NCBI GenBank assembly: GCA_963170055.1
Contig: CAUJGJ010000277.1
Coordinates: 16,001-80,000 of the forward strand
Direction of reading: 5' to 3'
Length of the DNA stretch: 64,000 bases
DNA from: Halisarca cf. caerulea
Taxonomy: Eukaryota > Porifera > Demospongiae > Chondrillida > Halisarcidae
The translations under genes and the position numbers were made by a program. The notes beneath the pieces were generated by a model. That model worked only from the letters and a program-made list of their open reading frames with translations. It was not told where the DNA came from and ran no database searches. Positions 1 through 64,000 of this stretch are shown piece after piece (the first letter of the stretch is position 1; each line of letters opens with the position of its first letter).

Positions 1-3000
1 GTGCTAATACCAATAATTGGCACTAGCACCACGCGCATTCACAATTGACACACATGAAGTTTCTGAAGAACTGTGGGCGTATTTGTGTAGTGTTGGATAT
101 GCTGGTGCTAATAGCAATATTTGGCACTAGCACCACGCACATTCACAGTGGACACACATGAAGTTTATGAAGTGCTGTGGGCGTATGTGTGTAGTGTTGG
201 ATATGCTGGTGCTAATACCAAAATTTGGCACAAGAACCACGCACATTCCCAATTGACACACATGGAGTTTCTAAAGATCTGTAAGCGTATTTGTGTAGAG
301 TTGGATTTCCTCGTGCTAATACCAATAATTGGCACTAGCACCACGCGCATTCACAATTGACACACATGAAGTTTCTGAAGAACTGTGGGCGTATTTGTGT
401 AGTGTTGGATATGCTGGTGCTAATAGCAATATTTGGCACTAGCACCACGCACATTCACAGTGGACACACATGAAGTTTATGAAGTGCTGTGGGCGTATGT
501 GTGTAGTGTTGGATATGCTGGTGCTAATACCAATATTTGGTAATAGCAGCACGCACATTCCCAATTGACACACATGAAGTTTCTGAAGTGCTGTGAGCGT
601 ATTTGTGTAGTGTTGGATATGCTGGTGCTAATACCAATATTTGGTAATAGCACCACGCACATTCCTAATAGACACACATGAAATTTCATAAGTACTGTGG
701 GCGTATTTGTGTAGTGTTGGATATGCTGGTGCTAATACCAATATTTGGCACTAGCACCACGCACATTCCCAGTGGACACACATGAAGTTTCTGAAGTGCT
801 GTGAGCGTATTTGTGTAGTGTTGGATATACTGGTGCTAATACCAATATTTGGCACTAGCACCACGCACATTCCAAATGGACGCACATGAAGTTTCTGAAG
901 TGCTGTGGGCGTACTTGTGTCGTGTTGGATATGCTGGTGCTAATAGCAATATTTGGCACTAGCACCACGCACATTCCCAGTGGACACACATGAAGTTTAT
1001 GAAGTGCTGTGGGCGTATGTGTGTAGTGTTGGATATGCTGGTGCTAATACAAATGTTAGGCATTAGCACCACGCACATTTCCAGAGGACATACATGAACT
1101 TTCTGAAGATCTGTGAGCGTATTGGTGTAGTGTTGAATATGCTGGGGCTAATACCATTATTTGGTACTAACACCACGCACATTGCTAGTGGACACACATG
1201 AAGTTTCTAAAGTGCTGTGTGCGTATGTGTGTAGTGTTGGATATACTGGTGCTAATACCAAAATTTGGCACTAGAACAACGCACATTCCCAATTGACACA
1301 CATGGAGTTTCTAAAGATCTGTAAGCGTATTTGTGTAGAGTTGGATTTCCTCGTGCTAATACCAATATTTGGCACTAGCACCACGCACATTCCTTATAGA
1401 CACACATGAAATTTCATAAGTTCTGTGGGTGTATTTGTGTAGTGTTGGATATGCTCGTGCTAACACCAATAATTGGCACTAGCACCACGCGCATTCACAA
1501 TTGACACACATGAAGTTTCTGAAGAACTGTGGGCGTATTTGTGTAGTGTTGGATATGCTGGTGCTAATAGCAATATTTGGCACTAGCACCACGCACATTC
1601 ACAGTGGACACACATGAAGTTTATGAAGTGCTGTGGGCGTATGTGTGTAGTGTTGGATATGCTGGTGCTAATACCAATATTTGGTAATAGCACCACGCAC
1701 ATTCCCAATTGACACACATGAAGTTTCTGAGTGCTGTGAGCGTATTTGTGTAGTGTTGGATATGCTGGTGCTAATACCAATATTTGGTAATAGCACCACG
1801 CACACTCCTAGTTGACACACATGAAATTTCATAAGTACTGTGGGCGTATTTGTGTAGTGTTGGATATGCTGGTGCTAATACAAATGATAGGCATTAGCAC
1901 CACGCACATTTCCAGAGGACATACATGAACTTTCTGAAGTGCTGTGAGCGTATTTGTGTAGTGATGAATATGCTGGTGCTAATACCATTATTTGGCACTA
2001 CCACCACGCACATTCCCCGTGGACACACATGAAGATTCTGAAGTGCTGTGGGCGTATGAGTGTAGTGTTGGATATGCTGCTGCTAATACAAATGTTAGGC
2101 ATTAGCACCACACTCATTTCCAGAGGACATACATGAAGTTTCTGAAGATCTGTGGGCAAATTTGTGTAGCGTTGGATATACTGGTGCTAATACCAATATT
2201 TGGCACCAGCACCACACACATTCCCAGTGGACACACATGAAGTTTCCGAAGTTCTGTGGGTGTATTTGTGTAGTGTTGGATACGCTGGTGCTAATAGCAA
2301 TATTTGGAACTAACACCACGCATATTCCCAGTGGACACACATGAAGTTTCTGAAGTGCTGTGAGCGTATTTGTGTAGTGTTGGATATGTTTGTGCTAATA
2401 CCAATATTTGGCACTAGCACCACGCACATTCCCAGTGGACACACATGAAGTTTCTGACGTTCTGTGGGCGTATTTCTGTGGCGTTGGATATGCTGGTGCT
2501 AATACCAATATTTGGCACTAGCACCACGCACATTCCCAGTGAACACACATGAAGTTTCTGAAGTTCTGTGAGCGTATTTGTGTAGTGTTGGATATGCTGG
2601 TGCTAATACCATTATTTGGTACTAACACCACGCACATCCTAGTGGACACACATGAAGTTTCTGAAGTGCTGTGGGCGTATGTGTGTAGTGTTGGATACGC
2701 TTGTGCTAATACCAATATTTGGCACTAGCACCACGCACATTCACAATTGACACACATGAAGTTTCTGAAGTGCTGTGGGCGTATGTGTGTAGTGTTGGAT
2801 ATGCTGGTGCTAATACCAATATTTGGCACTAGCACCACGCACATTCACAATTGACACACATGAAGTTTCTGAAGTGCTGTGGGCGTATGAGTGTAGTGTT
2901 GGATATGCTGGTGCTAATACAAATGTTAGGCATTAGCACCACGCACATTTCCAGAGGACATACATGAAGTTTCTAAAGATCTGTGGGCGTATTTGTGTAG

Positions 3001-6000
3001 TGTTGGATATACTGGTGCTAATACCAATATTTGGCACCAGCACCACACACATTCCCATTGGACACACATGAAGTTTCCGAAGTTTTGTGGGTGTATTTGT
3101 GTAGTGTTGGATATGCTGGTGCTAATACCAATATTTGGCACTAGCACCACACACATTCACAATTGACACACATGAAGTTTCTGAAGATCTTTGAGCGTAT
3201 TTGTGTGGTGTTGGATATGCTGGTGCTAATACCATTATTTGGCACTAGCACCACGCACATTCCTATTAGACACACATGAAATTTCATAAGTACTGTGGGA
3301 GTATTTGTGTAGTGTTGGATACGCTGGTGCTAATAGCAATATTTGGAACTAACACCACGCATATTCCCAGTGGACACACATGAAGTTTCTGAAGTGCTGT
3401 GAGCGTATTTGTGTAGTGTTGGATATGCTGGTGCTAATACCAAAATTTGGCACTAGCACCACGCACAGTCCCAATTGACACACATGGAGTTTCTAAAGAT
3501 CTGTAAGCGTATTTGTGTAGAGTTGGATTTCTTCGTGCTAATACCAATATTTGACATTAGCACCACGCACATTCCCAGTGGGCACAGATAAAGTTTCTGA
3601 AGTGCTGTGGGCGCATTTGTGTTGTGTTGGATATGCTGGTGCTAATACCAATATTTGGCACTAGCACCACGCGCATTCACAATTGACACACATGAAGTTT
3701 CTGAAGAACTGTGGGCGTATTTGTGTAGTGTTGGATATGCTGGTGCTAATAGCAATATTTGGCACTAGCACCACGCACATTCACAGTGGACACACATGAA
3801 GTTTATGAAGTGCTGTGGGCGTATGTGTGTAGTGTAAGATATGCTGGTGCTAATACCAATATTTGGTAATAGCACCACGCACATTCCCAATTGACACACA
3901 TGAAGTTTCTGAAGTGCTGTGAGCGTATTTGTGTAGTGTTGGATATGCTGGTGCTAATACCAATATTTGGTAATAGCACCACGCACATTCCTAGTTGACA
4001 CACATGAAATTTCATAAGTACTGTGGGCGTATTTGTGTAGTGTTGGATATGCTGGTGCTAATACAAATGATAGGCATTAGCACCACGCACATTTCCAGAG
4101 GACATACATGAACTTTCTGAAGTGCTGTGAGCGTATTTGTGTAGTGTTTAATATGCTGGTGCTAATACCATTATTTGGTACTAACACCACGCACATTCCT
4201 AATGGACACACATGAAGTTACTGAAGTGCTGTATGCGTATGTGTGTAGTGTTGGATATACTGGTGCTAATACCAATATTTGGCACTAGCACCACGCACAT
4301 TCCTAGTAGACACACATGAAATTTCATAAGTACTGTGGGTGTATTTGTGTAGTGTTGGATACGCTTGTGCTAATACCAATATTTGGCACTACCACCACGC
4401 ACATTCCCCGTGGACACACATGAAGATTCTGAAGTGCTGTGGGCGTATGAGTGTAGTGTTGGATATGCTGCTGCTAATACAAATGTTAGGCATTAGCACC
4501 ACACTCATTTCCAGAGGACATACATGAAGTTTCTGAAGATCTGTGGGCAAATTTGTGTAGCGTTGGATATACTGGTGCTAATACCAATATTTGGCACCAG
4601 CACCACACACATTCCCAGTGGACACACATGAAGTTTCCGAAGTTCTGTGGGTGTATTTGTGTAGTGTTGGATACGCTGGTGCTAATAGCAATATTTGGAA
4701 CTAACACCACGCATATTCCCAGTGGACACACATGAAGTTTCTGAAGTGCTGTGAGCGTACTTGTGTAGTGTTGGATATGTTGGTGCTAATACCAATATTT
4801 GGCACTAGCACCACGCACATTCCCAGTGGACACACATGAAGTTTCTGACGTTCTGTGGGCGTATTTCTGTGGCGTTGGATATGCTGGTGCTAATACCAAT
4901 ATTTGGCACTATCACCACGCACATTCCCAGTGAACACACATGAAGTTTCTGAAGTTCTGTGAGCGTATTTGTGTAGTGTTGGATATGCTGGTGCTAATAC
5001 CATTATTTGGTACTAACACCACGCACATCCTAGTGGACACACATGAAGTTTCTGAAGTGCTGTGGGCGTATGTGTGTAGTGTTGGATACGCTTGTGCTAA
5101 TACCAATATTTGGCACTAGCACCACGCACATTCACAATTGACACACATGAAGTTTCTGAAGATCTGTGGGCGTATTTGTGTAGTGTTGGATATACTGGTG
5201 CTAATACCAATATTTGGCACCAGCACCACACACATTCCCAGTGGACACACAGTAAGTTTCCGAAGTTTTGTGGGTGTATTTGTGTAGTGTTGGATATGCT
5301 GGTGCTAATACCATTATTTGGCACTAGCACCACGCACATTCCTAGTAGACACACATGAAATTTCATAAGTACTGTGGGAGTATTTGTGTAGTGTTGGATA
5401 CGCTGGTGCTAATAGCAATATTTGGAACTAACACCACGCATATTCTCAGTGGACACACATGAAGTTTCTGAAGTGCTGTGAGCGTATTTGTGTAGTGTTG
5501 GATATGTTGGTGCTAATACCAATATTTGGCACTAGGATCACGCACATTCCCAGTGGACACATGAATTTTGTGAATTGCTAAGGCGTATTTGTGTGGTGTT
5601 GGATACCCTGGTGCTAATACCAATGTTTGGCACTAGGATCACGCACATTCCCAGTGGACACATGAATTTTGTGAATTGCTAAGGCGTATTTGTGTGGTGT
5701 TGGATACCCTGGTGCTAATACCAATATTTGGCAATAGCACCACGCACACTCCCAGTGTACACACATGAATTTTATGAATTGTTTTTGTCGTATTTGTGTA
5801 GTGTTGGATATGCTGGTGCTAATATAAATATTTGGCACTAGCACCACGCACATTCCCAGTGGACACACATGAAGTTTCTGACGTTCTGTGGGCGTATTTG
5901 TGTGGTGTTGGATATGCTGGTGCTAATACCAATATTTGGCACTAGCACCACGCACATTCCAAATGGACGCACATGAAGTTTCTGAAGTTCTGTGGGCGTA

Positions 6001-9000
6001 TTTGTGTAGTGTTGGATATGCTGGTGCTAATAGCAATATTTGGCACTAGCACCACGCACATTCACAGTGGACTTACATGAAGTTTCTGAAGTGCTGTGGG
6101 CGTATTTGTGTAGTGTTGGATATGCTGGTGCTAATAGCAATATTTGGCACTAGCACAACGCACATTCACAGTGGACGCACATGAAGTTTCTGAAGTGCTG
6201 TGGGCGTATGTGTGTAGTGTTGGATATGCTGGTGCTAATACCATTATTTGGTACTAACACCACGCACATTCCTAGTGGACACACATGAAGTTTCTGAAGT
6301 GCTGTGGGCGTATGTGTGTAGTGTTGGATATACTGGTGCTAATACCAAAATTTGGAACTAACACCACGCATATTCCCAGTGGACACACATGAAGTTTCTG
6401 AAGTGCTGTGAGCGTATTTGTGTAGTGTTGGATATGATGGTGCTAATACCAATATTTGGTAATAGCACCACGCACATTCCCAATTGACACACATGAAGTT
6501 TCTGAAGTGCTGTGAGCGTATTTGTGTAGTGTTGGATATGATGGTGCTAATACCAATATTTGGTAATAGCACCACACACATTCCTACTTGACACACATGT
6601 AATTTCATAAGTTCTGTGGGCGTATTTGTGTAGTGTTGGATATGCTGGTGCTAATAGCAATATTTGAAACTAACACCACGCATATTCCCAGTGGACACAC
6701 ATGAAGTTTCTGAAGTGCTGTGAGCGTATTTGTGTAGTGTTGGATATGTTGGTGCTAATACCAATATTTGGCACTAGCACCACGCACATTCCCAGTGGAC
6801 ACACATTAAGTTTCTGACGTTCTGTGGGCGTATTTCTGTGGCGTTATATATGCTGGTGCTAATACCAATATTTGGCACTAGCACCACGCACATTCCCAGT
6901 GAACACACATGAACTTTCTGAAGTGTGGTGGGCGTATATGTGTAATGTAGGATATGCTGGTGCTCATACCAATATTTGGCACTAGCACCACGCACATTCC
7001 CAATTGACACACATGGAGTTTCTAAAGATCTGTAACCGTATTTGTGTAGAGTTGGATTTCCTCATGCTAATACCAATATTTGGCACTAGCACCACGCACA
7101 TTCCAAATGGACGCACATGAAGTTTCTGAAGTGCTGTGGGCGTATTTGTGTAGTGTTGGATATGCTGGTGCTAATAGCAATATTTGGCACTAGCACCACG
7201 CACATTCACAGTGGACTTACATTAAGTTTATGAAGTGCTGTGGGCGTATGTGTGTAGTGTTGGATATACTGGTGCTAATACCAAAATTTGGAACTAAAAC
7301 CACACACATTCCCAGTGGACACAAATTAAGTTTCTGAAGTGCTGTGAGCGTATTTGTGTAGTGTTGGATATGCTGGTGCTAATACCAATATTTGGTAATA
7401 GCACCACGCACATTCCCAATTGACACACATGAAGTTTCTGAAGTGCTGTGAGCGTATTTGTGTAGTGTTGGATATGCTGGTGCTAATACCAATATTTGGT
7501 AATATCACAACGCACATTCCCAATTGACACACATGAAGTTTCTGAAGTGCTGTGAGCGTATTTGTGTAGTGTTGGATATGCTGGTGCTAATACCAATATT
7601 TGGTAATAGCACCACGCACATTCCTACTTGACACACATGTAATTTCATAAGTACTGTGGGCGTATTTGTGTAGTGTTGGATATGCTGGTGCTAATAGTAA
7701 TATTTGGAACTAACACCACGCATATTCCCAGTGGACACACATGAAGTTTCTGAAGTGCTGTGAGCGTATTTATGTAGTGTTGGATATGCTGGTGCTAATA
7801 CCAATATTTGGCACTAGCACAACGCACATTCCTAGTGGACACACATGAATTTTGTGAATTGCTAAGGCGTATTTGTGTGGTGGTGGATACGCTGGTGCTA
7901 ATACCAATATTTGGCACTAGCACCACGCACATTCCCAGTGGACACACATGAATTTTATGAATTGTTTTTGTCGTATTTGTGTAGTGTTGGATATACTGGC
8001 TCTAATACAAAAATTTGGAACTAAAACCACACACATTCCCAGTGGAAGAACATGAAGTTTCTGAAGTGCTATGAGCGTAATTGTGTAGTGTTGGATATGC
8101 TGGTGCTAATACCAATATTTGGCACTAGGATCACGCACATTCCCAGTGGACACATGAATTTTGTGAATTGCTAAGGCGTATTTGTGTGGTGTTGGATACC
8201 CTGGTGCTAATACCAATATTTGGCACTAGGATCACGCACATTCCCAGTGGACACATGAATTTTGTGAATTGCTAAGGCGTATTTGTGTGGTGTTGGATAC
8301 CCTGGTGCTAATACCAATATTTGGCAATAGCACCACGCACACTCCCAGTGTACACACATGAATTTTATGAATTGTTTTTGTCGTATTTGTGTAGTGTTGG
8401 ATATGCTGGTGCTAATATAAATATTTGGCACTAGCACCACGCACATTCCCAGTGGACACACATGAAGTTTCTGACGTTCTGTGGGCGTATTTGTGTGGTG
8501 TTGGATATGCTGGTGCTAATACCAATATTTGGCACTAGCACCACGCACATTCCAAATGGACGCACATGAAGTTTCTGAAGTTCTGTGGGCGTATTTGTGT
8601 AGTGTTGGATATGCTGGTGCTAATAGCAATATTTGGCACTAGCACCACGCACATTCACAGTGGACTTACATGAAGTTTCTGAAGTGCTGTGGGCGTATTT
8701 GTGTAGTGTTGGATATGCTGGTGCTAATAGCAATATTTGGCACTAGCACCACGCACATTCACAGTGGACGCACATGAAGTTTCTGAAGTGCTGTGGGCGT
8801 ATGTGTGTAGTGTTGGATATGCTGGTGCTAATACCATTATTTGGTACTAACACCACGCACATTCCTAGTGGACACACATGAAGTTTCTGAAGTGCTGTGG
8901 GCGTATGTGTGTAGTGTTGGATATACTGGTGCTAATACCAAAATTTGGAACTAACACCACGCATATTCCCAGTGGACACACATGAAGTTTCTGAAGTGCT

Positions 9001-12000
9001 GTGAGCGTAATTTGTGTAGTGTTGGATATGCTGGTGCTAATACCAATATTTGGTAATAGCACCACGCACATTCCCAATTGACACACATGAAGTTTCTGAA
9101 GTGCTGTGAGCGTATTTGTGTAGTGTTGGATATGCTGGTGCTAATACCAATATTTGGTAATAGCACCACGCACATTCCTACTTGACACACATGTAATTTC
9201 ATAAGTTCTGTGGGCGTATTTGTGTAGTGTTGGATATGCTGGTGCTAATAGCAATATTTGAAACTAACACCACGCATATTCCCAGTGGACACACATGAAG
9301 TTTCTGAAGTGCTGTGAGCGTATTAATGTAGTGTTGGATATGCTGGTGCTAATACCAATATTTGGCACTAGCACAACGCACATTCCCAGTGGACACACAT
9401 GAATTTTGTGAATTGCTAAGGCGTATTTGTGTGGTGGTGGATACGCTGGTGCTAATACCAATATTTGGCACTAGCACCACGCACATTCCCAGTGGACACA
9501 CATGAATTTTATGAATTGTTTTTGTCGTATTTGTGTAGTGTTGGATATGCTGGTGCTAATATAAATATTTGGCACTAGCACCACGCACATTCCCAGTGGA
9601 CACACATAAAGTTTCTGAAGTTCTGTAGGCGTATTTCTGTAGTGTTGGACATAGTGGCTCTAATACAAAAATTTGGAACTAAAACCACACACATTCCCAG
9701 TGGAAGAACATGAAGTTTCTTAAGTGCTGTGAACGTATTTGTGTAGTGTTGGATATGCTGGTGCTAATACCAATATTTGGCACTAGGATCACGCACATTC
9801 CCAGTGGACACATGAATTTTGTGAATTGCTAAGGCGTATTTGTGTGGTGTATGATACCCTGGTGCTAATACTAATATTTGGCACTAGCACCACGCACACT
9901 CCGAGTGTAAACACATGAATTTTATGAATTGTTTTTGTCGTATTTGTGTAGAGTTGGATATGCTGGTGCTAATATAAATATTTGGCACTAGCACCACGCA
10001 CATTCCCAGTGGACACACATGAAGTTTCTGACGTTCTGTGGGCGTATTTGTGTGGTGTTGGATATGCTGGTGCTAATACCAATATTTGGCACTAGCACCA
10101 CGCACATTCCAAATGGACGCACATGAAGTTTCTGAAGTTCTGTGGGCGTATTTGTGTAGTGTTGGATATGCTGGTGCTAATAGCAATATTTGGCACTAGC
10201 ACCACGCACATTCACAGTGGACACACATGAAGTTTCTGAAGTGCTGTGGGCGTATGTGTGTAATGTTGGATATACTGGTGCTAATACCAAAATTTGGAAC
10301 TAAAACCACAAACTTTCCCAGTGGACAAAAATTAAGTTTCTGAAGTGCTGTGAGCGTATTTGTGTAGTGTTGGATATGCTGGTGCTAATACCAATATTTG
10401 GTAATAGCACCACGCACATTCGTAGTTGATACACATGTAATTTCATAAGTACTGTGGGCGTATTTGTGTAGTGTTGGATATGCTGGTGCTAATAGCAATA
10501 TTTGGAACTAACACCACGCATATTCCCAGTGGACACACATGAAGTTTCTGTAGTGCTGTGAGCGTATTTGTGTAGTGTTGGATATGCTGGTGCTAATACC
10601 AATATTTGGCACTAGGATCACGCACATTCCCAGTGGACACATGAATTTTGTGAATTGCTAAGGCGTATTTGTGTGGTGTTGGATACCCTGGTGCTAATAC
10701 CAATATTTGGCACTAGCACCACGCACACTCCCAGTGTACAAACATGAATTTTATGAATTGTTTTTGTCGTATTTGTGTAGTGTTGGATATGCTGGTGCTA
10801 ATATAAATATTTGGCACTAGCACCACGCACATTCACAGTGGACTTACATGAAGTTTCTGAAGTGCTGTGGGCGTATGTGTGTAGTGTTGGATATGCTGGT
10901 GCTAATAGCAATATTTGGCACTAGCACCGAGCACATTCACAGTGGACACACATGAAGTTTCTGAAGTTCTGTGGGCGTATGTGTGTAGTGTTGGATATAC
11001 TGGTGCTAATACCAAAATTTAGAACTAAAACCACAAACATTCCCAGTGGACACAAATTAAGTTTCTGAAGTGCTGTGAGCATATTTTTGTAGTGTTGGAT
11101 ATGCTGGTGCTAATACCAATATTTGGTAATAGCACCACGCACATTCCTAGTTGACACACATGTAATTTCATAAGTACTGTGGGCGTATTTGTGTAGTGTT
11201 GGATATGCTGGTGCTAATAGCAATATTTGGAACTAACACCACGCATATTCCCAGTGGACACACATGAAGTTTCTGAAGTGCTGTGAGCGTATTTGTGTAG
11301 TGTTGGATATGCTGGTGCTAATACCAATATTTGGCACTAGGATCACGCACATTCCCAGTGGACAAATGAATTTTGTGAATTGCTAAGGCGTATTTGTGTG
11401 GTGTTGGATACCCTGGTGCTAATACCAATATTTGGCACTAGCACCACGCACTCTCCCAGTGTACAAACATGAATTTTATGAATTGTTTTTGTCGTATTTG
11501 TGTAGTGTTGGATATGCTGGTGCTAATATAAATATTTGGCACTAGCACCACGCACATTCCCAGTGGACACAAATTAAGTTTCTGAAGTGCTGTGAGCGTA
11601 TTTGTGTAGTGTTGGATATGCTGGTGCTAATACCAATATTTGGTAATTGCACCACGCACATTCCCAATTGACACACATGAAGTTTCTGAAGTGCTGTGAG
11701 CGTACTTGTGTAGTGTTGGATATGCTGGTGCTAATACCAATAATTGGTAATAGCACCACGCACATTCCCAGTTGACACACATGTAATTTCATAAGTATTG
11801 TGGGCGTATTTGTGTAGTGTTGGATATGCTGGTGCTAATACCAATATTTGGAACTAACACCATGCATATTCCCAGTGGACACACATGAAGTTTCTGAAGT
11901 GCTGTGAGCGTATTTATGTAGTGTTGGATATGCTGGTGCTAATACCAATATTTGGCACTAGCACAACGCACATTCCTAGTGGACACACATGAATTTTGTG

Positions 12001-15000
12001 AATTGCTAAGGCGTATTTGTGTGGTGTTGGATATGCTGGTGCTAATACCAATATTTGGCACTAGCACCACGCACATTCCCAGTGGACACACATGAATTTT
12101 ATGAATTGTTTTTGTCGTATTTGTGTAGTGTTGGATATGCTGGTGCTAATACCATTATTTGGTACTAACACCACGCACATTCCTAGTGGACACACATGAA
12201 GTTTCTGAAGTCCTGTGGGCGTATGTGTGTAGTGTTGGATGTACTGGTGCTCATACCACAATTTGGCACCAGCACCACGCACATTCCCAATTGACACACA
12301 TGGAGTTTCTAAAGATCTGTAAGCGCATGTGTGTAGAGTTGGATTTCCTCGTGCTAATACCAATATTTGGCAATAGCACCACGCACATTCCCAGTGGACA
12401 CACATAAAATTTCATAAGTTCTGTAGGTGTATTTGTGTAGTGTTTGATATGCTGGTGCTTATACCAATATTTGGCACTAGCACCACGCACATTCCCAGTG
12501 GACACACATGAAGTTTCTGAAGGACGGTGGGCGTATTTGTGTAGTGTTGGATATGCTGGTTCTAATACCAATATTTGGCACTAGCACCACGCACATTCCC
12601 AGTGGACACACATGAAGTTTCTGAAGGACGGTGGGCGTATTTGTGTAGTGTTGGATATGCTGGTGCTAATACCAATATTTGGCACTAGCACCACGCACAT
12701 TCCCAATGGAAACACATGAAGTTTCTGAAGTTCTGTGTGCATATTTGTGTAGTGTTGGATATGCTGGTGCTAAAACCAATATTTGGCAGTAGCACCACGC
12801 ACATTCCCAGTGGACACACATGAAGTTTCATAAGTGCTGTGAGCGCATTTGTGTATTGTTGGATATGCTGGTGCTAATACCAATATTTGGCACTAGCACC
12901 ACGCACATTCAAAATGGACGCACATGAAGTTTCTGAAGTGCTGTGGGCGTATTTGTGTAGTGTTGGATATGCTGGTGCTAATACCAATATTTGGCACTAG
13001 CACCATGCACATTCACAGTGGACACATATGAAGTTTCTGAAGTGCTGTGGGCGTATTTGTGTAGTGTTGGATATGCTGGTGCTAATACCATTATTTGGTA
13101 CTAACACCACGCACATTCCTAGTGGACACACATGAAGTTTCTGAAGTGCTGTGGGCGTATGTGTGTAGTGTTGGATATACTGGTGCTAATACCACAATTT
13201 GGCACTAGCACCACGCACATTCCCAATTGACACACATGGAGTTTCTAAAGATCTGTAAGCGCATTTGTGTAGAGTTGGATTTCCTCGTGCTAATACCAAT
13301 ATTTGGCACTAGCACCACGCACATTCCTAAAAGACACACATGAAATTTCATAAGTTCTGTGGGTGTATTTGTGTAGTGTTCAATATTCTGGTGCTAATAA
13401 CAATATTTGGTAATAGCACCACGCACATTCTCAATTGACACACATGAAGTTTCTGAAGTGCTGTGGGCGTATGTGTGTAGTGTAGGATATACTGGTACTA
13501 ATACCAATATTTGGTAATAGCACCACGCACATTCCCAATTGACACACATGAAGTTTCTGAAGTGCTGTGGGCATATTTGTGTAGTGTTGGATATGCTGGT
13601 GCTAATACCAATATTTGGCACTACGATCACGCACATTCCCAGTGGACACATGAATTTTGTGAATTGCTAAGGCGTATTTGTGTGGTGTTGGATACCCTGG
13701 TGCTAATACCAATATTTGGCACTAGCACCACGCACACTCCCAGTGTACAAACATGAATTTTATGAATTGTTTTTGTCGTATTTGTGTAGTGTTGGATATG
13801 CTGGTGCTAATATAAATATTTGGCACTAGCACCACGCACATTCCCAGTGGACACAAATTAAGTTTCTGAAGTGCTGTGAGCGTATTTGTGTAGTGTTGGA
13901 TATGCTGGTGCTAATACCAATATTTGGTAATTGCACCACGCACATTCCCAATTGACACACATGAAGTTTCTGAAGTGCTGTGAGCGTACTTGTGTAGTGT
14001 TGGATATGCTGGTGCTAATACCAATATTTGGTAATAGCACCACGCACATTCCCAGTTGACACACATATAATTTCTTAAGTATTGTGGGCGTATTTGTGTA
14101 GTGTTGGATATGCTGGTGCTAATACCAATATTTGGAACTAACACCATGCATATTCCCAGTGGACACACATGAAGTTTCTGAAGTGCTGTGAGCGTATTTA
14201 TGTAGTGTTGGATATGCTGGTGCTAATACCAATATTTGGCACTAGCACAACGCACATTCCTAGTGGACACACATGAATTTTGTGAATTGCTAAGGCGTAT
14301 TTGTGTGGTGTTGGATATGCTGGTGCTAATACCAATATTTGGCACTAGCACCACGCACATTCCCAGTGGACACACATGAATTTTATGAATTGTTTTTGTC
14401 GTATTTGTGTAGTGTTGGATATGCTGGTGCTAATACCATTATTTGGTACTAACACCACGCACATTCCTAGTGGACACACATGAAGTTTCTGAAGTCCTGT
14501 GGGCGTATGTGTGTAGTGTTGGATGTACTGGTGCTCATACCACAATTTGGCACCAGCACCACGCACATTCCCAATTGACACACATGGAGTTTCTAAAGAT
14601 CTGTAAGCGCATGTGTGTAGAGTTGGATTTCCTCGTGCTAATACCAATATTTGGCAATAGCCCCACGCACATTCCCAGTGGACACACATAAAATTTCATA
14701 AGTTCTGTAGGTGTATTTGTGTAGTGTTGGATATGCTGGTTCTAATACCAATATTTGGCACTAGCACCACGCACATTCCCAGTGGACACACATGAAGTTT
14801 CTGAAGGACGGTGGGCGTATTTGTGTAGTGTTGGATATGCTGGTGCTAATACCAATATTTGGCACTAGCACCACGCACATTCCCAATGGAAACACATGAA
14901 GTTTCTGAAGTTCTGTGTGCATATTTGTGTAGTGTTGGATATGCTGGTGCTAAAACCAATATTTGGCAGTAGCACCACGCACATTCCCAGTGGACACACA

Positions 15001-18000
15001 TGAAGTTTCATAAGTGCTGTGAGCGCATTTGTGTATTGTTGGATATGCTGGTGCTAATACCAATATTTGGCACTAGCACCACGCACATTCAAAATGGACG
15101 CACATGAAGTTTCTGAAGTGCTGTGGGATATTTGTGTAGTGTTGGATATGCTGGTGCTAATACCAATATTTGGCACTAGCACCATGCACATTCACAGTGG
15201 ACACATATGAAGTTTCTGAAGTGCTGTGGGCGTATTTGTGTAGTGTTGGATATGCTGGTGCTAATACCATTATTTGGTACTAACACCACGCACATTCCTA
15301 GTGGACACACATGAAGTTTCTGAAGTGCTGTGGGCGTATGTGTGTAGTGTTGGATATACTGGTGCTAATACCACAATTTGGCACTAGCACCACGCACATT
15401 CCCAATTGACACACATGGAGTTTCTAAAGATCTGTAAGCGCATTTGTGTAGAGTTGGATTTCCTCGTGCTAATACCAATATTTGGCACTAGCACCACGCA
15501 CATTCCTAAAAGACACACATGAAATTTCATAAGTTCTGTGGGTGTATTTGTGTAGTGTTCAATATTCTGGTGCTAATAACAATATTTGGTAATAGCACCA
15601 CGCACATTCTCAATTGACACACATGAAGTTTCTGAAGTGCTGTGGGCGTATGTGTGTAGTGTAGGATATACTGGTACTAATACCAATATTTGGTAATAGC
15701 ACCACGCACATTCCCAATTGACACACATGAAGTTTCTGAAGTGCTGTGGGCGTATTTGTGTAGTGTTGGATATGATGGTGCTAATACCAATATTTTGCAC
15801 TAGCACCACGCACATTCCCAGTGGACACACATGAAGTTTCTGAAGGACGGTGGGCGTATTTGTGTAGTGTTGGATATGCTGGTGCTAATACCAATATTTG
15901 GTACTAGCACCACGCACATTCCCAATGGAAACACATGAAGTTTTTGAAGTTCTGTGTGCATATTTGTGTAGTGTTGGATATGCTGGTGCTAATACCAATA
16001 TTTGGCACTAGAACCACGCACATTCCCAGTGGACACACATGAAGTTTCTGAAGTGCTGTGGGCGTATTTGTGTAGTGTTGGATATGCTGGTGCTAATACC
16101 ATTATTTGGTACTAACACCACGCAAATTCCTAGTGGACACACATGAAGTTTCTGAAGTCCTGTGGGCGTATGTGTGTAGTGTTGGATGTACTGGTGCTCA
16201 TATCACAATTGGGCACTAGCACCACGCACATTCCCAATGGAAACACATGAAGTTTCTGAAGTTCTGTGTGCATATTTGTGTAGTGTTGGATATGCTGGTG
16301 CTAATACCAATATTTGGCACTAGAACCACGCACATTCCCAGTGGACACACATGAAGTTTCTGAAGTGCTGTGGGCGTATTTGTGTAGTGTTGGATATGCT
16401 GGTGCTAATACCATTATTTGGTACTAACACCACGCACATTCCTAGTGGACACACATGAAGTTTCTGAAGTCCTGTGGGCGTATGTGTGTAGTGTTGGATG
16501 TACTGGTGCTCATATCACAATTTGGCACTAGCACCACGCACATTCCCAATGGAAACACATGAAGTTTCTGAAGTTCTGTGTGCATATTTGTGTAGTGTTG
16601 GATATGCTGGTGCTAAAACCAATATTTGGCAGTAGCACCACGCACATTCCCAGTGGACACACATGAAGTTTCATAAGTGCTGTGAGCGCATTTGTGTATT
16701 GTTGGATATGCTGGTGCTAATACCAATATTTGGCACTAGCACCACGCACATTCAAAATGGACGCACATGAAGTTTCTGAAGTGCTGTGGGATATTTGTGT
16801 AGTGTTGGATATGCTGGTGCTAATACCAATATTTGGCACTAGCACCATGCACATTCACAGTGGACACATATGAAGTTTCTGAAGTGCTGTGGGCGTATTT
16901 GTGTAGTGTTGGATATGCTGGTGCTAATACCATTATTTGGTACTAACACCACGCACATTCCTAGTGGACACACATGAAGTTTCTGAAGTGCTGTGGGCGT
17001 ATGTGTGTAGTGTTGGATATACTGGTGCTAATACCACAATTTGGCACTAGCACCACGCACATTCCCAATTGACACACATGGAGTTTCTAAAGATCTGTAA
17101 GCGCATTTGTGTAGAGTTGGATTTCCTCGTGCTAATACCAATATTTGGCACTAGCACCACGCACATTCCTAAAAGACACACATGAAATTTCATAAGTTCT
17201 GTGGGTGTATTTGTGTAGTGTTCAATATTCTGGTGCTAATAACAATATTTGGTAATAGCACCACGCACATTCTCAATTGACACACATGAAGTTTCTGAAG
17301 TGCTGTGGGCGTATGTGTGTAGTGTAGGATATACTGGTACTAATACCAATATTTGGTAATAGCACCACGCACATTCCCAATTGACACACATGAAGTTTCT
17401 GAAGTGCTGTGGGCGTATTTGTGTAGTGTTGGATATGATGGTGCTAATACCAATATTTTGCACTAGCACCACGCACATTCCCAGTGGACACACATGAAGT
17501 TTCTGAAGGACGGTGGGCGTATTTGTGTAGTGTTGGATATGCTGGTGCTAATACCAATATTTGGTACTAGCACCACGCACATTCCCAATGGAAACACATG
17601 AAGTTTTTGAAGTTCTGTGTGCATATTTGTGTAGTGTTGGATATGCTGGTGCTAATACCAATATTTGGCACTAGAACCACGCACATTCCCAGTGGACACA
17701 CATGAAGTTTCTGAAGTGCTGTGGGCGTATTTGTGTAGTGTTGGATATGCTGGTGCTAATACCATTATTTGGTACTAACACCACGCACATTCCTAGTGGA
17801 CACACATGAAGTTTCTGAAGTCCTGTGGGCGTATGTGTGTAGTGTTGGATGTACTGGTGCTCATATCACAATTTGGCACTAGCACCACGCACATTCCCAA
17901 TGGAAACACATGAAGTTTCTGAAGTTCTGTGTGCATATTTGTGTAGTGTTGGATATGCTGGTGCTAAAACCAATATTTGGCAGTAGCACCACGCACATTC

Positions 18001-21000
18001 CCAGTGGACACACATGAAGTTTCATAAGTGCTGTGAGCGCATTTGTGTATTGTTGGATATGCTGGTGCTAATACCAATATTTGGCACTAGCACCACGCAC
18101 ATTCAAAATGGACGCACATGAAGTTTCTGAAGTGCTGTGGGATATTTGTGTAGTGTTGGATATGCTGGTGCTAATACCAATATTTGGCACTAGCACCATG
18201 CACATTCACAGTGGACACATATGAAGTTTCTGAAGTGCTGTGGGCGTATTTGTGTAGTGTTGGATATGCTGGTACTAATACCATTATTTGGTACTAACAC
18301 CACGCACATTCCTAGTGGACACACATGAAGTTTCTGAAGTCCTGTGGGCGTATGTGTGTAGTGTTGGATGTACTGGTGCTCATATCACAATTTGGCACTA
18401 GCACCACGCACATTCCCAATTGACACACATGGAGTTTCTAAAGATCTGTAAGCGCATGTGTGTAGAGTTGGATTTCCTCGTGCTAATACCAATATTTGGC
18501 AATAGCACCACGCACATTCCCAGTGGACACACATAAAATTTCATAAGTTCTGTAGGTGTATTTGTGTAGTGTTTGATATGCTGGTGCTTATACCAATATT
18601 TGGCACTAGCACCACGCACATTCCCAGTGGACACACATGAAGTTTCTGAAGGACGGTGGGCGTATTTGTGTAGTGTTGGATATGCTGGTTCTAATACCAA
18701 TATTTGGCACTAGCACCACGCACATTCCCAGTGGACACACATGAAGTTTCTGAAGGACGGTGGGCGTATTTGTGTAGTGTTGGATATGCTGGTGCTAATA
18801 CCAATATTTGGCACTAGCACCACGCACATTCCCAATGGAAACACATGAAGTTTCTGAAGTTCTGTGTGCATATTTGTGTAGTGTTGGATATGCTGGTGCT
18901 AAAACCAATATTTGGCAGTAGCACCACGCATATTCCCAGTGGACACACATGAAGTTTCATAAGTGCTGTGAGCGCATTTGTGTATTGTTGGATATGCTGG
19001 TGCTAATACCAATATTTGGCACTAGCACCACGCACATTCAAAATGGACGCACATGAAGTTTCTGAAGTGCTGTGGGCGTATTTGTGTAGTGTTGGATATG
19101 CTGGTGTTAATACCAATATTTGGCACTAGCACCATGCACATTCACAGTGGACACATATGAAGTTTCTGAAGTGCTGTGGGCGTATTTGTGTAGTGTTGGA
19201 TATGCTGGTGCTAATACCATTATTTGGTACTAACACCACGCACATTCCTAATGGACACACATGAAGTTTCTGAAGTGCTGTGGGCGTATGTGTGTAGTGT
19301 TGGATATACTGGTGCTAATACCACAATTTGGCACTAGCACCACGCACATTCCCAATTGACACACATGGAGTTTCTAAAGATCTGTAAGCGCATTTGTGTA
19401 GAGTTGGATTTCCTCGTGCTAATACAAATATTTGGCACTAGCACCACGCACATTCCTAAAAGACACACATGAAATTTCATAAGTTCTGTGGGTGTATTTG
19501 TGTAGTGTTCAATATTCTGGTGCTAATAACAATATTTGGTAATAGCACCACGCACATTCCCAATTGACACACATGAAGTTTCTGAAGTGCTGTGAGCGTA
19601 TTTGCGTAGTGTTGGATATGCTGGTGCTAATACCAATATTTGGCACTAGCACCACGCACATTCGCAGTGGACACACATAAAGTTTCTGAAGTTCTGTAGG
19701 CGTATTTCAGTAGTGTTGGATATACTGGTGCTAATACCAAAATTTGGAACTAAAACCACACATATTCCCAGTGGAAGACCATGAAGTTTCTGAAGTGCTG
19801 TGAGCGTATTTGTGTAGTGTTGGATATGCTGGTGCTAATACCAATATTTGGCACTACGATCACGCACATTCCCAGTGGACACATGAATTTTGTGAATTGC
19901 TAAGACGTATTTGTGTGCTGTTGGATACCCTGGTGCTAATACCATTATTTGGTACTAACACCCCGCACATTCCTAATGGACACACATGAAGTTTCTGAAG
20001 TGCTGTGAGCGTATTTGTGTAGTGTTGGATATGCTGGTGCTAATACCAATAATTGGCACTAGCACCACGCACATTCCTAATAGACACACATGAAATTTCA
20101 TAAGTTCTGTGGGTGAATTTGTGTAGTGTTGGATATACTGGTGCTAAAACCAATATTTGGCACTAGCACCACGCTTATTCACAATTGACACACATGAAGT
20201 TTCTGAAGATCTGTGAGCGTATTTGTGTAGTGTTGAAAATGCTGGTGCTAATACCATTATTTGGTACTAACACCACGCACATTCCCAGTGGACACACATG
20301 AAGTTTCTGAAGTTCTGTGAGCGTATTTGTGTAGTGTTGGATATACTGGTGCTAGTACAAATGTTAGGCATTAGCACCACGAACATTTGCAGAGGACATA
20401 CATGAACTTTCTGAAAATCTTTGGGTGTATTTGTGTAGTGTTGGATATGCTGGAGCTAATACCAAAACTTGGCACCAGCACCACACATTCCCAGTGGACA
20501 CACATGAAGTTTCCGAAGTTCTGTGGGCGTATGTGTGTAGTGTTGGATATGCTGGTGCTAATAGCAATATTTGGCTATAGCACCACGCGCATTCACAATT
20601 GACACACATGAAGTTTCTGAAGTTCTGTTGGCGTATTTTTGTAGTGTTGGATATGCTGGTGCTAATACCAATATTTGGCACTAGCGCCATGCACATTCCA
20701 AATGGACGCACATGAAGTTTCTGAAGTGCTGTGGGCGTATTTGTGTAGTGTTGGATATGCTGGTGCTAATACCAATATTTGGCACTAGCGCCATGCACAT
20801 TCCAAATGGACGCACATGAAGTTTCTGAAGTGCTGTGGGCGTATTTGTGTAGTGTTGGATATGCTGTTCCTAATACCAATATTTGGCACTAGCACTATGC
20901 ACATTCACAGTGGACACACATGAAGTTTCTGAAGTGCTGTGGGCGTATTTGAGTAGTGTTGGTTATGCTGGTGCTAATACCATTATTTGGTACTAACACC

Positions 21001-22570
21001 ACGCACATTCCTAGTGGACACACATGAAGTTTCTGAAGTGCTGTGGGCGTATGTGTGTAGTGTTAGATATACTGGTGCTAATACCACAATTTGGCACTAG
21101 CACCACGCACATTCCCAATTGACACACATGGAGTTTCTAAAGATCTTTAAGCGCATTTGTGTAGAGATGGATTTCCTCGTGCTAATACCAATATTTGGCA
21201 CTAGTGCCACGCACATTCCTAAAAGACACACATGAAATTTCATAAGTTCTGTAGGTGTATTTGTGTAGTGTTGGATATGCTGGTGCTAAAACCAATATTT
21301 GGCACTAGCACCACGCGCATTCAAAATTGACACACATGAAGTTTCTGAAGATCTGTGAGCGTATTTGTGTAGTGTTGGATATGCTGGTGCTAATACCAAT
21401 ATTTGGCACTAGCACCACGCACATTCCAAGTGGAAACACATGAAGTTTCTGAAGTGCTGTGGGCGTATTTGCGTAGTGTTGGATATGCTGGTGCTAATAC
21501 CAATATTTGGCAATAGCACCACGCACATTCCCAGTGGACACACATGAAGTTTCTGAAGTGCTGTGGGCATATTTGTGCAGTGTTGGATATGCTGGTGCTA
21601 ATACCAATATTTGGCACTAGCACCACGCACATTCCCAGTGGACACACATGAAGTTTCTGAAGGACGGTGGGCGTATTTGTGTAGTTTTGGATATGCTGGT
21701 GCTAATACCAATATTTGGCACTAGCACCATGCACATTCACAGTGGACACATATGAAGTTTCTGAAGTGCTGTGGGCGTATTTGAGTAGTGTTGGATATGC
21801 TGGTGCTAATACCATTATTTGGCACTAACACCATGCACATTCCTAGTGGACACACATGAAGTTTCTGAAGTGCTGTGGGCGTATGTGTGTAGTGTTAGAT
21901 ATACTGGTGGTAATACCACAATTTGGCACTAGCACCACGCACATTCCCAATTGACACACATGTAGTTTCTAAAGATCTGTAAGCGCATTTGTGTAGAGAT
22001 GGATTTCCTCGTGCTAATACCAATATTTGGCACTAGCACCACGCACATTCCTAAAAGACACACATGAAATTTCATAAGTTCTGTGGGTGTATTTGTGTAG
22101 TGTTGGATATGCTGGTGCTAAAACCAATATTTGGCACTAGCACCACGCGCATTCACAATTGACACACATGAAGTTTCTGAAGATCTGTGAGCGTATTTGT
22201 GTAGTGTTGGATATGCAGGTGCTAATACAAATATTTGGCACTAGCACCACGCACATTCCCAGTGGACACACATGAAGTTTCTGAAGTTCTGTGGGCGTAT
22301 TTGTGTAGTGTTGGATATGCTGGTGCTAATACCAATATTTGGCACTAGCACCATGCACATTCCCAATTGACACATATGGAGTTTCTAAAGATCTGTAAGC
22401 GCATTTGTGTAGAGTTTGATTTCCTCGTGCTAATACCAGTATTTGGCACTAGCACCATGCACATTCCTAAAAGACACACATGAAATTTCATAAGTTCTGT
22501 TGGTGTATTTGTGTAGTGTTCAATATTCTGGTGCTAATACCAATATTTGGTAATAGCACCACTCATATTC
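1..22570 (+). repeat. Left satellite domain: mixed, diverged subfamilies
   Basis: Monomers here fall into several variants at the segment following CACACATG. These are AAGTTTCTGAAGTGCTGTG, GAGTTTCTAAAGATCTGTAAG, AAATTTCATAAGTACTGTG and, at about 5.5-14.4 kb and again near 19.9 kb, AATTTTGTGAATTGCTAAGG or AATTTTATGAATTGTTTTTG. The variant GACCTTTCTGAAG, which dominates to the right, is absent here and first appears at about 22586. Block duplications include 1990-2773 with 4381-5164 (offset 2391 bp), about 5510-6720 with 8103-9313 (offset 2593 bp), about 11350-12440 with 13634-14724 (offset 2284 bp), and about 14.93-15.97 kb with 16.59-17.64 kb (offset 1663 bp). A three-monomer (312-bp) duplication lies at about 16.1-16.5 kb. 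Confidence 0.8.
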
Positions 22571-24146
22571 CCAATTGACACACATGACCTTTCTGAAGTG
22601 CTGTGGGCGTATTTGTGTAGTGTTGGATATGCTGGTGCTAATACCAATAGTTGGCACTAGCACTACGCACATTCCCAGTAGACACACAAAGTTTCTTAAT
22701 TACTGTTGGCGTATTTGTGTAGTGTTGGATATGCTGGTGCTAATACCAATAGTTGGCACTAGCACTACGCACATTCCCAGTAGACACACATAAAGTTTCT
22801 TAATTACTGTTGGCGTATTTGTGTAATGTTGGATATGCTGGTGCTAATACCAATATTTTGCACTAGAACAACGCACATTCCCAGTGGACACACATGACCT
22901 TTCTGAAGTGCTGTGGGCGTATTTGTGTAGTGTTGGATATGCTGCTGCTAATACCAATATTTGGCAATAGCACCACTCACATTCCCAGTGGACACACATG
23001 AAGTTTCTGAAGTTCTGTGTGCATATTTGTGTAGTGTTGGATATGCTGGTGCTAATACCAATATTTGGCACTAGCACCACGCACATTCCCAGTGGACACA
23101 CATGAAGTTTCTGAAGTGCTGTGGGCGTATTTGTGTAGATTTGGATATGCTGGTGCTAATACCAATATTTGGCACCAGCACCACGCACATTCCCAGTGGA
23201 CACACATGAAGTTTGTGAAGTGCTGTGGGCGTATTTGTGTAGTGTTGGATATGCTGGTTCTAATACCAATATTTGGCACTAGCACCACGCACATTCCCAG
23301 TGGACACACATGACCTTTCTGAAGTACTGTGGGCGTATTTGTGTAGTGTTGGATATGCTGGTGCTAATACCAATAGTTGGCACTAGCACTACGCACATTC
23401 CAAGTAGACACACATAAAGTTTCTTAATTACTGTTGGCGTATTTGTGTAGTGTTGGATATGCTGGTGCTAATACCAATAGTTGGCACTAGCACTACGCAC
23501 ATTCCCAGTAGACACACATAAAGTTTCTTAATTACTGTTGGCGTAATTGTGTAATGTTGGATATGCTGGTGCTAATACCAATATTTTGCACTAGAACAAC
23601 GCACATTCCCAGTGGACACACATGACCTTTCTGAAGTGCTGTGGGCGTATTTGTGTAGTGTTGGATATGCTGGTGCTAATACCAATATTTGGCAATAGCA
23701 CCACGCACATTCCCAGTGGACACACATGACCTTTCTGTAGTTCTGTGGGCGTATTTGTGTAGTGTTGGATATGCTGGTGCTAATACCAATATTTGGCACT
23801 AGCACCACGCACATTCCCAGTGGACACACATGAAGTTTCTTAACAACCGTGGGCGTATTTGTGTAGTGTTGGATATGCTGGTTCTAATACCAAAATTTGG
23901 CACTAGCACCACGCACATTCGCAGTGGACACACATGACCTTTCTGAAGTGCTGTGGGCGTATTTGTGTAGTGTTGGATATGCTGGTGCTAATACCAATAT
24001 TTTGCACTAGAACCACGCACATTCCCAGTGGACTCACATAACCTTTCTGAAGTGCTTAGGGCGTATTTGTGTAGTGTTGGATGTGCTGCTGCTAATACCA
24101 ATAGTTGGCACTAGCACTACGCACATTCCCAGTAGACACACATAAT

Positions 24147-27100
24147 GTTTCTTAATTACTGTTGGCGTATTTGTGTAATGTTGGATATGCTGGTGCTAAT
24201 ACCAATATTTTGCACTAGAACCACGCACATTCCCAGTGGACACACATGACCTTTCTGAAGTGCTGTGGGCGTATTTGTGTAGTGTTGGATATGCTGGTGG
24301 TAATACCAATATTTGGCACTAGCACCACGCACATTCCCAGTGGACACACATGACCTTTCTGAAGTGCTGTGGGCGTATTTGTGTAGTGTTGGATATGCTG
24401 GTGCTAATACCAATATTTGGCACTAGCACCACGCACATTCCTAGTGGACACTCATGACTTTTCTGAAGTGCTGTGGGCGTATTTGTGTAGTGTTGGATAT
24501 GCTGGTGCTAATACCAATAGTTGGCACTAGCACTACGCACATTCCCAGTAGACACACATAATGTTTCTTAATTACTGTTGGCGTATTTGTGTAATGTTGG
24601 ATATGCTGGTGCTAATACCAATATTTTGCACTAGAACCACGCACATTCCCTGTGGACACACATGACCTTTCTGAAGTGCTGCGGGCGTATTTGTGTAGTG
24701 TTGGATATGCTGGTGCCAATACCAATATTTGGCACTAGCACCACTCACATTCCCAGTGGACATACATGAAGTTTCTTAACTACTGTGGGCGTATTTCTGT
24801 AATGTTGGATATGCTGGTGCTAATACCAATATTTGGCACTAGCACCACACATTCCCAGTGGACACACATGACCTTTCTGAAGTGCTGTGGGCGTATTTTT
24901 GTAGTGTTTTATAGGCTGGTGCTAATACCAATATTTGGCACTAGCACCACGCACATTCCCAGTGGACACACGTGAAGTTTCTTAACTACTGTGCGCGTAT
25001 TTGTGTAATGTTGGATATGCTGCTGCTAATACCAATATTTGGCACTAGCACCACGCACATTCCCAGTGGACACACATGACCTTTCTGAAGTGCTGTGGAA
25101 GTATTTGTGTAATGTTGGATATGCTGGTGCTAATACCAATATTTGGCACTAGTACCAGGTATATTCCCAGTGGACACACATGAAGTTTCTGAAGTGCTGT
25201 TGGCGTATTTGTGTAGTGTTGGATATGCTGGTGCTAATACCAATATTTGGCACTAGCACCACTCACATTCCCAGTGGACATACATGAAGTTTCTTAACTA
25301 CTGTGGGCGTATTTGTGTAATGTTGGATATGCTGGTGCAAATACCAATATTTGGCACTAGCACCACACATTCCCAGTGGACACACATGACCTTTCTGAAG
25401 TGCTGTGGGCGTATTTTTGTAGTGTTTGATGGGATGGTGCTAATACCAATATTTGGCACTAGCACCACGCACATTCCCAGTGGACACACATGAAGTTTCT
25501 TACCTACTGTGCGCGTATTTGTGTAATGTTGGATATGCTGCTTCTAATACCAATATTTGGCACTAGAACCACGCACATTCCCAGTGGACACACATGACCT
25601 TTCTGAAGTGCTGTGGAAGTATTTGTGTAATGTTGGATATGCTGGTGCTAATACCAATATTTGGCACTAGCACCACGTATATTCCCAGTGGACACACATG
25701 AAGTTTCTGAAGTACTGTGGGCGTATTTGTGTAGTGTTGGATATGCTGGTGCTAATACCAATATTTGGCACTAGCACCACTCACATTCCCAGTGGACATA
25801 CATGAAGTTTCTTAACTACTGTGGGCGTATTTGTGTAATGTTGGAAATGCTGGTGCTAATACCAATATTTGGCACTAGCACCACACATTCCCAGTGGACA
25901 CAAATGACCTTTCTGAAGTGCTGTGGGCGTATTTGTGTAGTGTTGGATATGCTTGTGCTAATACCAATATTTGACACTAGCACCACGCACATTCCCATTG
26001 GACACACATGAAGTTTCTGAAGTGCTGTGGGCGTATTTGTGTAGTGTTGGATATGCTCGTGCTAATACCAATATTTGGCACTAGCACCACGCACATTCCA
26101 AGTGGACACACATGAAGTTTCTTAACTACTGTGGGCGTATTTGTGTAATGTTGGATATGCTGGTGCTAATATCAATATTTGGCACTAGCACCACGCACAT
26201 TCCAAGTGGACACACATGACCTTTTTGAAGTGCTGTGGGCGTATTTGTGTAGTGTTGGATATGCTGGTGCTAATATCAATATTTGGCACTAGCACCACGC
26301 ACATTCCAAGTGGACACACATGACCTTTTTGAAGTGCTGTGGGCGTATTTGTGTAGTGTTGGATATGCTGGTGCTAATACCAATATTTGGCACTAGCACC
26401 ACGCACATTCCCAGTGGACAAACATGAAGTTTCTTAACTACTTTGCGCGTATTTGTGTAATGTTGGATATGCTGCTGCTAATACCAATATTTTGCACTAG
26501 AACCACGCACATTCCCAGTGGACACACATGACCTTTCTGAAGTGCTGAGGGCGTATTTGTGTAGTGTTGGATATGCTGGTGCTAATACCAATAGTTGGCA
26601 CTAGCACTACGCACATTCCCAGTAGACACACATAAAGTTTCTTAATTACTGTTGGCGTATTTGTGTAATGTTGGATATGCTGGTGCTAATACCAATATTT
26701 TGCACTAGAACCACGCACATTCCCAGTGGACACACATGACCTTTCTGAAGTGCTGTGGGCGTATTTGTGTAGTGTTGGATATGCTGGTGGTAATACCAAT
26801 ATTTGGCACTAGCACCACGCACATTCCCAGTGGACACACATGACCTTTCTGAAGTGCTGTGGGCGTATTTGTGTAGTGTTGGATATGCTGGTGCTAATAC
26901 CAATATTTGGCACTAGCACCACGCACATTCCTAGTGGACACTCATGACTTTTCTGAAGTGCTGTGGGCGTATTTGTGTAGTGTTGGATATGCTGGTGCTA
27001 ATACCAATAGTTGGCACTAGCACTACGCACATTCCCAGTAGACACACATAATGTTTCTTAATTACTGTTGGCGTATTTGTGTAATGTTGGATATGCTGGT

Positions 27101-29126
27101 GCTAATACCAATATTTTGCACTAGAACCACGCACATTCCCTGTGGACACACATGACCTTTCTGAAGTGCTGCGGGCGTATTTGTGTAGTGTTGGATATGC
27201 TGGTGCCAATACCAATATTTGGCACTAGCACCACTCACATTCCCAGTGGACATACATGAAGTTTCTTAACTACTGTGGGCGTATTTCTGTAATGTTGGAT
27301 ATGCTGGTGCTAATACCAATATTTGGCACTAGCACCACACATTCCCAGTGGACACACATGACCTTTCTGAAGTGCTGTGGGCGTATTTTTGTAGTGTTTT
27401 ATAGGCTGGTGCTAATACCAATATTTGGCACTAGCACCACGCACATTCCCAGTGGACACACGTGAAGTTTCTTAACTACTGTGCGCGTATTTGTGTAATG
27501 TTGGATATGCTGCTGCTAATACCAATATTTGGCACTAGCACCACGCACATTCCCAGTGGACACACATGACCTTTCTGAAGTGCTGTGGAAGTATTTGTGT
27601 AATGTTGGATATGCTGGTGCTAATACCAATATTTGGCACTAGTACCAGGTATATTCCCAGTGGACACACATGAAGTTTCTGAAGTGCTGTTGGCGTATTT
27701 GTGTAGTGTTGGATATGCTGGTGCTAATACCAATATTTGGCACTAGCACCACTCACATTCCCAGTGGACATACATGAAGTTTCTTAACTACTGTGGGCGT
27801 ATTTGTGTAATGTTGGATATGCTGGTGCAAATACCAATATTTGGCACTAGCACCACACATTCCCAGTGGACACACATGACCTTTCTGAAGTGCTGTGGGC
27901 GTATTTTTGTAGTGTTTGATGGGATGGTGCTAATACCAATATTTGGCACTAGCACCACGCACATTCCCAGTGGACACACATGAAGTTTCTTACCTACTGT
28001 GCGCGTATTTGTGTAATGTTGGATATGCTGCTTCTAATACCAATATTTGGCACTAGAACCACGCACATTCCCAGTGGACACACATGACCTTTCTGAAGTG
28101 CTGTGGAAGTATTTGTGTAATGTTGGATATGCTGGTGCTAATACCAATATTTGGCACTAGCACCACGTATATTCCCAGTGGACACACATGAAGTTTCTGA
28201 AGTACTGTGGGCGTATTTGTGTAGTGTTGGATATGCTGGTGCTAATACCAATATTTGGCACTAGCACCACTCACATTCCCAGTGGACATACATGAAGTTT
28301 CTTAACTACTGTGGGCGTATTTGTGTAATGTTGGAAATGCTGGTGCTAATACCAATATTTGGCACTAGCACCACACATTCCCAGTGGACACAAATGACCT
28401 TTCTGAAGTGCTGTGGGCGTATTTGTGTAGTGTTGGATATGCTTGTGCTAATACCAATATTTGACACTAGCACCACGCACATTCCCATTGGACACACATG
28501 AAGTTTCTGAAGTGCTGTGGGCGTATTTGTGTAGTGTTGGATATGCTCGTGCTAATACCAATATTTGGCACTAGCACCACGCACATTCCAAGTGGACACA
28601 CATGAAGTTTCTTAACTACTGTGGGCGTATTTGTGTAATGTTGGATATGCTGGTGCTAATATCAATATTTGGCACTAGCACCACGCACATTCCAAGTGGA
28701 CACACATGACCTTTTTGAAGTGCTGTGGGCGTATTTGTGTAGTGTTGGATATGCTGGTGCTAATATCAATATTTGGCACTAGCACCACGCACATTCCAAG
28801 TGGACACACATGACCTTTTTGAAGTGCTGTGGGCGTATTTGTGTAGTGTTGGATATGCTGGTGCTAATACCAATATTTGGCACTAGCACCACGCACATTC
28901 CCAGTGGACAAACATGAAGTTTCTTAACTACTTTGCGCGTATTTGTGTAATGTTGGATATGCTGCTGCTAATACCAATATTTTGCACTAGAACCACGCAC
29001 ATTCCCAGTGGACACACATGACCTTTCTGAAGTGCTGAGGGCGTATTTGTGTAGTGTTGGATATGCTGGTGCTAATACCAATAGTTGGCACTAGCACTAC
29101 GCACATTCCCAGTAGACACACATAAA
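24147..29126 (+). repeat. Higher-order repeat, two adjacent 2490-bp copies
   Basis: Two adjacent blocks (24147-26636 and 26637-29126) of 24 monomers each appear virtually identical. Shared private variants lie at a constant 2490-bp offset, such as GTTTTATAGGCTGG near 24906 and 27396 and AGTACCAGGTATATTCC near 25149 and 27639. The length is slightly under 24 x 104 because each block holds 102-bp monomers. The unit boundary is marked by TAAAGTTTCTTAATTACTG. A third, shortened copy (29121-30778, 1658 bp) lacks about 8 monomers (832 bp), and an 832-bp block follows (30779-31610). This is the usual signature of recent unequal exchange; a collapsed or duplicated assembly could mimic it. Confidence 0.85.
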
Positions 29127-32100
29127 GTTTCTTAATTACTGTTGGCGTATTTGTGTAATGTTGGATATGCTGGTGCTAATACCAATATTTTGCACTAGAA
29201 CCTCGCACATTCCCAGTGGACACACATGACCTTTCTGAAGTGCTGCGGGCGTATTTGTGTAGTGTTGGATATGCTGGTGCTAATACCAATATTTGGCACT
29301 AGCACCACACATTCCCAGTGGACACAAATGACCTTTCTGAAGTGCTGTGGGCGTATTTGTGTAGTGTTGGATATGCTGGTGCTAATACCAATATTTGGCA
29401 CTAGCACCACTCACATTCCCAGTGGACATACATGAAGTTTCTTAACTACTGTGGGCGTATTTGTGTAATGTTGGATATGCTGGTGCAAATACCAATATTT
29501 GGCACTAGCACCACACATTCCTAGTGGACACACATGACCTTTCTGAAGTGCTGTGGGCGTATTTTTGTAGTGTTTGATAGGATGGTGCTAATACCAATAT
29601 TTGGCACTAGCACCACGCACATTCCCAGTAGACACACATGAAGTTTCTTACCTACTGTGCGCGTATTTGTGTAATGTTGGATATGCTGCTTCTAATACCA
29701 ATATTTGGCACTAGAACCACGCACATTCCCAGTGGACACACATGACCTTTCTGAAGTGCTGTGGAAGTATTTGTGTAATGTTGGATATGCTGGTGCTAAT
29801 ACCAATATTTGGCACTAGCACCACGTATATTCCCAGTGGACACACATGAAGTTTCTGAAGTACTGTGGGCGTATTTGTGTAGTGTTGGATATGCTGGTGC
29901 TAATACCAATATTTGGCACTAGCACCACTCACATTCCCAGTGGACATACATGAAGTTTCTTAACTACTGTGGGCGTATTTGTGTAATGTTGGAAATGCTG
30001 GTGCTAATACCAATATTTGGCACTAGCACCACACATTCCCAGTGGACACTAATGACCTTTCTGAAGTGCTGTGGGCGTATTTTTGTAGTGTTGGATATGC
30101 TTGTGCTAATACCAATATTTGACACTAGCACCACGCACATTCCCATTGGACACACATGAAGTTTCTGAAGTGCTGTGGGCGTATTTGTGTAGTGTTGGAT
30201 ATGCTCGTGCTAATACCAATATTTGGCACTAGCACCACGCACATTCCAAGTGGACACACATGAAGTTTCTTAACTACTGTGGGCGTATTTGTGTAGTGTT
30301 GGATATGCTGGTGCTAATATCAATATTTGGCACTAGCACCACGCACATTCCAAGTGGACACACATGACCTTTTTGAAGTGCTGTGGGCGTATTTGTGTAG
30401 TGTTGGATATGCTGGTGCTAATATCAATATTTGGCACTAGCACCACGCACATTCCAAGTGGACACACATGACCTTTTTGAAGTGCTGTGGGCGTATTTGT
30501 GTAGTGTTGGATATGCTGGTGCTAATACCAATATTTGGCACTAGCACCACGCACATTCCCAGTGGACAAACATGAAGTTTCTTAACTACTTTGCGCGTAT
30601 TTGTGTAATGTTGGATATGCTGCTGCTAATACCAATATTTTGCACTAGAACCACGCACATTCCCAGTGGACACACATGACCTTTCTGAAGTGCTGAGGGC
30701 GTATTTGTGTAGTGTTGGATATGCTGGTGCTAATACCAATAGTTGGCACTAGCACTACGCACATTCCCAGTAGACACACATAAAGTTTCTTAATTACTGT
30801 TGGCGTATTTGTGTAATGTTGGATATGCTGGTGCTAATACCAATATTTTGCACTAGAACCTCGCACATTCCCAGTGGACACACATGACCTTTCTGAAGTG
30901 CTGCGGGCGTATTTGTGTAGTGTTGGATATGCTGGTGCCAATACCAATATTTGGCACTAGCACCACGCACATTCCCTGTGGACACACATGACCTTTCTGA
31001 AGTGATGTGGGCGTATTTGTGTAGTGTTGGATATGCTTGTGCTAATACCAATATTTGGCACTAGCACCACGCACATTCCCAGTGGACACACATGAATTTT
31101 CTGAAGTGCTGTGGGCGTATTTGTGTAGTGTTGGATATGCTGGTGCTAATACCAATATTTGGCACTAGCACCGCGCACATTCCCAGTGGACACACATGAA
31201 GTTTCTTAACCACTGTGGGCGTATTTGTGTAGTGTTGGATATGCTGGTGCTAATACCTATATTTGGCACTAGCACCACGCACATTCCCAGTGGACACATA
31301 TGACCTTTCTGAAGTGCTGTGGGCGTATTTGTGTAGTGTTGGATATGCTGGTGCTAATACCAATAGTTGGCACTAGCACTACGCACATTCCCAGTAGACA
31401 CACATAATGTTTCTTAATTACTGTTGGCGTATTTGTGTAATGTTGTATATGCTGGTGCTAATACCAATATTTTGCACTAGAACAACGCACATTCCCAGTG
31501 GACACACATGACCTTTCTGAAGTGCTGAGGGCGTATTTGTGTAGTGTTGGATATGCTGGTGCTAATACCAATAGTTGGCACTAGCACTACGCACATTCCC
31601 AGTAGACACACATAAAGTTTCTTAATTACTGTTGGCGTATTTGTGTAATGTTGGATATGCTGGTGCTAATACCAATATTTTGCACTAGAACCTCGCACAT
31701 TCCCAGTGGACACACATGACCTTTCTGAAGTGCTGCGGGCGTATTTGTGTAGTGTTGGATATGCTGGTGCCAATACCAATATTTGGCACTAGCACCACTC
31801 ACATTCCCAGTGGACATACATGAAGTTTCTTAACTACTGTGGGCGTATTTCTGTAATGTTGGATATGCTGGTGCTAATACCAATATTTGGCACTAGCACC
31901 ACACATTCCCAGTGGACACACATGACCTTTCTGAAGTGCTGTGGGCGTATTTTTGTAGTGTTTGATAGGCTGGTGCTAATACCAATATTTGGCACTAGCA
32001 CCACGCACATTCCCAGTGGACACACGTGAAGTTTCTTAACTACTGTGCGCGTATTTGTGTAATGTTGGATATGCTGCTGCTAATACCAATATTTGGCACT

Positions 32101-32649
32101 AGCACCACTCACATTCCCAGTGGACATACATGAAGTTTCTTAACTACTGTGGGCGTATTTGTGTAATGTTGGATATGCTGGTGCTAATACCAATATTTTG
32201 CACTAGCACCACACATTCCCAGTGGACACAAATGACCTTTCTGAAGTGCTGTGGGCGTATTTGTGTAGTGTTGGATATGCTTGTGCTAATACCAATATTT
32301 GACACTAGCACCACGCACATTCCCAGTGGACACACATGAAGTTTCTGAAGTGCTGTGGGCGTATTTGTGTAGTGTTGGATATGCTCGTGCTAATACCAAT
32401 ATTTGGCACTAGCACCACGCACATTCCAAGTGGACACACATGAAGTTTCTTAACTACTGTGGGCGTATTTGTGTAATGTTGGATATGCTCGTGCTAATAC
32501 CAATATTTGGCACTAGCACCACGCACATTCCAAGTGGACACACATGAAGTTTCTTAACTACTGTGGGCGTATTTGTGTAATGTTGGATATGCTGCTGCTA
32601 ATATCAATATTTGGCACTAGCACCACGCACATTCCAAGTGGACACACAT

Positions 32650-35600
32650 GACCTTTTTGAAGTGCTGTGGGCGTATTTGTGTAGTGTTGGATATGCTGGT
32701 GCTAATATCAATATTTGGCACTAGCACCACGCACATTCCAAGTGGACACACATGACCTTTTTGAAGTGCTGTGGGCGTATTTGTGTAGTGTTGGATATGC
32801 TGGTGCTAATACCAATATTTGGCACTAGCACCACGCACATTCCCAGTGGACAAACATGAAGTTTCTTAACTACTTTGCGCTTATTTGTGTAATGTTGGAT
32901 ATGCTGCTGCTAATACCAATATTTGGCACTAGCACCACGCACATTCCCAGTGGACACACATGACCTTTCTGAAGTGCTGTGCGCGTACTTGTGTAGAGTT
33001 GGATATGCTGGTGCTAATACCAATATTTGGCACTAGCACCACGCACATTCCCAGTGGAAAAACATGAAGTTTCTGAAGTGCTGTGGGCGTATTTGTGTAG
33101 TGTTGGATATGCTGTTGCTAATACAAATATTTGGCACTAGCACCACGCACATTCCCTTTGGACACACATGACCTTTCTGAAGTGATGTGGGCGTATTTGT
33201 GTAGTGTTGGATATGCTTGTGCTAATACCAATATTTGGCACTAGCACCACGCACATTCCCAGTGGACACACATGAATTTTCTGAAGTGCTGTGGGCGTAT
33301 TTGTGTAGTGTTGGATATGCTGGTGCTAATACCAATATTTGGCACTAGCACCGCGCACATTCCCAGTGGACACACATGAAGTTTCTTAACCACTGTGGGC
33401 GTATTTGTGTAGTGTTGGATATGCTGGTGCTAATACCTATATTTGGCACTAGCACCACGCACATTCCCAGTGGACACATATGACCTTTCTGAAGTGCTGT
33501 GGGCGTATTTGTGTAGTGTTGGATATGCTGGTGCTAATACCAATATTTGGCACTAGCACCACTGACATTCCCAGTGGACATACATGAAGTTTCTTAACTA
33601 CTGTGGGCGTATTTGCGTAATGTTGGATATGCTGGTGCTAAAACCAATATTTGGCACTAGCACCACACATTCCCAGTGGACACACATGACCTTTCTGAAG
33701 TGATGTGGGCGTATTTTTGTAGTGTTTGATAGGCTGGTGCTAATACCAATATTTGGCACTAGCACCACGCACATTCCCAGTGGACACACATGAAGTTTCT
33801 TAACTACTGTGCGCGTATTTGTGTAATGTTGGATATGCTGCTGCTAATACCAATATTTGGCACTAGCACCACGCACATTCCCAGTGGACACACATGACCT
33901 TTCTGAAGTGCTGTGGAAGTATTTGTGAAATGTTGGATATGCTGGTGCTAATACCAATATTTGGCACTAGCACCACGTATATTCCCAGTGGACACACATG
34001 AAGTTTCTGAAGTGCTGTTGGCGTATTTGTGTAGTGTTGGATATGCTGGTGCTAATACCAATATTTGGCACTAGCACCACTCACATTCCCAGTGGACATA
34101 CATGAAGTTTCTTAACTACTGTGGGCGTATTTGTGTAATGTTGGATATGCTGGTGCTAATACCAATATTTGGCACTAGCACCACACATTCCCAGTGGACA
34201 CAAATGACCTTTCTGAAGTGCTGTGGGCGTATTTGTGTAGTGTTGGATATGCTTGTGCTAATACCAATATTTGGCACTAGCACCACGCACATTCCCAGTG
34301 GACTCACATGAAGTTTCTGAAGTGCTGTGGGCGTATTTGTGTAGTGTTGGATATGCTCGTGCTAATACCAATATTTGGCACTAGCACCACGCACATTCCA
34401 AGTGGACACACATGAAGTTTCTTAACTACTGTGGGCGTATTTGTGAAATGTTGGATATGCTGGTGCTAATACCAATATTTTGCACTAGCACCACGCACAT
34501 TCCCAGTGGACATACATGAAGTTTCTTAACTACTGTGGGCGTATTTGTGTAATGTTGGATATGCTGGTGCAAATACCAATATTTGGCACTAGCACCACAC
34601 ATTCCCAGTGGACACACATGACCTTTCTGAAGTTCTGTGGGCGTATTTTTGTAGTGTTTGATAGGATGGTGCTAATACCAATATTTGGCACTAGCACCAC
34701 GCACATTCCCAGTGGACACACATGAAGTTTCTTAACTACTGTGCGCGTATTTGTGTAATGTTGGATATGCTGCTTCAAATACCAATATTTGGCACTAGCA
34801 CCACGCACATTCCCAGTGGACACACATGACCTTTCTGAAGTGCTGTGGAAGTATTTGTGTAATGTTGGATATGCTGGTGCTAATACCAATATTTGGCACT
34901 AGCACCACGTATATTCCCAGTGGACACACATGAAGTTTCTGAAGTGCTGTGGGCGTATTTGTGTAGTGTTGGATATGCTGGTGCTAATACCAATATTTGG
35001 CACTAGCACCACTCACATTCCCAGTGGACATACATGAAGTTTCTTAACTACTGTGGGCGTATTTGTGTAATGTTGGATATGCTGGTGCTAATACCAATAT
35101 TTGGCACTAGCACCACACATTCCCAGTGGACACTAATGACCTTTCTGAAGTGCTGTGGGCGTATTTGTGTAGTGTTGGATATGCTTGTGCTAATACCAAT
35201 ATTTGACACTAGCACCACGCACATTCCCAGTGGACACACATTAAGTTTCTGAAGTGCTGTGGGCGTATTTGTGTAGTGTTGGATATGCTGGTGCTAATAT
35301 CAATATTTGGCACTAGCACCACGCACATTCCAAGTGGACACACATGACCTTTTTGAAGTGCTGTGGGCGTATTTGTGTAGTGTTGGATATGCTGGTGCTA
35401 ATACCAATATTTGGCACTAGCACCACGCACATTCCCAGTGGACAAACATGAAGTTTCTTAACTACTTTGCGCTTATTTGTGTAATGTTGGATATGCTGCT
35501 GCTAATACCAATATTTGGCACTAGCACCACGCACATTCCCAGTGGACACACATGACCTTTCTGAAGTGCTGTGCGCGTACTTGTGTAGAGTTGGATATGC

Positions 35601-38600
35601 TGGTGCTAATACCAATATTTGGCACTAGCACCACGCACATTCCCAGTGGAAAAACATGAAGTTTCTGAAGTGCTGTGGGCGTATTTGTGTAGTGTTGGAT
35701 ATGCTGTTGCTAATACAAATATTTGGCACTAGCACCACGCACATTCCCTTTGGACACACATGACCTTTCTGAAGTGATGTGGGCGTATTTGTGTAGTGTT
35801 GGATATGCTTGTGCTAATACCAATATTTGGCACTAGCACCACGCACATTCCCAGTGGACACACATGAATTTTCTGAAGTGCTGTGGGCGTATTTGTGTAG
35901 TGTTGGATATGCTGGTGCTAATACCAATATTTGGCACTAGCACCGCGCACATTCCCAGTGGACACACATGAAGTTTCTTAACCACTGTGGGCGTATTTGT
36001 GTAGTGTTGGATATGCTGGTGCTAATACCTATATTTGGCACTAGCACCACGCACATTCCCAGTGGACACATATGACCTTTCTGAAGTGCTGTGGGCGTAT
36101 TTGTGTAGTGTTGGATATGCTGGTGCTAATACCAATATTTGGCACTAGCACCACTGACATTCCCAGTGGACATACATGAAGTTTCTTAACTACTGTGGGC
36201 GTATTTGCGTAATGTTGGATATGCTGGTGCTAAAACCAATATTTGGCACTAGCACCACACATTCCCAGTGGACACACATGACCTTTCTGAAGTGATGTGG
36301 GCGTATTTTTGTAGTGTTTGATAGGCTGGTGCTAATACCAATATTTGGCACTAGCACCACGCACATTCCCAGTGGACACACATGAAGTTTCTTAACTACT
36401 GTGCGCGTATTTGTGTAATGTTGGATATGCTGCTGCTAATACCAATATTTGGCACTAGCACCACGCACATTCCCAGTGGACACACATGACCTTTCTGAAG
36501 TGCTGTGGAAGTATTTGTGAAATGTTGGATATGCTGGTGCTAATACCAATATTTGGCACTAGCACCACGTATATTCCCAGTGGACACACATGAAGTTTCT
36601 GAAGTGCTGTTGGCGTATTTGTGTAGTGTTGGATATGCTGGTGCTAATACCAATATTTGGCACTAGCACCACTCACATTCCCAGTGGACATACATGAAGT
36701 TTCTTAACTACTGTGGGCGTATTTGTGTAATGTTGGATATGCTGGTGCTAATACCAATATTTGGCACTAGCACCACACATTCCCAGTGGACACAAATGAC
36801 CTTTCTGAAGTGCTGTGGGCGTATTTGTGTAGTGTTGGATATGCTTGTGCTAATACCAATATTTGGCACTAGCACCACGCACATTCCCAGTGGACTCACA
36901 TGAAGTTTCTGAAGTGCTTGTGGGCGTATTTGTGTAGTGTTGGATATGCTCGTGCTAATACCAATATTTGGCACTAGCACCACGCACATTCCAAGTGGAC
37001 ACACATGAAGTTTCTTAACTACTGTGGGCGTATTTGTGTAATGTTGGATATGCTGGTGCTAATACCAATATTTTGCACTAGCACCACGCACATTCCCAGT
37101 GGACATACATGAAGTTTCTTAACTACTGTGGGCGTATTTGTGTAATGTTGGATATGCTGGTGCAAATACCAATATTTGGCACTAGCACCACACATTCCCA
37201 GTGGACACACATGACCTTTCTGAAGTTCTGTGGGCGTATTTTTGTAGTGTTTGATAGGATGGTGCTAATACCAATATTTGGCACTAGCACCACGCACATT
37301 CCCAGTGGACACACATGAAGTTTCTTAACTACTGTGCGCGTATTTGTGTAATGTTGGATATGCTGCTTCAAATACCAATATTTGGCACTAGCACCACGCA
37401 CATTCCCAGTGGACACACATGACCTTTCTGAAGTGCTGTGGAAGTATTTGTGTAATGTTGGATATGCTGGTGCTAATACCAATATTTGGCACTAGCACCA
37501 CGTATATTCCCAGTGGACACACATGAAGTTTCTGAAGTGCTGTGGGCGTATTTGTGTAGTGTTGGATATGCTGGTGCTAATACCAATATTTGGCACTAGC
37601 ACCACTCTCATTCCCAGTGGACATACATGAAGTTTCTTAACTACTGTGGGCGTATTTGTGTAATGTTGGATATGCTGGTGCTAATACCAATATTTGGCAC
37701 TAGCACCACACATTCCCAGTGGACACTAATGACCTTTCTGAAGTGCTGTGGGCGTATTTGTGTAGTGTTGGATATGCTTGTGCTAATACCAATATTTGAC
37801 ACTAGCACCACGCACATTCCCAGTGGACACACATTAAGTTTCTGAAGTGCTGTGGGCGTATTTGTGTAGTGTTGGATATGCTCGTGCTAATACCAATATT
37901 TGGCACTAGCACCACGCACATTCCAAGTGGACACACATGAAGTTTCTTAACTACTGTGGGCGTATTTGTGTAATGTTGGATATGCTGGTGCTAATACCAA
38001 TATTTGGCACTAGCACCACGCACATTCCAAGTGGACACACATGAAGTTTCTTAACTACTGTGGGCGTATTTGTGTAATGTTGGATATGCTGGTGCTAATA
38101 CCAATATTTGGCACTAGCACCACGCACATTCCAAGTGGACACACATGACCTTTTTGAAGTGCTGTGGGCGTATTTGTGTAGTGTTGGATATGCTGGTGCT
38201 AATACCAATATTTGGCACTAGCACCACGCACATTCCCAGTGGACAAACATGAAGTTTCTTAACTACTTTGCGCGTATTTGTGTAATGTTGGATATGCTGC
38301 TGCTAATACCAATATCTGGCACTAGCACCACGCACATTCCCAGTGGACACACATGACCTTTCTGAAGTGCTGTGCGCGTACTTGTGTAGTGTTGGATATG
38401 CTGGTGCTAATACCAATATTTGGCACTAGCACCACGCACATTCCCAGTGGAAAAACATGAAGTTTCTGAAGTGCTGTGGGCGTATTTGTGTAGTGTTGGA
38501 TATGCTGGTGCTAATACAAATATTTGGCACTAGCACCACGCACATTCCCTGTGGACACACATGACCTTTCTGAAGTGATGTGAGCGTATTTGAGTAGTGT

Positions 38601-39800
38601 TGGATATGCTGCTGCTAATACCAATATTTGGCACTAGCACCACGCACATTCCCAGTGGACACACATGACCTTTCTGAAGTGCTGTGGAAGTATTTGTGTA
38701 ATGTTGGATATGCTGGTGCTAATACCAATATTTGGCACTAGTACCAGGTATATTCCCAGTGGACACACATGAAGTTTCTGAAGTGCTGTGGGCGTATTTG
38801 TGTAGTGTTGGATATGCTGGTGCTAATACCAATATTTGGCACTAGCACCACTCACATTCCCAGTGGACATACATGAAGTTTCTTAACTACTGTGGGCGTA
38901 TTTGTGTAATGTTGGATATGCTGGTGCAAATACCAATATTTGGCACTAGCACCACACATTCCCAGTGGACACACATGACCTTTCTGAAGTGCTGTGGGCG
39001 TATTTTTGTAGTGTTTGATAGGCTGGTGCTAATACCAATATTTGGCACTAGCACCACGCACATTCCCAGTGGACACACGTGAAGTTTCTTAACTACTGTG
39101 GGCGTATTTGTGTAATGTTGGATATGCTGGTGCAAATACCAATATTTGGCACTAGCACCACACATTCCCAGTGGACACACATGACCTTTCTGAAGTGCTG
39201 TGGGCGTATTTTTGTAGTGTTTGATAGGATGGTGCTAATACCAATATTTGGCACTAGCACCACGCACATTCCCAGTGGACACACATGAAGTTTCTTAACT
39301 ACTGTGCGCGTATTTGTGTAATGTTGGATATGCTGCTTCAAATACCAATATTTGGCACTAGCACCACGCACATTCCCAGTGGACACACATGACCTTTCTG
39401 AAGTGCTGTGGAAGTATTTGTGTAATGTTGGATATGCTGGTGCTAATACCAATATTTGGCACTAGCACCACGTATATTCCCAGTGGACACACATGAAGTT
39501 TCTGAAGTGCTGTGGGCGTATTTGTGTAGTGTTGGATATGCTGGTGCTAATACCAATATTTGGCACTAGCACCACTCACATTCCCAGTGGACATACATGA
39601 AGTTTCTTAACTACTGTGGGCGTATTTGTGTAATGTTGGATATGCTGGTGCTAATACCAATATTTGGCACTAGCACCACACATTCCCAGTGGACACTAAT
39701 GACCTTTCTGAAGTGCTGTGGGCGTATTTGTGTAGTGTTGGATATGCTTGTGCTAATACCAATATTTGACACTAGCACCACGCACATTCCCAGTGGACAC
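32650..39800 (+). repeat. Second higher-order repeat family, about 2592 bp
   Basis: A different 25-monomer block occurs at about 32650-35241 and again at about 35242-37834 (offsets 2592-2593 bp). The one-base difference comes from an inserted T in GTGCTTGTGGGCG near 36917. A third, partial copy follows at an offset of 1970 bp (for example 37109 and 39079). Private markers include GTGGAAAAACATG, CATTCCCTTTGGACAC (CCCTGTGG in the later copy) and AGTGATGTGGGCG. The block differs from the 24-29 kb higher-order repeat but shares many of the same monomer types. Confidence 0.8.
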
Positions 39801-42262
39801 ACATGAAGTTTCTGAAGTGCTGTGGGCGTATTTGTGTAGTGTTGGATATGCTGGTGCTAATACCAATATTTGGCACTAGCACCACGCACATTCCAAGTGG
39901 ACACACATGAAGTTTCTTAACTACTGTGGGCGTATTTGTGTAATGTTGGATATGCTGGTGCTAATACCAATATTTGGCACTAGCACCACGCACATTCCAA
40001 GTGGACACACATGACCTTTTTGAATTGCTGTGGGCGTATTTGTGTAGTGTTGGATATGCTGGTGCTAATACCAATATTTGGCACTAGCACCACGCACATT
40101 CCCAGTGGACAAACATGAAGTTTCTTAACTACTTTGCGCGTATTTGTGTAATGTTGGATATGCTGCTGCTAATACCAATATCTGGCACTAGCACCACGCA
40201 CATTCCCAGTGGACACACATGACCTTTCTGAAGTGCTGTGCGCGTACTTGTGTAGTGTTGGATATGCTGGTGCTAATACCAATATTTGGCACTAGCACCA
40301 CGCACATTCCCAGTGGAAAAACATGAAGTTTCTGAAGTGCTGTGGGCGTATTTGTGTAGTGTTGGATATGCTGGTGCTAATACAAATATTTGGCACTAGC
40401 ACCACGCACATTCCCTGTGGACACACATGACCTTTCTGAAGTGATGTGGGCGTATTTGTGTAGTGTTGGATATGCTGGTGCTAATACCAATATTTGGCAC
40501 TAGCACCACGCACATTCCCAGTGGACACACATGAAGTTTCTGAAGTGCTGTGGGCGTATTTGTGTAGTGTTGGATATGCTGGTGCTAATACCAATATTTG
40601 GCACTAGCACCGCGCACATTCCCAGTGGACACACATGAAGTTTCTTAACCACTGTGGGCGTATTTGTGTAGTGTTGGATATGCTGGTGCTAATACCTATA
40701 TTTGGCACTAGCACCACGCACATTCCCAGTGGACACATATGACCTTTCTGAAGTGCTGTGGGCGTATTTGTGTAGTGTTGGATATGCTGGTGCTAATACC
40801 AATATTTGGCACTAGCACCACGCACATTCCCAGTGGACACACATGACCTTTCTGAAGTGCTGTAGAAGTATTTGTGTAATGTTGGATATGCTGGTGCTAA
40901 TACCAATATTTGGCACTAGCACCACGTATATTCCAAGTGGACACACATGAAGTTTCTGAAGTGCTGTTGGCGTATTTGTGTAGTGTTGGATATGCTGGTG
41001 CTAATACCAATATTTGACACTAGCACCACGCACATTCCCAGTGGACACACATGAAGTTTCTGAAGTGCTGTGGGCGTATTTGTGTAGTGTTGGATATGCT
41101 GGTGCTAATACCAATATTTGGCACTAGCACCACGCACATTCCAAGTGGACACACATGAAGTTTCTTAACTACTGTGGGCGTATTTGTGTAATGTTGGATA
41201 TGCTGGTGCTAATACCAATATTTGGCACTAGCACCACGCACATTCCAAGTGGACACACATGACCTTTTTGAATTGCTGTGGGCGTATTTGTGTAGTGTTG
41301 GATATGCTGGTGCTAATACCAATATTTGGCACTAGCACCACGCACATTCCCAGTGGACAAACATGAAGTTTCTTAACTACTTTGCGCGTATTTGTGTAAT
41401 GTTGGATATGCTGCTGCTAATACCAATATCTGGCACTAGCACCACGCACATTCCCAGTGGACACACATGACCTTTCTGAAGTGCTGTGCGCGTACTTGTG
41501 TAGTGTTGGATATGCTGGTGCTAATACCAATATTTGGCACTAGCACCACGCACATTCCCAGTGGAAAAACATGAAGTTTCTGAAGTGCTGTGGGCGTATT
41601 TGTGTAGTGTTGGATATGCTGGTGCTAATACAAATATTTGGCACTAGCACCACGCACATTCCCTGTGGACACACATGACCTTTCTGAAGTGATGTGGGCG
41701 TATTTGTGTAGTGTTGGATATGCTGGTGCTAATACCAATATTTGGCACTAGCACCACGCACATTCCCAGTGGACACACATGAAGTTTCTGAAGTGCTGTG
41801 GGCGTATTTGTGTAGTGTTGGATATGCTGGTGCTAATACCAATATTTGGCACTAGCACCGCGCACATTCCCAGTGGACACACATGAAGTTTCTTAACCAC
41901 TGTGGGCGTATTTGTGTAGTGTTGGATATGCTGGTGCTAATACCTATATTTGGCACTAGCACCACGCACATTCCCAGTGGACACATATGACCTTTCTGAA
42001 GTGCTGTGGGCGTATTTGTGTAGTGTTGGATATGCTGGTGCTAATACCAATATTTGGCACTAGCACCACGCACATTCCCAGTGGACACACATGACCTTTC
42101 TGAAGTGCTGTAGAAGTATTTGTGTAATGTTGGATATGCTGGTGCTAATACCAATATTTGGCACTAGCACCACGTATATTCCAAGTGGACACACATGAAG
42201 TTTCTGAAGTGCTGTTGGCGTATTTGTGTAGTGTTGGATATGCTGGTGCTAATACCAATATT
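39750..42262 (+). repeat. 1248-bp (12-monomer) tandem duplication
   Basis: Positions 39750-41014 and 40998-42262 match at a constant offset of 1248 bp, exactly 12 x 104. Shared rare variants are CCTTTTTGAATTGCTG (near 40013 and 41261), ATATCTGGCAC and TGTAGAAGTATT. The copies differ only at their edges, for example TTTGACAC near 41011 and TTTGGCAC near 42259. Confidence 0.8.
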
Positions 42263-45200
42263 TGGCACTAGCACCACGCACATTCCCAGTGGACACACAT
42301 GAAGTTTCTTAACTACTGTGCGCGTATTTGTGTAATTTTGGATATGCTGCTGCTAATACCAATATTTGGCACTAGCACCACGCACATTCCCAGTGGACAC
42401 ACATGACCTTTCTGAAGTGCTGTGGAAGAATTTGTGTAATGTTGGATATGCTGGTGCTAATACCAATATTTGGCACTAGCACCACGTATATTCCCAGTGG
42501 ACACACATGAAGTTTCTGAAGTGCTGTTGGCGTATTTGTGTAGTGTTGGATATGCTGGTGCTAATACCAATATTTGACACTAGCACCACTGACATTCCCA
42601 GTGGACATACATGAAGTTTCTTAACTACTGTGGGCGTATTTGCGTAATGTTGGATATGCTGGTGCTAAAACCAATATTTTGCACTAGCACCACACATTCC
42701 CAGTGGACACACATGACCTTTCTGAAGTGATGTGGGCGTATTTTTGTAGTGTTTGATAGGCTGGTGCTAATACCAATATTTGGCACTAGCACCACGCACA
42801 TTCCCAGTGGACACACATGAAGTTTCTTAACTACTGTGCGCGTATTTGTGTAATGTTGGATATGCTGCTGCTAATACCAATATTTGGCACTAGCACCACG
42901 CACATTCCCAGTGGACACACATGACCTTTCTGAAGTGCTGTGGAAGTATTTGTGAAATGTTGGATATGCTGGTGCTAATACCAATATTTGGCACTAGCAC
43001 CACGTATATTCCCAGTGGACACACATGAAGTTTCTGAAGTGCTGTTGGCGTATTTGTGTAGTGTTGGATATGCTGGTGCTAATACCAATATTTGGCACTA
43101 GCACCACTCACATTCCCAGTGGACATACATGAAGTTTCTTAACTACTGTGGGCGTATTTGTGTAATGTTGGATATGCTGGTGCTAATACCAATATTTGGC
43201 ACTAGCACCACACATTCCCAGTGGACACAAATGACCTTTCTGAAGTGCTGTGGGCGTATTTGTGTAGTGTTGGATATGCTTGTGCTAATACCAATATTTG
43301 GCACTAGCACCACGCACATTCCCAGTGGACACACATGAAGTTTCTGAAGTGCTGTGGGCGTATTTGTGTAGTGTTGGATATGCTCGTGCTAATACCAATA
43401 TTTGGCACTAGCACCACGCACATTCCAAGTGGACACACATGAAGTTTCTTAACTACTGTGGGCGTATTTGTGTAATGTTGGATATGCTGGTGCTAATACC
43501 AATATTTTGCACTAGCACCACGCACATTCCAAGTGGACACACATGACCTTTCTGAAGTGCTGTGGGCGTATTTGTGTAGTGTTGGATATGCTGGTGCTAA
43601 TACCAATATTTGGCACTAGCACCACGCACATTCCCAGTGGACAAACATGAAGTTTCTTAACTACTGTGCGCGTATTTGTGTAATGTTGGATATGCTGCTG
43701 CTAATACCAATAATTAGCACTAGGACCACGCACATTCCCAGTGGACTCACATGACCTTTCTGAAGTGCTGTGCGCGTACTTGTGTAATGTTGGATATGCT
43801 GGTGCTAATACCAATACTTGGCACTAGCACCACGCACATTCCCAGTGGACAAACATGAAGTTTCTGAAGTGCTGTGGGCGTATTTGTGTAGTGTTGGATA
43901 TGCTGGTGCTAATACCAATATTTGGCACTAGCACCACGCACATTCCCTGTGGACACACATGACCTTTCTGAAGTCCTGTGGAAGAATTTGTGTAATGTTG
44001 GATATGCTGGTGCTAATACCAATATTTGGCACTAGCACCACGTATATTCCCAGTGGACACACATGAAGTTTCTGAAGTGCTGTTGGCGTATTTGTGTAGT
44101 GTTGGATTTGCTGGTGCTAATACCAATATTTGGCACTAGCACCACTCACATTCCCAGTGGACATACATGAAGTTTCTTAACTACTGTGGGCGTATTTCTG
44201 TAATGTTGGATATACTGGTGCTAAAACCAATATTTGGCACTAGCACCACACATTCCCAGTGGACACACATGACCTTTCTGAAGTGCTGTGGGCGTATTTT
44301 TGTAATGTTTGATAGGCTGGTGCTAATACCAATATATGGCACTAGCACCACGCACATTCCCAGTGGACACACATGAAGTTTCTTAACTACTGTGCGCGTA
44401 TTTGTGTAATGTTGGATATGCTGCTGCTAATACCAATATTTGGCACTAGCACCACGCACATTCCCAGTGGACACACATGACCTTTCTGAAGTGCTGTGGA
44501 AGTATTTGTGTAATGTTGGATATGCTGGTGCTAATACCAATATTTGGCACTAGCACCACGTATATTCCCAGTGGACACACATGAAGTTTCTGAAGTGCTG
44601 TTGGCGTATTTGTGTAGTGTTGGATATGCTGGTGCTAATACCAATATTTGGCACTAGCACCACACATTCCCAGTGGACACAAATGACCTTTCTGAAGTGC
44701 TGTGGGCGTATTTGTGTAGTGTTGGATATGCTTGTGCTAATACCAATATTTGGCACTAGCACCACGCACATTCCCAGTGGACACACATGAAGTTTCTGAA
44801 GTGCTGTGGGCGTATTTGTGTAGTGTTGGATATGCTCGTGCTAATACCAATATTTGGCACTAGCACCACGCACATTCCAAGTGGACACACATGAAGTTTC
44901 TTAACTACTGTGGGCGTATTTGTGTAATGTTGGATATGCTGGTGCTAATACCAATATTTTGCACTAGCACCACGCACATTCCAAGTGGACACACATGACC
45001 TTTCTGAAGTGCTGTGGGCGTATTTGTGTAGTGTTGGATATGCTGGTGCTAATACCAATATTTGGCACTAGCACCACGCACATTCCCAGTGGACAAACAT
45101 GAAGTTTCTTAACTACTGTGCGCGTATTTGTGTAATGTTGGATATGCTGCTGCTAATACCAATATTTGGCACTAGCACCACGCACATTCCCAGTGGACTC

Positions 45201-45990
45201 ACATGACCTTTCTGAAGTGCTGTGCGCGTACTTGTGTAATGTTGGATATGCTGGTGCTAATACCAATACTTGGCACTAGCACCACGCACATTCCCAGTGG
45301 ACACACATGACCTTTCTGAAGTGATGTGGGCGTATTTGTGTAGTGTTGGATATGCTTTTGCTAATACCAATATTTGGCACTAGCACCACGCACATTCCCA
45401 GTGGATACACATGAAGTTTCTGAAGTTCTGTGGGCGTATTTGTGTAGTGTTGGATATGCTTGTGCTAATACCAATATTTGGCACTAGCACCACGCACATT
45501 CCCAGTGGACACACATGAAGTTTCTGATGTGCTGTGGGCGTATTTGTGTAGTGTTGGATATGCTGGTGCTAATACCAATATTTGGCACTAGCACCGCGCA
45601 CATTCCCAGTGGACACACATGAAGTTTCTTAACTACTGTGGGCGTATTTGTGTAGTGTTGGTTATGCTGGTGCTAATACCAATATTTGGCACTAGCACTA
45701 CGCACATTCCCAGTGGATACATATGACCTTTCTGAAGTGCTGTGGGCGCATTTGTGTAGTGTTGAATATGCTGGTGCTAATACCAATATTTGGCACTAGC
45801 ACCACGCACATTCCCAGTGGACACACATGAAGTTTCTGAAGTGCTGTGGGCGTATTTGTGTAGTGTTGGATATGCTGGTGCTAATACCAATATTTGGCAC
45901 TAGCACCACGCACATTCCCAGTGGACACACATGAAGTTTCTTAACTACTGTGGGCGTATTTGTGTAGTGTTGGATATGGTGGTGCTAATA

Positions 45991-46514
45991 ACAAAGGGTG
46001 TATAAAAACCATTTAAAAATGGTTAAAGGATGTAGGATTGACGCAGGACTGTGCAAAAAGGATCCTCCAAAAACCCATGGAACAAGGGCAGCCTAGGACT
46101 GTGCAAAAAGAATCCTCCAAAAACCCATGGAACAAGGGTAGATTGCGAAACCGGTACAGGGCCAGGTGGGCAAAGGGCAAGACGGGCATAGGGCTAGACG
46201 AGCACTGTGCAAATTCCTACATCCCGCATGTGCAGCACATTGTATATACATATTTATATATCATAATATATATGTGCTGCGGGATGTAGGAATTTGCACC
46301 GTGCTCGTCTAGCCCTATGCCCGTCTTGCCCTTTGCCCACCTGGCCCTGCACCGGTTTCGCAATCTACCCTTGTTCCATGGGTTTTTGGAGGATTCTTTT
46401 TGCACAGTCCTACGCTGCCCTTGTTCCATGGGTTTTTGGAGGATCCTTTTTGCACAGTCCTGCGTCAATCCTACATCCTTTAACCATTTTTAAATGGTTT
46501 TTATACACCCTTGT
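45991..46514. mobile_element. Palindromic foldback element in the satellite
   Basis: The left arm (about 45991-46234) and right arm (about 46275-46514) are near-perfect reverse complements around an AT-rich centre containing TATATACATATTTATATA. The outer ends read ACAAAGGGTGTATAAAAACC and, on the other strand, ACAAGGGTGTATAAAAACC, differing by one A. Each arm holds a direct duplication of about 50 bp built on GACTGTGCAAAAAG...CCATGGAACAAGGG. Close to each end is a small hairpin with arms AACCATTT and AAATGGTT. There is no coding capacity beyond mirror-image open frames, so this is a non-autonomous inverted-repeat or foldback element. No convincing target duplication was found, and the transposase family is unknown. 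Confidence 0.85.
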
Positions 46515-47160
46515 TCGTGCAGTTTTTCCTTTAAATATAATTTGTTAAGTGTACTATCTTATTCCTTCAATAAAACCTAATTTCATTGAGATATGCCTAA
46601 GTTGTGAACCTAACTTAGTAATAATGCATGTGTCATTGCTAAAAGCATAGCATCCCTGCGGTACCAGACAGGTCTGGTTCCAGGGCACAGGATGAGGACC
46701 TCGGGATACAATCATGTCCCAAAATGAAGTGCCTGCCAAGCAAACAGAGCATAGGCTAAGCTTATTGGTTTTAATGTCACATCATTATGTGATACCATAA
46801 ATCATGCAAATGTTGTAGGAAAGAAACGAAAACTATTCACCTGCCTGACTAAATAGTACTGGTTTTGCGTAGCCATACATTGCCGTCCGCTAAGATTTCG
46901 AAGTTCTTACTACGAAGGATTCAAACTATATTTTGTAGCTACTGCCTCAGAAGGCATCAATATCACTTCGAAATGCTTCGAACTATACTGTATCATTACT
47001 TCAGAACAGCGTTTGCTATAGTATGTTTCGACCAAAACCAGTAAGTCTGTCCACCTTTCGGTTGGGCATGCTTCGATCAAAATCGGCGATTCGATTCACC
47101 TTTCTCGGACATGTTTTTCTTCGTCAATCTAAAGTTACATGCAATGAATGCAATTAAAAA

Positions 47161-47220
47161 GCAATGAATCTAATTATAGGTGGGTGGATAGTAATGAATC
47201 TAATTATAGGTGGGCGGATG
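47161..47220 (+). repeat. 30-bp tandem duplication
   Basis: Two adjacent units contain AATGAATCTAATTATAGG followed by TGGGTGGAT or TGGGCGGAT, and differ at two positions. Confidence 0.85.
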
Positions 47221-47434
47221 TCGACCGCAAACCTAGTCTATGTTAGTCCGATTCATCATGGCGGGCTCTTCTTAAGTATGGGATTTTCCTATCCAAATAA
47301 TTCTCACTCTGTACTACACTAGCTGCTTCAAGAACCCTCAAAGGCACCCCGCGCTATCATTTTGAGTTGAAATGTGAAGTTTGAAGGTTACAGAACCTTC
47401 CTAGCGATCGCTAGCCCGTTTAGTTTAAAAGCGA

Positions 47435-47435
<1 letters not shown>

Positions 47436-47473
<38 letters not shown>
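47436..47473 (+). repeat. (TAA)n microsatellite
   Basis: About 12 uninterrupted trinucleotide repeats (AATAATAAT...) are followed by CAAGATG. The leucine-rich open frame read across it on the minus strand is an artefact of the repeat. Confidence 0.95.
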
Positions 47474-47476
<3 letters not shown>

Positions 47477-47705
47477 GATGACGAAAAGTTGCCCATATCT
47501 CGGCTCATGCCTCTTAGGAAAGAAACGAATTGTTGTTTTCACAGTAGGGTAAGGTCTGCAGTAACCATCGTAAAACATCGAAAGCCTACAAAAGGACGTT
47601 TCATAGATCGCTTGAGGCTTTTCGTTCCGCAAAACGTTCGTTTCCGGCGAAAATGCGCTTTAGCCTAATGTATGGCGGCCATGTTTTTTCGGTGTAAATC
47701 CTACA

Positions 47706-47729
47706 TATGGAGTACTACCGTACTCCATA
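47706..47729. repeat. Perfect hairpin at the right insertion junction
   Basis: Arms TATGGAGTAC and GTACTCCATA (10 bp each, no mismatch) flank a TACC loop. The hairpin ends where the satellite resumes with AATATTTGGCAC. Confidence 0.8.
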
Positions 47730-50700
47730 ATATTTGGCACTAGCACCACGCACATTCCCAGTGGACTCACATGAAGTTTCTGAAGTGCTGTGGGCGTATT
47801 TGTGTAGTGTTGGATATGCTGGTGCTAATACCAATATTTGGCACTAACACCAGGCACATTCGCAGTGGACACACATGACCTTTCTGAAGTGCTGTGGGCG
47901 TATTTGTGTAGTGTTGGATATGCTGGTGCTAATACCAATATTTGGCACTAGCACCACGCACATTCCCAGTGGACACACATGAAGTTTCTTAACTACTGTG
48001 GGCGTATTTGTGCAGTGTTTCATATGCTTCTGCTAATACCAATATTTAGCACTAGCACCACGCACATTCCAAGTGGATACACATGAAGTTTCTGAAGTAC
48101 TGTGAGCGTATTTGTGTAGTGTTGAATATGATTGTGCTAAGACTAATATTTGGCACTAGCACTATGCACATTCCCAGTGGACACACATGAAGTTACTGAA
48201 GTGCTGTGGGCGTATTTGTGTAGTGCTGGATATGCTGGTGCTAATACCAGTATTTGGCACTAGCACCACGCACATTCCCAGAGGACACACATAAAGTTTC
48301 TGAAGTACTGTGAGCGTATTTGTGTAGTGTTGGATATGCTGGTGCTATGACTATATTTGGCACTAGCACAACGCACATTCCCAGTGTACACACATAAAGT
48401 TACTGAAGTGCTGTGGGCGTATTTGTGCAGTGTTGGATATGCTGATGCTAATACCAAAATTTGGAACTAGCACCACCCAAACTCCCAGTGGACACACATG
48501 AAGTTTACAAAGTGTTGTGAGCGTATTTGAGTAGTGTTGGATGTGCTGGTGCTAATACCAATATTTGGCACTAGCACCACGCACATTCGTAATAGACACA
48601 CATGAAATTTCATAAGTACTATGGGCGTATTTGTGTAGTGTTGGATATGCTGGTGCTAATACCAATATTTGGCACTAGTACCACGCACATTCCCAGTGGA
48701 CACACATGAAGTTTCTGAAGTACTGTGAGCGTATTTGTGCAGTGTTGGATATGCTGTTGCTAAGACTAATATTTGGCACTAGCACCATGCACATTCCCAG
48801 TGGACACACATGAAGTTACTGAAGTGCTGTGGGCGTATTTGTGTAGTGCTGGATATGCTGGTGCTAATACCAATATTTGGCACTAGTACCACGCACATTC
48901 CCAGTGGACACACATGAAGTTTCTGAAGTACTGTGAGCGTATTTGTGCAGTGTTGGATATGCTGTTGCTAAGACTAATATTTGGCACTAGCACCATGCAC
49001 ATTCCCAGTGGACACACATGAAGTTACTGAAGTGCTGTGGGCGTATTTGTGTAGTGCTGGATATGCTGGTGCTAATACCAATATTTGTCACTAGCACCAC
49101 GCACATTCTTAGTAGACACACATTAAATTTCATAAATACTGTGGGTGTATTTGTGTAGTGTTGGATATGCTGGTGCTTATACAAATATTTGGTACTAACA
49201 TCACGCACATTCACAATTAAAACAAACAAAGTTTCTGAATTGCAGTGGGCGTTTTTCTGCAGTGTTGGATATGCTTGTGCTAATACCAATATTTGGCACT
49301 AGCACCACACACATTCCTAGTAGACACACATGAATTTTCATAAGTACTGTGGGTGTATTTGTGTAGTGTTGGATATGCTGGTGCTAAGACTAATATTTGG
49401 CACTAGCACCACGCACATTCCCAGTGGACACACATGAAGTTACTGAAGTGCTGTGGGCGTATTTGTGTAGTGTTGGATATGATGGTGCTAAGACTAATAT
49501 TTGGCACTAGCACCATGCACATTCCCAATGGACACACATGAAGTTACTTTAGTGCTGTGGGCGTATTTGTGTAGTGCTGGATATGCTGGTGCTAATACCA
49601 ATATTTGGCATTAACACCACCCACATTCCCAGTGGACACACATGAAGTTTTTGAATTGCTGTGAGTGCATTTGTGTAGTGTTAGTTATGCTGGTGCTAAT
49701 ACCAATATTTGGTACTAGCACCACGCACATTCACAATAGACACAGATGAAGTTTCTGAAGTGCAGTGGGCGTTTTTTTGCAGTGTTGGATATGCTGGTGC
49801 TAATACCAATATTTGGCACTAGCACCACGCACATTCCCAGTGGACACCCATGAAATATTTGAATTGCTGTAAGTGCATATGTGTAGTGTTGGATATGCTG
49901 GTGCTAATATCAATATTTAGCACTAGCACTAGCACATTCCCAGTGGACACACATGAAGTTTCTGAAGTACTGTGAGCGTATTTGTGTAGTGTTGGATAAG
50001 CTGGTGCTAAGACTAATATTTGGCACTAGAACCATGCACATTCCCAGTGGACACACATGAAGTTACTGAAGTGCTGAGGGCGCATTTGTTTAGTGCTGGA
50101 TATGCTGGTGCTAATACCAAAATTTGGAACTAGCACCACACACATTCCCAGTGGACACACATGAAGTTTACGAAGTGCTGTGAGCGTATTTGAGTAGTGT
50201 TGGATATGCTTGTGCTAATACCAATATTTTGTAATAGCACCACGCACATTCCCAATTGACACACATGAAGTTTCTGAAGTGCTGTGAGCGTATTTGTGTA
50301 GTGTTGGATATGCTGGTGCTAATACCAATATTTGGAACTAACACCACGCATATTCCCAGTGGACACACATGAAGTTTCTGAAGTGCTGCGGGCGTATGTG
50401 TGTAGAGTTGGATATGCTGGTGCTAATACCAATCTTAAGAACTAGCACCACGCACATTCCCAGTGGACACACATTAAGTTTCTAAGAAGATCTGTGGGCG
50501 TATTTGTGTAGTTTTGAATATACTGGTGCTAATGCCAATATTTGGCACTAGCACCACGCACATTCCCAGTGGACACACATGAAGTTTCTGAAGTGCTTTG
50601 AGCGTATTTGTGTAGTGTTGGATATGCTGGTGCTAATAAAAATATTTGGTAATAGCACCATGCACATTCCCAATTTACACACATAAAGTGTCTGAAGTGC

Positions 50701-52135
50701 TGTAGGCGTTTTTATGCAGAGTGGGATATACTGGTGCTAAAAAAAACATTTGACACTAGAACCACGAACATTCAAAGTGGACACACATGAAGTTTCTGAA
50801 GTGCTGTGGGTGTATATGTGCAGTGTTGGATATGCTGGTGCTAATACCAATATTTAGTAATAGCACAACGCACATTCCCAGTGGACACACTTGAAGTTTC
50901 TGAAGTGCTGTGGGCGTATTTGTGTAGTGTTGGAGATGCTGGTGCAAATACCAATGTTAAGCACTAGGACCACACACATTCCCAGTGGACACACATGAAG
51001 TTTCATAAGTTCTGTGGGTGTAATTGTGTAGTGTTGGATTTGCTGGTGCTAATACCAATATTTAGCACTAACCCCACGCACGTTCCCAGTGGACACACAT
51101 GGAGTTACTGAAGTGCTGTGGGCGTATTTGTGTAGTGTTGGATATACTGGTGCTAATACAAATATTTGGCACTAGCACCACATACATTCTCAGTGGACAA
51201 ACATGAAGTTTCATAAGTTCTGTGGGTGTAATTGTGCATTTTTGGATATGCTTGTGCTTATAACAATATTTGGCACTAGCACCACCCACATTCCCAGTGG
51301 ACACCCATGAAATATTTGAAGTGCTGTGAGTGCATTTGTGTAGTGTTGGATATGCTGGTGCTAATACCAATGTTTGCCACTAGCACCACCCACATTCCCA
51401 TTGGACATACATGGAGTTTCTTAAGATCTGTGTGCGTATTTGTGTAGTGTTGGATATGCTGGTGCTAATACCAATATTTAGCACTAGCACCATGCACATT
51501 CCCAGTGGACACACATGAAGTTTCTGAAGACCTGTGGGCGTATTTGTGTAGTGTTGGATATGTTGGTGCTAATACCAATATTTGGCACTAGCACCATACA
51601 CATTCCCAGTGGACACACATTAAGTTTCCGAAGTGCAGTGGGCGTATTTATGTAGTGTTGGATATGGTTGTGCTAATATCAATATTTGGCACTAGCACCA
51701 CGCACATTCCCAATTGACATACATGAAGTTTCTGAAGTTCTGTGAGCGAATTTGTGTAGTGTTAGATATGCTGGTTCTAATACCAATATTTGGCACTAGC
51801 ACCACGCACATTTCTTGTAGACACACATGAAATTTCATAAGTACTGTGGGCGTATTCGTGTAGTGTTGGATATGCTGGTGCTAATACCAATATTTTACTC
51901 TAGCACCATGCTCATTCCTAGTGGACACATATGAAGTTTCTTAAGTGCTGTGAGCTTATTTGTGTAGTGTTGGATATGCTGGTGCTAATGCCAATATTTG
52001 GCACTAGCACCACGCACATTCCCAGTGGACACACAAGACCTTTCTGAAGTGCTGTGGGCGTATTTGTGTAGTGTTGGATATGCTGGTGCTAATACCAATA
52101 TTTGGCACTAGCACCAAGCACATTCTCACTGGACA
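47729..52135 (+). repeat. 104-bp satellite, right diverged array
   Basis: About 42 further monomers in the same orientation as the main array. The first few match the homogeneous right-half type (GACCTTTCTGAAG at about 47877). Later ones are increasingly diverged, with new variants such as GCTAAGACTAATATTTGG and AAGTTACTGAAG. A 208-bp dimer is duplicated at about 48652-49067. The last recognisable monomer ends at about 52135 after CATTCTCACTGGACAAATTCC. Growing divergence toward the edge is typical of satellite borders. Confidence 0.93.
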
Positions 52136-52984
52136 AATTCCGACGACTGGAGAATGCTTCCCGCAACCAAAGGAACTCTTCCTGTTGTAAATTTTCAATT
52201 TCCCACGCAACCACATAGTTTCCTGCATGAAAGGGAACACTGCTTGAGGTGTAAATTTTAATTTCCCATGCCTCCAGATAGCTTCCCGCATCAAAAGGAA
52301 CACTTCCTGTGGTGAAAATTTCTATTTCAAAGTACAGCTCGTTGCCATACAAGTACAGCTCAATACTATACTGGTACAGCTTATTGCTATACCGGTACAG
52401 CGCATTGCAATGCCGGTACAGCACATTGACATAAAGGTACAGCTCATTGCCATACCAGTACAGCTCATTGCCATACAAGTACAGATCGTTGCCATACCAG
52501 TACAGCTCATTGCTATACCGGTACAACTATATGACTGTAAAAATGAATACTTCCTGTGGTTAAGTTTCCATTTCAAAAGCCAAACACGGCTTTAAGCGTC
52601 AAAGGGAAAACTTGCCGTGGAATAAATAACTATTTCCCACGACTCCACATGGTTGAATGCATCAAAGGGAACACTTCCTGTGTTGAAAATTTTAAATAAC
52701 TCAAAACTCCACATGGCTTCTCACATCAAAGGGAACACTTCCTGTAGTGAAAATTGAAATTTTTACCGAAAATATGGCAAATAGCATTAAAGGGAACACT
52801 TCTTGGGGTGAAAATTCAATTTCCCACGCCTCCACATAACTCTCAGGATAAAAAGGAAAACTACCCTAACCATGAAAATTTCCATTTCCCACAACAACAC
52901 ATGGGGACCTGCATAAAAAAAAACTATCTGTAATGAAAATTTAGATTTCAAACTAAACAGTTTCCAGATTTCAGGCTTCCCCCA
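52136..52984 (+). repeat. Degenerate tandem repeat of about 62-65 bp, left part
   Basis: Units share ATTTCCCACGCCTCCACATG, GCTTCCCGCATCAAAGGGAA and CACTTCCTGTGGTGAAAATT, each in weathered form. Anchors (AAAGG) lie near 52168, 52229, 52294, 52664, 52728, 52789, 52851 and 52912. The 21-bp minisatellite at 52332-52527 interrupts the series. Copies are too diverged for recent amplification. No protein-coding signal is seen. Confidence 0.8.
52332..52527 (+). repeat. 21-bp minisatellite, about 9 copies
   Basis: The unit is GTACAGCTCATTGCCATACC plus one base, with scattered changes. Because 21 is a multiple of 3, the minus strand reads as a repeating heptad of the type Y-x-Y-G-N-E-L. I judge the long open frame there to be a property of the repeat, not a gene. 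It sits inside the 62-65 bp repeat region and may have expanded from it or been inserted. Confidence 0.88.
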
Positions 52985-53998
52985 TTAACCCTTAAACATT
53001 CCAATTCCCATTTTGAAATTCTGCGCGAACGTTCCAAAGCCACTTGAGTGGCTTTTGCGGTGTGAAAATAGGTTATTTTTGCCAACGGTTTTCTGCTGTT
53101 CTGTTGACTTGTAGGAAACTTCTAGCTTGTCCCGAATGTAGTTTGTAGCTAGTGAGATCTTCCTACAAGTCTTGGTGTTCCATTTTCTACGCAAAACTTC
53201 GTATTGGCCTCCAAACCTGTAAGTACTACGTACCTAAATTTGTAAACTTGTATATACATACGTTATCAATCGGCTGGTAAACATTTCGTTACAAAATTCA
53301 ACGCAACTACACATTTAACACTGAAAATACATTGACAGAAACAAAAACGAAAAGTTGCAGCTAAAAGTCAAGGCATTGGTGAATGCGTCTCTTCTATTTC
53401 CTAGTCGACTGTCTAATCAACTTGCATACTTTGACGCGTAAATCTCTTCAGTGCTTCAAGACGACATTGAAAGAGCACACTGAAGCAGGCAAAGGAGATT
53501 ATGTCCAAGTACAAATGCAAGAAACGTAAAGGACAAATTTCCTCGGATGGCGGGCCATCTGGACGATTCTACAAACGTAAAATCCCCCTGTAAAGCTTCC
53601 AAAACGATGGTATATCTTGTCTGAAGCTCAAAGAACGAGCGTGTGAGAATTTCCTTTACCTGCAAGGAGGTAATCTCCACAATCCGGCGCTTCACTGCCC
53701 TTCTCCATACTTTGCCGTAAAGAACAATCCGTATACTAGACTATAACTTCGCATAACTGCATATTCTAAGTAAAATAACACGTATATGCATAGGAATAAC
53801 TTGTATAACAGTAATCTTTACATAGAATGTTTCAGCTATAGTACAGAACGCATTACTACCAAACTATAAAAAAATGTGACAATCAATAGAAGAAACTAGG
53901 ACTAACCTTTACATATAAAAAATCAACGAAGAAAATTGGAGCTTTTGCAGTTTATGTGCGCGAACCACTTAAGTGGCTTTGGAATGTTTAACAGTTAA
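52985..53998. mobile_element. Non-autonomous piggyBac-like element with TTAA duplication
   Basis: The block is bounded by TTAA at 52985-52988 and TTAA at 53995-53998. Its ends are inverted repeats: CCCTTAAACATTCCA on the left and, read on the opposite strand, CTGTTAAACATTCCA on the right. A subterminal inverted motif follows, CCAAAGCCACTTGAGTGG on the left and CCACTTAAGTGGCTTTGG on the right. TTAA target duplication with a CCC start is the hallmark of the piggyBac superfamily. About 1.0 kb long, with no transposase frame recognised, so a MITE-like derivative. Removing it and one TTAA restores the flanking repeat in phase (GCTTCCCCCA-TTAA-AGGGAACAC compared with GCTTCCCGCATCAAAGGGAA). Confidence 0.75.
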
Positions 53999-54295
53999 AG
54001 GGAACACATCATGAGATGAAAATTGCCATTTCCCATAAAATTACGTGGCTTCCTGCACGAAAAGGAACACTTCTTGTTGTAAAAATAATTTATCACGCTT
54101 CAAGATGGCTTCTCACATCAAAGGGATTACTTCTTGGTATGAAAATTTCAATTTCACACGCCTGCACATGGACTTCTGCATCAACGGACAAATTTTTCGT
54201 GAAAATTTTACCTTCCAACATCTCCACATGGTGTCTTACATCAAAGGGAACACTTCCTGTGGTGAATATTTTAATTTTCCACGCCACCACACGTC
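53999..54295 (+). repeat. Degenerate repeat of about 62-65 bp, right part
   Basis: The tandem repeat of 52136-52984 continues after the piggyBac-like insertion, with anchors near 53998, 54059, 54119, 54180 and 54243. The 150-codon plus-strand frames that run through it into the telomere-like tract are artefacts. Confidence 0.75.
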
Positions 54296-54456
54296 CCCTA
54301 ACGGTAACCCTAACGGTAACCCTAACGGTAACCCTAACGGTAACCCTAACGGTAACCCTAACGGTAACCCTAACGGTAACCCTAACGGTAACCCTAACGG
54401 TAACCCTAACGGTAACCCTAACGGTAACCCTAGGGTTAGGGTTAGGGTTAGGGCGG
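54296..54456. repeat. Interstitial telomere-like tract with strand switch
   Basis: About 11 copies of the 12-mer CCCTAACGGTAA (54296-54430) alternate the canonical animal telomere unit CCCTAA with the variant CGGTAA. At 54428-54435 the sequence turns over through the palindrome CCCTAGGG into about four TTAGGG units in the opposite orientation (to 54452), ending GGGCGG. A few degenerate G-rich remnants follow (GGGGTAGGGTCAG near 54520). The open frames through this tract on both strands have no coding support. Confidence 0.93.
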
Positions 54457-54818
54457 ATATTGCAGTAGATGACAACATTATACCCGGCAAATGTGCCTAG
54501 GGTTATATTGTGTTTTAGGGGTAGGGTCAGATTTTCTGTACACCACATACACATGTACACACACAAGCACACACACTTCACTTATACATTACAAACATGT
54601 CCATTGACCACACCCCCTCTTATGCACTATCAAGTATAATATCCATGTCAACAGGAGGGACATGTGGCCCCTGAGCATTGTCAAAACCCACACTTGGCTC
54701 AAATGACTCCCACATCCCATAGATTCAACTCAGAAGCAATGCCAAACCCAGACACACAACATTGTAAAATTCACTCACTTAGGATGATGTATGGTGGTGA
54801 GCTTTTCAGGTCTTTGAG
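54457..54818. other. Intergenic spacer upstream of the SET-domain frame
   Basis: This stretch holds a CA-rich segment (about 54540-54580) and no recognised gene. Near its end, TTTTCAG at 54803-54809 is a plausible 3' splice site shortly before the ATG at 54819. No TATA box was convincing. Confidence 0.5.
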
Positions 54819-57578
54819 ATGACAAAAACACCCTGGCAAAGTAACAAATTTAAATTGGGACTAATCATGACAACAGTAAATAGCCCTAGTGCATGTGACT
54901 GGAAGTGTGACCACATGGTAGAACCAGCAGTAATGGCGGTGAAGACCAAGGATTGTATTTTAAACTCTTTGGAGAGAATTCGTGAACTTGTGTGTGTTGT
55001 GGAGGAGGAAGGACCCCTACAACACCTGCTGTCCACCCTCCAGGAGGCTGTAGCCTACCTGGTTGGTGGACAGCCAGTGAGTGATTCGAGTGTGTGGGTT
55101 GACAGTGGGAATGTGAGGGCGAGGGACGAGAGCATGGACGTGAGTATAGAGGGGAATGTGAGGAATGAGAGTGAACATATGAATGTGGAGTTGAGGGCGG
55201 GGGAAGAGAGTGTGAGGGAGAGTGTGGATGAGAGTCTGAGGGCGGGGGGAGAGAGTGTGAGTGAGGATGTGGATGAGAGGACGGAGGAAGAGAGTGTGAG
55301 GGAGAGTGTGGATGAGAGTCTGAGGGCGGGGGGAGAGAGTGTGAGTGAGGGTGTGGATGAGAGGGCGGAGGAAGAGAGTGTGAGTGAGGGTGTGGATGAG
55401 AGGGCGGAGGAAGAGAGTGTGAGTGAGGGTGTGGATGAGAGGGCGGAGGAAGAGAGTGTGAGTGAGGGTGTGGATGAGAGTGTGAGTGAGGGTGTGGATG
55501 AGAGGGCGGAGGAAGAGAGTGTGAGGGCGTGGGAAGAGAGTGTGAGTGAGGGAAGAAGCAAACGTTACTATGTAGAAAACTATAGATTCGCATACACACA
55601 TATACCAGGCGTTCCCACCAGCCTCCCCAACACCAGAGATTTCCTCAGGCTGATCAATGCCGCTGCTGGCAACAGCATTGATCAGCAAGCCTCCCTCTTG
55701 GCTCTGGTGTGTGGGGAGGACCACAGCTTCACACACTCGCTGGACGAGTGTGTGAAGCTGCTCTTAGACCATAATTCTCCCCTCCCTACCACACCCCCCC
55801 TACCCTTAGTCCTCGATATTTTTTCCTCCCTCCACCAGCTTGCTGTCAGGGCCCACTATGTTCTGGGCAGGCTCGTCAGGGAAACTTGCGAGTCAACATC
55901 AGAGAATGTCTTCTCCGTCATTGCCACTCTGTGCAATGATGGAGAAGACATGAAGCTCAGACATTACCGGGGCCTGTTACAGGGCTGCTCCTGTCACAAG
56001 TGTCGACAGGAGCTGACGTGGCTGGATGCCCCCACAGGCAGCCAGCCAGGGCCCTGTACATATGTGGCTGCTGCCATGGCCCTGACAGTGAGCAATTTTA
56101 CAAATTTAACCCCCACCTTTTTTAGACAGGTATGTAAATTTTATGAAAAGTCCTCCCCCCTATCGCACGAATATTTTTTTAAATCACGACAGTCCCCCGC
56201 ACGTGTCAGACAAGCTCTGCCTTGTCTGACATCCCTCACCATCCCGCCAACCCAACCACTACCCAATCCCCTGAGGCTACTCAGGGGGGCAGTCTTCCCA
56301 CTGTCTGTGGAGGCAATCCACTATGTGGACGGCGATGGGGGCAACCTTCTTGCTGAGGCAGTGTCAGGGCTCCTGGAGTATCTCGCCCCCATTTCCAACA
56401 TTGAGATACTCCAGCTTACCAACGGTCAACACCTGGTTGGCTTTCGTGAGGAGTCGCATGACGCCATTGAGCTGACCCACACATTTACATGTGGATCAGC
56501 CAATGTGCGAGGACTGCGAAAGCAGGAGCTGGGTGTTACAGCCCTGAGACGTGCCAGGCACAACATTGCCACCAGCAAGAAGGCCCTCCTGTCTACTAGT
56601 GGCTCCGTGGACAGCTATGGTCGACTGCTAGTAACTGTCCACCTTGTGCGGGATGGTGTGAGTACTACCAACGGAGAGGACCTCGTACAGCAAGGCCTCT
56701 CCGTTCCCTTTGGGGAGGCCCCCTCCAGCATCAAGGAGGCCCAGCGTGTGGCCATGGAGGAGAGGAGAGGCCTCTACAGCCTCAGTGCAGACATGTCTGC
56801 ACTAGATCTCCATCCGTCGGAGGTTAGACGGCAGCTCCTCTCCTCCACTGAGGTACGCATCACCATCGGTAGTGACATCTGCCGAATCACAAGTCAAGCT
56901 GGAGGAAGCAACGAAGGCCACTTGATGATTCGGAAGAGCACTATCGAAGGTGCGGGGCTGGGTCTCTTTGTGCATGGGGCCCAATCCAATTTGTACATAC
57001 CAGATGATAAATTTTTAACTTACTATTCCCTCCGTCCCCTTCCCAGAGGTCACCCCCCCTCCAACCCTGATTATGAATTGGCTGTAAATAGTTTTGTTTT
57101 TGGTGCCGATCACTATGACGGCACCAACTTGGGGAGGTACGCCAACCAAGGGGGCTTGGACGAGGCGATGAGAGAGCTGGCCTCTCAGAGCACATTGGTC
57201 AACTACACCCAGCCGGACTGGAAGGTAGTTGACCAAGTTGCAGAGCGTCACTGCAATGCTAGGTTCTATCGTCAAGGCCAGTCCCTTTGTGTTGGTACCT
57301 CCGGAACAATACATCTATCCCCAACAACCCCCAAAGAGTTACTTGTAAATTATGGAATTCCAAATTATTGGCTTCCCTACCTTGCTAGCAAGGCAAATAC
57401 CCTTCCTCCCCAGAGCCCCCACTTAAAATTCCTACTATGGGCCCTTAGTAATTCGAATTGCAATTGGCCCGACACCCTAAAGAGCACATTAACCACCTTA
57501 TTAAGTATTGCCCCTCAACCAAATGCACAATCCCCATGGCCACACCTTACAGACACTCCCAGAGGACGTAGACATTGA
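54819..57578 (+). CDS. SNase-like plus SET-like domain protein, 919 aa
   Basis: A single uninterrupted frame of 919 codons, far longer than chance, with GC-rich codons unlike its surroundings. Residues 124-246 are an acidic Glu/Ser/Val repeat. A small Cys cluster, C390-x-C392-x2-C395, could bind metal. Residues about 560-655 resemble a staphylococcal nuclease fold: D598-x-Y-G-R602-x-L, a conserved N-x2-L-V-x2-G-L stretch, then E-A-x3-A-x3-R-R-G-L-Y-S at the end. Residues about 703-850 resemble a SET methyltransferase: G711-A-G-L-G715 at the start, R-Y-A-N776-Q in place of N-H-S, then N-A-R, and E840-L-L-V-N-Y845-G at the end. A lysine methyltransferase role is inferred, but catalysis is doubtful. 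An in-frame TGA at 54798 means translation starts at this ATG, or the exon begins at the acceptor at 54809. Flanking transposon debris suggests a captured or element-borne gene. Confidence 0.8.
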   Translation: MTKTPWQSNKFKLGLIMTTVNSPSACDWKCDHMVEPAVMAVKTKDCILNSLERIRELVCVVEEEGPLQHLLSTLQEAVAYLVGGQPVSDSSVWVDSGNVRARDESMDVSIEGNVRNESEHMNVELRAGEESVRESVDESLRAGGESVSEDVDERTEEESVRESVDESLRAGGESVSEGVDERAEEESVSEGVDERAEEESVSEGVDERAEEESVSEGVDESVSEGVDERAEEESVRAWEESVSEGRSKRYYVENYRFAYTHIPGVPTSLPNTRDFLRLINAAAGNSIDQQASLLALVCGEDHSFTHSLDECVKLLLDHNSPLPTTPPLPLVLDIFSSLHQLAVRAHYVLGRLVRETCESTSENVFSVIATLCNDGEDMKLRHYRGLLQGCSCHKCRQELTWLDAPTGSQPGPCTYVAAAMALTVSNFTNLTPTFFRQVCKFYEKSSPLSHEYFFKSRQSPARVRQALPCLTSLTIPPTQPLPNPLRLLRGAVFPLSVEAIHYVDGDGGNLLAEAVSGLLEYLAPISNIEILQLTNGQHLVGFREESHDAIELTHTFTCGSANVRGLRKQELGVTALRRARHNIATSKKALLSTSGSVDSYGRLLVTVHLVRDGVSTTNGEDLVQQGLSVPFGEAPSSIKEAQRVAMEERRGLYSLSADMSALDLHPSEVRRQLLSSTEVRITIGSDICRITSQAGGSNEGHLMIRKSTIEGAGLGLFVHGAQSNLYIPDDKFLTYYSLRPLPRGHPPSNPDYELAVNSFVFGADHYDGTNLGRYANQGGLDEAMRELASQSTLVNYTQPDWKVVDQVAERHCNARFYRQGQSLCVGTSGTIHLSPTTPKELLVNYGIPNYWLPYLASKANTLPPQSPHLKFLLWALSNSNCNWPDTLKSTLTTLLSIAPQPNAQSPWPHLTDTPRGRRH
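55189..55555 (+). repeat. 39-bp coding minisatellite in the SET-domain frame
   Basis: Imperfect in-frame units of 13 codons (E-E-S-V-S-E-G-V-D-E-R-A-E) alternate with variants containing S-L-R-A-G-G. Lengths are all multiples of 3, so the frame is kept. The region is strongly acidic and probably disordered. Long minus-strand frames rich in Ser, Pro and His across it are shadows of the repeat. Confidence 0.9.
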
Positions 57579-57737
57579 AATCCATCTCATTCCATTGCAG
57601 ATATGTATAAAAAAGAAACAAAGTACCCTCCCCCACCTACGGAATAACAGAGAATACACCCTACCTTTTACTATGCTATACAGTACTAAAATGGAAACAA
57701 GACAGTCCTGTTGACCCAACCACAATCTATCATTGAT
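57579..57737. other. Short spacer, 3' flank of the SET-domain frame
   Basis: No gene is recognised. The sequence may hold the 3' untranslated region of the upstream frame; no canonical AATAAA was seen close to the stop codon. Confidence 0.4.
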
Positions 57738-57814
57738 CACTCAAACACTTTGATCATGCAGCCTTTAGGCGGGACCTCGACTCAGCCCCCCGGGGAATTC
57801 TTGATCTATTCGAA

Positions 57815-60380
57815 GACACTTCGGACAAACCTGAAGCCTTCAACCTGCTCCTACTTGACATTATCAATCACCACACCTCGTTAACTCAAGTACGTAGTAA
57901 TTAAGACACATATGACTCCGTGGATTACACCACAACTGAAAAAAAAACAATGACATATCGGAATCGTCTACACCGAAAATTTTTGAAATCCCGTTCTGAA
58001 ACCGATCGCCTTGTATTTGCCAATTTCCAAACCAAGTGGTACACCAACAGAGACTAGCCAAAGAGCAATATGTGACCAGCCTCATCATGAAGAGAGCCAC
58101 TCCATCCTCAATTTGGTCAGCCGTAAAATTGTGCGGGAATAACGGAAGCAAGTACTCTTTTACATTGAATGCAAACCAAAGACACTTCGGACAAACCTGA
58201 AGCCTTCAACCTGCTCCTACTTGACATTATCAATCACCACACCTCGTTAACTAAAGTACGTAGTAATTAAGACACATACGACTCCGTGGATTACACCACA
58301 ACTGAAAAAAAAACAAGGACATATCGGAATCGTCTACACCGAAAATTTTTGAAATCCCGTTCTGAAACCGATCGCCTTGTATTTGCCAATTTCCAAACCA
58401 AGTGGTACACCAACAGAGACTAGCCAAAGAGCAATATGTGACCAGCCTCATCATGAAGAGAGCCACTCCATCCTCAATTTGGTCAGCCGTAAAATTGTGC
58501 GGGAATAACGGAAGCAAGTACTCTTTTACATTGAATGCAAACCAAAGACACTTCGGACAAACCTGAAGCCTTCAACCTGCTCCTACTTGACATTATCAAT
58601 CACCACACCTCGTTAACTAAAGTACGTACGTAGTAATTAAGACACATACGACTCCGTGGATTACACCACAACTGAAAAAAAAACAAGGACATATCGGAAT
58701 CGCCTACACCGAAAATTTTTGAAATCCCGTTCTGAAACCGATCGCCTTGTATTTGCCAATTTCCAAACCAAGTGGTACACCAACAGAGACTAGCCAAAGA
58801 GCAATATGTGACCAGCCTCATCATGAAGAGAGCCACTCCATCCTCAATTTGGTCAGCCGTAAAATTGTGCGGGAATAACGGAAGCAAGTACTCTTTTACA
58901 TTGAATGCAAACCAAAGACACTTCGGACAAACCTGAAGCCTTCAACCTGCTCCTACTTGACATTATCAATCACCACACCTCGTTAACTAAAGTACGTACG
59001 TAGTAATTAAGACACATACGACTCCGTGGATTACACCACAACTGAAAAAAAAACAAGGACATATCGGAATTGTCTACACCGAAAATTTTTGAAATCCCGT
59101 TCTGAAACCGATCGCCTTGTATTTGCCAATTTCCAAACCAAGTGGTACACCGACAGAGACTAGCCAAAGAGCAACATGTGACCAGCCTCATCATGAAGAG
59201 AGCCACTCCACCCTCAATTTGGCCAGCCGTAAAATTGTGCGGGAATAACGGAAGCAAGTACTCTTTTACATTGAATGCAAACCAAAGACACTTCGGACAA
59301 ACCTGAAGCCTTCAACCTACTCCTACTTGACATTATCAATCACCACACCTCGTTAACTCAAGTACGTAGTAATTAAGACACATATGACTCCGTGGATTAC
59401 ACCACAACTGAAAAAAAAACAATGACATATCGGAATCGTCTACACCGAAAATTTTTGAAATCCCGTTCTGAAACCGATCGCCTTGTATTTTGCCAATTTC
59501 CAAACCAAGTGGTACACCAACAGAGACTAGCCAAAGAGCAATATGTGACCAGCCTCATCATGAAGAGAGCCACTCCACCCTCAATTTGGCCAGCCGTAAA
59601 ATTGTGCGGGAATAACGGAAGCAAGTACTCTTTTACATTGAATGCAAACCAAAGACACTTCGGACAAACCTGAAGCCTTCAACCTGCTCCTACTTGACAT
59701 TATCAATCACCACACCTCGTTAACTAAAGTACGTACGTAGTAATTAAGACACATACGACTCCGTGGATTACACCACAACTGAAAAAAAAACAATGACATA
59801 TCGGAATCGTCTACACCGAAAATTTTTGAAATCCCGTTCTGAAACCGATTGCCTTGTATTTTGCCAATTTCCAAACCAAGTGGTACACCAACAGAGACTA
59901 GCCAAAGAGCAATATGTGACCAGCCTCATCATGAAGAGAGCCACTCCACCCTCAATTTGGCCAGCCGTAAAATTGTGCGGGAATAACGGAAGCAAGTACT
60001 CTTTTACATTGAATGCAAACCAAAGACACTTCGGACAAACCTGAAGCCTTCAACCTACTCCTACTTGACATTATCAATCACCACACCTCGTTAACTCAAG
60101 TACGTAGTAATTAAGACACATATGACTCCGTGGATTACACCACAACTGAAAAAAAAACAAGGACATATCGGAATCGTCTACACCGAAAATTTTTGAAATC
60201 CCGTTCTGAAACCGATCGCCTTGTATTTTGCCAATTTCCAAACCAAGTGGTACACCGACAGAGACTAGCCAAAGAGCAATATGTGACCAGCCTCATCATG
60301 AAGAGAGCCACTCCACCCTCAATTTGGCCAGCCGTAAAATTGTACAGGAATAACGGAAGCAAGTACCCTTTTACATTGAA
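57815..60380 (+). repeat. Seven tandem 366-371-bp units from the LINE linker
   Basis: Units begin at GACACTTCGGACAAACC at 57815, 58181, 58547, 58917, 59287, 59654 and 60025; the last is cut at about 60380 where the LINE sequence continues. Spacings are 366, 366, 370, 370, 367 and 371 bp. Length differences come from TACG duplication in GTACGTACGTAG and from one T in the run of CTTGTATTTGCC (three T in units 1-4, four in units 5-7). The four-T form keeps the LINE linker frame open for 93-114 codons; the three-T form breaks it. Minus-strand frames beginning M-L-P-L-F-P-H are antisense shadows. Confidence 0.93.
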
Positions 60381-60525
60381 TGAACTCATACTTCACTACC
60401 GTCGCCTCAATTGCATCAGATATCGTTACTCCTACAGCATCAAGCACGACCTTTGCCACTCCCCCACCTGTTAACTATTGTGAGCTACCTCTAATCTCAA
60501 CCTCAACTTGTGAATCCCTGAATGT

Positions 60526-61131
60526 ATGCTCATCCATCAACAAAGATCACACCCACCTCCACTGAACATTACATTTAATGATTGTTGCATTGAGCAGGTT
60601 AGTATATTCAAACTACTGGGAGTTATCATCGATGAACATTTACGCTGGAGTCCTAGAATGTTTACAGAACTATGCAGCCGCATCATTCTCAGGAGATCTA
60701 GGACGTCATCTGCCTCTGAAGCCCTTCATATTATAAATTGGAAACCACTCCCAAATCAAAGGGAGGAAAAAATTGTCAAATTATGCAAACAATTGATTCA
60801 ACCAAACTCAGCAGAAACTCCCTCTTATCTAAGACTACTAGCAGAGCCTAGGACGTCATCTGCCTCTGAAGCCCTTCATATTATAAATTGGAAACCACTC
60901 CCAAATCAAAGGGAGGAAAAAATTGTCAAATTATGCAAACAATTGATTCAACCAAACTCAGCAGGAACTCCCTCTTATCTAAGACTACTAGCAGAGCCTA
61001 TTGCATCAACCCACTCCTATGCCACACGCAGTGCTACTCGAGGCCACCTGACAACACGGGCTATTAGATCCAAGTACAGAAAGAAGGCATTCAGCTATCG
61101 AATGGCAAAAGCCTGGAATGCAACTATGTAA
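60526..61131 (+). pseudogene. LINE reverse transcriptase C-terminal fragment, 201 codons
   Basis: This open frame covers the end of the RT domain (I-F-K-L-L-G-V-I-I-D-E-H-L-R-W near residues 26-40) and the LINE C-terminal tail. The tail has L-H-I-I-N-W-K-P-L-P-N-Q-R, P-S-Y-L-R-L-L and a closing F-S-Y-R-M-A-K-A-W-N. A 50-codon in-frame duplication lies at 60698-60847 and 60848-60997. The palm catalytic motif is absent, so no activity is expected; the ATG is arbitrary, the frame being the downstream part of the larger LINE remnant. Confidence 0.75.
60698..60997 (+). repeat. 150-bp in-frame tandem duplication in the LINE tail
   Basis: Two adjacent 150-bp copies begin CTAGGACGTCATCTGCC and differ by a single visible base (GCAGAAACT against GCAGGAACT). 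The near-identity implies a recent event. Confidence 0.93.
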
Positions 61132-61618
61132 CTTGACAATTATTAAATAGTATGTATATGTTACTGTATTATATGTTTATATGTGTGCGTTGTATGCCGG
61201 TGTGTACTACATGCATGTATACTCTAAAATGTACCATGTGTGATATAACTTTCTTCCACAAGTCACTGATCAGATTCTTATTTATTGTAATATGGCCTCA
61301 CATAACATACACCTTGATTTCTCATGCTACATCATCCACTCTATTATGCACTTCAATTTTAAATTATTGATCGTAGTTATTATTGTGTTTGTTAAAATTG
61401 CTCATGCATGCCTTTTCCACTTCCAATTTAAATTTTGCATCTGTGTTTGTGTTCTTTGCTGGAATCCCTGCAAAGTAGCCCTTATACCCACTACCCTCAC
61501 ATTCCTATTTGTACGTAAGTAGCATTTGATCATCCGCTGAACAATCTCAGAATGTTACGTACGTGCAGATTGACCATGCTAAGTACATACTACCCCCCCC
61601 CCACACACACACAAGAAT
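61132..61618. other. AT-rich spacer, possible LINE 3' flank
   Basis: No gene is recognised. Short open frames here are rich in Cys, Tyr and Ile and look like chance frames. A poly-C run joined to CACACACACA lies at about 61593-61613. Confidence 0.5.
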
Positions 61619-61885
61619 CAAGTAAGTAAGGTAAAGGGGGTAATTTGGAACACGATGGTAATTTGGGACAGGGCCAGTAACTTTTGTTGTGGTTAAGTCA
61701 CCCAACCATCTTTGCTACTGCCAAACTCCCCCTCCATGGAGATAATACGGACTGATAATGATAATGATTATAAGGATAAGGATTATAAGGATAATGATTG
61801 ATGTAGCTTATGGTTGGCACGGCTTTTGGCCTGACTGTTCCAAATTACCTGCCGTTCCAAATTACCCCCCTTTACCTTACTTGGT
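61619..61885. mobile_element. MITE-like inverted-repeat element 1, about 267 bp
   Basis: The left end (61619-61669) and right end (61835-61885) are inverted copies of about 50 bp. Both contain AGGTAAAGGGGG, GGTAATTTGGAAC and a second GGTAATTTGG. The interior has short GATAATGATTATAAGG-type repeats. No coding capacity. Target duplication was not resolved. Confidence 0.8.
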
Positions 61886-62236
61886 CAATCTCCCTCTGAC
61901 GTACGCACACACACCTCTACCCCAATAAAGACACGTAACAAGAACGCCCATCAAAATACACAGATGTTTGGGCTCACCTTCTAACCCTAGGCTCCTTTTC
62001 CGCGTTGTAGGCGCTTCTTCGGAAAATACTGTTCTGAGTGTGAAAGAAAACGGGAAAGAGGACAGTGAAAGATTTAAAAACGTAAAATACAAACTAAAAA
62101 GCATAAATAACAAGTACTTAGGACTAAATACGCCTAAAACATTTCAACTTATCTTTGAAGGATTTGAATTTCTTCTTTTCCCGCTCAAGACTATTGACTC
62201 ACGTGATAAACAACACAGACACGTGTAGCAGGTAAA
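61886..62236. other. Spacer between inverted-repeat elements
   Basis: An 86-codon open frame (61968-62228, +) lies here but has no recognisable domain or start context, and an opposing frame overlaps it. I leave it uncalled. CACGTG-like motifs occur near 62201 and 62219. Confidence 0.4.
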
Positions 62237-62285
62237 ATGGCGGCCGGGCAGTCAGTAACAAGTATGCTTGCGAACCAGACCTGCG
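62237..62285 (+). CDS. Possible short first coding exon with splice donor
   Basis: AAAATGGCGGCC at 62234 matches the YY1-type element that often overlaps the start codon of animal genes and gives a good start context. Translation from 62237 gives M-A-A-G-Q-S-V-T-S-M-L-A-N-Q-T-C and reaches a strong donor, GCG|GTGAGT, at 62285/62286. No downstream exon could be assigned inside the window: the following 0.8 kb is two inverted-repeat elements and then a gene on the other strand. It could equally be a promoter element without a coding role. Confidence 0.3.
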
Positions 62286-62339
62286 GTGAGTGTTTGTTTG
62301 GCCATAGACCCTACGTAAGTGTATTTTCGAGTGTATATA

Positions 62340-62517
62340 AGGTAAAGTGCCCTTATCCTGATCACTCCCTAATGCCAATCGGCACTTTTCCTGAACTCAG
62401 GAACTAAAGTTAGCCTGGCATTACAGCTACGGAATAATAAAGCCTAAATCTTTCTGTGTCTGCTGGGAGATGCGGTGATCAGGATTAGGGAGTGATCAGG
62501 ATTAGGGCACTCTACCT
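62340..62517. mobile_element. MITE-like inverted-repeat element 2, about 178 bp
   Basis: The left end (62340-62373, AGGTAAAGTGCCC then TCCTGATCACTCCCTAAT) and the right end (62484-62517) are inverted copies of about 34 bp with two or three mismatches. The right arm is preceded by a partial direct copy of GTGATCAGGATTAGGGA. Shorter inverted bits (AATGCCA and TGGCATT) lie inside. No coding capacity. Confidence 0.82.
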
Positions 62518-62692
62518 CATTAGTATGCGTAAGGTGAAAGCAGATAATTTCGGGAATGTCATAACTTTCAGTGCATAAACTGAATAGCCGACGAAATTAC
62601 CTGCTTTTATCTTATATGATATAACGAAGCAGAGGTCTACAGAACGAAGGCCTGCAGTTGATCTCTGCTACGTTAGAAAATCTTTATTATAT
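62518..62692. other. Short spacer, nothing recognised
   Basis: Sequence between two inverted-repeat elements with no gene or repeat that I can identify. Confidence 0.4.
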
Positions 62693-63057
62693 AATTGCAT
62701 AGTTTTTTAACATGTAGATACTCCATGCATATGAACACTGTTAATTGTGTGAATGTGAACTATGTGGATATTATTGACTGCTATGATCATATCCATGATC
62801 ATAGCAGTCAACGCAGGGGCAATGAGTTTCCATTACACTACGTACGTATATTATGCGTACCACCATAGATAATCTTGTATGTATAGATTATCTATGGTAC
62901 CACTGAGAAACTACAGTATTGTATTTTTCTTTCAAAATCGTGGTGTAGAATTGTCAGCTTATATGTCGAAAAAAATGAAATTACAAAATAATCCACATAG
63001 TTCACATTGACATAATTAACAGTGTTCACATGCATGAAGTATCTACATGTTAAAAAA

Positions 63058-63068
<11 letters not shown>
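62693..63068. mobile_element. MITE-like inverted-repeat element 3 with nested hairpins
   Basis: The terminal inverted repeats are about 80 bp (62693-62775 and 62987-63068). They share TTGCATAGTTTTTTAACATG, GAACACTGTTAATT and GTGAACTATGTGGAT, with a handful of mismatches. Inside are two perfect hairpins: 62774-62790 with 62795-62811 (17-bp arms, TTGACTGCTATGATCAT, loop ATCC), and 62862-62874 with 62886-62898 (13-bp arms, ACCATAGATAATC). The right end overlaps the last codons and stop of the minus-strand gene at 63058. No coding capacity. Confidence 0.85.

Positions 63069-64000
<932 letters not shown>

Follow-up and report, generated by a model that had tools for sequence, protein, structure and literature searches.

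The open reading frame at 54819..57578 (plus strand) of the 64,000-nucleotide stretch of Halisarca cf. caerulea DNA analysed here (the window) raises the question whether a single protein joins an SNase-like to a SET-like domain and, if so, what kind of gene encodes it. SNase repeats belong to Tudor-SN and SET domains to lysine methyltransferases, a background already given in the first-pass annotation, which had read the two in succession within this frame. All motifs on which that reading was based are present, and in the order given: D598-S-Y-G-R602-L-L, N-G-E-D-L-V-Q-Q-G-L and E-A...R-R-G-L-Y-S in the SNase part, followed by G711-A-G-L-G715-L-F, N776-Q, N813-A-R and E840-L-L-V-N-Y845-G in the SET part.

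The frame and its SNase-like domain

The frame encodes 919 residues in one open stretch in which no intron is evident, and it is a real coding sequence. Each of the other five frames of 54819-57578 contains 28-57 stops, and the longest open stretch found in 60 runs of 12 kb of first-order Markov sequence with the frame's own composition was 291 residues, so that the frame is far longer than expected by chance. The codon-position composition is coding-like in most segments, GC being higher at the first than at the second position, a pattern absent from the last 49 codons.

The N-terminal half carries an acidic repeat region (55193..55551, plus strand; about residues 125-247) that consists of tandem repeats of 39 and 84 bp, among others, with units such as ESVSEGVDERAEE. 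An acylphosphatase line on the whole protein (E 0.062, residues 100-155) overlaps this region and was discarded. In the middle part of the protein, which is otherwise unassigned, the CxCxxC motif of C390, C392 and C395 (55986..56003, plus strand) could form a metal site, as read from the sequence. By eye, a CACFDC was seen in a comparable setting within a frame of the diverged relative L072 described below. Searches of the whole 919-residue protein against Pfam and NCBIfam gave nothing useful, and PDB sequence searches nothing meaningful.

An SNase-like domain at 56520..56780 (plus strand; about residues 568-654) is nevertheless strongly supported by Pfam, by a profile of our own and by profile-profile alignment. 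Among four excised protein pieces that were scanned, one of 163 residues matched Pfam PF00565 with an E-value of 0.0012 over profile positions 18-106 of 107, its 19.8 bits lying just below the cut-off of 21 bits. The same profile produced no line on the whole protein, and in a scan of the organism's own genome its single match lay elsewhere, the copies of the SNase-SET gene not being among it. Our own profile, composed of 30 SNase sequences from viral contigs and one typed consensus, scored 22.8 bits with residues 484-880 and 24.5 bits with the SNase piece alone, against a maximum of 8.0 bits in 5000 shuffles of residues 484-880 (1934 of which scored). In the profile-profile mode of hhalign the probability was 95.4 and the score 50.7, a value reached by none of 100 shuffles (maximum 22.8). 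Finally, a PHROGs search with residues 484-880 gave weak hits to nucleases in the SNase part, two in number (E 0.22 and 0.56).

The nuclease active site of the SNase type protein is formed by R35, D40, E43 and R87. The sponge sequence has an equivalent for only one of these catalytic residues, in the R of YGR. The D-x-P-E active-site stretch lies ahead of the point where the alignment begins, and nothing in the aligned part corresponds to this acidic stretch. This combination makes nuclease activity unlikely, and the fold is probably nuclease-dead. The likeness to the SNase-like domains (PF00565) of Tudor-SN/SND1 lies in the YGR and in the helices after it, whose GL[YW]S is spaced as in SNase, and there, as here, a nuclease-fold module resides within a larger eukaryotic protein. 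The sponge protein differs in that it has a single match to SNase and none to Tudor, besides lacking the D-x-P-E counterpart.

The SET-like domain and its conservation in a diverged relative

The SET-like domain (56925..57368, plus strand; about residues 703-850) comprises GAGLGLF, GRYANQG, CNARF and ELLVNYG. It resembles the SET methyltransferases (PF00856) in the ordered presence of GxG...F, R-x-x-N, N and E-L...N-Y-G, and differs from them in falling below Pfam detection, in having NQ for NH and in a long insertion before the second N. The domain escapes searches that start from the single sequence. Pfam at E up to 10 gave 0 families for both the whole protein and the SET piece, the PDB sequence search gave no match to a SET protein, and a PF00856 scan of the own genome listed 18 SET matches, none of them an SNase-SET copy. 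A 10-row SET profile, used in a single-sequence search, scored -0.6 bits with residues 484-880 and 0.5 with the SET piece, shuffles of 484-880 reaching 5.7. The SET piece scored 1.5 bits against a 68-row SET alignment in single-sequence mode, its own shuffles reaching 6.0. These scores lie inside the shuffle range, and by single-sequence search the SET resemblance is thus not above chance.

It is in the profile-profile mode only that the 68-row alignment, which consists of 66 viral-contig stretches (many of them closely related), one human SET and one typed consensus, gave a positive result. Aligned by hhalign to the two-member alignment A3 it scored 29.0, compared with a maximum of 22.2 in 300 target shuffles, a maximum of 21.9 in 300 query shuffles and 10.2 for a reversed-profile control. 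The alignment covers the first 75 of the 104 SET columns in SET order, pairing GAGLGLF with the GxG-F stretch, the next IP strand with the IPkG strand and LGRYANQ with ARLINHS, and does not reach the C-terminal ELLVNYG. Because the probability assigned by hhalign itself was only 51.7, we grade SET homology as likely rather than proven, and regard it as moderately supported.

In SET domains the GxG, the N of NH and a catalytic Y are the cofactor and catalytic residues. The corresponding G711, G713, N776 and Y845 are all present and are also kept in L072, and the H of NH has become Q in both proteins. The NH..C.PN motif is replaced by NQ...N, with 37 residues from N776 to N813. Our reading of these features is that of a degenerate SET domain. 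Two AlphaFold models had mean pLDDT values of 33.4 and 32.3, too low for a fold to be read from them.

The relative L072 (P0007; C412:7262782-7264002 of the same genome) is open over 424 residues and contains both domains in the same order, at 36% identity to the window protein over 387 codons. Comparison of the two gave an overall pS of 0.77, which is near saturation, and a pN of 0.48; the values were 0.65 and 0.45 for the SNase part and 0.84 and 0.45 for the SET part. With pS near saturation while pN is 0.48, these substitution patterns indicate that the whole architecture, and with it the order of SNase-like and SET-like parts, has been conserved under purifying selection. The C-terminal motif of L072 reads EHV.NYD and thereby retains neither the L after E840 nor the final G. 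Stop codons occur upstream of the L072 piece in the same frame, so that it is either split by introns or partly decayed.

These data bear directly on the possibility that the C-terminal domain is a new one and not SET, its motif resemblance being convergent. We consider this rather improbable. It would agree with the negative Pfam and single-sequence tests, with the shallower SET profile of 10 rows, for which 2 of 100 shuffles equalled the hhalign score of 18.7, with the middling probability (52) obtained with the deeper profile, and with the NQ and the 37-residue spacing. The 10-row profile is too shallow, however, and the score of 29.0 with the deeper profile was reached by 0 of 300 target and 0 of 300 query shuffles. 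Moreover, of 12 residues typical of SET, L072 retains 10, where the baseline identity is 36% (binomial P 0.001, for positions picked from what is known of SET after the motifs had been seen).

Relatives outside this genome were few. Protein-database searches yielded the near-identical P0002 (917 of 919 residues) and the fragments P0003, P0004 and P0006, and no SNase-SET protein beyond these four. By eye, P0004 ends like the L068 frame, and an internal junction of P0006 appears to be the same as that at C369:1395130 of the own genome. Given this likeness to own-genome loci, such relatives probably belong to this species or to one very close to it, and do not constitute independent evidence. Scans of viral contigs and prokaryotic genomes revealed no SNase-SET relatives, and no report of the architecture was found in the open-licence literature by title and start of abstract. 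The proposal that one protein carries an SNase-like and then a SET-like domain is partly supported. Its SNase half is strong, with PF00565 just short of its cut-off; its SET half has moderate profile-profile support and no match to PF00856. Both domains are divergent, and the same order was recovered in a homologue, L072, of the own genome.

A repeated unit with a telomere-repeat tip

The genome, a eukaryotic assembly of 194 Mb in 454 contigs, contains 50 scored matches to the protein, 11 of which (window copy included) are full-length at about 100%. Together with two incomplete ones they make up 13 near-identical loci on 10 contigs. One of the incomplete loci is the second copy on C446, which shows up as two matches, each containing a stop; the other, on C11, is matched over residues 499-919, and its upstream sequence reads N. 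The 2184-residue frame that seems to surround the C11 copy arises from these N and is an artefact. The coding sequence differs from that of the window by 0-3 bases in the 8 other copies of the same length, and two copies that are 12 bp shorter have 0 and 1 differences in 915 aligned codons. At least 13 places hold this recently copied unit with almost no divergence.

The copies share far more than the gene. In the window the repeated unit occupies 54454..64000 and continues past the window end; it is shared with copies on other contigs at about 98-99.7%. Its left tip is a (TTAGGG)n tract (54431..54453, plus strand; 11-46 bp in the 13 copies read), and the element starts precisely where this tract meets CGGATATTGCAG. 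The exact junction of (TTAGGG)n with CGGATATTG[C/A]AG recurs in 13 of the 13 copies read, i.e. the 12 near-identical loci other than C11 and a diverged copy on C40, the latter with one substitution. What lies to the left of the junction varies. Joining all pairs whose score exceeded the best of 500 shuffled pairs sorted the flanks into 6 groups: telomere-like 12-mer arrays (5 copies), a 104-bp satellite (2 copies), C241, C3 with the second C369 copy (C369b), the first C369 copy (C369a), and the second C446 copy with C40. Near-identical copies with one exact end and different flanks, as expected of a mobile element, were therefore found, and this for the left end only. The shared unit is at least 12 kb long, as traced furthest between C204 and C241. 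A short, microsatellite-like match on the right-hand side, 17-25 kb away at six copies, suggests that this distance approximates the full size of the unit. Scraps of LINE-like sequence occur in the genome, and some that by their motif look like LINE-type reverse transcriptase lie inside the unit at 60514-61131.

A second gene lies on the minus strand of the unit. It comprises four or more exons, delimited by AG/GT signals as judged by eye in the homologous L083. Two of these exons fall in the window: the last one at 63058..63606, an open reading frame with splice-like boundaries in L083, and the third at 63806..64000, which is cut by the window end. Exons 3 and 4 read SRLRSIF...KHTRET and, across their boundary, QRKEYDRR, in which we see an R...H-x-x-R...Y pattern like that of tyrosine recombinases. 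None of the four exon pieces matched Pfam, nor did their PHROG matches include a recombinase, and exon 3, the only exon compared with the PDB, gave chance-level rows (best E 0.094); it is thus by its motif only that the gene resembles a recombinase. The same R...KHTR...Y signature connects the gene to the Cryptons and other tyrosine-recombinase transposons, from which the sponge unit differs in its telomere-repeat tip and in the lack of a profile hit for this gene. Cryptons are also usually much smaller.

The two genes are linked. Of the 13 near-identical loci of the SNase-SET gene, 12 also contain the last exon of the second gene, the exception being a copy for which part of the fetched sequence reads N. 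Moreover, matches to a diverged first exon (45-57%) were present at four loci, and on C40, C412 and C369 these lie 0.3-1.2 kb from diverged SNase-SET pieces; on C434 no such piece is listed nearby. Last-exon matches also exist without a listed SNase-SET match in their vicinity, for instance at C412:7510365.

Origin and possible role of the unit

We lean, by a modest margin over even, towards the view that the frame is an accessory gene of a giant, telomere-tipped mobile element and not a single host gene. The core of what the first-pass annotation proposed for the frame stands, the SET part being weaker than the SNase part; it did not see that the gene belongs to a repeated mobile unit. Several observations count against our view: the SET part fails the Pfam and single-sequence searches and its profile alignment stops before the C-terminal motif, the genome scans with both Pfam profiles list no SNase-SET copies, the second gene matched no recombinase in Pfam, in PHROGs or, for exon 3, in the PDB, and the telomere-like arrays in five of the 13 left flanks mean that segmental duplication of chromosome ends could explain some of the copies. 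In its general form the last explanation supposes a host gene family beside telomeres that was copied by recombination between chromosome ends, without a recombinase of an element. The proximity of the copies on C30 and C241 to contig ends (within about 10 kb) agrees with this, as do the five flanks with telomere-like arrays and the two with the 104-bp satellite. However, the printed ends of C30, C241 and C258 contain no telomere array, so that these contig ends are not demonstrably chromosome ends, and several other copies lie deep inside long contigs, such as those at 12.4 Mb on C369 (14.2 Mb) and at 1.35 Mb on C3 (2.2 Mb). The left edge is, in addition, exact in all 13 copies against 6 groups of flanks that include the non-telomeric C369a, C241 and C40. 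Subtelomeric duplication as the general cause therefore appears unlikely to us.

Still less probable, in our view, is a Terminon-like retroelement. Such a giant element with a reverse transcriptase would be attached at its 3' end by reverse-complement telomere repeats and would have captured genes, the SNase-SET gene among them. Terminons are giant telomeric retroelements of bdelloid rotifers and share with the sponge unit the size, the telomere-repeat junction and the presence of extra genes (PMC6431247). On its minus strand the unit terminates in (CCCTAA)n, which is likewise known from Terminons (PMC6431247), and it contains the scraps that look like LINE-type reverse transcriptase. Against this, a search for hammerhead ribozymes was negative both at the gathering threshold (46000-64000) and with E up to 10 (54250-54900), and the open frames of the parts read contained, by eye, no intact reverse transcriptase. 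The sponge unit thus differs from Terminons (PMC6431247) on both counts and by its recombinase-like second gene. That gene, furthermore, keeps its introns, which would be unexpected after copying via same-strand RNA.

For the mobile element that we prefer, a two-gene organisation can be envisaged in which the SNase-SET gene on one strand and the intron-bearing recombinase-like gene converging on it from the other make up the unit. The recombinase-like protein would move the unit, and the telomere-repeat tip might mark or aid its joining, probably to TTAGGG-like or broken ends. The SNase-like fold, without a recognisable acidic active site, could serve as an OB-type nucleic-acid-binding module. 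The SET-like part may methylate a chromatin protein, or bind one as a methyltransferase does, either in the chromatin at the target site or in that of the element's own copies. That the unit moves we infer from its copies and their edges; the parts assigned to recombinase, binding and methylation are drawn from what is known of the respective families. Taken to its full extent, the proposal would be that a giant telomere-tipped recombinase transposon encodes a SET methyltransferase fused to an SNase-fold nucleic-acid reader, which alters chromatin at telomere-like targets or at the element's own copies, and that neither this architecture nor this type of element has been described before. We put this forward tentatively, as a possibility that is on the doubtful side.

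To our knowledge, few mobile elements carry genes for epigenetic enzymes. DNA transposons with TET/JBP dioxygenases in fungi (PMC12730594) offer a parallel in that a mobile element has an epigenetic-enzyme-like gene; the sponge unit has another enzyme and is another type of element. With an active SET part, the element would possess a chromatin writer of its own, coupled to a fold that binds nucleic acid, and its near-identical copies make recent activity testable. If the proposal is true, telomere-repeat-tipped giant elements would extend beyond those that encode reverse transcriptase, and the SNase-SET protein may be a chromatin or nucleic-acid tool of such an element and not the product of an ordinary host gene.

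Satellite flanking the mobile unit

Positions 1-52135 of the window are occupied by an array of a 104-bp satellite, comprising about 500 copies with 86% matches, and the same satellite directly adjoins the mobile unit on C204 and C446, two of the contigs of this genome that carry copies of the unit. The array is broken near 46.0-47.7 kb, and a large inverted repeat, with arms of about 200 bp as judged by eye, lies within the satellite at approximately 46010-46515. This inverted repeat is MITE-like in appearance.

Reverse-transcriptase-like sequences and further SET matches

The interval that separates the unit's two genes contains, at 57813-61131, seven tandem units of 370 bp together with one duplicated unit of 150 bp; judging by a motif, both presumably derive from a LINE-like reverse-transcriptase gene. 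In the database protein P0003 (168 aa), 67 residues match the SET-like domain of the window protein with 81% identity. These are joined to a stretch that we take, again from a motif, to be a DIRS-like reverse transcriptase, and for which there was no Pfam match. Elsewhere in the genome, five SET-domain matches are clustered at C301:860007-930780, and a Pfam-level SET match at C412:7301014 lies 2.4 kb from a fragment of the type of L072, the SNase-SET relative with 36% identity.

Inverted surroundings of the window copy

The stretch on the left of the unit (52136-54430) and its CCCTAACGGTAA array are found a second time on the contig beyond the window end, where they lie inverted on the unit's right-hand side. 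Considering this inverted repetition, the window copy of the unit appears to be placed inside a large palindrome.
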